A DNA stretch of 64,000 bases from Deltaproteobacteria bacterium (GTDB lineage Bacteria > JAGRBM01 > JAHCIT01). Positions 1 through 64,000 of this stretch are shown here, piece after piece. Every line of letters begins with the position of its first letter. Positions within the stretch are counted from its first letter, which is position 1. The notes beneath the pieces are model-generated. The model was not told where the DNA came from and searched no databases. It was given only the letters and a program-made list of their open reading frames with translations. The stretch covers positions 124,001-188,000 of the forward strand of contig JAHCIT010000003.1 in assembly GCA_026129095.1 (NCBI GenBank), given 5' to 3'. The translations under genes and the position numbers were made by a program.

Positions 1-762
1 CTGCTGTATGAACTCCTGAACATGCCTCCATGGAAGCGCCAGCCCTACGTGGGCGATTCCGCGTTCGCCCACAAGGGCGGGATCCATGTGTCGGCTGTGC
101 AGAAATACGCCAGCACATACGAGCACATCGAACCCGAACTGGTCGGAAGCAGCCACCGGATTCTGGTCAGTGATCTCGCGGGGCAGAGCAACGTCCTCTA
201 CAAGGCCAAGGAGTTCCATATCGACCTTGCGAAGAACAGCCCGGCAACCCGCGAGATTCTCGACCAGCTGAAAACTCTGGAACACGCGGGCTACCAGTAT
301 GAGGGTGCCGAGGCATCGTTTGAGCTGCTGATGCAGAGGGCGCTTCACAAGGAAAACCACCGGAAGGGCTTCCGGCTGGTGGGTTTTCGCGTGATCGACG
401 AAAAACGGGCCGAGGGTGAAGAACCCCTGTCGGAGGCAACCGTCCAGATTGAGGTGGATGGGCAGGTCTCCCACTCGGTTGCCTTGGGAAACGGACCCGT
501 GAATGCGCTGGACGGCGCGCTCCGGAAAAGCCTGATCCCGTTCTATCCGGAACTGAAGGACGTGGAACTGCTCGACTACAAGGTCCGTGTCATCGCCGGC
601 GAAAAGGGCACAGGATCATTTGTCCGTGTCCTCATCGAATCGGGTGATGGCAAGGACCGCTGGGGTACCGTGGGCGTCTCCCACGACATCATCGAGGCTA
701 GCTACCAGGCACTGGCTGACTCGATCGCCTACAAGCTGTACAAGGACAAAAAGAAAGGGTAA
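1..762 (+). CDS. cimA: (R)-citramalate synthase, 3' part
   Basis: The reading frame is open from the first base, so the gene is truncated at the window edge; 253 residues of the C-terminal part remain. The segment carries a conserved tail of the HMGL-like catalytic region (GDSAFAHKGGIHVSAVQK) followed by the LeuA-type allosteric dimer domain (about residues 140-245). Citramalate synthase condenses pyruvate and acetyl-CoA into (R)-citramalate, an entry to isoleucine synthesis. The HKGGIHVSAVQK region and the long tail fit CimA better than 2-isopropylmalate synthase, but the substrate-selecting catalytic half lies outside the window, so LeuA remains a less likely alternative. Confidence 0.85.
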   Translation: MLYELLNMPPWKRQPYVGDSAFAHKGGIHVSAVQKYASTYEHIEPELVGSSHRILVSDLAGQSNVLYKAKEFHIDLAKNSPATREILDQLKTLEHAGYQYEGAEASFELLMQRALHKENHRKGFRLVGFRVIDEKRAEGEEPLSEATVQIEVDGQVSHSVALGNGPVNALDGALRKSLIPFYPELKDVELLDYKVRVIAGEKGTGSFVRVLIESGDGKDRWGTVGVSHDIIEASYQALADSIAYKLYKDKKKG

Positions 763-970
763 CTGGCGCCTTTTGTGACAGCCTGCTGGGGCTTCACGGC
801 TCCCTGGGGAGAGCCTGAAGCTGTGTGCATTTCGGCACGCTTCGAATGGTCTTGCTTTCAGCAGGGTTTTCCTTTAGAAATGGCCCTCCGGACCTTCGGA
901 AGCCTTGTGTGGCTTTTGAAGGAACCCGTTGAAAAGATTGAGGTTTCCAGGAGCAAGCGAGAGATTCTTT

Positions 971-1219
971 ATGGTAGTGATCCGACTTTCCCGCCGCGGT
1001 AACCGGGGCCGTCCCGCCTACCGGATTGTGGCCGCTGACAAAACGAAGCCCCGTGATGGCCGTCATCTGGAGGTGCTCGGTACGCACATCCCGACCGGAA
1101 CCCAGCGTGGCACTACGCTTCACACCGAACGCATCCAGTACTGGCTGTCGAAGGGTGCACAGCCGTCGGAAACCGTCCGTGCGCTGCTGAAAAAGCAGGG
1201 CGTTCAGCTCCCGAATTAA
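971..1219 (+). CDS. rpsP: 30S ribosomal protein S16
   Basis: An 82-residue protein starting MVVIRLSRRGNRGRPAYRIV, the typical S16 N-terminus, and of normal length for the family. An upstream in-frame ATG at 929 exists, but S16 proteins begin at the chosen Met. The protein binds 16S rRNA during 30S assembly. It opens the operon rpsP-khpA-rimM-trmD-rplS. The 208 bases upstream (763-970) hold no gene I can support and presumably contain its promoter, which I could not pick out. Confidence 0.97.
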   Translation: MVVIRLSRRGNRGRPAYRIVAADKTKPRDGRHLEVLGTHIPTGTQRGTTLHTERIQYWLSKGAQPSETVRALLKKQGVQLPN

Positions 1220-1301
1220 GTCAGGCGCTCCTCCTTCCTGAACAGTCCGGTTGGCATTTGCTGAACCGGCAAGGCAGCAGGCCGCCCGTTTGGAGATACC
1301 C

Positions 1302-1772
1302 ATGTCCGATATGACGGAAAACGAGGAAACTCAGGAGTCTTCCGAAAGCTCGCGTGCTCCCTCGCCGCCACCAGTGCCGATCCGGACCATGCTGGAGGAG
1401 ATCGTGCGTGATGTGGTGTCGATGCCTGATGCCGTGCGGATCGATGAATCCGAACGGGATGAGGACGGCGACCGGTTTACGCTCTACGAAATCAATGTGG
1501 ATCCCTCCGATCTCGGCAAGGTGATTGGCAAGAATGGCCGCACGGCACGTGCCCTGCGGGCGATGGTGAATGCACTGGCCGCCCGGAGCCGCGTCCAGGC
1601 CGAGATGGAAATCGTCGAGCCCGAAGGCTCACGGCCGCCCGCCCGCGATGCCCGTGACGATGCTGGCGGCGACGATGCCAGTGATGATGGTGATGATGAC
1701 GGTGCGGACGACGAGACGGCCGATGACGGTGAAGAAGAAGCCGGCGGCGACGACGACAGCCGCGACGACTGA
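1302..1772 (+). CDS. khpA: KH-domain RNA-binding protein KhpA with acidic tail
   Basis: A 156-residue protein with a single KH domain at about residues 30-108, including the GxxG loop GKVIGKNG (72-79). KhpA/YlqC proteins bind RNA and are usually encoded between rpsP and rimM, as here. Start ATG 1302 has GGAG ten bases upstream. Normal KhpA proteins are about 75-85 residues; this one carries a serine/proline-rich N-terminal extension and a C-terminal tail of about 40 residues dominated by Asp, Gly, Ala and Glu (about 117-156). The tail is encoded by GAT/GAC-rich low-complexity DNA. Its last 50 bases overlap the proposed rimM start region in another frame. Confidence 0.9.
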   Translation: MSDMTENEETQESSESSRAPSPPPVPIRTMLEEIVRDVVSMPDAVRIDESERDEDGDRFTLYEINVDPSDLGKVIGKNGRTARALRAMVNALAARSRVQAEMEIVEPEGSRPPARDARDDAGGDDASDDGDDDGADDETADDGEEEAGGDDDSRDD

Positions 1773-2292
1773 CGCGGGAAATCCTTCCCGCGCCCCCAGC
1801 CAGTGGATCGAGCTTGGCCGGGTGGTGAAACCCCACGCACTGAAGGGTGCTCTCAAGGTGATGATCTGGAGCGGTTCGGGCGATAATCTTCGCCCGGAAA
1901 TCCCGCTGCGCCTGGAGCATTCCGAATCAGGCACCATGGATGTCTCCATCGTTCGCGCCGCACCCGCCGGAAACTGTTTCCATCTGGTCCTGAAAGAGAT
2001 TTCCTCGCCGGAAGCGGCTGAAAAGTGGCGTGGGGCGGCAATACTCGCTGCACGCAAGGATTTATCAGAAGGCCTCTATCTGGAAGACCTGAAAGGCGCC
2101 CAGGTCCGGGTCGCCGGTGCCGTTCAGCCAGCGGGGCTCATCAGGGACTTTTATGTGAATCCGGCCGGTCAGTCCTATGGAGTCCTTGGTGATGGGCAGT
2201 ATGTTGCACTGTTCCTGCCGGAAGTGAAATTCGCGGATGGCGTCCTCCATGTGCCAGCACATGCGGTGATCAGTGCCGATAGCGACGAGTAG
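1723..2292 (+). CDS. rimM: Ribosome maturation factor RimM
   Basis: The conserved N-terminal domain begins at IELGRVVKPHALKGALKV and the C-terminal PRC-barrel-like domain contains GLYLEDLKGAQV and a PEVKFADG region. RimM binds S19 and assists 30S maturation. ATG 1723 is the last plausible ATG before the conserved domain and gives 189 residues with a short Lys/Ala/Thr-rich leader; it overlaps khpA by 50 bases. A downstream non-ATG start nearer 1780 would avoid the overlap and cannot be excluded. The next gene, trmD, begins six bases after the stop. Confidence 0.88.
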   Translation: MTVKKKPAATTTAATTDAGNPSRAPSQWIELGRVVKPHALKGALKVMIWSGSGDNLRPEIPLRLEHSESGTMDVSIVRAAPAGNCFHLVLKEISSPEAAEKWRGAAILAARKDLSEGLYLEDLKGAQVRVAGAVQPAGLIRDFYVNPAGQSYGVLGDGQYVALFLPEVKFADGVLHVPAHAVISADSDE

Positions 2293-2297
2293 AGCCG

Positions 2298-3053
2298 GTG
2301 CATATCGATATCGTCACCCTGTTCCCGGAAACCTTTGAAGGTTGGCGCAATCATTCCATTATCAGCCGGGCCCAGTCGAAGGGCGCTGTGGAACTCCATG
2401 TTCACAACCTGCGCGACCACGCGGAGAACAAGCATAACCGGGTGGATGAAGCGCCATTCGGCGGTGGTGGCGGAATGCTGATCCAGGCACCCCCCGTGCT
2501 CAGGCAGATCCGGGCGCTCAACCTTCCGGCGGGAACCCCGGTAATTGCCGCGTCGGCATCCGGTGAGCCGTGGAGCGACAGCCTTGCGAGGAAACATGCG
2601 GGCTGTCCCCGTCTGGTGATCCTCTGTGGCCACTACGAAGGATTTGACCAGCGTGCGCTCGATTTGACGGGGGCAAGGGAAGTATCGGTTGGAGATTTCG
2701 TGATGACCGGGGGCGAGCTTCCTGCAATGTGCATTAGCGACTCGATTATCCGGCTCCTGCCGGGGGTACTCGGCAACGAGATTTCGGCGGCCACTGAAAG
2801 TCATGCTTCGGGTACCAGCGGGGGGCTCCTGGAAGGCCCGCACTACACACGCCCCGAAGTGGTCGAGGGGGTATCGGTTCCGGAACTGCTGATGTCGGGG
2901 GATCATGCCCGTATCGCCCGGTTCCGGCGGGAAGAAAGCCTGAAACGGACCTGGGAGCGGCGGCCGGAACTCATCCGCCGGGCAGAGCAGGAAGGGCGTC
3001 TGACGGCGGCCGATATGGGCTATCTGAAGGCGCTGGGTTACGGGGGCGACTGA
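2298..3053 (+). CDS. trmD: tRNA (guanine37-N1)-methyltransferase
   Basis: A 251-residue SPOUT methyltransferase starting at GTG (HIDIVTLFPETFEG). Visible signatures are the AdoMet trefoil-knot segments LCGHYEGFDQR and SVGDFVMTGGELP, followed by YTRPEVVEG and a C-terminal helical domain. TrmD methylates G37 next to the anticodon in tRNAs reading CNN codons and prevents +1 frameshifting. Length is normal. It sits between rimM and rplS in the conserved operon order. Confidence 0.96.
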   Translation: MHIDIVTLFPETFEGWRNHSIISRAQSKGAVELHVHNLRDHAENKHNRVDEAPFGGGGGMLIQAPPVLRQIRALNLPAGTPVIAASASGEPWSDSLARKHAGCPRLVILCGHYEGFDQRALDLTGAREVSVGDFVMTGGELPAMCISDSIIRLLPGVLGNEISAATESHASGTSGGLLEGPHYTRPEVVEGVSVPELLMSGDHARIARFRREESLKRTWERRPELIRRAEQEGRLTAADMGYLKALGYGGD

Positions 3054-3066
3054 GACTGCCCTGGAT

Positions 3067-3093
3067 GCGGCTAAGCCGCCGGAATCTTTCCGG
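3067..3093 (+). other. Two adjacent hairpins in the trmD-rplS gap
   Basis: Right after trmD, GCGGCT and AGCCGC (3067-3079) form a very tight inverted repeat, and CCGGAA with TTCCGG (3079-3093, loop of 3) forms a second. No U-run follows, so these do not look like an intrinsic terminator. They lie in the 142-base leader of rplS and may be a processing or attenuation element; the role is inference. Confidence 0.4.
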
Positions 3094-3195
3094 TTTCATC
3101 TGCCTTGACTTGCCCCTCGTTTCCGTGGCAAGGGAGGCCCCTCTTGAGGCTCCGCCCGGCATGTGCCGAAGGAGCTCCTGACCGGGAATGAAGCC

Positions 3196-3693
3196 ATGTC
3201 GATGCATCCGATCATCCAGAAGATAGAAGCCGAACAGATCAAGGGCGACCGCCTGAAGAAGGCCGGCAAGCGCGGCCGGGTGAAGGAAAACTTCCGCCCA
3301 GGTGCCACTGTCCGGGTCCACACCCGTATTCGTGAAGGCGACAAGGAACGTATCCAGATATTCGAAGGTGTGGTGATCGCCTGTAAAGGCCGGGGCCTGC
3401 TGCGGGCGTTCAAGGTCCGGAAGGTGTCTTTCGGCGTGGGTGTGGAACGTACGTTCCCCCTGCATTCGCCATGGATCGAAAAGATTGAAGTGAAGCAGGA
3501 GGGCGAAGTCCGCCGGGGCAAGCTCTACTACCTGCGTGACCTTTCCGGCCGTGCAGCCAAGCTCCGGGAAAAGCGCGGCACGGAGAACTTCCGCAAGCTG
3601 CTCCTGCCGCAGCAGGCTCCTGAAGAGGCGGCGGCCGGTAATCCGCCCCCGGAAGCTCCTGCCGAACCGGCTGGCGAAGCTCCGAAGGCCTAA
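3196..3693 (+). CDS. rplS: 50S ribosomal protein L19
   Basis: The protein shows the L19 hallmarks [51 protein letters not shown] and [18 protein letters not shown]. At 165 residues it exceeds the usual 115-130 because of a Pro/Ala/Glu-rich C-terminal tail from about residue 138. L19 lies at the 30S-50S interface. ATG 3196 is chosen because family members begin a few residues before IIQKIE; a GTG at 3163 is in frame but unlikely. It is the last gene of the operon, followed by a terminator. Confidence 0.95.
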
Positions 3694-3715
3694 CCACTCA
3701 TCTCTTGCCCGTTGG

Positions 3716-3754
3716 CCCTGTCTCCTCATCATGGAGACAGGGAAGGCTGTTTTT
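3716..3754 (+). terminator. Intrinsic terminator after rplS
   Basis: A perfect 10-bp stem (CCCTGTCTCC at 3716-3725 with GGAGACAGGG at 3733-3742) closes a 7-base loop. A run of five T follows at 3750-3754, slightly displaced from the stem. It lies 22 bases after the rplS stop and separates the ribosomal operon from the ATPase gene. Confidence 0.8.
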
Positions 3755-3821
3755 GCTGCTTCTCCGGTTTGGTCTTGTCCAGTGGAGCGAATAGACTCCG
3801 GGGACGAGGAAGTAGCCAACC

Positions 3822-5663
3822 GTGCAGATCATCGAACTGGTGGTTCAGGGAGTCCGGCGGTTCAAGGACTCGTTCAAGATACAACTGAAGCCTGGTCTTA
3901 TTATGGCTGTGGGCGGAAGTGAGTCCGGCAAGACGACGCTGGTTGACATCATCGAGGCGTCGCTGTTCCCGGCCGACTCGAAGCATTCTTCCGAACTGGT
4001 ATCGTGGGAAACTCCGGAGCTCTCACGCGGAGCGATTGTTTTCAGGGCGGGACCGGAAGACGGCACTTATCGTATTGTCAGGGATTTCGTGAAAAATGCG
4101 TCATCACTTTCAAAACTGGATCCGGAGACGAAAAAGTTCATGCCGATCGCCGGGGATTCCGCGCAAATCGATACGGTTCTGAAAGAAATGGGGCTCCCCT
4201 CTCTCGAAATCTATCATGCGCTTTGCGTCATTCACCGGCTGGATAGCGAAGCTCCCGGGGCAGCGGGATTTGGCTCGGCGGTGGATGAACTGAGCCAGCT
4301 TTCGCCAGAAGTCCGCGAACAGAAGATCAGGGAAATAAAGGAAGCACTGGAAGGAACCGGCAAGCTCGACCAGCTCCAGTACGAGCTGGACGGTTACGAG
4401 AGCGAAAAGTTTGACCTGATGAGCACGCTGAAAAGGGCGGACGATCTCGAAGCGGAAGCCAAAAAGGCCGAGGAGGTGCTGGAGCAGCCCCAGAACGAGA
4501 AACTGGGGTCCATTTCGGCCGAACAGGAAGAGCGGATCCGCAACCACGATGAGAAATCGGGAGAACGCAAGCGAGAACTGGATCATCTCGAAAAGCAGAT
4601 GCTGAGCTTTTACCAGGAAGCGGACGCCGCCCGCGCAAAACAGGTGGCGCCCTATCAGCATCCGATCGTCATGGCTGGAATAGGAGTAATCCTGCTGGGG
4701 TTCATCCTGTGGATCGGGATGAAAATGTCAGGCGATCAGTATGCCCCGCATGCATCGAAATCGTTTCTGCTGGTGATGGTGGGCGCAGCCCTCGCCGGAT
4801 TCGGTTATCTTCAGTGGATGAAACTGATGCAGGACCTGAAAGAGGTTATTTCCAAACCGGAGAAAACCGAACAGCAGCGCAATCAGCTCATGCGCAAGTA
4901 CGACGTGGAATCAGCGGACGTCATTTCCGTGCTCAGGCGAACCGAATCGGACACTCCACGCGAGCTTCTGGAGCGGCTCGTCGCATTCAAGAAGCTGAAG
5001 GCCACGGCGGACAAGGCCCGTGCGGCAGCCAACAAGGCCCGTGAAGCTCCGGAAGTGGCCGAGGCGGCCGCCCGGCTCAAGGAAGTCACTGCGAAGATCA
5101 AGGAAACCCAGATGGCGATCAAGAAGGCGGGAGCCGCGGCCGCCATTGATCCAGCCGAACTGCGCCGCCAGCTCGACAGGCTGGAGAATGCCGGCGGAAA
5201 CAAGGGCGTTGCCGGAGTGGGGGCCGGGAAACTGATCGCGGCGGCGGCTAGCTATCTGGATGAAAGCCCGGATGGCCTGGCTGCGGCCATTATGCCCCGC
5301 GCCTCTGCCCACCTGCAGACGATTACGGAGAACCGCTATTCGCTCGTTTCGCTATCCTCCGATGGTTCGGCAGGCCTCAGGCATCTTCCTTCCTCGCGGG
5401 AGCGGCTCATTGGCGAACTGGGCAGCAGCGTGCTGACTGCTTTCCAGTTCGCCGTTCATGGGGCATTGATGGAATTCATTGCCGACCGGAAGGAAAAACT
5501 GCCGCTGCTGGTTGATTGCGGCACCGGGACCCTCGATGACCGCTGGCTGGCGGGTCTGTTCCGGGTACTCAAGGCCGTAGGTGGCCGCTCGCAGGTCATC
5601 CTCACCACGTCCCGTGCGCAGGTTGCCAGCATGGCGGATCTGGCCATAAAACTGCCGGCATAG
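3822..5663 (+). CDS. Membrane-spanning SMC/Rad50-like ATPase
   Basis: A 613-residue protein with an N-terminal ABC-type ATPase half (Walker A GGSESGKTT at 31-39), a charged coiled-coil stretch (about 165-275), two strongly hydrophobic segments (about 283-302 and 314-334), a second Ala/Glu/Lys-rich coiled coil (about 340-460) and a C-terminal ATPase half ending in LPLLVDCGTGTLDD near 560. The split-head architecture matches RecF/SMC/Rad50/YhaN proteins, but two transmembrane helices sit between the coiled-coil arms, tethering it to the inner membrane. The Walker B segment reads VDCGTG where these families usually have DE or DD, so catalysis may be altered. GTG start with GAGGAAG upstream. No nuclease partner is adjacent; rnhB follows. 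Function unknown. Confidence 0.75.
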   Translation: MQIIELVVQGVRRFKDSFKIQLKPGLIMAVGGSESGKTTLVDIIEASLFPADSKHSSELVSWETPELSRGAIVFRAGPEDGTYRIVRDFVKNASSLSKLDPETKKFMPIAGDSAQIDTVLKEMGLPSLEIYHALCVIHRLDSEAPGAAGFGSAVDELSQLSPEVREQKIREIKEALEGTGKLDQLQYELDGYESEKFDLMSTLKRADDLEAEAKKAEEVLEQPQNEKLGSISAEQEERIRNHDEKSGERKRELDHLEKQMLSFYQEADAARAKQVAPYQHPIVMAGIGVILLGFILWIGMKMSGDQYAPHASKSFLLVMVGAALAGFGYLQWMKLMQDLKEVISKPEKTEQQRNQLMRKYDVESADVISVLRRTESDTPRELLERLVAFKKLKATADKARAAANKAREAPEVAEAAARLKEVTAKIKETQMAIKKAGAAAAIDPAELRRQLDRLENAGGNKGVAGVGAGKLIAAAASYLDESPDGLAAAIMPRASAHLQTITENRYSLVSLSSDGSAGLRHLPSSRERLIGELGSSVLTAFQFAVHGALMEFIADRKEKLPLLVDCGTGTLDDRWLAGLFRVLKAVGGRSQVILTTSRAQVASMADLAIKLPA

Positions 5664-5689
5664 AACGTCCCAGGGCGTGTGGATAGATC

Positions 5690-6307
5690 ATGCCGGTAGA
5701 CCCCGACTTCGACCGCCGGTTCCGGTCCGGGATCCCGGTGACCGCATTTCTGGCCGGTGTTGATGAGGCCGGGCGTGGCCCGCTTGCAGGCCCGGTTGTG
5801 GCAGCGGCGGTGATTCTCGATCCGGATGCTTCCCCGATTGCCGGTGTTGATGACTCCAAGGCACTCAGGCACGAGGTACGGCTGGAACTGGCGGCGGTTA
5901 TCCGTGAGCGGGCACTTTCCTTTGCGGTCTGCGAGGCGAGCGTCGAGGAGATCGACCGGCACAACATTCTCCGGGCATCACTGCTGGCCATGCGGCGGGC
6001 CATCGAAGCGCTGGACCGGCCGGTGGGACTGGCGCTTATTGACGGAAACCGGCTCACCGACGCACTGGTGCGCCAGCAGTATGTGATAAAGGGCGATTCC
6101 AGGAGTCCGTCTATTGCGTCGGCCAGTATCCTGGCCAAGGTTCACCGGGATCTTCTCATGTCGGATCTGGCTGAACGTTATCCGGAATACGGATTCGACC
6201 GGCACAAGGGCTATCCGACTGCTTCTCACCGGGAAGCGATCCGGAAAAATGGCCCTTGTCCCATTCACCGGCGCACGTTCCGGGGGGTCAAGGAGTTCCT
6301 GCCATGA
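5690..6307 (+). CDS. rnhB: Ribonuclease HII
   Basis: A 205-residue protein with the RNase HII motif GVDEAGRGPLAGPV (D25, E26) and the later segments SPSIASASILAKVHRD and HKGYPT. It removes RNA from RNA-DNA hybrids, mainly misincorporated ribonucleotides. The stop overlaps the start of the yraN-like gene (ATGA), a sign of translational coupling; rnhB-yraN pairing is common in bacteria. Confidence 0.96.
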   Translation: MPVDPDFDRRFRSGIPVTAFLAGVDEAGRGPLAGPVVAAAVILDPDASPIAGVDDSKALRHEVRLELAAVIRERALSFAVCEASVEEIDRHNILRASLLAMRRAIEALDRPVGLALIDGNRLTDALVRQQYVIKGDSRSPSIASASILAKVHRDLLMSDLAERYPEYGFDRHKGYPTASHREAIRKNGPCPIHRRTFRGVKEFLP

Positions 6308-6711
6308 GCCCGAAACCTTCTTCGTCAGCAGGGAAACCCGCGCCCGGTTCCGGACCCCGTAAAAACCTCGGTGCACGGGGTGAAGACGCAGCCGCCATCT
6401 GGCTTGCGCGCAAGGGCTGGCAGATCGTTGAGCGGAACTGGAACTGCGCCCTTGGCGAACTGGACATCATCGCCCGCGACGGTGAAACGTATGTTTTCGT
6501 GGAGGTCCGCACGAAATCAGGCCGTGAATTCGGAAGCGGAATCGAATCGGTCACGCCGGGCAAGGTGAAAAAGCTGATTCGTCTGGCCGAGGCCTATGTC
6601 CAGTCGGGCGGCATCAGGGATGTGCCGCTGCGGATCGATGTGATTGGCGTGGATGAGGCTCCCGACGGGACCTATGCGTTCGAGCATGTGCCGAACGTAA
6701 CAGGATATTAG
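6304..6711 (+). CDS. YraN family protein (UPF0102)
   Basis: A 135-residue protein with the endonuclease-like fold signature of UPF0102: RNWNCALGELDIIARDG (GELD at 51-54) followed by YVFVEVRTKS. This D-(E/V)-x-K arrangement resembles Holliday junction resolvases, but enzymatic activity is not established for the family. The ATG at 6304 overlaps the rnhB stop codon. An N-terminal Ser/Pro/Lys-rich stretch of about 20 residues precedes the domain. It converges with the dehydrogenase gene, 6 bases away. Confidence 0.92.
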   Translation: MSPKPSSSAGKPAPGSGPRKNLGARGEDAAAIWLARKGWQIVERNWNCALGELDIIARDGETYVFVEVRTKSGREFGSGIESVTPGKVKKLIRLAEAYVQSGGIRDVPLRIDVIGVDEAPDGTYAFEHVPNVTGY

Positions 6712-6717
6712 CGAGGA

Positions 6718-7722
6718 CTATCCGGTGACCACGTTTACGGGGGTTCCGGCAAGGCAGGCGTGGATGTTGGAAACAGTGGTTTCAAGGATGCGGTGAAGGG
6801 CCTCTTCGCTGTTGAAGGCGTTGTGTGGGGTAATGATGACGTTGGGCAGCTTGAGCAGGGCGTGGTTCTGAACGAGAAGTTCCAGTTTTTCCCGGTCGTA
6901 ACTGTCGGCCAGCACTTCGCGCTCCTCGAAAATCGATTTTTCTTCTTCAAGAACATCCAGTCCGGCGCCGCCCAGATGGCCGGACCTGAGGGCGCCCAGC
7001 AGTGCGCGAGTATCTACGAGCCCGCCTCTGGCGGTGTTGATGAGAAGCGTACCCTTCTGCATCCGGGCGAGTGACTTTTCATTGATCAGGTGGTGGCTTT
7101 CGGGAGTATAGGGACAGTGCAGACTCACCACATGGGAGCGAGTGAGGAGGTCGTCCAGCGGAACGTAGCCGAAGTCCATCGCCGCGGACAGCCGCTCGTC
7201 AGGGTGTCCGTCATGGGCGATCACATTCATGCCGAAGGCTTTCCCGATCCGGATCACATGGCTGCCGATCCGTCCGGTTCCAATGACTCCAAGGGTTTTC
7301 CCGCGCAGGTCGAAACCACACAGCCCTTCCCGTGAAAACTCTCCCAGCCTGACACGCTGGAAAGTGACGGCGATCCGCCGGGAGAGGGCGAGGATCAGGC
7401 CGAAGGTGTGCTCCGCCACCGTGTTGGAACCGTATGACGGGACATTGGCCACGACGACGTTCCGGCTCCTGCACGCGTTGAGGTCAATATGGTCGTAGCC
7501 GGTAGATCGTGTGGCGATGAGCTTGACGTCAGGTAATGCCCCAAGGACTCCGGCATTAACCTGCGAGACAATGAACACGGAGACCACAGCCGCACCAGCG
7601 GCGAGGGCAGCCGTTTCCCGGGTGAGCAGCTTGTCCGTATAGAGCGCCTGTTCGCCCTTCATGAGTGCCTCAAGGGTGGGGCGTTCAGTCGGGGTAACTT
7701 CGTAAAAGACAGTTCTGGACAT
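6718..7722 (-). CDS. D-2-hydroxyacid dehydrogenase (D-lactate dehydrogenase type)
   Basis: A 334-residue NAD-dependent dehydrogenase. The Rossmann motif GVIGTGRIGSHV, the catalytic Arg in NTARGGLVDT, the Glu after GLDVLEEE and the catalytic His in ITPHNAF are present. VARNVPSYGSNTVAEH-type sequence supports a D-lactate or related 2-hydroxyacid substrate, reducing pyruvate or its analogues. The start ATG lies 4 bases after the ppsA stop, so the two minus-strand genes are probably co-transcribed, which links this enzyme to pyruvate metabolism. The exact substrate cannot be read from sequence. Confidence 0.88.
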   Translation of the reverse strand: MSRTVFYEVTPTERPTLEALMKGEQALYTDKLLTRETAALAAGAAVVSVFIVSQVNAGVLGALPDVKLIATRSTGYDHIDLNACRSRNVVVANVPSYGSNTVAEHTFGLILALSRRIAVTFQRVRLGEFSREGLCGFDLRGKTLGVIGTGRIGSHVIRIGKAFGMNVIAHDGHPDERLSAAMDFGYVPLDDLLTRSHVVSLHCPYTPESHHLINEKSLARMQKGTLLINTARGGLVDTRALLGALRSGHLGGAGLDVLEEEKSIFEEREVLADSYDREKLELLVQNHALLKLPNVIITPHNAFNSEEALHRILETTVSNIHACLAGTPVNVVTG

Positions 7723-7726
7723 TTCC

Positions 7727-10138
7727 CTATCCCGCAAGGCCAAGTGATTTCTCGGCATCAAGAACGGACTGGATTCCCTTCATGATGGAATCAGGATTGA
7801 GGGAAATGGAATCAATGCCCCTTTCCACCAGGAACCGGCAGATTTCGGGATAGTCGCTGGGGGCCTGACCGCAAATGCCGATGGGACGGCCGGCCTTGTG
7901 TGCGCCATCAATGGCAGCAGCCAGCATGCGTTTGACCGGCTCCAGCCGTTCGTCGAACAGCCCGCTCACGATAGCCGAGTCACGGTCCACACCCAAGGTC
8001 AGTTGCGTCAGGTCATTCGACCCGATTGAAAACCCATCGAATATCTTTCCGAACAGGTCGGCAGCGATGACGTTCGAGGGGATCTCGCACATGACATAGA
8101 TTCCGAGACCATTTTCTCCCTGCTTCAGGCCGTGCGTGGCCATTTCGGCAATCACCCGCTCGCCTTCTCCCGGAGTGCGGCAGAAAGGCACCATGATCTT
8201 GAGGTTCGTAAGGCCCATCTCGTCGCGGACGCGTTTCAGGGCGAGGCATTCCAGGCGGAATCCTTCCCGGTAGCGTTCGTGGTAATAGCGGGACGCCCCC
8301 CGGAAGCCGATCATCGGGTTTTCTTCCTCCGGCTCGAAATCACGTCCACCGAGGAGATTCGCATATTCGTTGGTCTTGAAGTCCGAAAGCCGGACAATCA
8401 CCGGGCGCGGGTAGAATGCACCCGCGATCATGCCGACACCCTCGGAGAGGCGGTCCACGAAGAACCGGGTCCGGTCGTTCTCGTAGCCCCGGGTGAGCCT
8501 CGCGATGGCGTTGCGGGCTTCCGTGTCTTTCAGCCGGTCGTAGTGAACCAGTGCCATGGGGTGCACCTTGACGTATTCATTGATGATGAACTCCTCGCGG
8601 GCGAGCCCCACGCCACTGACTGGCAGCATGGCGGTCTTCAGGGCCTGATCCGGATTGCCGAGGATGCAGTAGACTTTCGTCCGGGGCGCCTTCAGATGGG
8701 AGAGGTCCAGTGTCGTGCGGCGGAACTTCAGGATGCCGTCGTATATCCGGCCTTCCTCGCCCTCGGAGCAACTCACCGTGACGGACGTACCGGTTCCCAG
8801 CAGCGTGGTACCTTCTCCGGTTCCGACCACGCAGGGAACACCGAGTTCGCGGCTCACAATGGCGGCATGACAGGTCCGGCCACCCCGGTTGGTGACAATG
8901 GCGGCTGCCTTCTTCATGACCGGTTCCCAGTCGGGATCGGTCATGTCGGCGACCAGCACTTCTCCCGGCCTGAAGCTGCCCAGTTCATTCACTGACTGGA
9001 TGACCCGGACCGGACCAGCGCCGATCATCGACCCCACAGCGCGGCCGATAGCCAGAACCTTCGAGCGTTCCTCCAGTTCGTAGGTGACCATTTCTGCCAC
9101 CCGCCGGTTGGCCTGGACAGTTTCGGGCCGGGCCTGAAGGATATAGAGTTCCCCCGTGCGCCCATCGCGGCCCCACTCGATGTCCATTGGTGTGTCGCGC
9201 CCGTGTTTCCGGGTATAGTGATCCTCGATGATGCAGGCCCACCGGGAAAGCTGGATAACATCGGCATCGCTTAGGGAGAGACGCTCCCGGTCGGCCTTCG
9301 ACACCTCGACATCACGCGTTCGCCGTGTGCCCTGTCCCGCGTAAACCAGCTTGAACTGCTTTGCGCCAGCCGTACGCCGGAGAATCGGCTGTTTCCCCAT
9401 CCTGAGCGTCGGCTTGAGCACGACAAACTCGTCGGGATCGACCTTGCCGGAGACCACATTTTCGCCAAGTCCCCATGCGCTCGTAACAAACACCACATCA
9501 CGGAAGCCGGACTCCGTGTCCAGCGTGAAGATCACTCCGGCACTTCCAAGATCGGAACGGACCATCTGCTGCACGACAATTGACAGCCGCACCTGCGAGT
9601 GCCTGAAACCCTTGTTCACGCGGTAACTGATGGCCCGGTCCGTATACAGCGACGCAAAACAGTTCTGGCAGGCCACAAGGAGATCGGCCTCGCCACGCAC
9701 GTTCAGGAACGTTTCCTGCTGGCCGGCGAATGAGGCATCAGGCAGGTCTTCCGCCGTGGCGGAAGAACGGACGGCGACATCAATATCATCCACGCCTGTA
9801 CGCTTGGAAAGCTGCCGGTAAGCCTCGACGATATCCGTGCGGACAGCATCCGGAAGGGGTGTCTCACGGATAAGCGTGCGGATTTTCTGCCCCCGACGTG
9901 CGAGGTCTGCGACGTCATGGGTATCCAGCCCCTTCAGTATGCGCTCTATCTCTTGGCCAACGCTGCGGGTTTCGATCAGCGACGTATAGGCGTCGGCCGT
10001 TACAGCGAAACCGGGGGGAACCTTAACGCCCTGGGAACTCAACTCCCGGACCATTTCACCCAGCGATGCATTCTTGCCTCCGACCAGGGGAACGTCGGCA
10101 ATGGAGATGTCTTCGAACCAGCGGATATACTGGGGCAT
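7727..10138 (-). CDS. ppsA: Phosphoenolpyruvate synthase
   Basis: An 803-residue protein of normal length with the N-terminal ATP-grasp domain (PLVGGKNASLGEM near the start, VAVRSSATAEDLPDASFAGQ), the phosphohistidine swivelling domain (GGRTCHAAIVSRELGVPC, His near residue 420) and the TIM-barrel PEP domain ending in GICGQAPSDYPE. It converts pyruvate, ATP and water into PEP, AMP and phosphate, the first step of gluconeogenesis from pyruvate. It leads a two-gene minus-strand operon with a D-2-hydroxyacid dehydrogenase and is divergent from the glucan operon, a sensible pairing for gluconeogenic carbon flow. Confidence 0.96.
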   Translation of the reverse strand: MPQYIRWFEDISIADVPLVGGKNASLGEMVRELSSQGVKVPPGFAVTADAYTSLIETRSVGQEIERILKGLDTHDVADLARRGQKIRTLIRETPLPDAVRTDIVEAYRQLSKRTGVDDIDVAVRSSATAEDLPDASFAGQQETFLNVRGEADLLVACQNCFASLYTDRAISYRVNKGFRHSQVRLSIVVQQMVRSDLGSAGVIFTLDTESGFRDVVFVTSAWGLGENVVSGKVDPDEFVVLKPTLRMGKQPILRRTAGAKQFKLVYAGQGTRRTRDVEVSKADRERLSLSDADVIQLSRWACIIEDHYTRKHGRDTPMDIEWGRDGRTGELYILQARPETVQANRRVAEMVTYELEERSKVLAIGRAVGSMIGAGPVRVIQSVNELGSFRPGEVLVADMTDPDWEPVMKKAAAIVTNRGGRTCHAAIVSRELGVPCVVGTGEGTTLLGTGTSVTVSCSEGEEGRIYDGILKFRRTTLDLSHLKAPRTKVYCILGNPDQALKTAMLPVSGVGLAREEFIINEYVKVHPMALVHYDRLKDTEARNAIARLTRGYENDRTRFFVDRLSEGVGMIAGAFYPRPVIVRLSDFKTNEYANLLGGRDFEPEEENPMIGFRGASRYYHERYREGFRLECLALKRVRDEMGLTNLKIMVPFCRTPGEGERVIAEMATHGLKQGENGLGIYVMCEIPSNVIAADLFGKIFDGFSIGSNDLTQLTLGVDRDSAIVSGLFDERLEPVKRMLAAAIDGAHKAGRPIGICGQAPSDYPEICRFLVERGIDSISLNPDSIMKGIQSVLDAEKSLGLAG

Positions 10139-10267
10139 TTGGGTACCTTTCCGGCAATGGGGCGCGCCTTCGAGCGTAATGGTTAACGGGGGAGGACACC
10201 ATGGCGATGACGTTAATCATAAGGCGTGTATGGGCAGGGTGTTAGACTAGGAACTGAAGGGGGGCTC

Positions 10268-10885
10268 ATGTCCGGCGACAGGCAACCAGCGCACTTTCTT
10301 CTGGATATGCTGGCCGACGAGAACGGCGGCGAAGGTTCGGCAACACCGGAGACGGAATCGCCGCGTGGTACCGGTTCTGCCGATCTGGCCGGCACCGATG
10401 CCCTGCGGCTCCTCCGGGAGGCGCGGTACTATCTGGACGTTCTGGAAACCGGTTACACGGAAGCAAGAAACGGTGAAGCCAGTGCCGGTCAGACGCTGAG
10501 GCGCCGGCGCGTGGAGCTGGGAATTGACCTCCCCGAGCTTGATGTGGTCGGCATGTGGGCGTCGGTGAACGAAAACGGGCAAGTGACGGTGCCGTTTGCG
10601 GGATTTCTCGCCGGACGGGCATACGGGTGCCTCGACCGCCTGTTACAGTTCCTTGACAGCAACGGGCAGATGAAGGACGCGGCAGCCTGGCGTAACCGGC
10701 TTGCCCGCCACCATGAGGAACTGTTGCGCCATTTTCCCGATATCGGGGACGGCGGGGCCTATCCGATCCTGAAAGATCGTTTCGTAAATGTGAACGTGCT
10801 AGAACCGTGGTGTACCGAGGGCGGCGAAGTCCGTCGCTGTCTGGCACTATGCAGGAGAGCTGTTCTGGCCCGGACGTCACGATGA
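10268..10885 (+). CDS. Hypothetical protein leading the glucan operon
   Basis: A 205-residue soluble-looking protein that I do not recognise. It has a Gly/Ser/Thr-rich segment at about 15-40, then a helical region (DALRLLREARYYLDVLETGY), a short basic patch (LRRRRVELGIDLPEL) and a second helical half. No signal peptide or membrane segment. The ATG is preceded by a G-rich Shine-Dalgarno-like stretch (AAGGGGGG). Its stop overlaps the ATG of the DUF4912 gene (ATGA), and the whole glucan operon follows, so a role in glycogen metabolism or its regulation is inferred from position only. Confidence 0.7.
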   Translation: MSGDRQPAHFLLDMLADENGGEGSATPETESPRGTGSADLAGTDALRLLREARYYLDVLETGYTEARNGEASAGQTLRRRRVELGIDLPELDVVGMWASVNENGQVTVPFAGFLAGRAYGCLDRLLQFLDSNGQMKDAAAWRNRLARHHEELLRHFPDIGDGGAYPILKDRFVNVNVLEPWCTEGGEVRRCLALCRRAVLARTSR

Positions 10886-11643
10886 TTCGTCTCATTATCA
10901 GGTTTTTCCGGTATCTGGCCCGCCGCATCGGGCTGTCTGGTGGAAACCGCCGGGATGGCAATCGGACTCCCGCTCCGGCCGGGAAATGGCCTGCGCCGGC
11001 CCCCGGTGAGCGACCCGATACTGCCCGGAAGCTCTCGGGCCGCCTGGGGGATTCCCAGCCCCACAGCCGGAAATTGCGGCAAGCAGCAACAGGTGAAATA
11101 CGGTCAGCCGGTTCTTCCGATGGAACAGGAGCCGGGCCGTTTGATCTTCTCGTCCGCGATCCCTGGACACTCTTTTTTTATCTGGAACCTGCGGCAGCCT
11201 ATGCGGCTTTTGGAAATGACGCCTCCAGCGCAACCTGCCGGGTAGAATGGAGCGCCGACGGCGTTCACTGGACGGTAATTTCGGATGAGCCGCTCAGGGT
11301 GTCAGACGGACCAGTGTATGTGAAGGCCGGTATGAGTGACTGCTATATCCGGATCCGGATCGGGTTCAATGCTGCGGCCAAGTTCGAATCCCGCATGGAA
11401 AGCCGTGTTGCCCGGATGCCCCGCACACGGGCAGGTTCCGGTCCCGTCGTCTGGGGGACAGCAGCAGAATTGCTCGCGGCTCCATCCGTCCGTCCTGATC
11501 TGTCGCCTGAGCATGAGGAAGAGCCGGCTGGGACCATGACTGTCAGTTCCGGTGAATTTCAAAGGGGACAACGGCGCAGGGGCGTAGCGGGGGCGCATGC
11601 CAGCGGCGGAAGGCTCTGGCCCGGACCTGCCGCAGGATTGTGA
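10882..11643 (+). CDS. DUF4912 domain protein
   Basis: A 253-residue protein with a basic N-terminus (MIRLIIRFFRYLARRIG), a low-complexity Arg/Pro/Gly-rich linker to about residue 90, and then a DUF4912-like domain beginning FDLLVRDPWTLFFYLEP, where aromatic residues after RDPW are characteristic. DUF4912 proteins resemble carbohydrate-binding beta-sandwiches and are often encoded next to GH57 glucan-branching enzymes, as here. The start overlaps the previous stop and the stop overlaps the GTG of the next gene. A T7 run lies inside the gene near 11173. Substrate binding is inference. Confidence 0.75.
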   Translation: MIRLIIRFFRYLARRIGLSGGNRRDGNRTPAPAGKWPAPAPGERPDTARKLSGRLGDSQPHSRKLRQAATGEIRSAGSSDGTGAGPFDLLVRDPWTLFFYLEPAAAYAAFGNDASSATCRVEWSADGVHWTVISDEPLRVSDGPVYVKAGMSDCYIRIRIGFNAAAKFESRMESRVARMPRTRAGSGPVVWGTAAELLAAPSVRPDLSPEHEEEPAGTMTVSSGEFQRGQRRRGVAGAHASGGRLWPGPAAGL

Positions 11644-13208
11644 ACTGCTCCGGACTGTTCATGCCCGTGCTCCATGCACATCTGCCGTACGTGCGGCATC
11701 CGGAGCTCCCCGAGTACCGCGAGGAGAGCTGGTTTTTTGAGGCTGTGCTGGAATGCTATCTGCCGCTTCTGGCAGTTCTTGACCGGCTGCACCAGCGCAA
11801 TGTGCAGGCCCGTCTGACCGTTTCCCTGAGCCCCACTCTCATCCTGATGCTGGCGGATCCGCTGCTCTGCGGGCGTCTTGACCGTTACCTGGGCAAGCTG
11901 GAGCGGTTCTCTGGGCACGAAAGCCAGCGGCTGAAGGGCACCGTGTATGAGCCGGTGGTTCACTTCTACCGGGACCGGATCGCCTGGCTTCGTGATGAGT
12001 GGGAAAGTCATCACGGAAGAATGCTGCTGGAATCATTTGGTGACCTCGAAGCCGGCGGAATGATCGAACTGATGACTACGGCAGCTACCCATGCCTATCT
12101 TCCGATCCTTGCGGCCGATCCGGAATCGGTTGAGCGGCAGATCACCATGGGGCTCAATGTTTTTGAACGCCATCTGGGCCGGCGGCCGGAGGGGTTCTGG
12201 CTTCCGGAATGCGGATACATGGAAGGGCTCGATGAAGTTCTGGCCCGTGTCGGCGTCCGGCACACGTTTGTTGATGCGCACGCATTCCGTAACGGATCGC
12301 ACAGTCCGGTGGACGGGACCTATGCTCCGGTGGTGAGCCCGGCTGGCGTGATATTCTTCGGCCGCGATGAACTGACATCCCGCCAGGTGTGGAGTTCGCG
12401 GGATGGATATCCGGCCGATCCCGTTTATCGGGATTTTTACCATGACGCCGGATACGAACTGGGCGAGCTGGAACTTGCGCCGTTTCTGTGGGGTGGCATC
12501 GGAAGGGGGCCAACCGGTTTCAAATACCGGCGGGTCACGGGTCCGGAAGAACAGAAAATGCCGTATGACCGGGCCATGGCGCTCCGGCGGGTAAACGAAC
12601 ATGCGGAGCAGTTCGTCAGGGAACTCGCTGGCCGTCTGGCCGGGCAGCCAATGCACGGAGACCGCACTCCGCTGGTGACGTCTCTCTATGACGCCGAACT
12701 GTTCGGACACTGGTGGTTTGAAGGCCCCGACTGGCTGGAGAAGGTGCTCGAACTGTCTGTGGAGGAAAGCACCGGCATCCAGACGGTAACACCATCCGGA
12801 TATCTCAACCGTTTTCCTCTGCATGAGATATCCGAGCCATCGTCAGGAAGCTGGGGAGAGGGAGGCTATTCGGAGATGTGGCTGAATCCCGCTAACGACT
12901 GGATTCCCTCCCGGCTGCTGGAAGCCGGACGCCGTCTGGCGCATTTGAATCTTGGAGAAGGCGCAGCCTTGAAACTGGCCTGGCGAGGGTGTGTGAACGA
13001 GCTGATGCTGGCTCAGGCATCGGACTGGCCTTTCATGCTCGCCAGCGGGGCCCATTCCACCTATGCCCGGAAACGTGTTGAAGACCACCTGAAGCGGTTT
13101 ATCGATCTCGTCCGGGGACTGGAAACAGGCCGCTGGCAGGTTTCTGGGCAGATGCCCGTGAAGGGCGACTGGCCTTTTATGGCCTCGACCGAAGGAGAAG
13201 AAGTATGA
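11640..13208 (+). CDS. GH57 family 1,4-alpha-glucan branching enzyme
   Basis: A 522-residue GH57 protein. Motif 1 is LHAHLPYVRHPE near the N-terminus, the nucleophile motif is GFWLPECGY (Glu near residue 188) and the acid/base motif is SLYDAELFGHWWFEGP (Asp near 350). A C-terminal helical DUF1957-type region follows, the standard layout of GH57 branching enzymes, which create alpha-1,6 branches in glycogen. Translation starts at GTG 11640 overlapping the DUF4912 stop; the Met at 11661 is a possible alternative. The stop overlaps glgC. Confidence 0.9.
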   Translation: MNCSGLFMPVLHAHLPYVRHPELPEYREESWFFEAVLECYLPLLAVLDRLHQRNVQARLTVSLSPTLILMLADPLLCGRLDRYLGKLERFSGHESQRLKGTVYEPVVHFYRDRIAWLRDEWESHHGRMLLESFGDLEAGGMIELMTTAATHAYLPILAADPESVERQITMGLNVFERHLGRRPEGFWLPECGYMEGLDEVLARVGVRHTFVDAHAFRNGSHSPVDGTYAPVVSPAGVIFFGRDELTSRQVWSSRDGYPADPVYRDFYHDAGYELGELELAPFLWGGIGRGPTGFKYRRVTGPEEQKMPYDRAMALRRVNEHAEQFVRELAGRLAGQPMHGDRTPLVTSLYDAELFGHWWFEGPDWLEKVLELSVEESTGIQTVTPSGYLNRFPLHEISEPSSGSWGEGGYSEMWLNPANDWIPSRLLEAGRRLAHLNLGEGAALKLAWRGCVNELMLAQASDWPFMLASGAHSTYARKRVEDHLKRFIDLVRGLETGRWQVSGQMPVKGDWPFMASTEGEEV

Positions 13209-14452
13209 ATTTCGCATCGGGAGGCGATGTGCTGGCCATTGTTCTGGCAGGAGGCGCCGGTACGCGTCTGAAGCCCCTAACCACGAGCCGGGCCAAGCCG
13301 GCCGTTCCGTTCGGTGGACATTACCGCCTGATCGATTTCGTGCTGTCGAACCTGGTCAATTCGCACATCTTCAGGATCATGGTGCTGACCCAGTACCAGA
13401 GCTACTCATTGATCCGGCATTTGTCCCGCGGCTGGACATTTTCGTCGCAACTGAGCCAGTTCTGTGAAACCATCCCGGCAACGGAAGGGCAGAACAAGGG
13501 CTGGTATCTGGGGTCGGCCGATGCCCTTTGGCAGAATCTCACCTACATCCGAAGGGACCGGCCCCGTTATGTGGCGGTGTTTGGCGCCGATCATATCTAC
13601 CGCATGGATATACGGCAGATGGTTGCCGAGCATGAGCGCGCCATGGCCGATGTCAGTGTGGCGGTTATTCCGCAACCCCGCTCGGAGGCAAGCCAGTTCG
13701 GCTGTATCGGAATAGACGATACTGGCCGGATTACGAGTTTTGTCGAGAAGCCGGCCAATCCACCCGAAATGCCGGGGCGGCCCGGTCAGTCCCTGGTGTC
13801 AATGGGAAACTATATTTTCAGCCTGGATGCGCTGGAGAGAATGCTCGCCGAGGACGCCGGCAAGGAGGGCAGCTCCCACGACATCGGGAGGGATCTGCTG
13901 CCATCCTGGGTGGAACGCATGAACCTGCACGCCTATGATTTTTCCCGGAATATCATTCCGGGAAGCAACCCGAATGAAGTGGGCTACTGGCGCGACGTAG
14001 GAACGATAGATGCCTACTGGAAGGCGTCGATGGACCTCATCCAAGTAAGTCCCGAGTTCAACCTGTACAATCGTGAGTGGCCCCTGATCACCGCCCGTGA
14101 ACATCATCCGCCGGCGAAGTTTGTCTTCGCGGACCGTGAAACGTCCCGTATCGGCGTGGCGACTGATTCACTGGTCTGTGATGGCGTCGTCGTCTCGGGC
14201 GGTCTTATAGACCGCTCGATCCTGAGCCCAAGGGTCCGGATCAACTCCTACGCAACCGTTGCAGAGAGCGTGATCTTTGAAGGCGTGGATATCGGCCGCC
14301 GATCGAAACTGAAGCGGGTGATTGTCGACAAGCACGTCCGGATTCCGCCGGATACGGTGATCGGATACGAGCTGGATGCCGACCGGGCCCGGGGCTTCAC
14401 GGTGACCGAAAGCGGCGTGGTGGTGGTGCCGGCGGGGGCAACCTTTACTTGA
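13205..14452 (+). CDS. glgC: Glucose-1-phosphate adenylyltransferase
   Basis: A 415-residue nucleotidyltransferase with the N-terminal signature AGGAGTRLKPLTTSRAKP, GTADAL-type substrate segment (here YLGSADALWQN), FGADHIYRMD, and a C-terminal left-handed beta-helix region. It makes ADP-glucose from ATP and glucose-1-phosphate, the committed step of bacterial glycogen synthesis. AAGGAGAAG precedes the ATG, which overlaps the previous stop (ATGA). Allosteric effectors cannot be told from sequence. Confidence 0.96.
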   Translation: MNFASGGDVLAIVLAGGAGTRLKPLTTSRAKPAVPFGGHYRLIDFVLSNLVNSHIFRIMVLTQYQSYSLIRHLSRGWTFSSQLSQFCETIPATEGQNKGWYLGSADALWQNLTYIRRDRPRYVAVFGADHIYRMDIRQMVAEHERAMADVSVAVIPQPRSEASQFGCIGIDDTGRITSFVEKPANPPEMPGRPGQSLVSMGNYIFSLDALERMLAEDAGKEGSSHDIGRDLLPSWVERMNLHAYDFSRNIIPGSNPNEVGYWRDVGTIDAYWKASMDLIQVSPEFNLYNREWPLITAREHHPPAKFVFADRETSRIGVATDSLVCDGVVVSGGLIDRSILSPRVRINSYATVAESVIFEGVDIGRRSKLKRVIVDKHVRIPPDTVIGYELDADRARGFTVTESGVVVVPAGATFT

Positions 14453-16563
14453 AGGACATTCGCCTCGCCTTCCTGTGGCATATGCACCAGCCGTTGTACC
14501 GGCTGCCGGGCGAGCGGGAATGCTTTGCCCCGTGGGTGCGGCTTCATGCGGTCAGGTCATACTACGACTTCGCCCGGTTGCCGGACCTCCTGCCGGGACT
14601 CCGTTGGACGATAAATCTCGTTCCGTCGCTCATCATGCAGGTGGAGTCCTATCTGGATGGTGGCACGGACAGTTTCCGGGAGCTGGCCCTGAGTCCCGCT
14701 TCCAGTCTCACCCCGGCGGGCCGCCGGTTCCTGCTTCGCAACTTCTTCTCGGCGCACCCGGAAACGATGATCGCCCCGCTTCCCCGTTATGCCGAACTGC
14801 ACAGGAAACGGGATGACGCGTGGAGCCGGATGGGCGAGGATGACGGCTGGCGGGATTTTACCGATCAGGATTTCCGGGACCTGAGAGTCCTGTTTCAACT
14901 GGCATGGTTCGGTTTCGCCGCCCGGCGGGATTTCCCCGCCATTGATGAACTGGCCCGCCAGGGCCGGGACTACCGGGACGAGGATGCGGCAGTGCTCGAC
15001 CGGATATCCAGCGAGATTCTCGGCCGGATTGTCCCCTTGTACCGCCGCCAGTGGGAGTCGGACCGTCTGGAACTGTCCACGACGCCGTTTTATCACCCGA
15101 TTCTGCCTCTCCTGATTGACACCGATTCCGCACGCGAGGCGATGCCTGATGCGATGCTCCCGTCATCCTACGGCTGCATCGGCGATGCCCGGCAGCAGGT
15201 TCACCGGTCGCTGGAGTTCATGAACAGCCGATTCGGCCGCCGTCCCCGCGGGATGTGGCCCGCCGAGGGGGCGGTTTCGGAGGCCGCCGCCCGGCTGTTT
15301 GCCTCGGAAGGAGTCGAGTGGATTGCGACCGACGAGGAAGTCCTCCACCGGTCGGCACGTCTGGACGATGCTTCACCGGATATCTGCAGGCCCTGGCGAG
15401 CGGGCCCGGATGACGGTTCGCTTCTGGTTGCCTTCCGGAGCCACGACTATTCGGACCGGATCGGCTTCCGGTATGCCCGTGATAACCCGGAAGCTGCCGC
15501 ACAGGATATTATGGAGGGGGTGCGGTCGATCGCTTCGTTATCGGACAGCCTGGCACCGGTGGTCTGTGTGATTCTGGATGGAGAGAACCCGTGGGAAACC
15601 TATCCCGGTGCCGGTTGGCAGTTTCTGTCGGCACTCGAAGCGGCGGTGAAAGACAGTCCCGGTATCAGGCTCGCCACGATGTCGGAGAGCATCGGCGCTT
15701 CGAGCGGGCATGCCCGCCGGGTCACGCATCTGCGCGCCGGGGGCTGGGTGAACGGGCGGTTTTCCATCTGGATCGGAGGAGAACAGAAGAATGCCGCATG
15801 GGAAGCCCTCAACTTTACCCGCCGGGAACTCTGGGAACTTGCGGAATCCACACAGAATGCAAAGGCGATGGAGGCTATGCTTGCCGCCGAGGGAAGCGAC
15901 TGGTTCTGGTGGATGGATGGCCAGTTCGCCACCGAGCACCGGTTCAACTTCCACGACCTGTTCCAGTCACATCTGGAAGCGGCCTGGCGTGCGCTGGACC
16001 GTCCGGTGGAGCCGGGGCGGCTGTCAGCTTTCCGTTTTGCTGGTGGCGCGGAGCGTCTTGTCGTTGGCGCCAAGGCCCGCGTGGATGGCCAGATCGACGG
16101 CCTCGCGAACAGTTACTTTGAATGGGCGTCGGCAGCCCATTTCGGTGCCGATCAGTTCATGATCGGCGGCACCATGGCCCGTTCCGGTCCGGTGTTTGAT
16201 GCCTTTCATATAGGGTTCAGTCCCCAGCAGGAACTGATGTTCCGGGTTGATGGGCTAACCCATGCCCCGGAGGTTCTGGAGGTCGTAATTGGCGGGACTG
16301 ACGGCGGGCATACGTTCTCGCTTCGGCTGGATGGAAGTGGCTACCAGCTGGCTGGCGAAGTACCACCAGAGTGGGACGCTGTCGTGGTGTACCGGCAGGT
16401 GCTGGAGGGAAAGTTGCGATGTCCGCTGGTGGTTCACGATGAGGCCGGATATGTGATTGTCCGACTCCGGGTGCAAAGCGGAGGCGCATGGACTGAAACC
16501 CGGCCTGTGCGTATACAGATCCCGTCAGGGGTTTTGCGCCTGACGGGCTGGAGCGCCGTCTGA
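14449..16563 (+). CDS. GH57 family alpha-amylase or 4-alpha-glucanotransferase
   Basis: A 704-residue GH57 enzyme starting at TTG that overlaps the glgC stop. Motif 1 reads FLWHMHQPLYRLP, the nucleophile motif GMWPAEGAVSEA (Glu near residue 269) and the acid/base motif VILDGENPWETY (Asp near 368), so it appears catalytically intact. The arrangement matches the COG1449 group of alpha-amylases and 4-alpha-glucanotransferases. An extra C-terminal beta-rich region (about 530-700) may be a carbohydrate-binding module. Hydrolase and transferase activity cannot be separated by eye. No signal peptide, consistent with action on intracellular glucan. Confidence 0.87.
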   Translation: MKDIRLAFLWHMHQPLYRLPGERECFAPWVRLHAVRSYYDFARLPDLLPGLRWTINLVPSLIMQVESYLDGGTDSFRELALSPASSLTPAGRRFLLRNFFSAHPETMIAPLPRYAELHRKRDDAWSRMGEDDGWRDFTDQDFRDLRVLFQLAWFGFAARRDFPAIDELARQGRDYRDEDAAVLDRISSEILGRIVPLYRRQWESDRLELSTTPFYHPILPLLIDTDSAREAMPDAMLPSSYGCIGDARQQVHRSLEFMNSRFGRRPRGMWPAEGAVSEAAARLFASEGVEWIATDEEVLHRSARLDDASPDICRPWRAGPDDGSLLVAFRSHDYSDRIGFRYARDNPEAAAQDIMEGVRSIASLSDSLAPVVCVILDGENPWETYPGAGWQFLSALEAAVKDSPGIRLATMSESIGASSGHARRVTHLRAGGWVNGRFSIWIGGEQKNAAWEALNFTRRELWELAESTQNAKAMEAMLAAEGSDWFWWMDGQFATEHRFNFHDLFQSHLEAAWRALDRPVEPGRLSAFRFAGGAERLVVGAKARVDGQIDGLANSYFEWASAAHFGADQFMIGGTMARSGPVFDAFHIGFSPQQELMFRVDGLTHAPEVLEVVIGGTDGGHTFSLRLDGSGYQLAGEVPPEWDAVVVYRQVLEGKLRCPLVVHDEAGYVIVRLRVQSGGAWTETRPVRIQIPSGVLRLTGWSAV

Positions 16564-16592
16564 AACCGGAATGGTCCGGCTGGCTTCTGTTT

Positions 16593-17561
16593 ATGTCTGA
16601 ATATCGTTATCACCAGCCGTCAGGAGCCTGGGTGCTGATCGCGCCGGAGGCGGCAGTGCGGCCGGCCGAAAGGACGGGGAAGATTGTCCCTGCGGCTGAC
16701 TGTCCGTTCTGCCCTGGTCATGAGCAGGCATGCGGGCGCGATCTCTTCACGTTGCGAAACCACCGGTTCGTTTCAAACGGATCCGGGTGGTCCCTGCGCG
16801 TTATTCCGAACCAGTATCCACTGCTCCGCATCGAAGCCGCGCCACCCCGGCACGATCATCAGGAAATACGGCGCGATGGCCTTGGTGCGCACGAAGTCGT
16901 GATCGAACTGCCGGAACACGCCACGTTGCTCAGGGACTATCCGGTGGACCTGCTGGTGGATGTCATCTCGGCCTGGCGAAGCCGCATAGGCGACCTGATG
17001 AACGATAGCCGCCTGAATTTCTTCCTGGTCCACCGGTCGGAAGGCACCGGCCGGCAGTCTCATCCACATTCCCAGGTATTCGCCTTTCCGCAGCCGTTCA
17101 GGGCTTCCGTCTCCCTGCTGGACGACGGCCCGCACCCCGAACACCGGCGTGTAATCGCGCACGGGCCGTTCGTGGCATTTGCTACCTATGCCCAGCCGTA
17201 CCCCTTTGAAATCGTGATTTCGCCTGTTGAGCCTGCCATCAGTTTCGTGGACCTGTGCGAGCCGGATCGGCTTGCCGGGCTTATCCGGGATATCTGGCGC
17301 CGGCTGGAACTGGCGCTGAAGTCACCGCCGATCAGGCTTGCACTACGGGTGTGGCGGCATCCGGCAGGAGTGGCGTCGGTGCCGTCATGGCAGATTGTGA
17401 TCCGCCCGGAACTGGAAATGTACGTTCCGGTTTCATGGGAGGCGGGCCTTGCAGTGAATCCTGTCAGGCCGGAGGATGCCTGCTCGATCCTGCGGGACCT
17501 CGAGCGGACGGCGGCGCTTCCATCGCCGGACTGGCTGATTCCTGTGGAGTCCGTCCGCTGA
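16593..17561 (+). CDS. GalT-type nucleotidyltransferase
   Basis: A 322-residue HIT-superfamily protein resembling galactose-1-phosphate uridylyltransferase. It has the metal-site pair CPFC (residues 39-42), GAHEVVIELPEH and the active-site motif SHPHSQ (near 153), where the second His forms the nucleotidyl intermediate. Position between a GH57 amylase and glgA suggests it may act on hexose-1-phosphate and ADP- or UDP-sugars in glucan turnover, similar to ADP-glucose phosphorylase; Leloir-type GalT is the standard alternative. The stop TGA shares its last base with the glgA ATG. Confidence 0.82.
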   Translation: MSEYRYHQPSGAWVLIAPEAAVRPAERTGKIVPAADCPFCPGHEQACGRDLFTLRNHRFVSNGSGWSLRVIPNQYPLLRIEAAPPRHDHQEIRRDGLGAHEVVIELPEHATLLRDYPVDLLVDVISAWRSRIGDLMNDSRLNFFLVHRSEGTGRQSHPHSQVFAFPQPFRASVSLLDDGPHPEHRRVIAHGPFVAFATYAQPYPFEIVISPVEPAISFVDLCEPDRLAGLIRDIWRRLELALKSPPIRLALRVWRHPAGVASVPSWQIVIRPELEMYVPVSWEAGLAVNPVRPEDACSILRDLERTAALPSPDWLIPVESVR

Positions 17562-19012
17562 TGGCTCGAATCTGGATGGTTTCGTCGGAGTGTTCTCCGT
17601 GGGCGAAATCGGGCGGACTGGGAGATGCCGTCGCGGCACTCTCGGGTGAACTCGCCCGGACCGGTGACGAAGTCCGGGTGTTTGTTCCGGGCTATGCATC
17701 TGTCCGGCGCGAGGACTTCAGTCATCATGACGGCTACATATCGGTCCCGCTCGGAAGCCACGACGAACCGGCGGAATTGAGATCGCTGGAAACACCGGAT
17801 GGCCTGATCGTGACCATCGTCGAGGCACCGGCATTTTTTGGACGGCCGGGATTTTATGGCGAGCAGGGGCAGGACTATCCCGACAACGACCGGAGGTTCG
17901 CGTTTTTTGCCCGCGCCGTAACTGAACTGGCCGTTCGTGGGAGGCCGGACATCCTTCATGTCCATGACTGGCAGGCAGCGCTGGTTTCCTTTTTCGCACG
18001 GCATGTGATTCCGTGGCCGGACCGCCGTCCGGGGATTGTGCTCACCATCCACAATGTCGGATACCAGGGATCGTTCCCGATGAGTGCGCTGGGCCTTCTT
18101 TCCATCCCATGGAACGAAATTGAAAGCCATCTGAACGGGGGCCCTCTGGAGTTCTACGGCACCTTCAATTTCCTCAAGGCGGGCATCCAGTCCGCCGACC
18201 TTGTGAATACGGTCAGCCCGGCCCATGCCAGCGAAACGCTTGCACCTGATCTTGGTTTTGGCCTCGACGGCCTGCTCAGGCATCTGGGGGACCGTTACCG
18301 GGGTATTCTGAACGGCATTGACCAGCGGGCATGGAACCCCGAAACAGGCAGATTCCTCGCACACCATTTCAGTGTGGATGATCTGGCCGGAAAGGGGCGG
18401 CTGAAGCAGGAGGTATTTGACCGTTTTGGCCTGCTCGGCGGAGAACGGCCGCCGCTCATCGCCCTGGTGAGCCGTCTTGTCTGGCAGAAAGGGATCGATG
18501 TTGCGCTGGAAGCACTGGGTCCGGCCATCCAGCAGGGTGCCCGTCTCGTTGCACTGGGGTCAGGCGATCCTGAACTTGAGGAAGGGCTCAGGATTCTGGA
18601 ACGGACATTCCCGGGAAGCGTTGCGGTCCGGATCGGTTTCGATGAAAATCTGTCACATCTTCTGATTGCTGCCGCCGACATGGTTCTGATCCCGTCCCGG
18701 TATGAACCCTGCGGGCTCATCCAGATGCAAGCGATGCGGTATGGCGCCCTGCCGGTGGCCTGCCGGACCGGTGGTCTCGCCGATACGATCACTGATCTGG
18801 CGGATTATCCCGATACAGGGACGGGGTTTCTTTTCAGCGGTCCTACGGCCGGAGCCCTCCGGCATGTGCTGGATAGGGCACTGGCCTTGTACCGGACCGA
18901 TCCGGCGGCATGGACAACCGCCATGCGACGCGCCATGCGAAAGGATTTTTCATGGGGCCGGTCCGCGGCTGAATACCGCGGCCTGTACCGCCGTGCGCTG
19001 GAGATGCGTTAG
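17561..19012 (+). CDS. glgA: Glycogen synthase (ADP-glucose type)
   Basis: A 483-residue GT5 enzyme. The N-terminal motif KSGGLGD (16-22) binds ADP-glucose, DWQAAL is present, and the C-terminal domain has VSRLVWQKGID and the PSRYEPCGLIQMQAMRYG segment with the conserved E-x7-E-like pattern. It extends linear alpha-1,4 glucan from ADP-glucose made by GlgC. Start chosen at ATG 17561, where family similarity begins and which overlaps the GalT stop by one base; the reading frame is open further upstream but has no family sequence. It closes the operon; a minus-strand gene converges 6 bases away. Confidence 0.95.
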   Translation: MARIWMVSSECSPWAKSGGLGDAVAALSGELARTGDEVRVFVPGYASVRREDFSHHDGYISVPLGSHDEPAELRSLETPDGLIVTIVEAPAFFGRPGFYGEQGQDYPDNDRRFAFFARAVTELAVRGRPDILHVHDWQAALVSFFARHVIPWPDRRPGIVLTIHNVGYQGSFPMSALGLLSIPWNEIESHLNGGPLEFYGTFNFLKAGIQSADLVNTVSPAHASETLAPDLGFGLDGLLRHLGDRYRGILNGIDQRAWNPETGRFLAHHFSVDDLAGKGRLKQEVFDRFGLLGGERPPLIALVSRLVWQKGIDVALEALGPAIQQGARLVALGSGDPELEEGLRILERTFPGSVAVRIGFDENLSHLLIAAADMVLIPSRYEPCGLIQMQAMRYGALPVACRTGGLADTITDLADYPDTGTGFLFSGPTAGALRHVLDRALALYRTDPAAWTTAMRRAMRKDFSWGRSAAEYRGLYRRALEMR

Positions 19013-19018
19013 GGCCTT

Positions 19019-19615
19019 TTATGCCGGATGCCGCTTGAGCCAGTTCTCCAGGAACTGGAGCCGGTCATTCCCCCAGAACATCTTGTCGCCCACAAAGAAT
19101 GACGGAGCGCCAAATACCCCGCGCCGGTGGGCTTCATCGGTGGATTCCTTGACGGCGCTCTTGATCTCCTCGGTCTGGGTAGCGGCAAGGATGGCCTCTG
19201 TGTCCTCTCCGGATTTTTCGAGCAGGGAGGCCAGCACGTCCGGGTTCGAAATATCCGCGTCCTCGGCCCAGTAGGCCCGGAAAACCGCTCCGATGAAACG
19301 GGCAGGGTCATGGCCGGCTTTCTCTATTGCGGCCGATGCCCGAAGCGCGCCGAGCGTGTTGATGGGAAAACGTGAGGGCATCTTGAGGGGGACGCCGTAA
19401 TGTGATGCCCAATCTTCCATGTCGGCGAGACTGTATTTCCACTTGAGCGGGTTGCTCATCGTGGGCGTATGGCCTGTGGTCTTGAATAACCCGCCCAGAA
19501 ACAGCGGCCGGTAGCGGAGCCTTGCGTTGTTCCGCTGGCAGAGGGCCTCGATCTGCGTCTGTGCAAGGTAGGTCCAGGGGCTGGAGAAGTCGTAGAAAAA
19601 CTCGACGGTATTCAT
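19019..19615 (-). CDS. 2-hydroxychromene-2-carboxylate isomerase/DsbA-like protein
   Basis: A 198-residue thioredoxin-fold protein of the HCCA isomerase (GST kappa) family: N-terminal EFFYDFSSPWTYLAQTQIE, in which SPW replaces the CxxC of DsbA, and C-terminal RGVFGAPSFFVGDKMFWGNDRLQFLE. Members isomerise aromatic ring-cleavage intermediates using glutathione, but the family is broad and no aromatic pathway is nearby. Start set at ATG 19615, where similarity begins. Cytoplasmic, no signal peptide. Confidence 0.85.
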   Translation of the reverse strand: MNTVEFFYDFSSPWTYLAQTQIEALCQRNNARLRYRPLFLGGLFKTTGHTPTMSNPLKWKYSLADMEDWASHYGVPLKMPSRFPINTLGALRASAAIEKAGHDPARFIGAVFRAYWAEDADISNPDVLASLLEKSGEDTEAILAATQTEEIKSAVKESTDEAHRRGVFGAPSFFVGDKMFWGNDRLQFLENWLKRHPA

Positions 19616-19762
19616 GGCGTAGTTCTGGCCGGAAAGGAGCTCATGGGCAAACGGGGAATACCTTGTACCGGAGACCACCCCTTGAGCCGGGCGAGCCGTC
19701 TCTCTATATAGCCCGGTCCGGCCCCCGGCGGCCGGTCAACCTGCGGGAAAGATACGGGATTT

Positions 19763-22444
19763 ATGGCCAGACCCTTTGGAAAACGGATGACCACTCGCGA
19801 ATTGCGCGAGGCGTTTCTCACCTACTTCGAGTCGAAGGGCCACCGGCGCGTGCCGTCGTCTTCACTGGTGCCGATGCTGGCGCCGGGAAAGACAGATGAA
19901 ACCATCCTGTTCACCAATGCCGGCATGAACCAGTTCAAGCGGACCTTTCTTGGCGAGGAAAAACGGGACTATCGCCGGGCGACGAGCTGCCAGAAGTGCG
20001 TCCGGGCGGGGGGCAAGCATAACGACCTGGAAAACGTCGGCTTTACCCGCCGTCATCACACATTCTTCGAGATGCTGGGGAACTTTTCCTTTGGCGACTA
20101 TTTCAAGGAAGACGCCATCAGGTTTGCGTGGGAGTTCCTTACCGGTGTCCTCCAGCTTCCGAAGGACCGGCTCTGGGTGACGATCTTCGAGAAGGACGAC
20201 GAGGCGGGCGAACTCTGGAAAAAGCATACGGACGTGCTGCCGGGCCGTGTGCTCAAGATGGGCGAGGCCGACAACTTCTGGCGCATGGGAGACACAGGCC
20301 CCTGCGGACCATGCACTGAAATCCATATTGACCTCGGCGACAGTGATCCGATGAAGGGCAGCGGACCCGGGTCACCGGACGACGTGAACGAGCGTTATAT
20401 TGAGCTGTGGAATCTCGTCTTCATGCAGTTCAACCAGAAGGCTGACGGCCGCATGGAGCCTTTGCCCAAGCCCTCGGTCGATACGGGCGCGGGGCTGGAG
20501 CGTATCGCGGCGGTGCTTCAGGGGGCGAACGGCAACTATGAGACCGATGCCATCCGGAATATCATCTCGGATGCCGAAAAGATCACTGGCACCAGATTCG
20601 GTGCAAGCTCTGAACCGGACAGTTCGCTCCGGGTATTGGCCGACCATATCCGGGCCGCGGTATTCCTGATCGGCGACGGCGTGCTGCCGTCACGCGAAGG
20701 CCGTGGGTACGTTCTCCGGCGCATCATGCGGCGGGCGATCCGGCACGGCAAGAAACTCGGCATGGAAAAGCCGTTCTTCAATGGCCTGGCCGCCGCTGTC
20801 GTGCGCGAAATGGGCGATGTCTACCCGGAGATCGCGCAGAAAGAGGGCTATATTCGGGAGGCGATCCGGACCGAGGAAGAACTGTTCCTGAAGACACTGT
20901 CGCAGGGACTGGACCTTCTGCAGGGGCAACTGGCGATCCTCGATACCTACCAGCAGAAGGGAAAGCCCCGCCGGCTCGACGGCTCCTTCGCGTTCAGGCT
21001 TTACGATACCTACGGTTTTCCGCTGGATCTCACGCTCACGCTGGGCCGCGAGATGGGGTTCGAGGTGGACGAGGCGGAATTCGATAGAGAGATGGATGCC
21101 CAGCGTGAACGCTCCAGGGACGCGGCCCGCCAGGTTACGGCGGCGGCCGACGAAGTTTACCAGAAGTTCGCCGGCCAGAAGACGCTTTTTGCCGGATATG
21201 AAACGCCGCAGGTGAGTGCGAAAATCACGGCGATCATTCACCACGGACAGCCGGTAAGTGAAGTCCACAAAGGCGCCGATATCGAGTTCATAGTGGACAG
21301 GACGCCGTTTTACGGGGAAAGCGGCGGGCAGGTGGGGGATACGGGTAATGCCCGGACCGGCACGGCCCATGTCCGTGTGGATGACGTGCATAAGCCGCTG
21401 GAAAACCTGTTTGTCCACCGGGGGCACGTGGAGCAGGGAACGCTGAAGGTAGGCGATTCCATCGAACTGCATATCGACGAAGTGCGCCGCCAGCGCATAC
21501 GTCGCAACCATTCCGCGACACACCTGTTGCATGCGGCCCTCCGTCGCACGCTTGGTACGCACGTCTCCCAGGCTGGATCGCTGGTCGCTGCCGACCGGCT
21601 CAGGTTCGACTTTTCGCACCAGAAACGGCTGGACGACCGGGAACTCACCACCATCGAGGCGCTGGTGAACGAGGCGATCCGCCGGAACGATCCGGTCGAC
21701 GCACGGGTGACATCGTACGATGAGGCCTGCAAGGCCGGAGCGATGGCGCTCTTTGGCGAGAAATATGGTGATGAGGTGCGCGTCATCCGGATGGGTGACT
21801 TCTCGATGGAACTGTGCGGTGGAACCCATGTCTCCCATACCGGGGATATCGGCCTGTTCAAGATCATCCGCGAAGAAGCCGTGGCAGGCGGAGTCAGACG
21901 TGTTACCGCCGTGACGGGCGAGGCGGCGCTGGCTGAGTTTGCCCGCGCCGAACGGACACTGGAGTCGCTGGCTGAGAAGCTGGCGGTCCCGGCGGCAGAT
22001 ATACCGGCGCGGGTGGAGAAACTCCTGGAGCGGGTGAAAGAGCTTGAGCACGAGGTGGACAAGCTGAAGCGCAAGCTCATATCCGGAGAAGGCAGGGCCG
22101 ACATTGGTTCGCTTATCGACCGGTCCGGTCCGGTTGCGAAAATCGTTCACCGGCTGGACGGCGCCGATGCCGGAACGCTGCGCGAGTTTGCCGACCGGGC
22201 GAGGGAAAAGCTGGGCTCAGGAGTCGTCGTCGCGGCCTCGGAGAATGAGGGCAGGGCCGGCCTTATCGTGGCGGCGACGGCGGACCTCAAAAACAAGGTC
22301 AACGCCGGTGCGATCGTGAAGGAGATCGCTCCACTGATCGGGGGCAAGGGTGGTGGCAAGCCCGACATGGCCCAGGCCGGCGGGAACGACCCTACGGGGA
22401 TTCCAAACGCACTGGCACGCGCAAAAGAGTTGCTGTCGAAATAA
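19763..22444 (+). CDS. alaS: Alanine-tRNA ligase
   Basis: An 893-residue class II synthetase of normal length. Motif 1/2 regions appear as FFESKGH-like FLTYFESKGHRRVPSSSLV and FTNAGMNQFKRTFLG; the editing domain has the metal motif NHSATHLLHAALR and CGGTHVSHTGDIG; the C-terminal DHHA1 domain ends with GGKGGGKPDMAQAGG. It charges tRNA-Ala and hydrolyses mischarged Ser/Gly-tRNA. The first ATG (19763) is used; the ATG at 19787 (MTTRELREAF) aligns equally well with typical N-termini. Confidence 0.96.
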   Translation: MARPFGKRMTTRELREAFLTYFESKGHRRVPSSSLVPMLAPGKTDETILFTNAGMNQFKRTFLGEEKRDYRRATSCQKCVRAGGKHNDLENVGFTRRHHTFFEMLGNFSFGDYFKEDAIRFAWEFLTGVLQLPKDRLWVTIFEKDDEAGELWKKHTDVLPGRVLKMGEADNFWRMGDTGPCGPCTEIHIDLGDSDPMKGSGPGSPDDVNERYIELWNLVFMQFNQKADGRMEPLPKPSVDTGAGLERIAAVLQGANGNYETDAIRNIISDAEKITGTRFGASSEPDSSLRVLADHIRAAVFLIGDGVLPSREGRGYVLRRIMRRAIRHGKKLGMEKPFFNGLAAAVVREMGDVYPEIAQKEGYIREAIRTEEELFLKTLSQGLDLLQGQLAILDTYQQKGKPRRLDGSFAFRLYDTYGFPLDLTLTLGREMGFEVDEAEFDREMDAQRERSRDAARQVTAAADEVYQKFAGQKTLFAGYETPQVSAKITAIIHHGQPVSEVHKGADIEFIVDRTPFYGESGGQVGDTGNARTGTAHVRVDDVHKPLENLFVHRGHVEQGTLKVGDSIELHIDEVRRQRIRRNHSATHLLHAALRRTLGTHVSQAGSLVAADRLRFDFSHQKRLDDRELTTIEALVNEAIRRNDPVDARVTSYDEACKAGAMALFGEKYGDEVRVIRMGDFSMELCGGTHVSHTGDIGLFKIIREEAVAGGVRRVTAVTGEAALAEFARAERTLESLAEKLAVPAADIPARVEKLLERVKELEHEVDKLKRKLISGEGRADIGSLIDRSGPVAKIVHRLDGADAGTLREFADRAREKLGSGVVVAASENEGRAGLIVAATADLKNKVNAGAIVKEIAPLIGGKGGGKPDMAQAGGNDPTGIPNALARAKELLSK

Positions 22445-22536
22445 CGCTTACGCGCGTTGGGGAGTTGCCGATTCTCCCTGATCGGGTAAGCTCCCGGCCG
22501 TAGCGTTTATTCCTGATTTGCGGGGAGAGGTTCCCA

Positions 22537-23703
22537 ATGGAGCTGAACGAAATCCTCAAGACGGCTCTCAGCCGGGGGAGTTCGGATATTCATATCAAGG
22601 CGGGATTGCCGCCGATCTTGCGTCTGAATGGGGCCCTGACGCCGTTCAAGGATGCCCCACGGCTCACTCCGGATATCGTCAACAAGATGGCGTTTGGCAT
22701 CATGAACAACGCCCAGAAAAACAAGTTCAAGGAGTTTAACGAATGTGACCTGGCATATGGCGTGCCGGGGCTTGGCCGTTTTCGTGTCAACGTGTTCCAG
22801 CAGCGGGGCACCATCGGGATGGTGCTCCGGTCGATACCGTTCAATATCCTGTCGGTTGACCAGCTCAACCTGCCGCCGGTGCTGAAAAAGATCGCCATGT
22901 ATGAACGCGGACTGGTGCTCGTGACCGGGACCACCGGTTCGGGCAAGTCCACGACACTCGCCGCAATGATCGATCATGTAAACCAGAGCCGAACGGCTCA
23001 TATCATGACGATCGAGGATCCGATCGAGTTTCTGCATCGTGACAAGAAATCGATCATCAACCAGCGGGAAGTCGGCTTCGATACCGTCAGCTTCGCACAG
23101 GCGCTCCGGTCAGCCCTTCGCCAGGATCCGGACGTGATTCTGGTAGGCGAAATGCGCGATTTCGAAACGATCGAGATCGCCCTCACGGCGGCGGAAACCG
23201 GGCATCTCGTGTTTTCGACCCTGCATACACTGGATGCGGCCGAGACAATCACCCGTATCGTGACGGCGTTCCCGCCGTATCAGCAGAACCAGGTCCGGTT
23301 GCAGCTTGGCGGTATTGTGAAGGGAATCATCTCCCAGCGGCTGGTGCCCACCAAGGACGGGAAGGGCCGCGTGGCGGCGGTGGAGGTAATGGTCTCCACC
23401 GCACGCACCCGCGAGTGCATGGAGGATAAGGAAAAGGTCAAGGAAATCCGGTCCGCCATCCAGAAGGGTTTCCAGACCTACGGTATGCAGACTTTCGACC
23501 AGTCGCTTTTCTACCACTTCAAGCGTGGCGCCATCGCCTATGAGGAGGCCCTGCGGCAGAGCTCCAATCCTGACGACTTCGCACTTCGCGTGTCGGGTAT
23601 TTCCGGCACCTCGGATACCGACTTCGACGAGTTTGGCGAGGCGGCCGAAGGCGAACTGGAGCAGGCGCACGGTGGTGACGACAGCGATCTTGAGCTGGAA
23701 TGA
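22537..23703 (+). CDS. pilT: Type IV pilus retraction ATPase PilT
   Basis: A 388-residue GspE/PilT ATPase. Visible motifs are Walker A GTTGSGKSTT (near 128-137), the Asp box TIEDPIEFLHRDKKS, Walker B DPDVILVGEMRD and the His box TAAETGHLVFSTLHT. The AIRNLIR-like helix is represented by QIREG-type KEIRSAIQKG. PilT depolymerises pili and powers twitching. Compared with standard PilT (about 345-365) it has an acidic C-terminal tail of about 25 residues. GGGGAGAGG precedes the ATG. The remaining pilus genes here (pilC, pilS, pilR) lie 4 kb downstream. Confidence 0.95.
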   Translation: MELNEILKTALSRGSSDIHIKAGLPPILRLNGALTPFKDAPRLTPDIVNKMAFGIMNNAQKNKFKEFNECDLAYGVPGLGRFRVNVFQQRGTIGMVLRSIPFNILSVDQLNLPPVLKKIAMYERGLVLVTGTTGSGKSTTLAAMIDHVNQSRTAHIMTIEDPIEFLHRDKKSIINQREVGFDTVSFAQALRSALRQDPDVILVGEMRDFETIEIALTAAETGHLVFSTLHTLDAAETITRIVTAFPPYQQNQVRLQLGGIVKGIISQRLVPTKDGKGRVAAVEVMVSTARTRECMEDKEKVKEIRSAIQKGFQTYGMQTFDQSLFYHFKRGAIAYEEALRQSSNPDDFALRVSGISGTSDTDFDEFGEAAEGELEQAHGGDDSDLELE

Positions 23704-23727
23704 GCGGCAGCAGAAGGGATGCGGGCG

Positions 23728-24258
23728 ATGTCCGGCCATCCAGCCCGTAAGAAGAATGCCCGCGAAAAGCCGCCGGCCCACGTAAAAGCGGTAGACCTGC
23801 TTAGCCGTTCCGGCCATTCCCGCCGGGAACTGGCCCGCAAGCTGAGGCAGCGCAATTACGGTCCCGATGAAATTGAGGCTGGAGTCCGGTTCGTCGAAGA
23901 CCGGAATTTCCTCAACGAGGAACGGGACGCCGAGGCGGCTGCCCGGACCCTTTGCGGGCGGGGTTACTGGGGGCTCGCCGTGAGGGCGAGGCTCGTTACA
24001 CGGGGTTTCCCGAAGTCCGCGATCGACCGGGCACTCGACCAGATGGAGACGGAAACCCCGGTGGATAAGGCCCTTGCCCGGATGCTTCCCGCGAAACTGC
24101 CGGCCGACCTGAAGGCCCGCCAGCGGCTCGCCCTGAAAATCGTCCGGCGCGGGTTCCCGGTTTCCCTGGTGCGCCGCAGGTTCGATGACTTGCCTTCAGA
24201 AATGCTCGAAACCGCCGAGGCTGAATTCCCGGATCATGATGGATGCGACGAGGAGTAG
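23728..24258 (+). CDS. recX: Regulatory protein RecX
   Basis: A 176-residue helical protein with the RecX repeats: AVDLLSRSGHSRRELARKLRQRNY, FVEDRNFLNEERDAEAAART and GYWGLAVRARLVTRGF. RecX modulates RecA filaments. Start ATG 23728 is preferred because AGAAGG lies about 10 bases upstream; ATG 23719 sits directly on that site. No recA in the window. A basic N-terminal segment (PARKKNAREKPP) precedes the first repeat. Confidence 0.88.
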   Translation: MSGHPARKKNAREKPPAHVKAVDLLSRSGHSRRELARKLRQRNYGPDEIEAGVRFVEDRNFLNEERDAEAAARTLCGRGYWGLAVRARLVTRGFPKSAIDRALDQMETETPVDKALARMLPAKLPADLKARQRLALKIVRRGFPVSLVRRRFDDLPSEMLETAEAEFPDHDGCDEE

Positions 24259-24263
24259 ATCCG

Positions 24264-24965
24264 GTGTCTGAATCCAAACCCAGAACCGGTCTTCGTGTCG
24301 GCATTCTGCTTGCAGGAGCGGCCCTGTTTGCCCTGGTTGCATGGAAACTCGGTATCGGACTGCCGTCTCCTGATTCGATCCGTCAAACGTTCGACAAATG
24401 GCAGGCTGACCCGAAGGTCGGACCGAATCTGGTCCCCTTTTACCTGGGGTTCATTTTCTTTTTCGGCATTTTTGGTTTCCCACGAGGTGTGGTGGCAGCG
24501 ATCGGCATTGGCCTCATGGGTGAGGTTAAAACCTGGCTGGCGTTCTCGCTGATCCTGCCAGTCTCCGCCCTGATCCAGTTCATGGTGATCCGCTGGGCCA
24601 TCGCTGCCTGGGTGCGTGACCGGCTTCCGGCGCAGGCGGTCCAGTGGGAAGAACGTATCCTTAAGCACGGTTTCTGGGCCGTGGCCCTGCTGCGCGGATT
24701 TCCTCCCACGGCCATGGGGATGTTCAACTCCGTCTGCGCCGTCTCGGCGCTCCGGCCGCAGATATTCTTTCTGGGCTCTCTGGCGGGCTACGTCATATCG
24801 AGCCTTTTCTACGTGATTCTCGCCGGATTCCTGCTGGAGCTTTACCTGCGCGTATGGGACTCGGAGTGGGCGATGCCGATTGTCGTGGCCATCATTATTG
24901 TGACCATAGGGGCGATGTATACCGTGTACGGTCAACTCAAGAAACAAGGGAAGAAGAAGGGGTAG
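24264..24965 (+). CDS. VTT-domain (TVP38/TMEM64, DedA-like) membrane protein
   Basis: A 233-residue polytopic inner-membrane protein: one N-terminal helix (about 11-30), a hydrophobic pair around residues 60-110 and a C-terminal hydrophobic set. The segment LRGFPPTAMGMFNSVCAVSAL followed by FFLGSLAGYVISSLFY matches the VTT core with its conserved R-x-F/Y-P pattern. Relatives are proposed lipid scramblases or flippases. GTG 24264 is chosen because GAGGAG lies about nine bases upstream and recX ends at 24258. The C-terminus is Lys-rich (KKQGKKKG). Confidence 0.75.
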   Translation: MSESKPRTGLRVGILLAGAALFALVAWKLGIGLPSPDSIRQTFDKWQADPKVGPNLVPFYLGFIFFFGIFGFPRGVVAAIGIGLMGEVKTWLAFSLILPVSALIQFMVIRWAIAAWVRDRLPAQAVQWEERILKHGFWAVALLRGFPPTAMGMFNSVCAVSALRPQIFFLGSLAGYVISSLFYVILAGFLLELYLRVWDSEWAMPIVVAIIIVTIGAMYTVYGQLKKQGKKKG

Positions 24966-24971
24966 GCATCG

Positions 24972-25940
24972 TTACATCCAGCCCTTGCTCCGGAAATAGG
25001 CGATGGCCCTGTCGAAACTCTCCCCGATCGGCCGGGGACTGAATCCCAGTTCTTTGATAGCCTTGGTATTGGCGTAGGCAATACGCTTTTCCAGATAATC
25101 AGCCGACTTGTGGGGCAGGGCGCCGAGCGTGATCAATGCGCCGATTCGCGCTCCGATCTGAAGGAAAGGGACCGGTATGCCGATGGGGGGCGGGTGCTTC
25201 CCGGCGGCCCGGGCCACCTCACGGACCATCTCCTTCATGGTGAAGTTGGCATGTGTCAGCAGGTAGCGCTCCCCGGTCCGGCCCTTTCTGAGCGCCTTCA
25301 GATGGCCATCGGCCACGTCATCCACGTCCACGTAGTTCTGGGTTCCCTGGAAGTAGAACGGCCAGGGGCGCCGGGCGAACGACAGCAGGACGGCACCGGT
25401 GGGACCGGGAATGCGGTCGCCGGGGCCGATCGGGGCTGAAGGGTTGACGATCACGGCGTCGAGGCCACGCGGGATCCACTGCAAGACCTCGCGTTCGGCC
25501 AGAAACTTGGAATCAAGGTAAGGCACTTCAAGCGGTCCGAGATCCCATATGGTCTCTTCATCGGCAAGACCCTCCGGTGGCGCCGAACCAATGGCAGCGG
25601 TGGAAGAGGTGTGGACAAACCGTTTGACCTTTGCCTTTGCCGCGGCCTCCAGCACATTGCGGGTGCCCAGCACATTGGCGGTGATAATCTCCTCGCGCGG
25701 TGCGGTCACTTTATGGACGGCGGCGGTATGAAAGACGTATTCGACATCCTTCATTGCTGACGCGATCGAGAGCACATCGCCAAGATCGCCGTGAATGAGG
25801 TCGTAAGAGAGCCCATCCAGATTCTCCGTGGATGACCCCTTGCGGGCAAGCACGCGGGGGCGTTCACCTTCGGTACACAGGGCACGCACCACTGCCGAAC
25901 CGACGAATCCGGTTCCACCGGTGACGAGAATCTGGCCCAT
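24972..25940 (-). CDS. NAD-dependent epimerase/dehydratase (HpnA-like)
   Basis: A 322-residue extended short-chain dehydrogenase with the nucleotide motif TGGTGFVGSAV (residues about 7-17), HTAAVHKV and the catalytic pattern Y-x3-K in YLDSKFLAE. The N-terminus and HVTGDLGD-type segment (HGDLGDV) resemble hopanoid-associated sugar epimerases and dihydroflavonol-reductase-like proteins; no hopanoid genes are nearby, so substrate is open. Start set at ATG 25940 (MGQILVTGG); the reading frame extends upstream without family sequence. It is divergent from the malic enzyme gene. Confidence 0.83.
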   Translation of the reverse strand: MGQILVTGGTGFVGSAVVRALCTEGERPRVLARKGSSTENLDGLSYDLIHGDLGDVLSIASAMKDVEYVFHTAAVHKVTAPREEIITANVLGTRNVLEAAAKAKVKRFVHTSSTAAIGSAPPEGLADEETIWDLGPLEVPYLDSKFLAEREVLQWIPRGLDAVIVNPSAPIGPGDRIPGPTGAVLLSFARRPWPFYFQGTQNYVDVDDVADGHLKALRKGRTGERYLLTHANFTMKEMVREVARAAGKHPPPIGIPVPFLQIGARIGALITLGALPHKSADYLEKRIAYANTKAIKELGFSPRPIGESFDRAIAYFRSKGWM

Positions 25941-26066
25941 AAGTGCAAATACTCCAGCGAAAGTCCGGATCATCTGGAAATGAACCGGCCGATACGCTAC
26001 TAGTTAACCCGAGGTTTCCGGTGCAACTGTCCCCTGCCGGACCGCTTTTCGCAGGACGATCCCTTC

Positions 26067-27464
26067 ATGCTGTTCAACCAGACGATGATACTCCGTACGC
26101 TCCGGTGCCGGAACCGCAATATGCCGGGCGTCCTCGGCCGGCTGCTGACCATGATCGGCGACCAGGGCGGTTATGTCGGCGAGATCGAGACGGTTTCGTT
26201 CGGCAACAACTATGCGGTGCGGGATATTGATATCCTGTGCGAGAACGAGGCGATCCTCCAGAAGATTCTCGATGCCGTGAAACGGGCTCCGGACGTGGAC
26301 GTGCTGGAAGTCCGCGACGAAGTGATGGATATTCACCGGGGCGGCAAGATCTGCTCCCAGCCTACCCATCCCATCCGTTCGGTGGCGGACCTGCGCAAGG
26401 TGTATACGCCGGGCGTGGCAGACGTGTCGCGGGCGGTGGTCGAGCGTCCGGAACTGGCCGAGATATACTCTTCCATCGGCAGCACGGTGGCCATCTGCAC
26501 GAACGGTTCCCGTGTGCTGGGCCTTGGCAACATCGGCCCGGAAGCATCCATGCCAGTGATGGAGGGCAAGGCGGCTCTTCTGACCCAGTTCGTCGGTCTG
26601 AACGCTTGGCCGGTCCTGATCGGAACCCGGGACATCAACGAGTTCGTGGAAACAGTCGTGAAGATTTCATCTACGTTTGCCGCGATCCATCTGGAGGACA
26701 TCGAAACTCCCGCCTGCTTCGAAATCGAGGAGAAGCTGATCGAACGGCTCAACAAGCCCGTGATGCACGACGACCAGCATGGCACGGCCGTCGCCGCCCT
26801 CGCTGCCGTCATCTCCGCCTGCAAGGAGATCGGCATGGACCTTGCCACGGCAAAAGTCGGCCAGGTGGGCCTGGGTGCGGCCGGTTTTGCCATTTCACGG
26901 CTGGTGGCCAAATACACAGGCCAGCCGGTCAAGGGATGCGACCGCAACAGCGACGCCGTCGCCCGGTTCAAGGCTGGCGGCGGTATCGAAAGCAGCATGG
27001 ACGATATCCTCGTTGAGAGTGACATCGTGCTGATGACAACCGGCGTGAAGGGGCTCCTCAAACCTGACCGGGTACGCAAGGGCTCGGTCGTAATGGCGCT
27101 CTCGAATCCGAACCCGGAGATCGATCCGCAGGAAGCCATGCAGGCCGGAGCCGCAATTGCGGTTGACGGGCGCAGCGTGAACAACATCCTGGGCTATCCG
27201 GGGATATGGAAGGGCGCTCTGGACGCCAAGGCCAGCCGGATTGTGCCGGAAATGCTGATTGCCGCCGCCGAGGCGATTGCCCAGGAGGCGCACGGGGATG
27301 ATGAACTGCTGCCATCCCCGCTCAACCTGTCGGTTCACCGGAGCGTGGCGGCCGCTGTTGCCCGTGCGGCGATGAAGGCGGGTGTTGCCCAGAAAACGCT
27401 GGACGAGGACTATTTCCACCACATCAGGGGCGAGCAGGTCATTCGGACGGCAGGCCCCTCCTGA
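26067..27464 (+). CDS. NAD-dependent malic enzyme with N-terminal ACT domain
   Basis: A 465-residue protein: ACT-like regulatory domain at about 8-90 (MPGVLGRLLTMIGDQGGYVGEI), then the malic enzyme with the catalytic Tyr in KVYTPGVADVSRAV, Lys in MEGKAALL, metal ligands near LEDIETPACFEIE and a Rossmann domain GLGAAGFAIS. It decarboxylates malate to pyruvate, feeding PpsA carbon flow. No phosphotransacetylase domain. The ACT domain suggests amino-acid or metabolite control. Divergent from the epimerase gene with a 126-base gap. Confidence 0.92.
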   Translation: MLFNQTMILRTLRCRNRNMPGVLGRLLTMIGDQGGYVGEIETVSFGNNYAVRDIDILCENEAILQKILDAVKRAPDVDVLEVRDEVMDIHRGGKICSQPTHPIRSVADLRKVYTPGVADVSRAVVERPELAEIYSSIGSTVAICTNGSRVLGLGNIGPEASMPVMEGKAALLTQFVGLNAWPVLIGTRDINEFVETVVKISSTFAAIHLEDIETPACFEIEEKLIERLNKPVMHDDQHGTAVAALAAVISACKEIGMDLATAKVGQVGLGAAGFAISRLVAKYTGQPVKGCDRNSDAVARFKAGGGIESSMDDILVESDIVLMTTGVKGLLKPDRVRKGSVVMALSNPNPEIDPQEAMQAGAAIAVDGRSVNNILGYPGIWKGALDAKASRIVPEMLIAAAEAIAQEAHGDDELLPSPLNLSVHRSVAAAVARAAMKAGVAQKTLDEDYFHHIRGEQVIRTAGPS

Positions 27465-27617
27465 AATCGTTTATTAAAGAGTTCATTAAGTGCCGGTGCT
27501 TTGCTGCCGCTTGCGAAGCGGACATGTGGCACGTACAATAAGGTGCTGAAATCAGGGCAGTCAGTTCTGTAGTCCCACGCTGCGCTGAGGGGATTGTTCC
27601 CCACGTAAGGTGGTTTT

Positions 27618-28835
27618 ATGCCGAATTTTACCTGGAAGGCCAAGCGCAAGAACGGCGAAAAGATCAAGCAGGTCACCGAGGCCGCGTCTGCGGAGAAGCT
27701 GCGTGAGGTTCTGGAGGCTCAGGGCCTTACCGACATCAATATCCAGAAAAACATAGAAATTGATCTGACCAGCCTGCCGATCCTCAAGCACATTCTCGGC
27801 GGAATCGATCAGCGGACGATCGTTATCTTCACCCGGCAGTTCTCGACCATGATCGATGCCGGTCTGGCTCTGGTGCAGTGTCTGGACATTCTCATGTCGC
27901 AGCAGCCGCCGGGACCGTTCAAGAAAATCCTCACGGAGATCAAGTCCGATGTCGAATCCGGTTCGACGTTCGCTGATGCACTCCGCAAACATCCGCAGGC
28001 ATTCGACCAGTTGTATGCCAACTTGTGTGCGGCCGGCGAAGTGGGCGGTATTCTGGACACGATTCTGACGCGTCTGGCAGCCTACATGGAAAAAGCGCAG
28101 GCGCTGAGAAAGAAGGTCAAGGGCGCCATGACCTACCCGATCGGTGTGCTCACGGTCGCGATCGGCGTCGTTATCCTGCTCATGGTCAAGGTCATGCCGA
28201 CCTTTGCCAACCTGTTCAAGGGGTTCGGCAAGGAACTCCCCGCGGTCACAAAATCCGCGATTGACCTCTCCAACTGGTTCGTGGCCAACCTGTATTACAT
28301 ATTCGCAGGCATCGCTTCGCCGTTCATTATCGTGCGGGCCATGCGTTCCAATCCCCGGACATCGGAAATGCTAGATCGGGGCATGCTCAAGATTCCGCTG
28401 CTCGGTGACCTGATCAAGAAGGTCGCGGTGGCGCGATTTACGCGCACACTCTCCACGATGATTTCGTCCGGCGTCCCGATCATGGAAGCACTCGAAGTGG
28501 TCTCCAAGACCGCCGGAAACATCGCTGTCCAGAAGGAAGTCGACCTGGTCCGCGCCGGCGTGTCGGAGGGCAAGCCGCTCGCGCAACCGATGATTGGCAG
28601 CAAGATATTCCCGTCCATGGTGGTCCAGATGATCCAGGTCGGTGAGCAGACCGGCGCCATGGATACCATGCTCGGCAAGATTGCCGATTTTTACGACGAG
28701 GAAGTCGATACGGCCGTGGAGGCACTGACGTCCCTGATGGAGCCGTTCATCATCGTGGTCCTGGGCGGATTTATCGGATACATCCTGATCGCCATGTACA
28801 TGCCGGTGTTCTCGATGGGTGAAGCCGTCAATTAA
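27618..28835 (+). CDS. pilC: Type IV pilus inner-membrane platform protein PilC
   Basis: A 405-residue GspF-family protein: N-terminal region with PNFTWKAKRKNGEKI, two GspF cytoplasmic domains (about 70-190 and 275-395; TRQFSTMIDAGLALVQCLDIL and TRTLSTMISSGVPIMEALEV are the duplicated repeats) and three hydrophobic segments (about 170-195, 220-240 and 375-400). PilC couples the PilB/PilT motors to pilin assembly. pilB and pilA are not in the window. pilS and pilR follow directly. Confidence 0.95.
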   Translation: MPNFTWKAKRKNGEKIKQVTEAASAEKLREVLEAQGLTDINIQKNIEIDLTSLPILKHILGGIDQRTIVIFTRQFSTMIDAGLALVQCLDILMSQQPPGPFKKILTEIKSDVESGSTFADALRKHPQAFDQLYANLCAAGEVGGILDTILTRLAAYMEKAQALRKKVKGAMTYPIGVLTVAIGVVILLMVKVMPTFANLFKGFGKELPAVTKSAIDLSNWFVANLYYIFAGIASPFIIVRAMRSNPRTSEMLDRGMLKIPLLGDLIKKVAVARFTRTLSTMISSGVPIMEALEVVSKTAGNIAVQKEVDLVRAGVSEGKPLAQPMIGSKIFPSMVVQMIQVGEQTGAMDTMLGKIADFYDEEVDTAVEALTSLMEPFIIVVLGGFIGYILIAMYMPVFSMGEAVN

Positions 28836-28850
28836 CGGTCGGCAGGGCCT

Positions 28851-28860
28851 CCCCCCCCCC
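28851..28860. repeat. C10 homopolymer tract between pilC and pilS
   Basis: Ten consecutive C, the longest homopolymer I noticed in the window, in the 41-base gap between pilC and pilS. It abuts the presumed pilS Shine-Dalgarno AGAGG (28861-28865). An in-frame TGA at 28868-28870 isolates pilS, so a length change could affect expression but not the reading frame. Confidence 0.9.
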
Positions 28861-28876
28861 AGAGGCCTGAACCGCT

Positions 28877-30637
28877 ATGCAGGCTCCAGAACCGCTCAGG
28901 AACTCTTCGCCGGGCGGCCTTGTGTCGTCGCTGATGAGCCATCCGGGGGGACTTGCCCAGCGTCTTCCCCGGGTGATGCTTGGCCGTGTCATTCTGGCCA
29001 GCACCCTTCTCGGGGCGGCCCTGATCTATCAGTGGTTCCGCATCGAGGATGGGCCCGTGCTCCGGGTGCTGTCGCCTACCTATGGAACCATTTCATTCAT
29101 CTATGCCGCGACGGTCGTCTGGTCATTCCTTTTCCGCCGGTGGGAGGAGCGGCCGAACCGGCTGATTCTCCTCACCAAGTCCCAGCTGGTCGTGGATGTC
29201 CTGACGATTGCATTCCTGGTCGTCGTGTCGGGCGGCCCGTCAAGCGTGTTTTCCTACCTGTTCATCGTCGTGGTGATCTATGCAGGCTTCCTGCTCAGTG
29301 AGAGATGGGCCTTCTGGGCCGCCGCGATGGGAACAGCAGGCCACGCGGCGGCGGTCTTTCTGGTTTACCTCTATCCCCAGCCCATCATGCGAGAAACCCT
29401 GGGGTTCCTCTTCAAGGCGCCGGACCTGGCCGAGTGCCTGTTCAGCGTCTTCGTCCAGTCCGGCAGCCTGTTCGCGGCCGGTGCCGTCACCAGTTACATC
29501 GCCGAACGCCTGCAGCAGACAGGTGACCTGCTGGAGCGCAGCGAAGTTGACAGGCGCGAACTCGAACAGCTTCATGAGCGAATCGTTTCCAACCTGACCA
29601 GTGGCATCGTCACGACCGATTCCCGGGGCCGGGTACTCTACCTGAATGCTGCCGCCCACCAGTTTCTCCAGACGGGACACAGGGTGCTGACGGGTGCCGG
29701 AGTCCGGGAGGTGTTCCCGGCATTCGCCGAAATTGCGGAGAAGAACCCCGGCGGAATTGATCGCGTGGAGGTTCGTGTCATTGGAGATACCGGAGACAGG
29801 TATTTTGGACTCACGGTGACGCCGCTTCGCGATGAAACCGGCCGTTCCAAGGGCAACATTTTCATTTTTCAGGATCTGACGCAGCTCAAGCGTGCCGAAG
29901 AGAGGCTCCAGAAAGCCGACCGGCTGGCGGCCATCGGCGAACTCGCCGCCGGTATCGCCCACGAAATCCGGAATCCCCTCACTTCCATATCCGGGTGTGT
30001 CCAGATGCTGAGCAATGACCTGCCGCCAGATATGGCATCATCACGGCTCTTTGCCATCGTAAGCAGGGAAATTGACCGGCTGAACACGCTGATCACGGAA
30101 TTCCTGCAGTTTGCCCGTCCGAAGCCGCTGGAACCAAGCCAGATTGATGTACAGAAATGGCTGGAGGATATCGGACTGCAGTTCCGGTCGGCCGCCAGCG
30201 ATTCGGCGCGGCTGACGGTTTCTGTGGCGGCTGAGGCCGGCCAGATATCGGCAGACCGGGACATGCTGACCCAGGCGGTATGGAACCTGCTTCGAAATTC
30301 CGACCAGGCGCTGGGGACCACTCCCGGCGGCAAGATCAGATTGTCCGCATGGAAAGAATCCGGACCGAACGGCCCGCGCCTCCAGATCGAGATTGCCGAT
30401 AACGGACCGGGAATTCCGGTTGAAATGCAGGCGAGGGTGTTCGAACCCTTTTATACGACCAAGGCAGAAGGGACCGGACTCGGTCTTTCACTGGTATACA
30501 AGATTGTCGAACTGCATGGCGGCGAGGTTGACCTCAGTACCAGTCCAGCCGGTACCGTATTCAGCATCCGGATACCCGGCAGTATTCCGGCTGAAAGCAG
30601 CGGGGAACTATCGACCAGCCGTGCAGAGGCCGTGTAG
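28877..30637 (+). CDS. pilS: PilS-type sensor histidine kinase
   Basis: A 586-residue sensor: N-terminal hydrophobic region with about six membrane segments (about 30-210), a PAS domain (about 235-340, including NLTSGIVTTDSRGRVLYLNAAA), HisKA with the phospho-acceptor GIAHEIRNPLTSI and a HATPase domain with N-box LLRNSDQA, DNGPGIP and GTGLGLSL. It should autophosphorylate and pass phosphate to the sigma54 regulator encoded 12 bases downstream. The position between pilC and that regulator argues for PilS; the signal is unknown. Confidence 0.9.
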   Translation: MQAPEPLRNSSPGGLVSSLMSHPGGLAQRLPRVMLGRVILASTLLGAALIYQWFRIEDGPVLRVLSPTYGTISFIYAATVVWSFLFRRWEERPNRLILLTKSQLVVDVLTIAFLVVVSGGPSSVFSYLFIVVVIYAGFLLSERWAFWAAAMGTAGHAAAVFLVYLYPQPIMRETLGFLFKAPDLAECLFSVFVQSGSLFAAGAVTSYIAERLQQTGDLLERSEVDRRELEQLHERIVSNLTSGIVTTDSRGRVLYLNAAAHQFLQTGHRVLTGAGVREVFPAFAEIAEKNPGGIDRVEVRVIGDTGDRYFGLTVTPLRDETGRSKGNIFIFQDLTQLKRAEERLQKADRLAAIGELAAGIAHEIRNPLTSISGCVQMLSNDLPPDMASSRLFAIVSREIDRLNTLITEFLQFARPKPLEPSQIDVQKWLEDIGLQFRSAASDSARLTVSVAAEAGQISADRDMLTQAVWNLLRNSDQALGTTPGGKIRLSAWKESGPNGPRLQIEIADNGPGIPVEMQARVFEPFYTTKAEGTGLGLSLVYKIVELHGGEVDLSTSPAGTVFSIRIPGSIPAESSGELSTSRAEAV

Positions 30638-30649
30638 GCTGTTGTCGGA

Positions 30650-32092
30650 ATGGCTTCAGTCCTGGTAGTCGATGATGAATCCTCGGTCCGGGAGATGCTT
30701 GGCATCCTTCTGGAAAAGGAAGGACACCTCGTCAGCTCCGCTTCCGGTGTACGGGAAGCTACCGCACTGTTGAAACACGATCCCTTTGATGCGGTACTTT
30801 CCGATATCCGGATGCCGGATGGTTCGGGCATTGACGTGCTTCGTGCTGCCAGGGAAACCGACCCGGACACCATTGTCATTCTCCTGACCGCATTCGCCAC
30901 GACCGATACGGCCGTCGAGGCCATGAAGCTGGGGGCCTACGACTACATCACGAAGCCGTTCAATGTGGACGACCTCAAGGCAAAGGTCAGGAAGGGTCTG
31001 GAAACCAAGCAGCTTCGTGCTGAAAACCGGGGGTTGCGGCAGGCCATCGAGGGGCGGTATGGCTTTCGGGGCATCGTCGGTTCATCGCCGCGGCTCCAGC
31101 AGGTTTACGAGGTTATCGAACGGGTCAAGGATACCCGCGCAAACGTCCTGATCACCGGGGAATCCGGAACCGGGAAGGAAGTCGTTGCAAGGGCGATCCA
31201 TTTCGCATCCAAGCGTGCCGTCCGGCCTTTCGTGGCTGTGAACTGCGGTGCCATCCCCAAGGATCTCATCGAAAGCGAGCTGTTCGGACACACCAAAGGT
31301 GCGTTTACCGGCGCCGTGGCAGAAAAGGCCGGGTTATTTGAGCAGGCCGAGGGCGGGACGCTTTTCCTGGACGAAATTGGCGAACTCCCGCTGGATCTCC
31401 AGGTCAAGCTGCTGAGGGTAATCCAGGACCGGACGTTCCGGCGTGTCGGGGGACAGAATGACATTCAGGTCGATGTCCGGATCATTGCCGCGACAAACCG
31501 CGACCTTGCCCGGCAGGTTGCGGACAAGACATTCCGTGAAGACCTTTTCTACAGGCTGAATGTCGTGGGGGTCGAACTGCCCCCGCTGCGCGAACGGCGC
31601 GAGGATATTCCGCTGCTGGCCCTGCACTTTCTGCACAAGTTCACCCAGGAAACTGGCCGCCGGATTACTACGATTTCGCGGGAAGCGATGTCGGTTCTGG
31701 AGACAATGCCTTATCCCGGCAACGTGCGGGAACTGGAGAACATCATCGAGCGTGCGGTTGCACTGGAAAGCGCCGATGTCATTACTCCCGCGTCGCTTCC
31801 GGCCAGAAGCGGGGAGAAGACGGAGGGGGCAATTCGCCATCCGGCCGGTGCTGCTGGAGAAGGGCGTCCCGCTGTCGGGATTTTTCCCCTTCGGGGCGTA
31901 CCGCTGCCAGTAGCCGATTTCGATATCCCGGCCGAGGGCCTATGTCTTGAGGATTACATCGGGGAGATCGAGCGGCGGGCGATCATGAAGGCACTGGATC
32001 GAACTGGTGGCGCCAAGAAAGAAGCGGCCGACCTTTTGGGCCTGACGTTCCGTGCATTCCGTTACCGGTGCGAGAAATACCGGATCGACTGA
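30650..32092 (+). CDS. pilR: PilR-type sigma54-dependent response regulator
   Basis: A 480-residue NtrC-family regulator: receiver domain (phospho-acceptor Asp in LSDIRMPDGSG near residue 49), AAA+ domain (Walker A GESGTGKEVVA, sigma54 contact loop GAFTGA, Walker B GTLFLDEIGELP, RVGGQNDIQVDVRIIAATN) and C-terminal HTH (LDRTGGAKKEAADLLGLTFRAFRYR). It would activate sigma54 promoters, classically pilA. No pilA or obvious -24/-12 promoter lies nearby. A Gly/Pro-rich linker of about 60 residues separates AAA+ and HTH. Confidence 0.94.
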   Translation: MASVLVVDDESSVREMLGILLEKEGHLVSSASGVREATALLKHDPFDAVLSDIRMPDGSGIDVLRAARETDPDTIVILLTAFATTDTAVEAMKLGAYDYITKPFNVDDLKAKVRKGLETKQLRAENRGLRQAIEGRYGFRGIVGSSPRLQQVYEVIERVKDTRANVLITGESGTGKEVVARAIHFASKRAVRPFVAVNCGAIPKDLIESELFGHTKGAFTGAVAEKAGLFEQAEGGTLFLDEIGELPLDLQVKLLRVIQDRTFRRVGGQNDIQVDVRIIAATNRDLARQVADKTFREDLFYRLNVVGVELPPLRERREDIPLLALHFLHKFTQETGRRITTISREAMSVLETMPYPGNVRELENIIERAVALESADVITPASLPARSGEKTEGAIRHPAGAAGEGRPAVGIFPLRGVPLPVADFDIPAEGLCLEDYIGEIERRAIMKALDRTGGAKKEAADLLGLTFRAFRYRCEKYRID

Positions 32093-32107
32093 TCCGGCAG
32101 GTTCGTA

Positions 32108-32338
32108 TCAGGCTTTGTCCCGGGGTTCTGGCCTGGATTGGGATTTGTCCGTCTCGCTGCTGTCGCCAAGCTTTTTCGATTCTGGCGTTACGTCTATTTC
32201 ATCCGGACGGTTCAGTTCTTTCTTGAAGTTCTTGAGGCCCTTGCCGAGGCCGCTCATGAGCTCCGGCAGCTTGCGGCCGCCGAACAACACCAGCACGATG
32301 AGGAGAATAATCAGCCATTCGGTAACGCCGATTCCCAT
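32108..32338 (-). CDS. tatA: Sec-independent translocase subunit TatA
   Basis: A 76-residue protein: one N-terminal transmembrane helix ([16 protein letters not shown]), the FGGRKLPEL hinge, an amphipathic helix ([15 protein letters not shown]) and a charged tail. It forms the pore-like assembly of the twin-arginine pathway. ATG 32338 has GGAG eight bases upstream; the GTG at 32347 would overlap that site. tatB/tatC are not here. It lies behind the MoeB-like gene on the same strand and converges with pilR. Confidence 0.93.
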
Positions 32339-32444
32339 GTCAGTCACTCCACCGTTCGTCCGCTATCCATACGCGGACACGCTTCATAGGTAACATGCCC
32401 GGACCGAAAAGACGAACCAGGTAGGGGGCGGTTAATCCCGGGTT

Positions 32445-33620
32445 TCAGGTATGGGCGGTCTGGGGAACCGCGCAGGTGATATCCATGTCCACCGGCCGGG
32501 TGATGGTCGGGTGCTGGCCGCAAACCCGGCATTCAGGATCGCGGCGTATCTTCATTTCGCGGAACTTCATGGCGAGCGCATCGTAGGTGAGCAGCCGGTT
32601 CACCAGTAACCCGCCGGTGCCGAGAATGATCTTGACGGCCTCGGTTGCCTGAATGAGTCCCATCACGCCGGGCAGGACGCCCAGCACTCCCGCTTCCTGG
32701 CAGGACGGCGCCAGTTCTGGGGGTGTGGGATCGGGATACAGGCACCGGTAGCACGGGCCGTCGTGGGGGAGCAGGGTGGTCGCCTGTCCCTCGAACCGGT
32801 AAATCGACGCGTAGACATTCGGCTTGTTCAGAAGTACGCAGGCGTCATTGACGAGATAGCGGGTTCCGAAGTTGTCGCAGCCATCAACCACCACGTCGTA
32901 GTCCTTGACGATTTCCATAACGTTTTCGGCGGTGATTCGCATTTTGTACGGAACTACCCGGATATCGGGGTTCAGGCCGTGGATGGTCTCCATGGCGCTC
33001 TCGACCTTGGGCATCCCGACCCGCTCGGAGGTATGCAGGATCTGGCGCTGGAGGTTGGACACATCCACGACATCGTCATCGACGATCCCGATCGTCCCGA
33101 CACCGGCCGCCGCGAGATAGTAGGCGGAAGGGGAGCCCAGCCCGCCGGCTCCGATCAGCAGGACCTTCGCCTCCAGCAACTTCATTTGCCCTTCGATGCC
33201 GACTTCAGGGATCAGCACATGCCGGGAGTACCGCTTCATCTGGTCGGCAGAAAGGGTCCGGGGAACCTGAACGGGATATCCCTTGTCCTTCCACGCCTTG
33301 AAGCCTCCGGCGACGGAAAAGACATTCTCGTATCCCATTTCCTTGAGCGCCCGTGCGGCAAATGCCGACCGGGCGCCGCCGGCGCACATCAGGTAAACAG
33401 GAACCTTCCGGTCGCTCACGGCGTCCTCTATCCGCAGTTCAAGAAATCCGCGGGGAATGAACCGGGCACCCGGAACGTGCCCCTGCTCGAACTCGTCAGC
33501 TTCCCGAACGTCAATCAGGGCGGGTGTATTGGGCCCGCCTATCGCACGCTTAAGGTCGTCAACAGTGGCTTCCCGGATCTGGGATTTGATCTGCTTCAGA
33601 TAGTCCTGGGAGGAGGGCAT
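32445..33620 (-). CDS. Rhodanese-MoeB/ThiF fusion adenylyltransferase
   Basis: A 391-residue protein with an N-terminal rhodanese domain (about 15-115; ALIDVREADEFEQGHVPGA and the active-site Cys in YLMCAGGARS) followed by an E1-like adenylation domain (RYSRHVLIPEVG, VLLIGAGGLGSPSAYYLAAAG, DVVDVSNLQRQILH) with two CxxC zinc pairs (CYRCL and CRVCG). Such enzymes adenylate the C-terminus of MoaD- or ThiS-like carriers and can supply sulfur. Rhodanese is C-terminal in eukaryotic MOCS3/Uba4; here it is N-terminal. Start at ATG 33620 with GGAG ten bases upstream. The carrier protein is not in the window. Confidence 0.9.
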   Translation of the reverse strand: MPSSQDYLKQIKSQIREATVDDLKRAIGGPNTPALIDVREADEFEQGHVPGARFIPRGFLELRIEDAVSDRKVPVYLMCAGGARSAFAARALKEMGYENVFSVAGGFKAWKDKGYPVQVPRTLSADQMKRYSRHVLIPEVGIEGQMKLLEAKVLLIGAGGLGSPSAYYLAAAGVGTIGIVDDDVVDVSNLQRQILHTSERVGMPKVESAMETIHGLNPDIRVVPYKMRITAENVMEIVKDYDVVVDGCDNFGTRYLVNDACVLLNKPNVYASIYRFEGQATTLLPHDGPCYRCLYPDPTPPELAPSCQEAGVLGVLPGVMGLIQATEAVKIILGTGGLLVNRLLTYDALAMKFREMKIRRDPECRVCGQHPTITRPVDMDITCAVPQTAHT

Positions 33621-33820
33621 TTTCGCAGGTGCTCCAGTCGGCCCGCCCATACACCATGCCTGGGCAGCAGGCCGCAAGGGCCGCACTATAGGTCCGGCTC
33701 TATCATCTGAAAAGGGCTGTCTCCGGCGGGCTCCCGCTTGCTTAACTGCCTGGATTAGCTATCAATTGCCCGGTCACTGGAGAGTCCGTCAGGGGCCGTT
33801 CCGGAAAAGGAAATAGCGAA

Positions 33821-34054
33821 ATGGCAGGCGTTGGGGACACGATTGACGAAGTGAATGTTATCGAGAAGGGCCGCCGGGGGCTGGTGGAGGAAGTCGCTTC
33901 GTGGAATCCCTACCAAGGGTTCAGGTCGTACTACCGGGTCAAGCTGCATGGCCGGGCGGCGCGTACATTCATTACCCCCGAGGAAGCGCTCGATTACTAT
34001 TTCCTCAATGCCGGCGAATTTGATGCAGGTGAGCAGATTCAGGGCGTCCGCTGA
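33821..34054 (+). CDS. Hypothetical 77-residue protein
   Basis: A small soluble protein beginning MAGVGDTIDEVNVIEKGRRG, with an aromatic-rich core (SWNPYQGFRSYYRVKLHG) and an acidic, helix-like end (TPEEALDYYFLNAGEF). GGAAAAGGAAA lies upstream of the ATG. I do not recognise a family. It stands alone between the divergent MoeB-like gene and dapL, and its composition looks like real coding sequence rather than a shadow. Confidence 0.6.
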   Translation: MAGVGDTIDEVNVIEKGRRGLVEEVASWNPYQGFRSYYRVKLHGRAARTFITPEEALDYYFLNAGEFDAGEQIQGVR

Positions 34055-34173
34055 TCCCTAGGCCGTTCTTGCCGCCAGCCTCCGGGCTATTCTATAGGTG
34101 ATGGATGGTCAGGTGAGGCCGCCAGGTCCGGATACGGGGTTCCCTTCCGTTTTTCATGGATAACAGGCACAGT

Positions 34174-34210
34174 CTCCCTACGCGGAGATTGCAGCCGCTC
34201 CTGCGGCTGG
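34174..34210 (+). other. Two hairpins in the dapL leader
   Basis: TCTCC/GGAGA (34174-34189, loop of 6) is followed by CAGCCGC/GCGGCTG (34193-34210, loop of 4), ending just before the dapL Shine-Dalgarno region. No U-tract follows. Together they could form a translational control element or simply a structured leader; I see no match to a known lysine riboswitch. Confidence 0.4.
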
Positions 34211-34228
34211 AAGATGGAGTGATTGTTC

Positions 34229-35410
34229 ATGCCGGAATTTGAGTTGGCCAGACGAATCAAGGATCTGCCGCCTTACCTGTTCGCCGGGATCGACAGGAAG
34301 ATCGCCGAGGCAAAGAAGCGGGGCGTGGATATCATCAGCCTCGGCATTGGTGATCCAGACCAACCCACCCCGAAATTCATTATCAAGGCACTGGCCGAAG
34401 CAGCCAAAGACCCGTCAACCCATCAGTATCCTTCTTACCAGGGCTCGATGGATTTCCGGGAGGCCGCGGGCGAGTTCATGGCTCGCCGGTTTGGTGCGGC
34501 GCTGGATCCGGCCACTGAGATCATCACGCTGATCGGCTCCAAGGAAGGCATTGCGCACTTCCCCCTTGCATTCATCAACCCGGGTGATCTGGCGATCTGC
34601 TGTTCGCCCGGATATCCGGTTGGCAAGACGGCCGTTGGGTTCGCGGGCGGTGAAGTCTACGAAGCCAAGCTGACCAAGTCGGGGAAATGGCTGCCCGATC
34701 TGCGCAAGATACCCGATGATGTCGCCCACCGGGCCAAGCTGATCTACCTGTGTTACCCGTCCAACCCGACGGGCGCCACGGCAACGTCCGAGTTTTTCTC
34801 GGAACTGGTTTCCTGGGCCCACAAGACCCGCACAATCATCATGACGGACTGTGCCTACTCGGAAATATATTACGACGAAGCCGAGAAACCGCTCTCCATT
34901 TTCGAAACTCCGGGCGCGAAAGACGTTGCGATCGAGTTCCATTCCCTTTCGAAGACCTTCAACATGACTGGCTGGAGGATTGGCTGGGCCGCCGGGAACG
35001 ACCAGCTCATCGCGGGTCTTGGCAAGGTGAAAACGAATGTTGATTCTGGCGCCTTCAATGCCATCCAGCGGGCCGGGGCGATTGCGCTCCGCTCGGACTT
35101 CAAGTCGGTCGAGAAAATGCGCCGGATCTACAAGCGCCGCCGGTCGCTGGCCATGCAGGGAATCAAGCAGATCGGTGCGAAGGCCGCCAAGCCGAAGGCC
35201 GGTTTCTTCGTCTGGGCGGAGATTCCCGAAGGGTTTGATAGCGATGCGGCGTTTGCCGACTTCTGTATCGAGAAGGCCGGTGTCGTGGTAACGCCCGGTT
35301 CCGGCTTTGGAGAGGCGGGCACCGGGTACTTCCGGATTGCCCTCACGGTTGATCTGGATCGTATGGAAACCGCCTTCAGCCGGATCGAGAAGGCACTGGC
35401 CTCGCGCTAG
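34229..35410 (+). CDS. dapL: LL-diaminopimelate aminotransferase
   Basis: A 393-residue class I/II PLP aminotransferase. The start region (LARRIKDLPPYLFAGIDRK, then SLGIGDPDQPTP) is the DapL signature; the PLP Lys lies in SLSKTFNMTGWRIGW (near residue 242) and NPTGATAT is present. It converts tetrahydrodipicolinate to LL-diaminopimelate in one step with glutamate, bypassing the succinylase branch of lysine and peptidoglycan synthesis. ATG 34229 has GGAG nine bases upstream; TTG 34223 is in frame but less likely. Alanine-type transaminase is the main alternative. Confidence 0.85.
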   Translation: MPEFELARRIKDLPPYLFAGIDRKIAEAKKRGVDIISLGIGDPDQPTPKFIIKALAEAAKDPSTHQYPSYQGSMDFREAAGEFMARRFGAALDPATEIITLIGSKEGIAHFPLAFINPGDLAICCSPGYPVGKTAVGFAGGEVYEAKLTKSGKWLPDLRKIPDDVAHRAKLIYLCYPSNPTGATATSEFFSELVSWAHKTRTIIMTDCAYSEIYYDEAEKPLSIFETPGAKDVAIEFHSLSKTFNMTGWRIGWAAGNDQLIAGLGKVKTNVDSGAFNAIQRAGAIALRSDFKSVEKMRRIYKRRRSLAMQGIKQIGAKAAKPKAGFFVWAEIPEGFDSDAAFADFCIEKAGVVVTPGSGFGEAGTGYFRIALTVDLDRMETAFSRIEKALASR

Positions 35411-35434
35411 TCCGGACTACAGGGATTTTTCGGG

Positions 35435-35953
35435 ATGGCCTCACGTGTAGTGCTGGGGCTGGGTTCCAACCTTGGCGACCGGGTTGGTAACCTCCGCCGT
35501 GCTGTTTCCGGCCTGATCGAGCGTACTGGCGCAGGACTTGAAGCCGAAAGCCGCCTCTATGCCAGCCCAGCCTGGGGCATGAAACCGGGCTCTCCGGATT
35601 TCATCAACGCCGCAATCCTTGTCACGACATCCATGGGGCCGGAAGAACTGCTGGGCGTTGTCCACGATGTTGAGAAATCCCTTGGGCGTGATCGGGCGGA
35701 TAGCCACGGGAGAGTGGATGGCCAGTATGCCGACCGCACCATCGATATTGATATCCTCGCCTGGGATGACCGTGTGATCAATCTGCCGGGACTGCGGGTG
35801 CCGCATCCGGGGCTCGCCGGGCGGCGCTGGGCATTGGAACCGTTCCTGGATGTCTGGCAAGACTGGGTACATCCCGAAACCGGGCTGGAGCTTGCGGAGA
35901 TGCTCAGGGCCTGTCGCGAAACCTGCGCGGAACCGCTGGAAGAAAGGCTCTAG
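35435..35953 (+). CDS. folK: HPPK, folate pathway pyrophosphokinase
   Basis: A 172-residue protein with the HPPK N-terminus VVLGLGSNLGDRVGNL and the later segment YADRTIDIDILAWDD followed by VPHPGLAGRRWALEPFLD. It transfers pyrophosphate from ATP to 6-hydroxymethyl-dihydropterin in folate synthesis. It follows dapL by 24 bases and may share its transcript. Confidence 0.95.
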   Translation: MASRVVLGLGSNLGDRVGNLRRAVSGLIERTGAGLEAESRLYASPAWGMKPGSPDFINAAILVTTSMGPEELLGVVHDVEKSLGRDRADSHGRVDGQYADRTIDIDILAWDDRVINLPGLRVPHPGLAGRRWALEPFLDVWQDWVHPETGLELAEMLRACRETCAEPLEERL

Positions 35954-35998
35954 AGCCAGCCGGCTGATCTGTGATACGATCTGCCGCGAAGGTGAAAC

Positions 35999-36580
35999 AT
36001 GGCAGACGGCAGGCTTGAAATCGGAAAGATGGTGAATGCCTCGTTCGAGGTGTACAAGGACAATTTCTTCGCGCTGTTTTTTGCCGGACTCATTGCGACG
36101 GTCATGACGCTGACCATCATCCTGCTGCCACCCGCTGCTATCGGGATGTTCAGGCTGAGTATCCGGGCACTTCGTGGCGAGAATGTTGAAGTCGGCGATC
36201 TGTTCCAGGGATTTTCGGGCTTCCTGACCGGCTGGGGAATAGTCATCCTGAGTTCGATGGGAATTGCTATCGGCCTGATACTGCTGGTCGTTCCGGGAAT
36301 ATATCTTTCAATAGTATGGTGTCTTGCATTTCTGGTGCTGGCAGATGATCCCCACGTCGGCGCGATGGGCGCACTCGGCCGGAGCCGCGAACTGATCAAG
36401 GGATACTTCTGGTCTGTATCCATGGCCCTGGGCACACTATTCCTGATTCTGTTTGCAGCGAGCCTGATTCCGATCGGCAGTTTGCTGGCAGGACCGTTCT
36501 GCTATGCTGGAATGGCCTATATCTATCTCAAGCTGAAGGGCCCGGTTGCAACGGCACCAGCCAGCCTGACGCCAGCCTGA
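35999..36580 (+). CDS. Integral membrane protein, function unknown
   Basis: A 193-residue protein with about four to five hydrophobic segments (roughly 25-52, 75-112, 135-158 and 160-180) interrupted by short polar loops. The pattern FEVYKDNF... near the N-terminus and RSRELIKGYFW before the third hydrophobic block resembles DUF975 or glycerophosphodiester-phosphodiesterase membrane-domain proteins, but I cannot name the family with confidence. AAGGTG lies upstream of the ATG. Converges with phaR. Confidence 0.7.
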   Translation: MADGRLEIGKMVNASFEVYKDNFFALFFAGLIATVMTLTIILLPPAAIGMFRLSIRALRGENVEVGDLFQGFSGFLTGWGIVILSSMGIAIGLILLVVPGIYLSIVWCLAFLVLADDPHVGAMGALGRSRELIKGYFWSVSMALGTLFLILFAASLIPIGSLLAGPFCYAGMAYIYLKLKGPVATAPASLTPA

Positions 36581-36602
36581 TAACTGCGGGATATCCGGAT
36601 AA

Positions 36603-37211
36603 TCAGCCCAGCTTGCCGAGCTTGTCTTCGAGCTGGGCAAGGCGCTCACGGAGCGAGCGAATCTCGTTCTCGATGCTTTCGCGGTCGTTAGCTCCACTGT
36701 CTTGGTCCTGCTGGACCCTGTCGATCCAGTAGCGAATTCGTTCGTCAAGTGATTTCTGGAAGGTTTCGAGATTGCGCTGGCGGGTTGAGAGGAACTCGCT
36801 AACGAGTCCCTTCATGTCTTCCAGCTTGACGTCGCTGCGGGTGAATACCTTCTGGAGCTGCTTTTCGGTTTCGTCCCGGACCTGGTTGATCTGGTCCTGG
36901 GCTTCGGTGAGGCCGCGCTGCACGAGATCCTGCCCGTCCTGAATCAGCTTGCGGAGCAGGTTCAGGCCCAGAATGCTCTTCTTTTTCTTTTCTTCTTCAA
37001 AAAGGACCTGTGCGAGCGTTACCGATGTGATGTCCTCACTCGTCTTGTTATCGATGATCCGTACATCGACGCCAGCCTTTACCATGGCGGCGATCTCTTC
37101 GAGAGTCACATAACAGCTCTGTTCGGTATCGTAGAGCTTGCGATTCGGGTACCGCTTGATGACCCGCTGCCGGGTTTCGGTGGCTTCTGCCGCTGGTTTT
37201 GCTTCGTTCAT
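36603..37211 (-). CDS. phaR: PhaR-type polyhydroxyalkanoate regulator
   Basis: A 202-residue protein. The N-terminal DNA-binding/PHB-binding domain reads VIKRYPNRKLYDTEQSCYV, a strong family signature, with LEEIAAMVKAG and the ITSVTLAQVLFEEE repeat after it; the C-terminal half is a long coiled coil (about 85-200) of the phasin-like type. PhaR represses phasin and PHA synthesis genes until polymer accumulates. No PHA synthase is in the window. Start at ATG 37211, where similarity begins. Confidence 0.88.
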   Translation of the reverse strand: MNEAKPAAEATETRQRVIKRYPNRKLYDTEQSCYVTLEEIAAMVKAGVDVRIIDNKTSEDITSVTLAQVLFEEEKKKKSILGLNLLRKLIQDGQDLVQRGLTEAQDQINQVRDETEKQLQKVFTRSDVKLEDMKGLVSEFLSTRQRNLETFQKSLDERIRYWIDRVQQDQDSGANDRESIENEIRSLRERLAQLEDKLGKLG

Positions 37212-37646
37212 TATGTTCGGGCCTTTATAGTGGGAATCGGGTTCACCAAAAGCACCGCCGAAAACTGGCGGCCACAACAACAAGTCTAATGCATCGGAAG
37301 GCTGTTCCGAAACCCCGTTTGATTCTCGGGGCTTCCGGTATCCCGGTCGCCGACGGTATTTACACCTGTTTATCCGGACCAATCCACCCTAGTGGACAGG
37401 ACTATTGTGGATAACACTTGTCATTGCGGCGCGTCAAGATGGAACAATTAGAAACAGACAGGGCCGGTTAGCGGCAAAAAAACGATGGAATTACAGGTAG
37501 TTTTGCGTCTATGCTACCGGCCCGCGGCGCGCTGGCTTGAATTTTGGTGAGGGCTCGGCAAAAGGCGTCCCCAGCCCAATGGGCGCATTGTGAAGTCCGC
37601 CGTTGCAGGGTGAATTCGTTCCAAGGTCGGATAGTGTTGTAGCCCG
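37212..37646. other. 435-base divergent intergenic region
   Basis: The gap between phaR (minus) and the MJ0042 gene (plus) holds no credible gene. It contains a small palindrome (CCACCCTAGTGG, about 37385-37396), an exact DnaA-box sequence (TGTGGATAA, 37406-37414) and a run of seven A near 37476. It presumably carries both divergent promoters, which I could not define. Confidence 0.7.
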
Positions 37647-39200
37647 ATGATCGTTCTGTGCCCAAGCTGCCAGGCCAAGTTCAAATTGGCCGATGAAAAG
37701 GTTACGGCCAAAGGCGTCAAGATCCGCTGTTCCAAATGTACGGCGGTTTTCACCGTCCGGCCTGATGGCTCGGCTGTTATTGCAGGGGAAGCCGCCCCCA
37801 AGCCACCGGTGCCGAGCGCTCCGCCAGCAACGAAGGCGCCACCAGCGGCGAAGCCTGGTCCGGTTTCCGGAAAAGCCGGGTTTGACAGCTTTGATCTGGG
37901 TGAATTCGCTGAGGTGTCGACCAAATCACATGTACCCAAAGGGCCACCTCCGCCAGCAGCTCCGAAGCCAGCGTCTCTACCCCAAAAGGCTGCGGCACCG
38001 AAACCGGCAGCACCCAAGTCGCCAGTGGACGATGACCTGTCCGGTTTTTTCTCCGCAGGAATGGACAAGCCCTCGCCCGCAGCCGCACCCAAGCCTCCGG
38101 TCAAGCGACCTCTTCCTCCCCCGGCTGCTGCCAGTGATCCGTTTGCCAGTATTCCACCGGCACCCCCGCGCAAGGCCAAGGCGAGCCCAGCTCCGGCACC
38201 TGGTGGTGGTGATGGTCTAGATGATCTCTTCGCATCGGCCCCTCCGCCACAGCCAAAGCCGTCTCCCGCACCCCCGAAACGGCCTGCTGCACCGGTCGCC
38301 CGGCGCCCGGCAGTCCCTCCACCGCCTCCACCTTCCGGTGACGGAGGTGAAAACCTCGATTTTGGAGGTGACATCGAGCTCGATGTTGACCGCACGGGAG
38401 ATGCATTTGGCGGAGTATTTGCCGATGCGCCGCCTCCGCCAAAAAACAAAGGCGGCAAGGCCCCTGGCAGCGACGACAGCTTCGATTCGCTGCTGTCAGG
38501 CGCCCCGGCGGGCTTCGCGGATGCTCCTCCGCCTCCCACGCAGACGGCCAATCTGGAACTCGACGCGCACTCCTCCAAGACGCTGGAGTTCCTGAGCCGG
38601 GCGGGAGATTCCAGCCGCCGTAAGCCGGTCCGTGACGATGGTCCGGGGATGGGGCTGATCATCGGTCTCACTGTTGGTGTGACGATGCTGCTGGCGGTTG
38701 GTTTGAGGAGCATGGTCGAGTTTGCTCCGGAAAGCCTGCCCGGTGTGTCGCTCGAAACGGCACGTCTCATACGGGACATTGTTCCGTTCCCGGTGACAAA
38801 TCCCGACTTCCCGCCCCCGCAACCCAAGATCGAGGCACGGGTAGACCAGACCTTCCCGGTAACGAACCTGGCGGGCGAGGTGATCTATGTGGCCACGGGG
38901 AAAATGGTGAACCGCAGCGGGGCGCCAATGAATTTTCTAAGGGTCCGGTTGCGGCTCAGGGATCCGCAGGGGGCCGTGCTCCAGGAAAAAACCGTGTATG
39001 CAGGCAATTCGATCAGCGTAGACCGACTGCAGAAGACCGACCCGCAAGACCTCGATTCCGAACTCCAGCGCAAGCTGGGAGCCAATAACAGCAACATGAA
39101 TGTCGGCAATAATACGACGCTGAACTTCATGGCGATTTTCTACCGTTACGGCGGCGATCCCGGCGCGGTCGAAATTGTCGAGACGACAGCCGGGATTTAG
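37647..39200 (+). CDS. MJ0042-type zinc-ribbon membrane protein with DUF3426-like tail
   Basis: A 517-residue protein. The N-terminus is an MJ0042 zinc ribbon (CPSCQAKF at 5-12 and CSKC at 29-32), followed by about 290 residues of Pro/Ala/Lys-rich disordered sequence, one transmembrane helix (about 333-355; GLIIGLTVGVTMLLAVG) and a periplasmic beta-rich domain (about 395-517) like DUF3426. This layout is typical of deltaproteobacterial proteins that connect cytoplasm and periplasm; function is unknown. Divergent from phaR. Confidence 0.8.
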   Translation: MIVLCPSCQAKFKLADEKVTAKGVKIRCSKCTAVFTVRPDGSAVIAGEAAPKPPVPSAPPATKAPPAAKPGPVSGKAGFDSFDLGEFAEVSTKSHVPKGPPPPAAPKPASLPQKAAAPKPAAPKSPVDDDLSGFFSAGMDKPSPAAAPKPPVKRPLPPPAAASDPFASIPPAPPRKAKASPAPAPGGGDGLDDLFASAPPPQPKPSPAPPKRPAAPVARRPAVPPPPPPSGDGGENLDFGGDIELDVDRTGDAFGGVFADAPPPPKNKGGKAPGSDDSFDSLLSGAPAGFADAPPPPTQTANLELDAHSSKTLEFLSRAGDSSRRKPVRDDGPGMGLIIGLTVGVTMLLAVGLRSMVEFAPESLPGVSLETARLIRDIVPFPVTNPDFPPPQPKIEARVDQTFPVTNLAGEVIYVATGKMVNRSGAPMNFLRVRLRLRDPQGAVLQEKTVYAGNSISVDRLQKTDPQDLDSELQRKLGANNSNMNVGNNTTLNFMAIFYRYGGDPGAVEIVETTAGI

Positions 39201-39368
39201 GCACCCAAAAGATTCCTGCTGCCCAAAGTGATCTGCCTTATCCACAGGCAACGATCCACAGGAGCTTTTCCCGCCCCAACCTCGTTTCGAATCGCACAGT
39301 TAGGGTATTCTTCTCAAAGTGAGCCGGGTTTGTCTGCCCAGTTTCTCCCCATAGTTTCCACCCACTTA

Positions 39369-39384
39369 TGCCCATATGTAGGGG
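39369..39384. promoter_or_regulatory. NrdR box-like site 1
   Basis: TGCCCATATGTAGGGG matches the core of the remembered NrdR consensus (CwAtATaTwG) at 8 of 10 positions and is an imperfect palindrome. It starts 33 bases before a second similar site, close to the three-helical-turn spacing expected for NrdR pairs. NrdR represses ribonucleotide reductase operons. Confidence 0.55.
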
Positions 39385-39401
39385 TAATACTTAAATATAT
39401 G

Positions 39402-39417
39402 GCACAACATCTAGTGG
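39402..39417. promoter_or_regulatory. NrdR box-like site 2
   Basis: GCACAACATCTAGTGG has matching CAC...GTG arms and agrees with the NrdR core at 8 of 10 positions. Paired with site 1 upstream of a class II ribonucleotide reductase gene, the expected target. The 17-base spacer is one base longer than the usual 15-16. Confidence 0.55.
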
Positions 39418-39425
39418 TTTTTCCG

Positions 39426-39454
39426 TTGACAAAGCCGGGGCGGTCTGGTTAAAC
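39426..39454 (+). promoter_or_regulatory. Candidate sigma70-type promoter for nrdJ
   Basis: A perfect -35 TTGACA (39426-39431), 17-base spacer and weak -10 TTAAAC (39449-39454) lie directly downstream of the NrdR-like pair. The -10 matches only three of six consensus bases, so this is tentative. Confidence 0.35.
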
Positions 39455-39762
39455 GGGTTCATCACAACGGCAGGCAAGCTGTCGCGTCGAGCAGGGGTCA
39501 TCACGGTAGAGGTGAAGAAGACACTCGTCTCCTGAACGCCAGTTTTTGCCCGAATTAACAGGTTCCAGCCCGCGGTCCGGCGGTCTTTGGGGGCTTCTCC
39601 CGGCAAGGCATGAACCTGACTTCCGTCAATCCCCCCTTAATGCGGGGGATGGCAGAATGGGGATGTTACGCCCTTGGCGGCGGAGCTTGCCGGTGTGGTT
39701 TTCGGTCCGGAGCAGGGGGCTGCCTGCGGACTGGCTGGCGGATTGCCGGGGGAGTTGCTCAT

Positions 39763-42700
39763 ATGAAGTTCACGCGCCGGTACACGACTGAAGGCAAGGG
39801 GCCCTACGACGGAATTGAGTTCGTCGCGAGGACATCGAAGATCGTCAACCCGGACGGGTCGGTGGTATTCGAAATGAACAACATCATGGCTCCCTCCGAC
39901 TGGTCCCAGGTAGCCGTGGATATCCTGGCCCAGAAATATTTCCGCAAGGCGGGGGTTCCCCGCATCCTGAAGCGGGTTCCTGCCGACGGGATCCCTGAGT
40001 GGCTCCAGCGGAGCATCGCCGACGAAGAAGCACTGGCGAAACTTCCCGATGGCCAGCGCTATGGCAGCGAGTCCGACGCCCGTGACGTGTTCAACCGGTT
40101 GGCCGGCTGCTGGACATACTGGGGATCGCGGCACGGTTACTTCAGTTCGGAAAAGGACGCCCTCGTTTTCTACGAGGAGTTCTGTGCCATGCTGGCCCGG
40201 CAGATGGGCGCACCCAATTCGCCCCAGTGGTTCAACACCGGCCTTCAGTGGGCCTATGGAATCGACGGTCCGGCGCAGGGACATTACTACGTAGATCCCA
40301 GGTCGGGGGAGATGACCCGTTCGCGCTCAGCTTACGAGCACCCCCAGCCGCACGCCTGTTTCATCCAGTCGGTGAGTGACGATCTGGTGAACGATGGCGG
40401 CATCATGGACCTGTGGACCCGTGAGGCCCGCATCTTCAAATACGGATCGGGCACAGGGTCGAACTTCTCCGCCATTCGCGGCGCCAATGAGAAACTCTCA
40501 GGCGGTGGACGCTCGTCCGGTCTCATGAGCTTTCTCCAGATTGGCGACCGTGCGGCTGGCGCCATCAAGTCCGGCGGCACAACCCGGCGGGCGGCCAAGA
40601 TGGTGACAGTCGATATCGACCACCCGGATATCGAGGACTACATCAACTGGAAGGTAATTGAGGAGCAGAAGGTTGCCGCACTGGTGACAGGGTCGGCGCT
40701 CTGCAACCGGCACCTGAACCGGATCATGAAGGCCGCGCACGAATGGCCCGAACCCTCCGAACGGTTCGACCACAAGGCAAACCGGGACTTGCGCGCCGCT
40801 GTGCGGGAAGCGCGGAAGACGGGCATACCGGACAACTACATTGCCCGCATCCTCCAGCTTGCCGAGCAGGGATATACCTCGGTCGAGTTCCCGGTCTACG
40901 ACACCAACTGGAACTCGGCCGCCTACGCCACAGTCAGCGGACAGAACTCCAACAACTCCGTCCGGCTTTCCAATGATTTCCTCAAGGCAGTCGAGGCCGA
41001 CGGCCCCTGGAATCTCACCGCCCGCACGTCGGGGAAGGTGACGAAAACCCTCCCCGCACGGCAGCTGTATGAGCAGATTGCCCATGCTGCCTGGGCATGC
41101 GCCGATCCGGGTGTCCAGTTCGACACGACCATCAACGAGTGGCACACCTGCCCGGCTGATGGCCGGATCAATGCGAGCAACCCGTGCTCGGAATACATGT
41201 TCCTGGACGACACGGCCTGCAATCTCGCATCGCTGAACCTGATGAAGTTCTACGACCCGAAGAACGGCAGGTTCGACGTGGAAAGCTATGACCACGCGTG
41301 CCGGCTCTGGACCGTTGCGCTGGAAATCTCGGTGCTGATGGCCCAGTTCCCGAGCCGCAAGATCGCGGAGCTGTCCTACCGGTTCCGGACCCTCGGCCTG
41401 GGCTATGCCAACATGGGGACGATGCTCATGGTGGCCGGGATCCCGTATGATTCGCAGGAGGCATTCGCCATCTGCGGTGCGATCACGGCAATCATGACGG
41501 GCGTTTCCTACCGGACGTCGGCCGAAATGGCCGGTGAGCTGGGCGCTTTCCCCGGCTATGACAAGAATCGCGAGCCGATGCTCCGGGTGATCCGGAACCA
41601 CCGGCGTGCGGCCTATGGCGTTCCGGCAGCCGAATACGAAGGCCTGACTGTCGTTCCGATGGCGATCAGTCCGAAGAACTGTCCGGACTATCTTCTCAAG
41701 GCCGCCCGGCGTTCCTGGGACGAGGCGCTTGCGAAGGGGCAGGAGCACGGCTACCGCAACGCCCAGGTGACGGTCATCGCGCCGACGGGGACGATCGGCC
41801 TCGTGATGGATTGCGATACCACCGGCATCGAGCCGGACTTTGCGCTGGTGAAGTTCAAGAAGCTGGCCGGAGGCGGATACTTCAAGATCATCAACCTGTC
41901 GGTGCCAGTGGCGCTGGAGCGACTGGGTTACACCCAGGAGCAGATCCGGGACATCGTGAACTACTGCCGCGGCAGCGGTTCCATCGGCGGCGCGCCGCAT
42001 ATCAATCCGGCGGCCCTTCAGGCCAAGGGGTTCAAGGCGGAGCAGATCGCGGCGATCGAGCAGGCCCTTGATGCCGCCTTCGACATCTCGTTCGCCTTCA
42101 ACAAGTGGACGCTTGGCGAGGCGTTCTGCAGGGAGACGCTGGGACTGAGCAATGCCCAGCTTGCCGATCCGGTCTTCAGCCTGCTGGAACACTTGGGGTT
42201 CTCGAAAGAACAGATCCGCGAGGCGAACAACTACGTTTGCGGCACGATGACCATCGAGGGTGCACCGCACCTGAAGGAATCCGACTATCCCGTATTCGAC
42301 TGCGCCAACAAGTGCGGGCGGACCGGAAAGCGGTTTATCCAGTACCGTGCCCATCTGCACATGATGGCGGCCGCGCAGCCGTTCATTTCAGGCGCGATCT
42401 CCAAGACGATCAACATGCCAAACGAGGCGACCGTCCAGGATGTGCGTGACTGCTACACCGAATCCTGGCAGCTCATGCTGAAGGCCATCGCCCTGTACCG
42501 CGACGGATCGAAACTCTCACAGCCGCTCAATGTGAGCGCCGACGATGACCTGTTCGAGGACGATACGGAACTGGACGACCGGACGGTGGACGAGCCTGCA
42601 GCGATACGCATGGCCGAAAAAATCGTCCACCGTTACCTGTACCGCAGCAAGCGCCGGCTGCTCCCGACCCGCCGGAAAGGGTATACCCAGAAGGCGATTG

Positions 42701-43416
42701 TCGGCGGCCACAAGGTCTATATCCGCACAGGTGAGTATGATGATGGCTCCATCGGGGAGATATTCATCGACATGCACAAGGAGGGCGCTGCCTTCCGGAG
42801 CCTGATGAACTGCTTTGCCATCGCTGTCTCCCTGGGACTTCAACACGGTGTTCCGCTGGATGAATACGTTGATGCCTTCGTATTCACGCGGTTCGAGCCA
42901 AATGGCATGGTGGCGGGCAATGACCGGATCAAACTGTCGACATCCATCGTGGACTATATCTTCCGCGAACTGGCGATCAGTTACCTGGGCCGGAACGAAC
43001 TGGCGCAGGTCCAGCCGGACGATCTCCGGAGCGATTCGATCCGCCAGCCGAACGAGCCAGTGTTCGAGGATGAGGAAGTGGTCGAGGAACGTGAGCGCGT
43101 TCTGGATGCCCTGAATCCGGAACAGATGCCGCTGCTTGCCGGCCGACCCGGCGATGATGGCCAGAGCGGCGGCAACGGCCACGGCCGTCCGGTGGAAGCA
43201 CATTCCGAAGCATCCGTGGGCGCAGGCGCGGCGCCAGCCGCCAGCTTCCGGCTTTCCGGCTCGGCTGCCGGCCGGCCGACCCGCGCGGCGGTTTCCGAGG
43301 CCAAGGCCAAGGGCTACGAAGGTGATCCCTGCGGTGAGTGTGGAGCGATGACGCTCGTCCGCAACGGCACCTGCCTCAAGTGTGTCACCTGCGGCTCGAC
43401 GAGCGGCTGCAGCTGA
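39763..43416 (+). CDS. nrdJ: B12-dependent (class II) ribonucleotide reductase
   Basis: A 1217-residue class II RNR that reduces ribonucleotides to deoxyribonucleotides using adenosylcobalamin, independent of oxygen. Seen: [11 protein letters not shown] and [15 protein letters not shown] near residues 200-240, the active-site segment [20 protein letters not shown] (near 471), [15 protein letters not shown] and a C-terminal C-rich tail with the CxxC pairs CGECG and CLKC that re-reduces the active site. A C-terminal region (about 940-1100) after the catalytic barrel is also typical of NrdJ. ATG 39763 has GGGGGAG upstream; the frame is open upstream but lacks family sequence. Confidence 0.95.
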
Positions 43417-43436
43417 TACCGGTGCCGCGTTGAAGC

Positions 43437-43470
43437 CTGAAACGGGGGACCTGACGGTTCCCCGTTTCAG
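43437..43470. terminator. Bidirectional terminator between nrdJ and the L,D-transpeptidase
   Basis: CTGAAACGGGG (43437-43447) pairs with CCCCGTTTCAG (43460-43470), an 11-bp stem extendable by a G-T and an A-T pair. T-rich and A-rich bases flank it on both sides, suiting both convergent transcripts. The stem overlaps the stop codon of the minus-strand gene (43467-43469). Confidence 0.72.
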
Positions 43471-44492
43471 TTTCGGGCATCGGAGTCATCATCCGTTTGA
43501 GGCTGGAAACGGGGCAGTTTCACCGGCGGAGCCCGTTCGACCAGGACCGGAAGGGAAGGCCGGCCGGCCATGTCCGGAATGATCGAATGCCAGCCGAACG
43601 GCAGTTCCGGCGGGCTCCAGTCAAAGAGCCACCGGGCGTCTTTCACGGAGATGTTCACGCATCCGTGGCTTACCTGTGTTCCGAACTGGCTGTGCCAGAA
43701 GGAACCGTGCAGGGCTATTCCTTCAGAGAAAAACAGGATATCGGGAACTTCTTCGACAAGATATGGGTCGTCCTCTAGGCCGCTCATCGGTTCATGCCGG
43801 GCCTTTTGCCAGACCATGAATAGCCCCTCGGGTGTCGGAGTCTGGTCCTTGCCAGAAGAGACGAGTGTCGCCAGCACTGGCCGGTCGCCTTCATAGGCCA
43901 CCAGCGTTTGCTCCCGGAGGTCCACGTGTACCCATTTCCCGCCAGCACTGACACCTGCGGGACGGTCCCTCTGTACCGCAAGGCGGACCGCACTGCGGGA
44001 CAGGCTGCCCGGTGCAGTCACGATATTTCCTTTCACATCGGTTCCGAGGACGGGAAGATGGACATGGCGCTCAAACAGTTCATCGGTAGATGTTCTCACT
44101 CTTCTCAGGGTGAAGGCGATGGGGAGTTCCGGGTCCGGTACACCTGAAAAGGGATAGGGTTCGATCCGGGCAACCTGGCTGCTGCGGACATAGGTTCCAT
44201 CAATGCGCCTGAGCCACCCCTTCTCGTAGAGTGCGTCATCGAGGAAAACGGCAATCATCGTGTCAACGGTCACGCGGCCCGTTTCCTTTGCTGCGTCATC
44301 CGGGCGGTCACGGAATGCCGTGTCCTTCCGGATAACCCGTCCGTACCAGTAAGGGAGGTGCAGAAATCCCTCCGGCTGCGGCGGGGGTGTTTCGATCCGT
44401 TTCAGGAGCGAATTGCGGACATACCCATCTCCCAGAAGCCGGACCCAGGCGGACGGATCCGTACATGAGGGCAGGCACTCCTGGACAATCAC
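43467..44492 (-). CDS. L,D-transpeptidase (YkuD) with SH3-like repeats; 5' end uncertain
   Basis: At least 341 residues: SH3-like segments near the N-terminus and a C-terminal YkuD domain with the active site HGSFWHSQFGTQVSHGCVNI (catalytic Cys in SHGCVN). It would cross-link peptidoglycan stem peptides or attach lipoproteins in the periplasm. The start shown is GTG 44492, but the same frame stays open to 44702 and encodes SH3-like sequence (SSFIRKLPDAKSPAIGIL) plus a hydrophobic signal-like stretch (GGIVPVLAAVSIG), without any ATG, GTG or TTG. A GTG at 44703 would join it if the G6 run at 44655-44660 had five bases. A sequencing error, unusual start or real frameshift is possible. Confidence 0.8.
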   Translation of the reverse strand: MIVQECLPSCTDPSAWVRLLGDGYVRNSLLKRIETPPPQPEGFLHLPYWYGRVIRKDTAFRDRPDDAAKETGRVTVDTMIAVFLDDALYEKGWLRRIDGTYVRSSQVARIEPYPFSGVPDPELPIAFTLRRVRTSTDELFERHVHLPVLGTDVKGNIVTAPGSLSRSAVRLAVQRDRPAGVSAGGKWVHVDLREQTLVAYEGDRPVLATLVSSGKDQTPTPEGLFMVWQKARHEPMSGLEDDPYLVEEVPDILFFSEGIALHGSFWHSQFGTQVSHGCVNISVKDARWLFDWSPPELPFGWHSIIPDMAGRPSLPVLVERAPPVKLPRFQPQTDDDSDARN

Positions 44493-44767
44493 GTTGTCCC
44501 CGGAACGGAGGATGCCGATGGCGGGAGATTTTGCATCCGGAAGTTTACGGATGAAGGAGGATTCTGCCTGCAGCGTGGCCCAGACGGGCAGTTCGGGAGG
44601 GGATGAGGACGGAGGGGAACTGCCGATCGAAACAGCGGCGAGGACAGGGACGATCCCCCCGAAATGCCCGGAGCAACGAGCCTTTGACCAGAACCGGAAT
44701 CACGGGAGGAAACTATAGCCGGCCAGGCATTTGCCGCTACCGTCAGAAGCCAGCACAGGCCATCAGC

Positions 44768-45604
44768 CTATGCGGTCAGCCCTGTCATCTTTTCGCTTAC
44801 TTCCCACAGGCGGCGCATGACATCGGGGTTGCGGGATTCGGGGCGGCTCCAGGCGGGCTTGCAGCGGACGTAGTATCCGCCGGTCTGGCCTTCCACTTCC
44901 GGCGAACTGGAAAGGTAAACCGGTGTCCGGGCCCCGGATTCGGACGAGATCATGAATCGCCGGGCGATTCCGAACAGGCGTTCCGGCACCTGCCCGCCTG
45001 CGAAATTCGTATTGACGCCGCCGGGGTGCAGGGCATTGGACGTGACGCCGGTCCCCTCCAGCCGCTTGGCCAGTTCACGGGCGAACAGGATATTGGCGAG
45101 CTTGGAATTGCAGTAGGCGAGCCACATGTTGAACCGTTTGGAGCTATCGATGTCGCTGAAATTGATATGCCCGGCCCAGTGCCCTCCGGACGAGACAGTC
45201 ACGACCCGCGCAGGGGCACTCTTTTTCAGGACATCCAGCAGGAGACTGGTCAGGAGGAAGGGGGCCAGGTGGTTGGTTGCCCACTGAACCTCGATCCCGT
45301 CCTCGGTCATCTGCTTCTGCTTCTGGACCAGACCGGCATTGTTCACCAGCACGTCAAGGCGCGGGTAAGTGGACAGAAATTCGGCCGCCACCTTGCGGAC
45401 CTGTTTCTTGGAGGCGAGGTCGGCAATGAGCAGATCGACCCGGGCCCCCTGACCCTTCTCACGGATTTCCTGCTGGGCCGCACGGGCCTTCTCAGGATTC
45501 CGGCAAATCATCACGATATGGGCGCCCTTTTGGGCAAGTCCTATGGCGGTATCCTTGCCGATACCTGAATTGGCGCCGGTAATGACGCAGATTTTCCCGT
45601 TCAT
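44768..45604 (-). CDS. Short-chain dehydrogenase/reductase
   Basis: A 278-residue SDR of the retinol-dehydrogenase-like group: TGANSGIGKDTAIGLAQKG nucleotide motif, NNAG (LVNNAGLV), catalytic Ser in VTVSSGGHW and Y-x3-K in LAYCNSKLAN. NADP preference is suggested by the CRNPEKARAAQ segment. Substrate unknown. Start at ATG 45604 (MNGKICVITG); ATGs at 45619 and 45631 give short extensions. The C-terminal region (GGYYVRCKPAW...) is typical of the subgroup. Confidence 0.88.
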   Translation of the reverse strand: MNGKICVITGANSGIGKDTAIGLAQKGAHIVMICRNPEKARAAQQEIREKGQGARVDLLIADLASKKQVRKVAAEFLSTYPRLDVLVNNAGLVQKQKQMTEDGIEVQWATNHLAPFLLTSLLLDVLKKSAPARVVTVSSGGHWAGHINFSDIDSSKRFNMWLAYCNSKLANILFARELAKRLEGTGVTSNALHPGGVNTNFAGGQVPERLFGIARRFMISSESGARTPVYLSSSPEVEGQTGGYYVRCKPAWSRPESRNPDVMRRLWEVSEKMTGLTA

Positions 45605-45759
45605 GCCCTGAACCCCCATTCCGGTGGTCATATACGTTTGGTTCTGCCGGGGCGCAAGCCATTTTTCGGCCGGGCGGGGCTTTACTTTTGAAACGTCACT
45701 TCCTATGACCACTAAGCACCAAAACAGTCCGGATTCCGGATGATTAGGGGAAGTTGTTC

Positions 45760-46494
45760 GTGAGTGCTGCCAAAGCAAAACCGAAGAAAAAGGCTGTGGG
45801 GAAAGCCAAGGGGAAAAAGGCGAAAAAGCCGCCAGTTCCCAAAAAGACTGTAAAGCCGGCCCGGAAAAAGGCGGCCGGGAAGCCAAAGCCTGCGGCCAAG
45901 AGCAAGGTCCAAAAGCCCGTCCGGAAAACTCCGGCAGCAAAGCCCCAGAAGCCCGGCTTGAAAGTCTTGTCGCCCGAAAAGCCGCGGGAGACCGCACCGC
46001 CAACTCCAGTCCCGAAGAAACCGCCCACGCAGCCTGCCCCGCCGCCCGCACCCGCTCCCGTGGAGCAGCCCGCCGAGCCCGAGCACAATCCCTACGGGGC
46101 GAGTGATGAGGCAGTCGAGGACACGACGGAACTGCTTGGTGTCGTATTCCCGCGCAATGTCATCCGGATATGGAAGGCATTGAACGGGGCCGGGATCAAC
46201 GACTGGAAGTTCCACGCCCTCAGGGACCCCGCAAACCCCACGGCCGACCGCCGGGATATTATCCACATCAATACCGATGCCCGGCCGGAGGATTTCCCGG
46301 ACGATTTCATCAGCATCGCCGAGCAAGATGGCAACCATCTGGTTCTCCAGCGTGAGGACGACCGGCTGCTTCCGGAACTGTTCGTATGGGACCACGACAC
46401 GGCCGATGTTGCCGAATACGACGAGGATCTTGCGAATTTTGTCGAAGAAGCAGAAGAAATCCGAGACGAGCTGCTGCGCCGTCGACGCCGCTGA
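45760..46494 (+). CDS. SUKH-like (SMI1/KNR4) domain protein with histone-H1-like tail
   Basis: A 244-residue protein in two parts. Residues 1-105 are Lys/Pro/Ala-rich (KPKKKAVGKAKGKKAKKPP and similar), like bacterial histone-H1-like tails that bind nucleic acid. Residues about 120-240 resemble a SUKH fold: FPRNVIRIWKALNGAGI, FPDDFISIAEQDGNHLVL and LFVWDHDTADVAEY, ending with an acidic helix. SUKH proteins are often immunity proteins or partners in effector systems, but others are housekeeping. GTG 45760 has AGGGGAAG 7 bases upstream. No toxin is adjacent; a small gene follows. Family assignment by eye, so moderate. Confidence 0.65.
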   Translation: MSAAKAKPKKKAVGKAKGKKAKKPPVPKKTVKPARKKAAGKPKPAAKSKVQKPVRKTPAAKPQKPGLKVLSPEKPRETAPPTPVPKKPPTQPAPPPAPAPVEQPAEPEHNPYGASDEAVEDTTELLGVVFPRNVIRIWKALNGAGINDWKFHALRDPANPTADRRDIIHINTDARPEDFPDDFISIAEQDGNHLVLQREDDRLLPELFVWDHDTADVAEYDEDLANFVEEAEEIRDELLRRRRR

Positions 46495-46544
46495 AGCGGG
46501 GCGGACGTGCAGCAGGGGTTCCCGCAGCGGAAAGGCAGGATCAG

Positions 46545-46811
46545 ATGCCGACTTACAAGGGCTACCAGTTCGTCATCAAGGTTAAGGCCGAGGAGATCAA
46601 CTCCATTGACCCTGCCACACGCAAGCGGATCAAGGAAAAGGGATTCGTTGCCTATTGCCCGGAAATGATGGATCCGCAGGGCCGCAAGCTCTGGGTAACG
46701 GCTCCGCCCCATGAGATACTGCCGGCATCCCATACCGGCAAGGATGATGCGATCAAGCTGATCGCCGACCGTATACGGCAATTCATAGACAAGCGCCCCG
46801 AGCAGAAGTAA
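46545..46811 (+). CDS. Hypothetical 88-residue protein
   Basis: A small soluble protein beginning MPTYKGYQFVIKVKAEEI, with a basic middle (ATRKRIKEKGFVAYCPEMM) and a C-terminal helix (DDAIKLIADRIRQFIDKRPEQ). I do not recognise the family. Its ATG is 50 bases after the SUKH-like gene and its stop 14 bases before the porin, so it may be co-transcribed with either. Codon use looks like its neighbours. Confidence 0.65.
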   Translation: MPTYKGYQFVIKVKAEEINSIDPATRKRIKEKGFVAYCPEMMDPQGRKLWVTAPPHEILPASHTGKDDAIKLIADRIRQFIDKRPEQK

Positions 46812-46825
46812 CAGGCAGCCGAAAC

Positions 46826-48391
46826 ATGGTTCGTACCGGATGCTGGCCATGGAACTGGATGGTCGCAGCACTGGCCGTATTGGGTTCGCCTGTCCCCGTG
46901 GTAGCCGCGGATACTGGGGAATCCGAAACCCAGATCAGCCGTTATGGATGTGAATACGATAGGGGTATTCGCTGCACTTCCCGCGATGGCGAGCAGGAAA
47001 TCCGGCTTAATTTTCTGGCCCAGTTCCGGTTTACCGGACTGTTCGCCAGCGGCGGACAGACTGCTCCCGCGTCCGCCGCTCCGGTGGTGGACGGAAACTA
47101 CTTCGGTTTCGGGGAAGCCCGGGGCCGGTTCATGGCCGAAGGCCAGATCATCCCCAGCCTCCGGTACCGGTTTTTTGCCGAATGCGCTACGGGGAACAAC
47201 TGCGAGGCCGACCAGATGTGGGGTGACTGGCGCATCGGTTCCGCCGGTGGCGTGATGTTCGGACAGATGAAGCGGTTCGTGACGCTCCAGCACTCCTTGA
47301 GTCCCCTGAATCTTGCGTTCGCCGATGAAGCTACGTTTACGCAAATCGCCGGAGCGGGGCTCGGCCTTGGAATCCGGCCTTATGCCGAACTGGGGCCGGT
47401 GCGCCTCAGCCTGGAAATCATGAACGACAGCGCCTTTCTGGGCGGCGCAAACCGTATAAATGGTGATTTTGACGGCCTTCACTACACGCTGGGGCTGGAC
47501 GTCCGTCTGGCCGGGGAGTCTTTCGACTGGGACCAGATTGACCAGAGGCGGGGCGACCTGTCGGTCCAGTTTCGCGGCTGGTTTGCGTGGGAAACCATCA
47601 GGGGCCGGGATGTGCCATCGGTCGATTTCGGAGGGGGGAGGGTGGTCAATCTCCGGGATAACCTGGAGCGGGATACGGCCAATCCGATCAGTCCGACCTG
47701 CCACCGTTACTTCGTATTGTCGAGCCTTCTGCGCGGCCGGCAGATCTGCACGGGCGTGGAGTTCCCGGAGGCTTTCTGGAACCGGTACTACGGCGGTGGC
47801 AACTCGATGGCGCACAGTAGCACCGGAGCCGCCCTGCTGGCACGGCTCAGGGGACTCTCGCTTCTTCTGGAGTCCAACTACCGGAGGTACGAGTTCGCCC
47901 ACACCAGTCAGGGATTCGATGATTTCGCATGGCTGCTGGAAGCGGGATACCTGTTCCCCGGCGGGTTCAACCTTGCCGGCCGGTTTGAGCAGGCGATCTT
48001 TTCGGATGGCCCGTTTCAGGCGCTGGTGGCAGGGCGAGATCCGGTTTGCGCCGCAAGTTCCGCAGCACCCTTGGCTGCCTGTCCGCATGCGGTTCCCGGT
48101 GCCCCCCGTAATACGACGTTTACGGGCTTTTATTCGTGGGGGTTCGCCCTGAGTTACCTGCTACGGGGGCATGACCTGAAAGTGACCGCTGATTACCTGC
48201 ACTATGAACTACCCTGGCGGGCAGCCGACCCAATCAGTCCGCTTCCAGGGGGCGGGTACGGCTATCCCCGAGCCGTTGAAACCTCCCTCATGCGGCTTCC
48301 TTCCACCGGAAAGTCCCGCATCCAGCGGTTCGGCCTGTCGGGTGATTCCAGCCCCGAGATGATACGTATCCAGGTGCAGGTGGTCCTTTAG
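46826..48391 (+). CDS. Outer-membrane porin, phosphate-selective (OprO/P) type
   Basis: A 521-residue protein with a signal peptide (cleavage probably after VVAA, about residue 28) and a beta-barrel pattern of alternating hydrophobic and polar strands ending in an aromatic/hydrophobic C-terminus (RIQVQVVL). The start of the mature part (EIRLNFLAQFRFTGLF) and repeated strands such as RGRFMAEGQIIPSLRYRFFAEC fit the phosphate-selective porin superfamily. Substrate is not readable. Eight bases separate its stop from recJ. Confidence 0.8.
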   Translation: MVRTGCWPWNWMVAALAVLGSPVPVVAADTGESETQISRYGCEYDRGIRCTSRDGEQEIRLNFLAQFRFTGLFASGGQTAPASAAPVVDGNYFGFGEARGRFMAEGQIIPSLRYRFFAECATGNNCEADQMWGDWRIGSAGGVMFGQMKRFVTLQHSLSPLNLAFADEATFTQIAGAGLGLGIRPYAELGPVRLSLEIMNDSAFLGGANRINGDFDGLHYTLGLDVRLAGESFDWDQIDQRRGDLSVQFRGWFAWETIRGRDVPSVDFGGGRVVNLRDNLERDTANPISPTCHRYFVLSSLLRGRQICTGVEFPEAFWNRYYGGGNSMAHSSTGAALLARLRGLSLLLESNYRRYEFAHTSQGFDDFAWLLEAGYLFPGGFNLAGRFEQAIFSDGPFQALVAGRDPVCAASSAAPLAACPHAVPGAPRNTTFTGFYSWGFALSYLLRGHDLKVTADYLHYELPWRAADPISPLPGGGYGYPRAVETSLMRLPSTGKSRIQRFGLSGDSSPEMIRIQVQVVL

Positions 48392-48398
48392 GCATCAC

Positions 48399-50177
48399 AT
48401 GAGTTCCGTGACAGGAAAGCGCTGGGTGCTTCCCGCCCCCGTGGACTACCAGCTTGTCCGGTCGCTGGAGGCCGAGTTCCCGCTTCACCGGTTGCTGATC
48501 GAGATACTGGTCCGCCGGGGCGTGAGCGATCCGGTCGCCGTGGACCGGTTCATTCACCCCCGGCTGGAGCATCTGCACGATCCGTTTCTCCTGCCGGGCA
48601 TGGAAGCCGCAGTGAGCAGGGTTGTCCGTGCGGTTAGCGGGGGGGAACAGATTTCGGTCTTTGGCGATTATGACGTGGACGGCGTGACGTCCACCGCGTT
48701 GCTGCTCCGGTTTTTCCGCGCCATTGGCGCGAAGACAGACTTTTTCATTCCGCACCGGAGCCACGATGGCTACGGACTCAGCATGGATGCATTGAAGGAG
48801 GCCCGTAACAGGGGCACGTCCGTGGTTATTACGGTTGATAACGGGATTGCGGACGTGGAGGAGGTGGCCTGGGCCCAGGCGAACGGGATTGACATGATCG
48901 TGACCGATCACCATCAGGTTCCGGAAAGTGCGCCGGTGGCCCATGCGGTTGTCAATCCGCATCTGGAAGGCAGCCAGTTCCCGTTCCCGCTTCTGTGCGG
49001 CTGCGGCGTGGCGTTCAATCTGGCGATGGCGGTTCGCCGCAGGCTCCGCGATCAGGGATATTTTACTGCCGGGCGGGAGCCCCCCAACCTGAAGGATCTG
49101 ATCCCCTATGCTGCGTTGGGCACGGTGGCCGATGTGGTCCCCCTGACCGACGAAAACCGGATATTCGTCAAATACGGGCTCCAGATGATGGAGAAAACCG
49201 CTGATCCCGGCCTTAAGGCGCTCATTCAGGTGTCTGGCGCCGATGGCCGGGAACTGTCGGCACGGGATATCGGCTTTGGGCTGGCTCCACGTCTGAATGC
49301 CGCCGGCCGGATGTCATTCGCCCGTGACGGTGTTGAACTGCTCACCACAACAGATGAGGAGAAAGCGCGGGAGCTGGCACGCATCCTGAATGACCAGAAT
49401 TCCGAACGCCGGTCGGTGGAGGCCCAGATCCTGACCGAAGCGGTGGAACTGGTCGAGGCCAACGGGCTGCTCCGCGACCGCAAGGCGATTGTCGTCTGGA
49501 AAGAGGGATGGCACCCGGGAGTCATCGGTATCGTCGCTGCACGGCTGGTGGACAAATATTACCGGCCTACAGTGGTGCTGGCCGTTGAAGACGGAAAGGC
49601 TAAGGGATCATGCCGGACCATTCCGACCTATAACATTTACGAGGGCCTCCGGTTCGCCCACCAGCCGGGCTCCGGGGCAACGCATGGCGAAGGACTTTTC
49701 GAGAGTTTCGGGGGACACAAGTTCGCGGCGGGACTGACGCTGGAAACAGGGAGGTTGTCGCTTTTCTATGACCGGCTGGACCAGAACGTCCGCAAATGGA
49801 CGAGCGAGGAAAGTTTCACGCCGGAACTGCGTGCCGATGCCGTGATCAACGTGAATGATGTCACGCCTGAGCTGGTGCACGAACTGGCCCGGCTGAAACC
49901 GTTCGGAGTCATGAACGAACCGCCGGTCTTTATAGTGCAGGGTGGGCAGATCCGCTGGCCGAAAGTCCTGAAAGAAGCTCACCTCAAGTTCCGGCTGTCA
50001 GACCCCACTGGCCGCTCGGTGGACGTAATCGGATTCAGGATGGGAGAGGGCATTGATGCGGCGGATATGAATGGCCGGGCTGCTGAAGTGGCCGGGTATC
50101 TCGAACTGAACCACTATCCCCCGGATAACCCGTCGCCATCGGTGCAGATACGGATGCTGGATTACCGCCTGTCCTGA
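48399..50177 (+). CDS. recJ: Single-stranded-DNA-specific exonuclease RecJ
   Basis: A 592-residue DHH-family 5'-3' exonuclease. Motifs include VFGDYDVDGVTSTALL, the DHH motif MIVTDHHQVPESAPVAHAVVNP, and the DHHA1 domain with GFGLAPRLNAAGRM and ESFGGHKFAAG. It resects DNA in recombination and mismatch repair. Length is normal for the family (about 570-600). Confidence 0.95.
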   Translation: MSSVTGKRWVLPAPVDYQLVRSLEAEFPLHRLLIEILVRRGVSDPVAVDRFIHPRLEHLHDPFLLPGMEAAVSRVVRAVSGGEQISVFGDYDVDGVTSTALLLRFFRAIGAKTDFFIPHRSHDGYGLSMDALKEARNRGTSVVITVDNGIADVEEVAWAQANGIDMIVTDHHQVPESAPVAHAVVNPHLEGSQFPFPLLCGCGVAFNLAMAVRRRLRDQGYFTAGREPPNLKDLIPYAALGTVADVVPLTDENRIFVKYGLQMMEKTADPGLKALIQVSGADGRELSARDIGFGLAPRLNAAGRMSFARDGVELLTTTDEEKARELARILNDQNSERRSVEAQILTEAVELVEANGLLRDRKAIVVWKEGWHPGVIGIVAARLVDKYYRPTVVLAVEDGKAKGSCRTIPTYNIYEGLRFAHQPGSGATHGEGLFESFGGHKFAAGLTLETGRLSLFYDRLDQNVRKWTSEESFTPELRADAVINVNDVTPELVHELARLKPFGVMNEPPVFIVQGGQIRWPKVLKEAHLKFRLSDPTGRSVDVIGFRMGEGIDAADMNGRAAEVAGYLELNHYPPDNPSPSVQIRMLDYRLS

Positions 50178-50181
50178 AAGC

Positions 50182-50778
50182 TCAACGGCCGGTCAGTTCT
50201 GTCCAGATATATTCGACCTGCTGCCGGGTATTTTCCATGCTGCCGGAGTTGTCGATCACGTAGTCGGCCAGTTTGGCCTTCTCGTCCACTGGCATCTGGG
50301 ACCGGATTTTCTGATCGGCCTCGTCACGGGAAATGCCGTCCCGTTCCATGAGCCGCTTGACCTGGATTTCAGGGTCGGCACGGACGACGATCAGTTTTTC
50401 ACCGAACTTCGCCTGACCGGTCTCCACGAGCAGTGCCGCATCATAGATCAGGTAATCCGTCCCCCGGGCCCGTTCTTCCTGTAACCGCCGGGCGGTCTCC
50501 AGTCCTATGCGGGGATGGAGAATCGAATTCAGTCTGCGTCGCTTCGTTTCGTCGCCGAACACGATTCGCCCCAGTTCCGGCCGGTCAAGGGTCCCGTCGG
50601 GCAGGAGTACTTCTTCACCAAATACCCGCACGATGTCCGCAAGACCGTCGGTGCCGGGTTTCACGACATCGCGGGCCACGTGGTCGGCGTCAATAATCCG
50701 GGCACCCAGCTTTTCGAACATGGCAGTTACGGTTGATTTGCCGCAGGCGATTCCGCCGGTAAGTCCGAATATATGCAT
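50182..50778 (-). CDS. coaE: Dephospho-CoA kinase
   Basis: A 198-residue P-loop kinase beginning MHIFGLTGGIACGKSTVTAMFEKLGARIIDADHVAR, with the P-loop GGIACGKST and the DAD motif after it. It phosphorylates dephospho-CoA in the last step of CoA synthesis. ATG 50778 is the family start; the reading frame is open farther upstream. It converges with recJ, 4 bases apart, and diverges from the DUF4388 gene. Confidence 0.94.
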   Translation of the reverse strand: MHIFGLTGGIACGKSTVTAMFEKLGARIIDADHVARDVVKPGTDGLADIVRVFGEEVLLPDGTLDRPELGRIVFGDETKRRRLNSILHPRIGLETARRLQEERARGTDYLIYDAALLVETGQAKFGEKLIVVRADPEIQVKRLMERDGISRDEADQKIRSQMPVDEKAKLADYVIDNSGSMENTRQQVEYIWTELTGR

Positions 50779-50934
50779 GAGGCGGTGCAATTCCTTGCGT
50801 ACAGAGATGGGAGCCGGTCTTTTACCGCGCTGCGGCAGGGAAGAAAAGTATTCGTCTGGCCCGGTCCGTTTGCAGTTTGCTATGCTTCCCAAAATACGTT
50901 GCTTCAACGATACGGTTACAGGTAAATCTGGACA

Positions 50935-52425
50935 GTGCCAGCATCCAGTCCGCTCAAATTCCCGCCGTCTCCGTCGCTGGAGAACGGCCAGATCGGGGAT
51001 ATGACCATCCCGCTGCTCTTGGTAGGCCTGCGCGCCCAGGGAGCGACCGGTGTCCTCACGATCGAACGTCCCGGCCAGATCAAGACCATTTATATCTCCA
51101 GGGGCCTGCCGGTCGGAGTCGCCTCGAACCAGCGCCATGAGCAGCTCGGAGCATTCCTGCTGGAGGAAGGGAAGATATCCCTTGCTGACTTTCGGGCCGC
51201 AACGGAGCTGATACAGGAAAAACAGATGAAGCAGGGTGAGGCGTTCATCCTGCTCGGCAAGCTCACTTCAGCCGAGGTTTATCAGGCGCTGGAACGGCAG
51301 GCGCGGTTCCGCATTCTCGATGTTTTCGGATGGGATACCGGCCACTATGCCTTCAGCACGAATGACAGTTTCTGGAACGACATAACGGCTGTCGATCTCC
51401 CCTTTCTGGAGGTTCTCGCCGAGGGTATGCGCCGGACTTATGGTTTCACACGGCTGGCCCGGCTGTTCGACGGTCTGGAGAAGACCTATTTTTCCCTGGA
51501 AGAGCGTTTCGTAGGCGAGGGAGGCTGGACTGGGCTTCAGGACCGGGAACTCCGGCTGCTGCCTTCGATCAATGGCACCCGCACGCTGGTCGATCTGGCG
51601 GCCCTGCCGGGGGTGGACTTGCGGCTGCTTTTCCCGCTGCTTGCCTACCTGGCGCTGGGTGGCTGGCTGAAGGGTGCGCCGGCTCCGGCCGAGACGTTCG
51701 TAATGGATGGAACGCCAGCGGCGGCGGCTTCCAGCACCAGTCCGAAAGACATGGAAATGCGGAACGTCATCCTGGAAAACTACATCCGTGTCAAGGCGTA
51801 CAACTACTACCGCCTTCTGGGAGTTACCCCGGCAGCGACGCCGGAACAGATCCAGCAGGCGTATGAAAAACTGTCGCAAAAATACGATCCAGCCAGATAC
51901 ACGCAATACGATCTTGGTCCCATGCGGGCCCGGCTTTTCGAGATTTATGCCAAGATAGAGACTGCCTCCCAGACACTTCGGGATACAAACCGGCGGGCCA
52001 GTTATGACCTGTTCCTCAAGCGAAATGAGGAAGCGTTTGAATCGGATCGCCGGCAGCGTTTCTCGGCGGAGATCGAATTTACGCTGGGCCGAGAGCACCT
52101 GGAAAAGGGGCGGCTCCCCACCGCTCTCCAGCATTTGTCCCGTGCTGCCGACCTGAACCCCCGGCAGCCGGACTATCTGAGCGGGCTTGCCAGTGCATAT
52201 ATGAAATCAGAACCGCCGCAGGTAGTTGAAGCCAAGACCCGGCTTGCTGCGGCTCTTGAACTGGACCCTCACCATTTCCGTTCGATCGTGGAACTGGGCA
52301 AGGTATACCAGTACGAGGGGAGAACCGAGATGGCCAGAAAGATGTATGAATCCGCTGATCGGATCCGGCCAGAGACGCCAGAGGTGACGGGGCTTCTTCG
52401 GCAGGTATCGGCCAAAAGTGCCTGA
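50935..52425 (+). CDS. PATAN (DUF4388)-J-like-TPR protein
   Basis: A 496-residue protein, GTG start. Residues about 20-130 form a PATAN/DUF4388 domain (IPLLLVGLRAQGATGVLTIE, GKLTSAEVYQALERQARFRI). Residues about 285-365 are J-domain-like (NYYRLLGVTPAATPEQIQQAYEKLSQKY) but the HPD motif that stimulates Hsp70 is replaced by YDP. The C-terminal part (about 375-495) holds TPR-like repeats. PATAN proteins occur in signalling, motility and gliding systems of deltaproteobacteria. The next gene is another J-TPR protein with an intact HPD. Confidence 0.8.
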   Translation: MPASSPLKFPPSPSLENGQIGDMTIPLLLVGLRAQGATGVLTIERPGQIKTIYISRGLPVGVASNQRHEQLGAFLLEEGKISLADFRAATELIQEKQMKQGEAFILLGKLTSAEVYQALERQARFRILDVFGWDTGHYAFSTNDSFWNDITAVDLPFLEVLAEGMRRTYGFTRLARLFDGLEKTYFSLEERFVGEGGWTGLQDRELRLLPSINGTRTLVDLAALPGVDLRLLFPLLAYLALGGWLKGAPAPAETFVMDGTPAAAASSTSPKDMEMRNVILENYIRVKAYNYYRLLGVTPAATPEQIQQAYEKLSQKYDPARYTQYDLGPMRARLFEIYAKIETASQTLRDTNRRASYDLFLKRNEEAFESDRRQRFSAEIEFTLGREHLEKGRLPTALQHLSRAADLNPRQPDYLSGLASAYMKSEPPQVVEAKTRLAAALELDPHHFRSIVELGKVYQYEGRTEMARKMYESADRIRPETPEVTGLLRQVSAKSA

Positions 52426-52535
52426 TGCAAAAAGCTGTGTATGTGTGCCGGGGGAACGGCCAGACTGCTTGAAAAATCAGGGGCTTACTGCTTAATAACT
52501 CATTTGCGGCGAAGATTGTGGACCAGATTGAAACC

Positions 52536-53261
52536 ATGAGTGATCCCAAAACAGAGCTTCTCAAGCAGGCAGCGGACCTGAAGGCCCGGATCGGCAAGAC
52601 AAGCCATTATGAGGTATTCGGTATTCCGGACACGGCTTCGACCGGAGATATCAAGAAGGCCTACTTCAAGTTCGTCAAGACGTTTCACCCTGACTCGCTG
52701 GTGGGGATGACACTGTCGGCCGACGAGATGTCCCTGGTGCGGAGTGTATTCTCCAAGCTGACGGAGATTCACGACTCCCTCACCGATACGGAGAAGCGCA
52801 AGGAATACGACGAGCTACTGAAGACCGGCGTCGTGGACGAGCAAGCGATTGTTGAAAAGGCCAACCGTATCCTCAAGAGCGAACTGGAGTTCCAGAAGGG
52901 CGAGATTCTGGTCCGGCGCGGCAAGTTTCCGGAAGCAATCGAGTATCTGCGCTCGGCGGTCAAGCTGGCCCCGGACGAGGCCGACAACTGGGCCGTGCTT
53001 GCATGGGCGACCTATTCGCTGCGGGAAGGATCCAAGGATGCCAACCGCGCCAAGGGGCGGAAATACCTCGAAAAGGCCTTTCAATTGAAACCGGATAGTT
53101 TCCGGGCCCACTACTACCAGGGCCTCATCTGCAAGATTGACGGGAACAAGTCGCTGGCGCTGACCCACCTGAAGCGGGCATATGAACTGGATCCCACGCA
53201 CGAACAGTGCCGGATCGAGTTCGTCCGGCTGGGTGGCAAGACCAAGCCGGGCGCGGCCTGA
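52536..53261 (+). CDS. J-domain/TPR protein
   Basis: A 241-residue protein with a J domain (about 25-95; HYEVFGIPDTASTGDIKKAYF and an intact HPD in TFHPDSL) and TPR-like repeats (FPEAIEYLRSAVKLAPDEA, FRAHYYQGLICKIDGNKSLALTHLKRA). The J domain may recruit DnaK to substrates bound by the repeats. Start ATG 52536 is preferred; GTG 52518 is also in frame. It is the tandem neighbour of the PATAN protein, whose own J-like domain has lost HPD. Confidence 0.83.
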   Translation: MSDPKTELLKQAADLKARIGKTSHYEVFGIPDTASTGDIKKAYFKFVKTFHPDSLVGMTLSADEMSLVRSVFSKLTEIHDSLTDTEKRKEYDELLKTGVVDEQAIVEKANRILKSELEFQKGEILVRRGKFPEAIEYLRSAVKLAPDEADNWAVLAWATYSLREGSKDANRAKGRKYLEKAFQLKPDSFRAHYYQGLICKIDGNKSLALTHLKRAYELDPTHEQCRIEFVRLGGKTKPGAA

Positions 53262-53269
53262 AACGGTGA

Positions 53270-54613
53270 TTACGTCCCGGCTACGCTGGCCTTTGAAACG
53301 AGCAGGCTTGGACTGCCGACGCCGTTGACAAAACGCATGTCGTTGCCCAGTGCCTCGACCCGCAGGAACAGGTCGAACAGGTTTCCGCTGATAACCATTC
53401 CGTTGAAGGGCCCGGCCCGCCGGCCGTTTTCCACCACGAACCCCGAGCAGCCCAGGGAGAACTCACCGCTCACGGGGTTTGCCGTGTGGACTCCTGCCAG
53501 ATCGGTAATGAACAGGCCGTTCCGCAGCTCGCTCAGCAGGTCTTTCAGGGAAAAACTGCCGCGGCGGATGTAGCAGTTCGATATCCCGACGGAAGGCCCC
53601 GACTGGAAACCGGCCGACCGGGTGCAGTTCCCGGTCGATTTCGTGCCTGCCTTGGCGGCCGTATAGGTGTCATACAGGAAATTTTCGAGGATACCCTCGC
53701 GGACCAGCGTGGTCTTCTGGCGGGGGACTCCTTCATCGTCGAAGGGGAACGTCCCGGTGCCCTTGGGCAGCAGGCCGTTGTCGTAGATCGTGATCAGCGG
53801 GCTGAACACCTTCTTGCCGACCTTGCTGTCGAGCCATGACCGCTTTTTCTGGACCGAATCGGCGCAGAAGCTGGGGGTCAGCACGCCCAGCATTTCGCAT
53901 GCCGCCAGGGCATCGAGTACGACCGGCCCCGTGCGGGAGGGGATGGGCTTTGCGCCAAGCTGCTCCACGGCGTTCAGGGCTGCCTTCCGGGCCACCCGGC
54001 CGGGATTCAGGTCTTCCATGAACCGGCTTTCGACGAAATCGTAGCCGACCTGCGAATCCCCCGATGTCTCGGCCACGGCCATGACGCTCAGGACCGACTG
54101 GACGCATTCGGCCTCCCGGCGGACGCCTTCGGAGTTCCAGATCGTCACGGTGCGGCGGGCCTCGTGATACTGGGCATTGCGGACGCGGGTAATGCGGCGG
54201 TCGCTCCGGCGGGTCATGCTCTCGAGCTGGAGCGCCAGGTCCACCTTGTCCTTGTCGGACAGGGCGGCAAGCGCGGGATCGATCAGCTCCAGATCGTTCG
54301 CCGGGATGGGCGTGTTCGGGGCGACCTTGGCGAATTCGTCCGGAGACGATGCCTTGGCCGCACCGACGGCGGCATCCACGGCGCTTTTCAGCGCCGGCTT
54401 GCCGAAATCAGTGGTGTAGGCGAATCCGACGGCGCCCTTGTGAACGGCGCGCACGCCAAGCCCGTGGGAAACCGCCTTGGAAAGCGACTCAACCGCATTG
54501 TCCCTTGCCTCGGCCTTGATGGTCTGCGACTGGTCCAGGTACAGATCCCACCCGGCCAGCTTCTTGGTCTTTAGCTGGCGGGCCACGTCGTTCAGTAGTC
54601 GTTGTGCGTTCAC
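53270..54613 (-). CDS. pmbA: PmbA/TldE-type metalloprotease
   Basis: A 447-residue protein of the TldD/TldE family: N-terminal LAGWDLYLDQSQTIKAEARDN, central GSMTRRSDRRITRVRNAQY-like segment (QLESMTRRSDRRIT), and C-terminal FSLGCSGFVVENGRRAGPFNGMVISG. TldE partners TldD in degrading or maturing peptides such as CcdA antitoxin or microcin B17. No TldD is in the window. GTG start at 54613. Last gene of the NadK-RecN-GNAT-PmbA strand. Confidence 0.9.
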   Translation of the reverse strand: MNAQRLLNDVARQLKTKKLAGWDLYLDQSQTIKAEARDNAVESLSKAVSHGLGVRAVHKGAVGFAYTTDFGKPALKSAVDAAVGAAKASSPDEFAKVAPNTPIPANDLELIDPALAALSDKDKVDLALQLESMTRRSDRRITRVRNAQYHEARRTVTIWNSEGVRREAECVQSVLSVMAVAETSGDSQVGYDFVESRFMEDLNPGRVARKAALNAVEQLGAKPIPSRTGPVVLDALAACEMLGVLTPSFCADSVQKKRSWLDSKVGKKVFSPLITIYDNGLLPKGTGTFPFDDEGVPRQKTTLVREGILENFLYDTYTAAKAGTKSTGNCTRSAGFQSGPSVGISNCYIRRGSFSLKDLLSELRNGLFITDLAGVHTANPVSGEFSLGCSGFVVENGRRAGPFNGMVISGNLFDLFLRVEALGNDMRFVNGVGSPSLLVSKASVAGT

Positions 54614-54628
54614 TTTGCTCCTGCTTGC

Positions 54629-55120
54629 TTACACTTCGAGAATGACGGCGACTTCGTCGCACTCCAACAGTTTGGGACACTTGAGACAGTCCTTCCAGAC
54701 CTTGTGAGGCAGAAAAGTCTTGTCCACTCTCCGGAACCGGAAATGCTCGAACAGTTCAGGCTTGCGGGTAAGGGCGAAAACCTCCCCGATCCTGAGCGTC
54801 CGGGCCTCGGCGATTACCGCCCGGAGCAGTTCGCCGCCGACGCCGCACCCCCGCCATTCCGGTTCCACGCAGAAACTGCGGACCTCGGCCAGATCCCACG
54901 TATAGACGTGCAGGGCGACGGTTCCGACAGTCTGCCCGTCGCTCCGGCGGGCGACGAAAAAATCGCGCAGCGATTCATAGATCGAATCCTTGTCGACGGG
55001 AAGCAGTTCGTTGCTGGCCGCTTCCCTCGCAATGAGGGCATGTATGGCGTCCACATCGTCTGTCGTGGGGCGCTCGATCCGGACGGCCGGGACCGGTTTC
55101 AGTTGCCCGCCTGTTTCCAT
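54629..55120 (-). CDS. GNAT N-acetyltransferase (N-acetylglutamate synthase type)
   Basis: A 163-residue GNAT enzyme. The acetyl-CoA site reads EWRGCGVGGELLRAV (R/Q-x-x-G-x-G/A), and the C-terminal signature KVWKDCLKCPKLLECDEVA resembles stand-alone N-acetylglutamate synthases that begin arginine synthesis. It starts inside the last 22 bases of recN, so the two are translationally linked. Another GNAT substrate remains possible. Confidence 0.82.
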   Translation of the reverse strand: METGGQLKPVPAVRIERPTTDDVDAIHALIAREAASNELLPVDKDSIYESLRDFFVARRSDGQTVGTVALHVYTWDLAEVRSFCVEPEWRGCGVGGELLRAVIAEARTLRIGEVFALTRKPELFEHFRFRRVDKTFLPHKVWKDCLKCPKLLECDEVAVILEV

Positions 55121-56790
55121 TCCTGCAGCATCTCTCTGGCGGCCGTCCGTGTCGATACGGCCGCGCTCTCGCCTCCAAGCATCCTGGCCAGTTCCTCCAC
55201 CCGCTCATCATAGCCGAGTTTGGCGGCCGTTACCTCCGAGCGTCCCTTCCGGACCTGTTTTTCGATCCGGATGTGATGGTCGGCCCGCCCGGCGATCTGG
55301 GGCAGGTGTGTAACACATAGAATCTGGACTTTCCCGGCCAGTTTGCGGATCTGAGCACCCACGCGGTCAGCCGTGACCCCGCCTATGCCGGCGTCCACTT
55401 CGTCCAGGACCAGTGTCGTTGCCGGATCAGGGCGGGTCCGGGCCAGCCGGACGGCCAGCATCACCCGCGAAAGCTCTCCGCCCGAGGCGACCTTGGCCAG
55501 CGGCTTGGGAGGTTCGCCCGGATTGGCCGAAAACAGGAACTCCGCCCGGTCCTGGCCCCCCGGCCCCGGTTGGGGGGCAGCGGCCAGCTCCACGCGGAAA
55601 TCGGCCTGGCGGAAATGGAGCTGTTCCAACTCCTTCCGGATCGAGACGGCCAGATCCCGCGCCGCCTTCCGGCGGGCTTCTGACAGCTTCCCGGCTGCCG
55701 TTTCGTAGGCTTTCCGGGCCCGGGCGATCTCCCCGTCGAGCTTGCCGGTGACAGCTTCATGGTTTTCCAGCCGGTCCCGTTCTTCGCGGAGGGCTCCAGT
55801 CCGGGCGATCACTTCCGTAACCGTCCCGCCGTGCTTGCGACAGAGGCGGTCGATCAGGGCCAGTCGGGTTTCAATCTCGTCCAGCCGGGCCGACAGTTCC
55901 GAGGGGGACATCCGGAGCGTGTCCAACCGCCGTTCCAGTTCCCGGCCGAGGTCGTCCAGCTCGATCGCCAGGTCCGACATGCGGCGGGCCAGAGGCTCCA
56001 GCGCCGGATCCCCCTCGGCCAGCGGCTTCAGGCTTTCGGCGATCCGGCTCAGGGCGGCCCCTGCCGGCTGGTCGCCTTCCAGGAGGAACTCCACGCCACC
56101 GGATACCAGCCGGACCATCTTTTCCAGCGAGAGAAGCTGGCGCTTTTCGGCCTTCAGCCGGTCGTCCTCGCCCGGCGAGAGTTCGGCGTCTTCCAGTTCC
56201 CTGAGAACGAAATTGAGATAGTCGAGGCGGTCAGCCCGTCCGGCAGCGGCCGTGGCGAGCGCGGCCTTTTCCGTCTCCAGCTTTCTGAAGGCTTCCCACG
56301 TCTGGGCGGTTTCGGCCAGCAGCACGTTCGTCCCGGCTATTTCGTCCAGCAGGTCGAGCTGGGAGTCCGGGTCCATCAGCGACTGGTGTTCATGCTGCGA
56401 TACGACGGCGATGAGATGGGCAGAAATGGCGGCCAGGGTGCCGACCGTGACGGAGTGGTCAGCGATCACCACACGGGATTTGCCATCCCGCCTGACCGAC
56501 CGGCGGATGATGAGATCTTCGTCCCCATCGGGAGCGATCTCCTGCTGTTCCAGCAGGCGGCGAAGCCCGCCGGACGCGGGAATTTCGAAGCGGGCTTCGA
56601 CAGTCGCCTCGTCGGCGCCGGTACGTACAAGATCGGCCGATCCGCGGCTGCCCCAGAGGAGCTTGAGCGCCTCGACCAGCAGGGATTTCCCCGCTCCGGT
56701 TTCGCCAGTGAGCACCGTCAGGCCCGGACCGAGTTCCAGCTCGACCGAGTCCACGATGGCGAGGTTCTTGAGCCGGAGGCCCAGCAGCAT
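55099..56790 (-). CDS. recN: DNA repair protein RecN
   Basis: A 563-residue SMC-like protein: N-terminal Walker A GLTVLTGETGAGKSLLVEAL (near 28-47), central coiled coil (about 160-380) and C-terminal Walker B TTLVLDEVDAGIGG (near 470) with the QVLCVTHLPQIA-type motif (VQILCVTHLPQIAG). It acts in double-strand break repair and cohesion. It follows nadK by 15 bases. Confidence 0.96.
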   Translation of the reverse strand: MLLGLRLKNLAIVDSVELELGPGLTVLTGETGAGKSLLVEALKLLWGSRGSADLVRTGADEATVEARFEIPASGGLRRLLEQQEIAPDGDEDLIIRRSVRRDGKSRVVIADHSVTVGTLAAISAHLIAVVSQHEHQSLMDPDSQLDLLDEIAGTNVLLAETAQTWEAFRKLETEKAALATAAAGRADRLDYLNFVLRELEDAELSPGEDDRLKAEKRQLLSLEKMVRLVSGGVEFLLEGDQPAGAALSRIAESLKPLAEGDPALEPLARRMSDLAIELDDLGRELERRLDTLRMSPSELSARLDEIETRLALIDRLCRKHGGTVTEVIARTGALREERDRLENHEAVTGKLDGEIARARKAYETAAGKLSEARRKAARDLAVSIRKELEQLHFRQADFRVELAAAPQPGPGGQDRAEFLFSANPGEPPKPLAKVASGGELSRVMLAVRLARTRPDPATTLVLDEVDAGIGGVTADRVGAQIRKLAGKVQILCVTHLPQIAGRADHHIRIEKQVRKGRSEVTAAKLGYDERVEELARMLGGESAAVSTRTAAREMLQEWKQAGN

Positions 56791-56805
56791 TGGATAACTG
56801 TCCTG

Positions 56806-57696
56806 TCAGGTTCCCGTGATCTTGCGGGTGGGAGCCCAGCCGAGCTTGTTCCGCAGCACGTCGAAATACCCTTCGGCCCGGTTCTTGACGAGATTGATGC
56901 GTTTGTCCGCCTTGGTGACGCGCACGATATCCGTCGGATGGATATCTATAGACACTTGCCCGTCAAGTGAAACCACGATGTCGCCATGCGGTGCATTGGT
57001 TGCCTGGAGTTCCACGACCTTGGTATCCGGAACGATCAGCGGACGGTTGGCCAGCATGTGCGGGCAGATGGGAACGAGGACCAGCGCGGCAATTGCGGGA
57101 TGAACGATCGGCCCTCCGGCGGCGAGTCCATAGGCTGTCGACCCGGTGGGCGAGGCGACGATCACTCCGTCGCAGGCGAATGACGTTACCGGCCGCTCGT
57201 CAATCGTGACATTGACCTGCAGGAGTCTGGCGACTCCCCGGCGGGAGATGACCGCATCGTTCAGCGCCAGCGAATGGTGAATCTCCCGGCCGTCTCGGAT
57301 CACCTCAACGTCGAGCAGTGCCCGGGCCTCGGTCTCGTAGTCCCCGGAGATGACCCGCCTGAGGGTTTCAATCGCGTTTTCGCGGGATATTTCGGTAAGG
57401 AAGCCAAGACTTCCCAGATTGATGCCTAGGATCGGGCACCGCTCACCGGCCACCTGACGGGCCGCACCGAGAAGCGTCCCGTCGCCACCCAGCACCAGCA
57501 TGATATCCACGCTTTTCGACAGGGCCGTGTCGGAAACGCCCCCGTCCATTCCAAACGCCTCGGCCGCCTCCCGGCTGACGAACAACCGGATGCCCTGTGC
57601 CGCCAGGAAATCGCGTATCTGCTTACCCAGCTCCACGGCCCTGGGATCCCGTGTCTTCAGGACCATTCCGGCGCTGTGTATCTTGACCGAATTCAC
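56806..57696 (-). CDS. nadK: NAD kinase
   Basis: A 296-residue kinase that makes NADP from NAD and ATP. The GGDGT motif appears in LVLGGDGTLLGAARQV, and INLGSLGFLTE, NDAVISR and SPTGSTAYGLAAGGPIVHP are present. GTG 57696 is chosen because the conserved N-terminus (KIHSAGMVLKTRDPRAVELG) begins there; no clear Shine-Dalgarno is visible. nadK-recN pairing is common. Confidence 0.94.
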   Translation of the reverse strand: MNSVKIHSAGMVLKTRDPRAVELGKQIRDFLAAQGIRLFVSREAAEAFGMDGGVSDTALSKSVDIMLVLGGDGTLLGAARQVAGERCPILGINLGSLGFLTEISRENAIETLRRVISGDYETEARALLDVEVIRDGREIHHSLALNDAVISRRGVARLLQVNVTIDERPVTSFACDGVIVASPTGSTAYGLAAGGPIVHPAIAALVLVPICPHMLANRPLIVPDTKVVELQATNAPHGDIVVSLDGQVSIDIHPTDIVRVTKADKRINLVKNRAEGYFDVLRNKLGWAPTRKITGT

Positions 57697-57777
57697 ACCG
57701 GTAACAGTAGCACAAGCTCTGGGGGTGGGTAGGCGGGTCGGTTGTGGTCCTTCGGGCGCCCGGTTAGTGATCCCTCC

Positions 57778-59124
57778 ATGGACCTGTTCGACCGCACACC
57801 GGAAGGGAAACCGGACGCCGTGCCCGCATCCCGGCCGCTGGCTGACCGCATGCGGCCGGTGTCTTTTGGCGATCTGGTGGGGCAGGACGAGCTGTTCGGG
57901 GATGAGGGGTTCATCAGCCGCCTGCTCCGGACGGCGCAGCCTCCGTCGCTGATCTTCTGGGGCCCGCCGGGGTCGGGCAAGACGACGGTCGCCCGTATTC
58001 TGTCGCAGCAGTACGGACTCCCGTTCGTCCACTTCTCCGCCGTGCTGGGCGGAATGAAGGAAGTGCGCGATATCGTCGATGAGGCGAGGCGCACCCTCCA
58101 ACGGACCGGGAAGCCGACTATTCTCTTCGTTGACGAGATTCACCGGTTCAACAAGAGCCAGCAGGATGCCTTCCTGCCCCATGTGGAGTCTGGGCTCATC
58201 ATCCTGATCGGCGCGACGACCGAAAATCCCTCGTTCGAGATCAACGCCGCGCTGCTCTCCCGGTGCCGTGTGGTGGTGTTCCAGCCGATCGCGCTAGAGG
58301 ACATTGAAAACCTGATCGACCGGGCGCTGGCCGACGAGCAGCGGGGGTTTGGCAGCCGCAGGGTCAGTATCACACCGGATGCACGGGTACTGATCGCGCA
58401 GATGTCGGGCGGGGATGCCCGCTCGGCGCTCAACATGCTGGAGTCGGCCGTCGAGACGCTGCCGGTGGGCAGGGCGGAAATGGGAGTGGAGGATGTACGC
58501 CGGTCGTTCCAGCGGGCCACGCTATCCTACGACAAGAAGGGCGAGCACCACTACAACGTCATCAGCGCGTTCATAAAATCCATGCGCGGCACCGACCCGG
58601 ATGCCGCCATCTACTGGCTCGCCCGGATGCTGGAATCGGGCGAGGATCCGCTGTTCATCGCCCGTCGCATGGTCATCTTTGCCAGCGAGGATATCGGCAA
58701 TGCCGATCCGCAGGCATTGCAGATGGCCCTGAACGTCTACGAGGCCTGCGAGCGGATCGGACTGCCCGAATGCCGGATCAACCTGGCGCACGGCGTGACC
58801 TATCTCGCCAGCGCGCCCAAGTCGAACGCGAGCTATGCCGCCATCGGCAAGGCGATCGGCGAGGTGAAAAGGTCAGGCCCGCTGCCGGTTCCCCTCCATC
58901 TCCGCAATGCGCCGACTGGCCTCATGCGCGAACTGGGCTACGGCAAGGGGTACCAGTATGCCCACGAGGCTGACGATGCGCTGATCCTTCAGGAACATCT
59001 GCCGGAGGAGACCGGCGAGCGGATTTTCTACGAGCCCAAGCGAACCGGCGCGGAAAAGGATATCGCCGAACGCCTGGAGCGAATCGCCGCCTGGAAGGCC
59101 CGAAAGCGGAAAGACGAAGGCTGA
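57778..59124 (+). CDS. rarA: Replication-associated recombination ATPase RarA/MgsA
   Basis: A 448-residue AAA+ clamp-loader-like ATPase: [20 protein letters not shown], Walker A [15 protein letters not shown], Walker B [17 protein letters not shown], sensor 1 [21 protein letters not shown] and the C-terminal MGS domain ([21 protein letters not shown]-like). It acts at stalled forks. ATG 57778 matches the family start; the frame is open 12 codons further. Divergent from nadK. Confidence 0.95.
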   Translation: [448 protein letters not shown]

Positions 59125-59241
59125 GCCCTTGGGTCCACGCCCACCACACCTGAAACGGGACATTTTTTCGCCGTTCAGTCTAGAGAGACTGATAGTTCCT
59201 GGTAGACGCCGGAAACCGGCCTGTCATAGACTGACCCGCCA

Positions 59242-60582
59242 ATGCCCCCCGCCTCCCAATCCTGCCGTCTCCTTGCCGCCGCGCTGCTGCTTGCCGTCTG
59301 TGCCAGCCCGCTACGGGGCTTTGCCTATGAACCCCGGCAGCCTGTCAATGCCGGAGTGTTTCCCGTGACTGTTCGTGCCGCCGAGGTGCCGTGGCTCATC
59401 GGCACGCAGGCGATCAACCTGTCGGCGTTCTCCTGCTTCGAGGGAAAACTGATGCCGGTCCCCGTCCAGGTGGACGAGGTCAATACTGAAGGGCGCATCG
59501 CGAGCCTGGACCCCCGCAGCCGGATCGCCCGGGACGATCCGCCGGGTATCCTCGACGCTGACGACGAGATCGTGTTCATGCTCCGGGACACCGGAAAGCC
59601 CTGCGAGCAGGAGCGGCTGGAACGGGCGCGCGGTACCCTGACGGAAATCCGGATTACCGCGCCTTATCTTGCGACGCCCGGCATCCTGTACCTGCTTTCC
59701 GGCTCCCAGCCGGTGGCACCGCCGGCCCTTTATCTCCGGTACGATTCGGTATCTTCCCAGGTGTCCACCTCCGCCTATTCATGGGGCTATGCGGCCGACC
59801 GGCCGTTCATGACCGACCGGGTGGTTTTTGCCGACCTGCGTGGACGCGAGACACAGGACGTCATGGACCGGTTCAAGCTCCGCGTACGTGTCAAGGCTGT
59901 CTCGAACCTGATGCAGCTCAGGCTGAACGAGGACGAGATGGAATCGGACCTCGAAGGGGTCCGGGCGGGGCCGATCCGGGTAACCCGGGAACTGGCCGTC
60001 CGCGTAAAGACCGTGCCGGGTTTCACCATCCCGGCCGTCGTCACCATGCAGCACTACGAGCGTCTCTGGCGGGTCCGCGTGCGGCTTCGTATCCCCGGAG
60101 CGGCAGCCCTGTTCGTGAACTCGCTCGACATGTCGCTCATCCACGACTTCATCGACCTCAAGGGCCTCAAGCTCGCCACCAGTGCCGTTCCACAGGGGAC
60201 GTCCATTGACGGCCGGATGCTCGATTCCGAACGGACGATGGAGTTTGGCAGCGAACCGTGGTTCTACATCGCCGGGCAGGGCCTTCAGCTTATGACTTCC
60301 ATCGACCTGGAGCCCGGCCTGAAGCTGAAACAGGCCGTCTATCTGGTGGACGACCCGGAGCTGCGCGAGCCGCCAGAATCCGTGCCGGGCGGGCTCCCGT
60401 CAGTCGGCTACCAGTTTCTCGGCTGGGAAAACCTCGAAGCCCGCTGGTACGAATTTGCTGCCAACATTGCCATGCTGCCGGGACTCCCCGAAGGCGGCGC
60501 CAGCGGCTACTACCGGGCGCTCCGCGCCCCGATGAAGATCGAGACCCGGCAGATAGCGGCTATGCCGGTCAGTTCGCCGTGA
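59242..60582 (+). CDS. Secreted protein of unknown function
   Basis: A 446-residue protein with a signal peptide (hydrophobic LLAAALLLAVCAS, cleavage probably after GFA, about residue 28). The mature part is beta-rich with repeated aromatic/hydrophobic strands (VPVQVDEVNTEG, DDPPGILDADDEIVFM, TEIRITAPYL). I do not recognise the family. It follows rarA by 117 bases with a small CAGTCT/AGACTG hairpin (59176-59191), and its stop overlaps that of the copper-site lipoprotein on the opposite strand by 14 bases. Confidence 0.7.
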   Translation: MPPASQSCRLLAAALLLAVCASPLRGFAYEPRQPVNAGVFPVTVRAAEVPWLIGTQAINLSAFSCFEGKLMPVPVQVDEVNTEGRIASLDPRSRIARDDPPGILDADDEIVFMLRDTGKPCEQERLERARGTLTEIRITAPYLATPGILYLLSGSQPVAPPALYLRYDSVSSQVSTSAYSWGYAADRPFMTDRVVFADLRGRETQDVMDRFKLRVRVKAVSNLMQLRLNEDEMESDLEGVRAGPIRVTRELAVRVKTVPGFTIPAVVTMQHYERLWRVRVRLRIPGAAALFVNSLDMSLIHDFIDLKGLKLATSAVPQGTSIDGRMLDSERTMEFGSEPWFYIAGQGLQLMTSIDLEPGLKLKQAVYLVDDPELREPPESVPGGLPSVGYQFLGWENLEARWYEFAANIAMLPGLPEGGASGYYRALRAPMKIETRQIAAMPVSSP

Positions 60583-61372
60583 AGGTGAAGGCGGCGGCCA
60601 CCGTTTCCTTTTCGCCGACGGTGACTTCCTGGGTGAGCGTTCCGAAGACCTCGTGCCAGGCTTCAAGCTGATAGGTGCCGGGAGGAACGCCGGAAATTGT
60701 CACCTCTCCCTTTTCACCGGTCACGCCGAAATAGGGGTGATCGACGACGCCGATAAACGCCGCCATCCAGGGGTGGACGTCGCACTTGGTCTTGATCATC
60801 ACCTCGGACTTGCCGAACACCTTGGTGTCCATCTTCCCCTTGAAGGGCTGGGCGATGTTGAACGGACGGTTCGCCTTGGAAACCGTGTGGACGTTATGGA
60901 GCATGCTGTCACTGTTGAGGATATTGACCGGCTGGTTGACCCGGACTCCCACCACGCGAGGAGTATAGATGCAGCCCACCTGGTCCAGTTCCACCGGCTG
61001 ATCGGCCTTCGGATATTCGTGGTTCTGCAGGCCGCTGCGGATATGCACGAAGCTGTTCTGCACCAGTCCGTCCTTGACGAGGACCGCCGTGGAGAGCGGC
61101 GGATTCCCTCCCCAGTGGGCCGCACATGCGGCGACGCTCCCAACCGGTACGGGCTGCCGCTCAGGCGCCGGGCCATCCAGCTTCACAGTCACGGAAATCG
61201 AGCCGACTGTCCCGGGATCGACCGGGCCGGCGGATGCAGGCGCGGCTTCTGCCTGTACCGCCGGTGCAACCGGCGATGCTGCAGGCACGGCCGGTTTTTC
61301 CTGCTGCGTACAGGACGCGACTGTCAGGATGGCGAGAACCGTGGCGATGCTGATGGGGAGACGGGAGGGCAT
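60569..61372 (-). CDS. Cupredoxin-like lipoprotein
   Basis: A 267-residue lipoprotein: signal LPISIATVLAILTVASC with lipobox VASC (Cys near residue 21), a Pro/Ala-rich linker and a beta domain. The ligand set of a type 1 copper site is visible: DSMLHNVH and the C-x2-H-x2-M pattern of KCDVHPWM, plus a carboxypeptidase-regulatory-like beta sandwich (SGVPPGTYQLEAWHEVFG). ATG 61372 is chosen because AAGGAG lies eight bases upstream. It is probably periplasm-facing. It follows the PuuD-like gene on the same strand, 98 bases downstream. Confidence 0.78.
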   Translation of the reverse strand: MPSRLPISIATVLAILTVASCTQQEKPAVPAASPVAPAVQAEAAPASAGPVDPGTVGSISVTVKLDGPAPERQPVPVGSVAACAAHWGGNPPLSTAVLVKDGLVQNSFVHIRSGLQNHEYPKADQPVELDQVGCIYTPRVVGVRVNQPVNILNSDSMLHNVHTVSKANRPFNIAQPFKGKMDTKVFGKSEVMIKTKCDVHPWMAAFIGVVDHPYFGVTGEKGEVTISGVPPGTYQLEAWHEVFGTLTQEVTVGEKETVAAAFTFTAN

Positions 61373-61470
61373 GGGTGTCACTCCTTGCCGGAATGGTCCG
61401 GCACAAAAGGCTGAAGCCGTCCGGGGTATTCCCGCCGGACGGCTTCAAGGATTGCACGAAACCGGACAGA

Positions 61471-62253
61471 TCAGAAGGCCGAAGCGGCCGGTTTCCCGGA
61501 AATCGTGTAAAGGTGCTTGGTGATCGCCCAGGCAAGACCGATCACGACGGTCATCCACACCCAGGCAAGCTGCCCGCCGTACATGTTCGGATAGTGGTTG
61601 CTGATCATCGCGAAGATGAGCGGCACGGACATGTAGGTGTTGTGCTTGGACCGGAGTCCCGCCAGCGCCACGAGGGCAGCGTCGGGCGGAGTGCCTTCCT
61701 TGACGGCGGCAATGATTTTACGCTGGTTCGGCCAGATGCGGAACCACACGTTGAATGCCATTGACGTGCCGAACATCGATCCAATATGGATATAAATGGC
61801 CCGTCCTGGCATTCCGAGTCCGTAGGTCAGTCCGGCCATGATCCCAACAACAATGACGTAGGTGATGACGACGAGCATCTCCTCATTCTTCGCCAGCCCG
61901 GTCTTCCAGATCGCGTCGTAGGCGAACGGAAGCACCAGCACGACCGCGGCGCCGGCCGCAATCGCCACGCCAGCGTTTCCGCCCTCGGTCACCATCATGG
62001 CCGACGGGTACATGTAGTAGACCATCATGATGAGTAGGATGCCGGTCACCCAGGTGAAGGCCGCTCCCCACCGGAAGAAATAGAGGGCACGCGGCAGGAG
62101 TTCGGGGTTGACCTTCTTCTTGGTCTCTCCGTCCAGAACCTTTTGCAACGGGCCGTTGACCCAATTAAAGAAATAAAGGTGTCCGATCCACAGCACGCCT
62201 GCGACGACGTGGATCCACCGGAAAAATGCTTCTGCCCAGGTATGTGCTCCCAT
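61471..62253 (-). CDS. PuuD-like (urate hydroxylase N-terminal domain) membrane protein
   Basis: A 260-residue polytopic protein with about seven to eight hydrophobic segments, starting AEAFFRWIHVVAGVLWIGHLYFFNW, with RALYFFRWGAAFTWVTG and HNTYMSVPLIFAMISNHYP near the end. This matches the urate-oxidase-N/PuuD membrane domain. Authentic PuuD ends in a cytochrome c domain, absent here. Relatives are widespread and many are not urate enzymes. GAGGAG precedes the ATG. A lipoprotein with a copper site is encoded downstream, a possible electron partner. Confidence 0.75.
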   Translation of the reverse strand: MGAHTWAEAFFRWIHVVAGVLWIGHLYFFNWVNGPLQKVLDGETKKKVNPELLPRALYFFRWGAAFTWVTGILLIMMVYYMYPSAMMVTEGGNAGVAIAAGAAVVLVLPFAYDAIWKTGLAKNEEMLVVITYVIVVGIMAGLTYGLGMPGRAIYIHIGSMFGTSMAFNVWFRIWPNQRKIIAAVKEGTPPDAALVALAGLRSKHNTYMSVPLIFAMISNHYPNMYGGQLAWVWMTVVIGLAWAITKHLYTISGKPAASAF

Positions 62254-62288
62254 AATCTCCTCTTTCTCTCCTGTAGTTGAAACCTGAA

Positions 62289-62308
62289 CCGGTCCCGCAA
62301 GGGACCGG
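62289..62308 (-). other. GC-rich hairpin in the leader of the PuuD-like gene
   Basis: CCGGTCCC and GGGACCGG form an 8-bp stem around a 4-base loop. It lies between the candidate promoter and the Shine-Dalgarno of the minus-strand gene, so it would be in the mRNA leader. The 3' flank on the minus strand is only weakly T-rich, so termination is possible but not convincing. Confidence 0.45.
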
Positions 62309-62332
62309 GATTAGCTGAATGGATGCTGGAGT

Positions 62333-62362
62333 TTTTTACCCCTGTTTGCCGCGGGGTGTCAA
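62333..62362 (-). promoter_or_regulatory. Candidate promoter for the PuuD-like/lipoprotein pair
   Basis: On the minus strand a perfect TTGACA (62362-62357) is followed, after 18 bases, by TAAAAA (62338-62333), four of six matches to the -10 consensus. It lies downstream of the MFS gene terminator-like hairpin and about 80 bases before the start codon. Confidence 0.4.
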
Positions 62363-62377
62363 GAAACAGAATGAATC

Positions 62378-62396
62378 TGCCCCGTTACGCGGGGCA
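62378..62396 (-). terminator. Terminator-like hairpin after the MFS gene
   Basis: TGCCCCG and CGGGGCA (7-bp stem, 5-base loop) begin 16 bases after the MFS stop. On the minus strand the following bases are T-rich but interrupted, so the element is plausible, not certain. Confidence 0.5.
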
Positions 62397-62411
62397 TGGA
62401 AAGATCTGCCG

Positions 62412-63803
62412 TCAGACCGGCTCGGCCCTTTCGAGCGGAGTTTCAAATGTCCGTCTCGGGTTTCGCGGACGTTTCACCCGGATGAGCAGGATCAGGATCG
62501 CACCGATCGAGACGGCATAGGCGGCCAGCATGAGCCAGCCCTGAGGGAGGTAAGAAAGGTACCGGTCGTACATGGCCCCTGTCACCAGGTACATGACGCT
62601 GATGATCGCCACGTTGAATGGCGTCGCAAGGCCCGAAACCCGTGGGAAGGAGAGACGCCCGAACTGGTCGGCATGGAGCGCGCTGAACAGGGGCAGGGTT
62701 CCCCCGACTCCAAGGCCGTAAAGAAGGACGCCGGAGACCAGCAAGAGATCGACCGGCACCCCCAGGAAGCTGAACGGCACCAGCGTCGCCCAGCGGGTAA
62801 CGGTAATCAGGACAAAACCGGCCACCTGCATCGAGACGGCAAAGATGATCGCACGCCGGCGCTCCATCCGGTCGCCGAGCGCGCCGAAGATGGGCTTTCC
62901 TATGGCGCAGAGCACGGCCATGCAGGTGTATAGCGTGGCCGCATCACCCTGGGTCCACCGGTAGCCGGTGTCGCGGGTGCTCAGGTCGCTGACGAAGGAC
63001 TGGAGGATCACGGACCAGCAGGCCGAGGCGAGACTCAGCGACAGAACCGACAGGATAAACCGCTTGTCGAATGCGATTTCACGGAACTCCATCAGGCGGT
63101 CAGGTTCGGCATCCGGGTCGGCGGGAGGGGGTGTTTCTTCGGGAACGCCCAGGTCCGAAGGCCGGTCGTAGAACGTCAGCAGCACCAGCGGCAGCACGGT
63201 TATCACCAGAAGGGCGGCATTGATCCGGTAAGCTTCACGCCAGCCGTAATGGTTGAGAAGGTACTGGGTAAAGGGAACGAGCGTCATGCCAGCGCTGGAA
63301 ATCCCGGCAGACGCCCACGAGAACGACTGGGCCTTGTTCGCGGTGAACCACTGGTTCAGGGCCGCATAGTTCGGGATCATTCCCAGGAATGCCGTGCCAA
63401 GGGATGCCAGAACGGAAAAGGCGATGAAGAACTGGAACTCGGTCCGGGCAAACGAGATTCCCACCATCGCCACCGGAAGAATAAACGTGCCGGCAAGAAC
63501 GATCTGGCGGGAACCGTACCGCTCGGTCAGTCTCGCCGCCGCCGGCCCCCAGATGGCCATGAGAATGGTGTACCCGGCATAAGCCGCGGTCAGGGTGGAG
63601 ACGTTCCATCCGAGATCGTGACGGATCGGTTCCCGGAAAATGCCATACGTGTAAAAGATAAACCCGATCGACCACAGCCCGCAGACGAAGGCGACCAGTG
63701 TCATCGTCCAGCCGTAGTAGATACCGGTCCGGACGAGCCAGCGGCTGAAGGGATTGCCTCGAAGCTGGGCACTGGAGCCGGTCTGGGCAGGGGGGGAGTC
63801 CAT
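62412..63803 (-). CDS. MFS transporter, OFA (oxalate/formate antiporter) type
   Basis: A 463-residue 12-helix transporter. The start GIYYGWTMTLVAFVCGLWSIG and TYGIFREPIRHDLGW are typical of the OFA/monocarboxylate branch, and the loop after helix 2 has the MFS motif A-like WGPAAARLTERYGSR. A cytoplasmic loop rich in Asp/Pro/Glu separates the two halves. Likely substrate is a small carboxylate, but no catabolic genes are adjacent. The C-terminus is basic. Confidence 0.87.
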   Translation of the reverse strand: MDSPPAQTGSSAQLRGNPFSRWLVRTGIYYGWTMTLVAFVCGLWSIGFIFYTYGIFREPIRHDLGWNVSTLTAAYAGYTILMAIWGPAAARLTERYGSRQIVLAGTFILPVAMVGISFARTEFQFFIAFSVLASLGTAFLGMIPNYAALNQWFTANKAQSFSWASAGISSAGMTLVPFTQYLLNHYGWREAYRINAALLVITVLPLVLLTFYDRPSDLGVPEETPPPADPDAEPDRLMEFREIAFDKRFILSVLSLSLASACWSVILQSFVSDLSTRDTGYRWTQGDAATLYTCMAVLCAIGKPIFGALGDRMERRRAIIFAVSMQVAGFVLITVTRWATLVPFSFLGVPVDLLLVSGVLLYGLGVGGTLPLFSALHADQFGRLSFPRVSGLATPFNVAIISVMYLVTGAMYDRYLSYLPQGWLMLAAYAVSIGAILILLIRVKRPRNPRRTFETPLERAEPV

Positions 63804-63933
63804 CGGACCGTCCGCTTGTTAGGGTATCGGGCGAATGAAATCAAAACCATGCAATCTGGCCATTTTTTCGCCTGTTGCGGCCGGTGGAATACCGGATAAT
63901 CGGCTATAGTGCAGGGCAAGGAGCCCTCCATTC

Positions 63934-64000
63934 TTGATTCATGAGCGTCCACCTGATCCCACGTCCAAGAAGCTGGCGCTGCTGGACAAGATCGCCAACC
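63934..64000 (+). CDS. Partial gene at the window end
   Basis: An open frame starts at TTG 63934 with AAGGAG about ten bases upstream and reads IHERPPDPTSKKLALLDKIAN to the window edge. The composition looks coding, and the frame is closed by TAG just upstream. Too short to identify; a second candidate ATG at 63941 lies in another frame and looks less protein-like. The start is uncertain. Confidence 0.4.
   Translation, partial: MIHERPPDPTSKKLALLDKIAN

Follow-up and report, generated by a model that had tools for sequence, protein, structure and literature searches.

The accepted picture of SMC and Rad50 proteins is one of DNA machines driven by ATP, with a hinge or a hook at the apex. Among proteins with the same split head, SbcE (YhaN) of B. 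subtilis has been reported in double-strand break repair (Krishnamurthy et al. 2010, as cited in PMC4205851 and PMC3896406). The window analysed here, a 64,000-nucleotide stretch of DNA, encodes at positions 3822–5663 of its forward strand, on which the features of X and the adjoining hairpin, trmD, rplS, rnhB and yraN-like genes also lie, a 613-residue, putatively membrane-anchored Rad50/SMC-like protein, hereafter X. Its open reading frame opens with a GTG start codon, has the codon-position G+C pattern of trmD, rplS and rnhB, and begins at a residue common to the aligned homologues; the frame is real on the strength of these last two properties.

X is built around the split head of the Rad50/SMC type that the initial annotation had proposed, with a Walker A lobe at the N terminus (residues 1 to about 135), a Walker B lobe at the C terminus and long helical arms between them. 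Pfam AAA_23 matches over its cut-off (E = 3.2e-8) and nothing more specific does so; AAA_27 scores 10.9 bits, below its curated cut-off of 22, and matches 5 of 10 relatives at E ≤ 0.01, and NCBIfam has no model for X. Compared with solved structures, the family profile finds Rad50 heads first (E = 1.2e-22) and SMC next. At a pLDDT of 41, a single-sequence AlphaFold model of the window protein was too poor to use. Starting from the N terminus, Walker A is intact, reading GGSESGKTT at residues 31–39 (GGSESGKT, residues 31–38, positions 3912–3935). The two arms, whose boundaries were drawn from composition and are approximate, comprise residues about 171–276 (4332–4649), charged and with a net charge of −11, and residues about 341–470 (4842–5231), with a net charge of +7. 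In the C-terminal lobe, the alignment places a degenerate signature region, ELGSSVLTAFQFAVHGA, at residues 532–548 (5415–5465), followed by Walker B, LLVDCGTGTLD, at residues 562–572 (5505–5537). The catalytic set is incomplete: the signature reads ELGSSV instead of an LSGGQ-type motif, and D565 of Walker B is followed by C566 at a site where most relatives carry Asp or Glu, the altered acidic residue that had already been noticed. The switch histidine was not found, TSR occupying its expected site.

At the apex, in place of a hinge, lie the two hydrophobic segments that the initial annotation had pointed to, at residues 282–300 (4665–4721, mean Kyte–Doolittle hydropathy 2.54) and 315–333 (4764–4820, 1.66). 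No SMC hinge model matches between the arms, where a 64-residue hydrophobic apex is found, and residues 271–345 contain no cysteine at all, so that a CxxC zinc hook is absent from the apex. The region from 277 to 340 is nearly uncharged (3% acidic, 6% basic), and nothing similar to this hydrophobic pair is seen at the hinge of the canonical SMC that the window genome also encodes. Among 5,000 shuffles of X, 41 reach a hydropathy of 2.54 and 232 give two segments of at least 1.6 that are 15–60 residues apart, so the pair in the window protein alone is only suggestive; both segments are kept in all 74 aligned homologues, which makes a chance origin negligible. Hydropathy and conservation thus suggest that the segments are transmembrane, in the inner membrane. 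They might instead be packed inside a small hinge or dimer domain of a soluble X, forming its buried core, which would agree with a window pair that is not extreme among shuffles and with a second segment that is weak (1.05–1.3) in some Myxococcaceae copies, its range over the 74 members being 1.05–2.15. We regard a soluble X as very unlikely, however, as the first segment scores 1.58–2.74 in all 74 members and has the length of a membrane helix in a nearly uncharged region, and YhaN-type proteins carry hydrophobic segments at the matching position, whereas canonical SMC hinges have no such pair.

Searched against a sample of 41 genomes, the window X by itself picked up relatives in 4 genomes besides its own: three of these (G001, G015 and G021) encode X, and the protein of the fourth (G010) is YhaN-like and encoded beside purL. 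A search of 386 genomes with profile A1 matched 15 of them strongly, the window genome included, and every X locus that it matched follows rplS except that of G041, where the call is blurred by an overlapping frame. Scans of genome contigs and viral contigs confirmed no relatives. After further homologues had been fetched, the X alignment held 74 members. By the search tool's own grouping, the family spans eight phylum-level groups, with X present in 2/2 genomes of the window's own phylum, in 65/87 of Myxococcota, and in 9/9, 3/3, 2/2, 2/5, 1/1 and 1/1 genomes of the other six. The name Myxococcota for the second of these groups, the phylum of genome G029, is deduced from the 16–18 Mxa_TIGR02265 copies in family f30.

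We rejected the idea that the apex hairpin is unique to X; nor does it fall outside the known families as the initial annotation had supposed. Two mid-protein hydrophobic segments are present in 8/8 sampled outgroup proteins, seven of YhaN type and one large SMC-like protein (L057), all chosen as A1 profile matches, though mostly through head segments. In a profile–profile alignment with hhalign, X and the YhaN-like family match over their whole length, and the two hairpins coincide (100%, E = 3.9e-47). The novelty therefore lies in the X family itself, the hairpin layout being already present in YhaN-like ATPases: the 74 homologues form one clade against the YhaN-type outgroups (SH-aLRT 100), no family model names X, and no paper on the family was found in the open-licence literature.

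Two findings go beyond the initial annotation, namely the repeated loss of Walker A and the fixed position of X after rplS. Of the 74 members, 25 retain the Walker A motif GK[ST] and 49 have lost it, with losses of the ATP site concentrated in Myxococcota, where it is missing from every sampled X of Myxococcaceae (f30) and of the Anaeromyxobacter-like family f163. It is also missing from a member of another phylum (L051), and in L055 its Lys is replaced by Arg. The tree requires Walker A to have changed state at least 4 times, with starred branches forcing 2 of the changes; it was built quickly and several of its branches are long, which leaves the exact number uncertain. Where Walker A is present, 16 members have Asp as the second Walker B residue, 4 have Glu, 3 have Asn and 2 have Cys, the window protein among the latter. 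The Walker-less copies of Myxococcaceae show pairwise dN/dS values (Nei–Gojobori) of 0.04–0.30 over the whole protein and of 0.025–0.195 in the C-terminal head lobe, where purifying selection is strongest. Such low values in copies without Walker A argue that the head is kept for a purpose other than canonical P-loop nucleotide binding.

This pattern bears on the possibility that X is a working double-strand break repair ATPase of the YhaN/SbcE type, moved into the rplS locus and served by a nuclease encoded elsewhere. The end-to-end homology to YhaN-like proteins fits such a role, as do the repair report for SbcE and the intact Walker A of the window protein; most of the YhaN-like proteins are encoded beside a metallophosphatase nuclease, five YhaN-type genes adjoining one of the SbcD/YhaO type. 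Yet no nuclease gene adjoins any X locus examined, the window's included, the X clade is separate from the YhaN-type proteins, and loss of Walker A from 49/74 members is hard to fit with the conserved ATP cycle of a Mre11/Rad50-type machine. A repair ATPase of this kind is, in our judgement, unlikely, while remaining the alternative to our reading that we take most seriously.

The locus order around X is rpsP–khpA–rimM–trmD–rplS–X, headed by ffh in many members. In the window, position and homology across loci identify trmD (2298–3053), a conserved neighbour, and rplS (3163–3693), encoding ribosomal protein L19, as the constant upstream neighbour. Homologous loci with at least 700 nucleotides of upstream sequence numbered 78, or 72 distinct loci once six duplicate retrievals of a genome region were set aside; in 66 of these 72, rplS lies directly upstream of X on the same strand. 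The exceptions are L052, with the overlapping frame already mentioned, L116 and L122, where yraN is still downstream, and L123, L124 and L126, where neither neighbour was detected. In these last three, from the Myxococcota family f279, X lies away from rplS with no rnhB or yraN nearby, and they may be relocated copies or paralogues. The survey of neighbours that the initial annotation had called for thus yields a recurring neighbour, rplS, on the upstream side.

Downstream of X, open reading frames and locus comparison identify rnhB, the RNase HII gene (5690–6307), which begins 27 nucleotides past X, and a yraN-like gene (6256–6711), a kind of gene frequently met downstream of X. The adjacency of X and RNase HII that had first been noted is therefore correct for the window but does not hold for the family as a recurring partnership: of the 71 rows whose flanking sequence sufficed (repeats included), 54 have rnhB and/or yraN downstream of X, and most loci lack rnhB as an immediate neighbour. 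Nor is its adjacency associated with Walker A state, in a comparison with two independent pairs on starred branches. Since the adjacency varies and has no link to Walker A state, RNase HII is unlikely to be a dedicated partner of X, and we rejected such a pair. A broader proposal has X working with RNase HII and ribosomes that contain RplS, either to link translation or transcription with the membrane or to remove RNA:DNA hybrids at that site. It would draw on the fixed ffh–rpsP–khpA–rimM–trmD–rplS position and on the frequent presence of rnhB and/or yraN after X. It is quite unlikely, given that rnhB adjoins X in a minority of loci and does not track the state of the ATPase and that an operon neighbourhood alone is no proof of interaction.

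Between rplS and X, a perfect 10-bp hairpin, CCCTGTCTCC/GGAGACAGGG, is followed by TTTTT (3716–3754; z = −3.17 for 3694–3821). This structure could serve as a terminator or attenuator, in which case X–rnhB–yraN may be transcribed in part separately from the genes before it. Because 7 nucleotides separate the stem from the T run, the consensus scan did not list the hairpin.

Several peculiarities of individual loci were also observed. The window's KH-domain (KhpA-like) protein (1251–1772) has 173 residues, with a long acidic, Asp/Glu-rich C-terminal tail, as opposed to about 76–95 residues in most related loci. In the G015 locus (L010), TrmD matches fall in two separate open reading frames (2758–3216 and 3343–3534), possibly because of a sequencing error or a frameshift, although the gene is normally essential. 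In four loci (L048, L049, L050 and L052), trmD and rplS are separated by a conserved gene whose product, about 190 residues long and with an N terminus like MSNRIYIGLLHYPVYNKTGE, may be of the SAM-dependent RNA methyltransferase type. In five loci of one phylum (L011, L094, L095, L097 and L098), a large DUF4388-like receiver protein is encoded directly after X, followed in L011 by a CheA/CheW cluster.

An anti-phage defence ATPase resembling Lamassu LmuB, Gabija or Septu was also considered, as the PADLOC models for LmuB, GajA and PtuA match the X family (best 2.2e-17). The best matches, tabulated for one member, cover only the N-terminal ATP-binding stretch, as they would in any SMC-like head, and X sits in a fixed housekeeping position across eight phyla instead of lying in variable islands, and has no effector partner. 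On these grounds a defence function is extremely improbable and was rejected.

The reading we prefer, with confidence just short of even, is that X is an inner-membrane-anchored Rad50-like rod whose head is mainly a binding or dimerising module, making the protein a tether or scaffold as opposed to a motor. The N- and C-terminal lobes would fold back into an ABC-type head, the two arms would run antiparallel, and the two-helix hairpin that replaces the hinge or zinc hook would sit in the inner membrane; with about 106–130 residues per arm, the head would project roughly 15–20 nm into the cytoplasm, where heads may pair as in Rad50. The intact Walker A suggests that the window protein probably still binds ATP, while the Walker B cysteine, the degenerate signature motif and the lack of a switch histidine make it a likely poor hydrolase, with turnover that would be weak here and absent in many relatives. 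Lineages that have Walker A, including the window's, may still be using an ATP cycle. Because the nucleotide site is dispensable across the family and the anchor, arms and C-terminal lobe are kept, the core job of X is most likely to hold something near the membrane, not to run a motor cycle. Ancestry makes DNA or the nucleoid our first guess for the cargo; ribosomes or polysomes come second, from a gene position that, with ffh beginning the locus in many members, hints at ribosomes or nascent-chain traffic. The adjacency to rplS may also be a relic of an ancient operon order that says nothing about function. A larger claim is more speculative, and we consider it somewhat unlikely: that X stands for an unnamed but widespread group of SMC-like proteins anchored in the membrane, which gave up their ATPase several times over and persist as a conserved passive tether joining the inner membrane to the nucleoid or the translation machinery. 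A deep family with a membrane anchor where the hinge would be, a constant place behind rplS in eight phyla and an ATP site that can be lost under continuing purifying selection would show that the SMC/Rad50 architecture does not need its engine to function, and would offer a candidate link from the membrane to DNA or ribosomes. The occurrence of Walker-less X in Myxococcaceae, which include genetically tractable species, makes the question testable.

Compared with known systems, X shares with Lamassu LmuB and other SMC-like defence ATPases a weak to moderate match over the N-terminal ATP-binding stretch, but it occupies a conserved housekeeping locus, has no effector and has a decaying ATP site. 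With SMC, MukB and RecN it shares the head superfamily (a weak Pfam SMC_N match), and differs in having no hinge domain, a length of about 600–740 residues and no ScpA/B neighbours. Rad50/SbcC has the same split ABC head and is the top solved-structure match of the family profile, whereas X has short arms, an apex membrane hairpin in place of a zinc hook and no SbcD/Mre11 next door. In YhaN/SbcE (AAA_27, COG4717-type), split head, arms and hairpin follow in equal order and the homology runs end to end; X, in contrast, is a separate clade that follows rplS without a YhaO/SbcD-type nuclease neighbour, that has dispensed with Walker A in most of its members (49/74), and whose copy in the window carries a cysteine at the second acid of Walker B.
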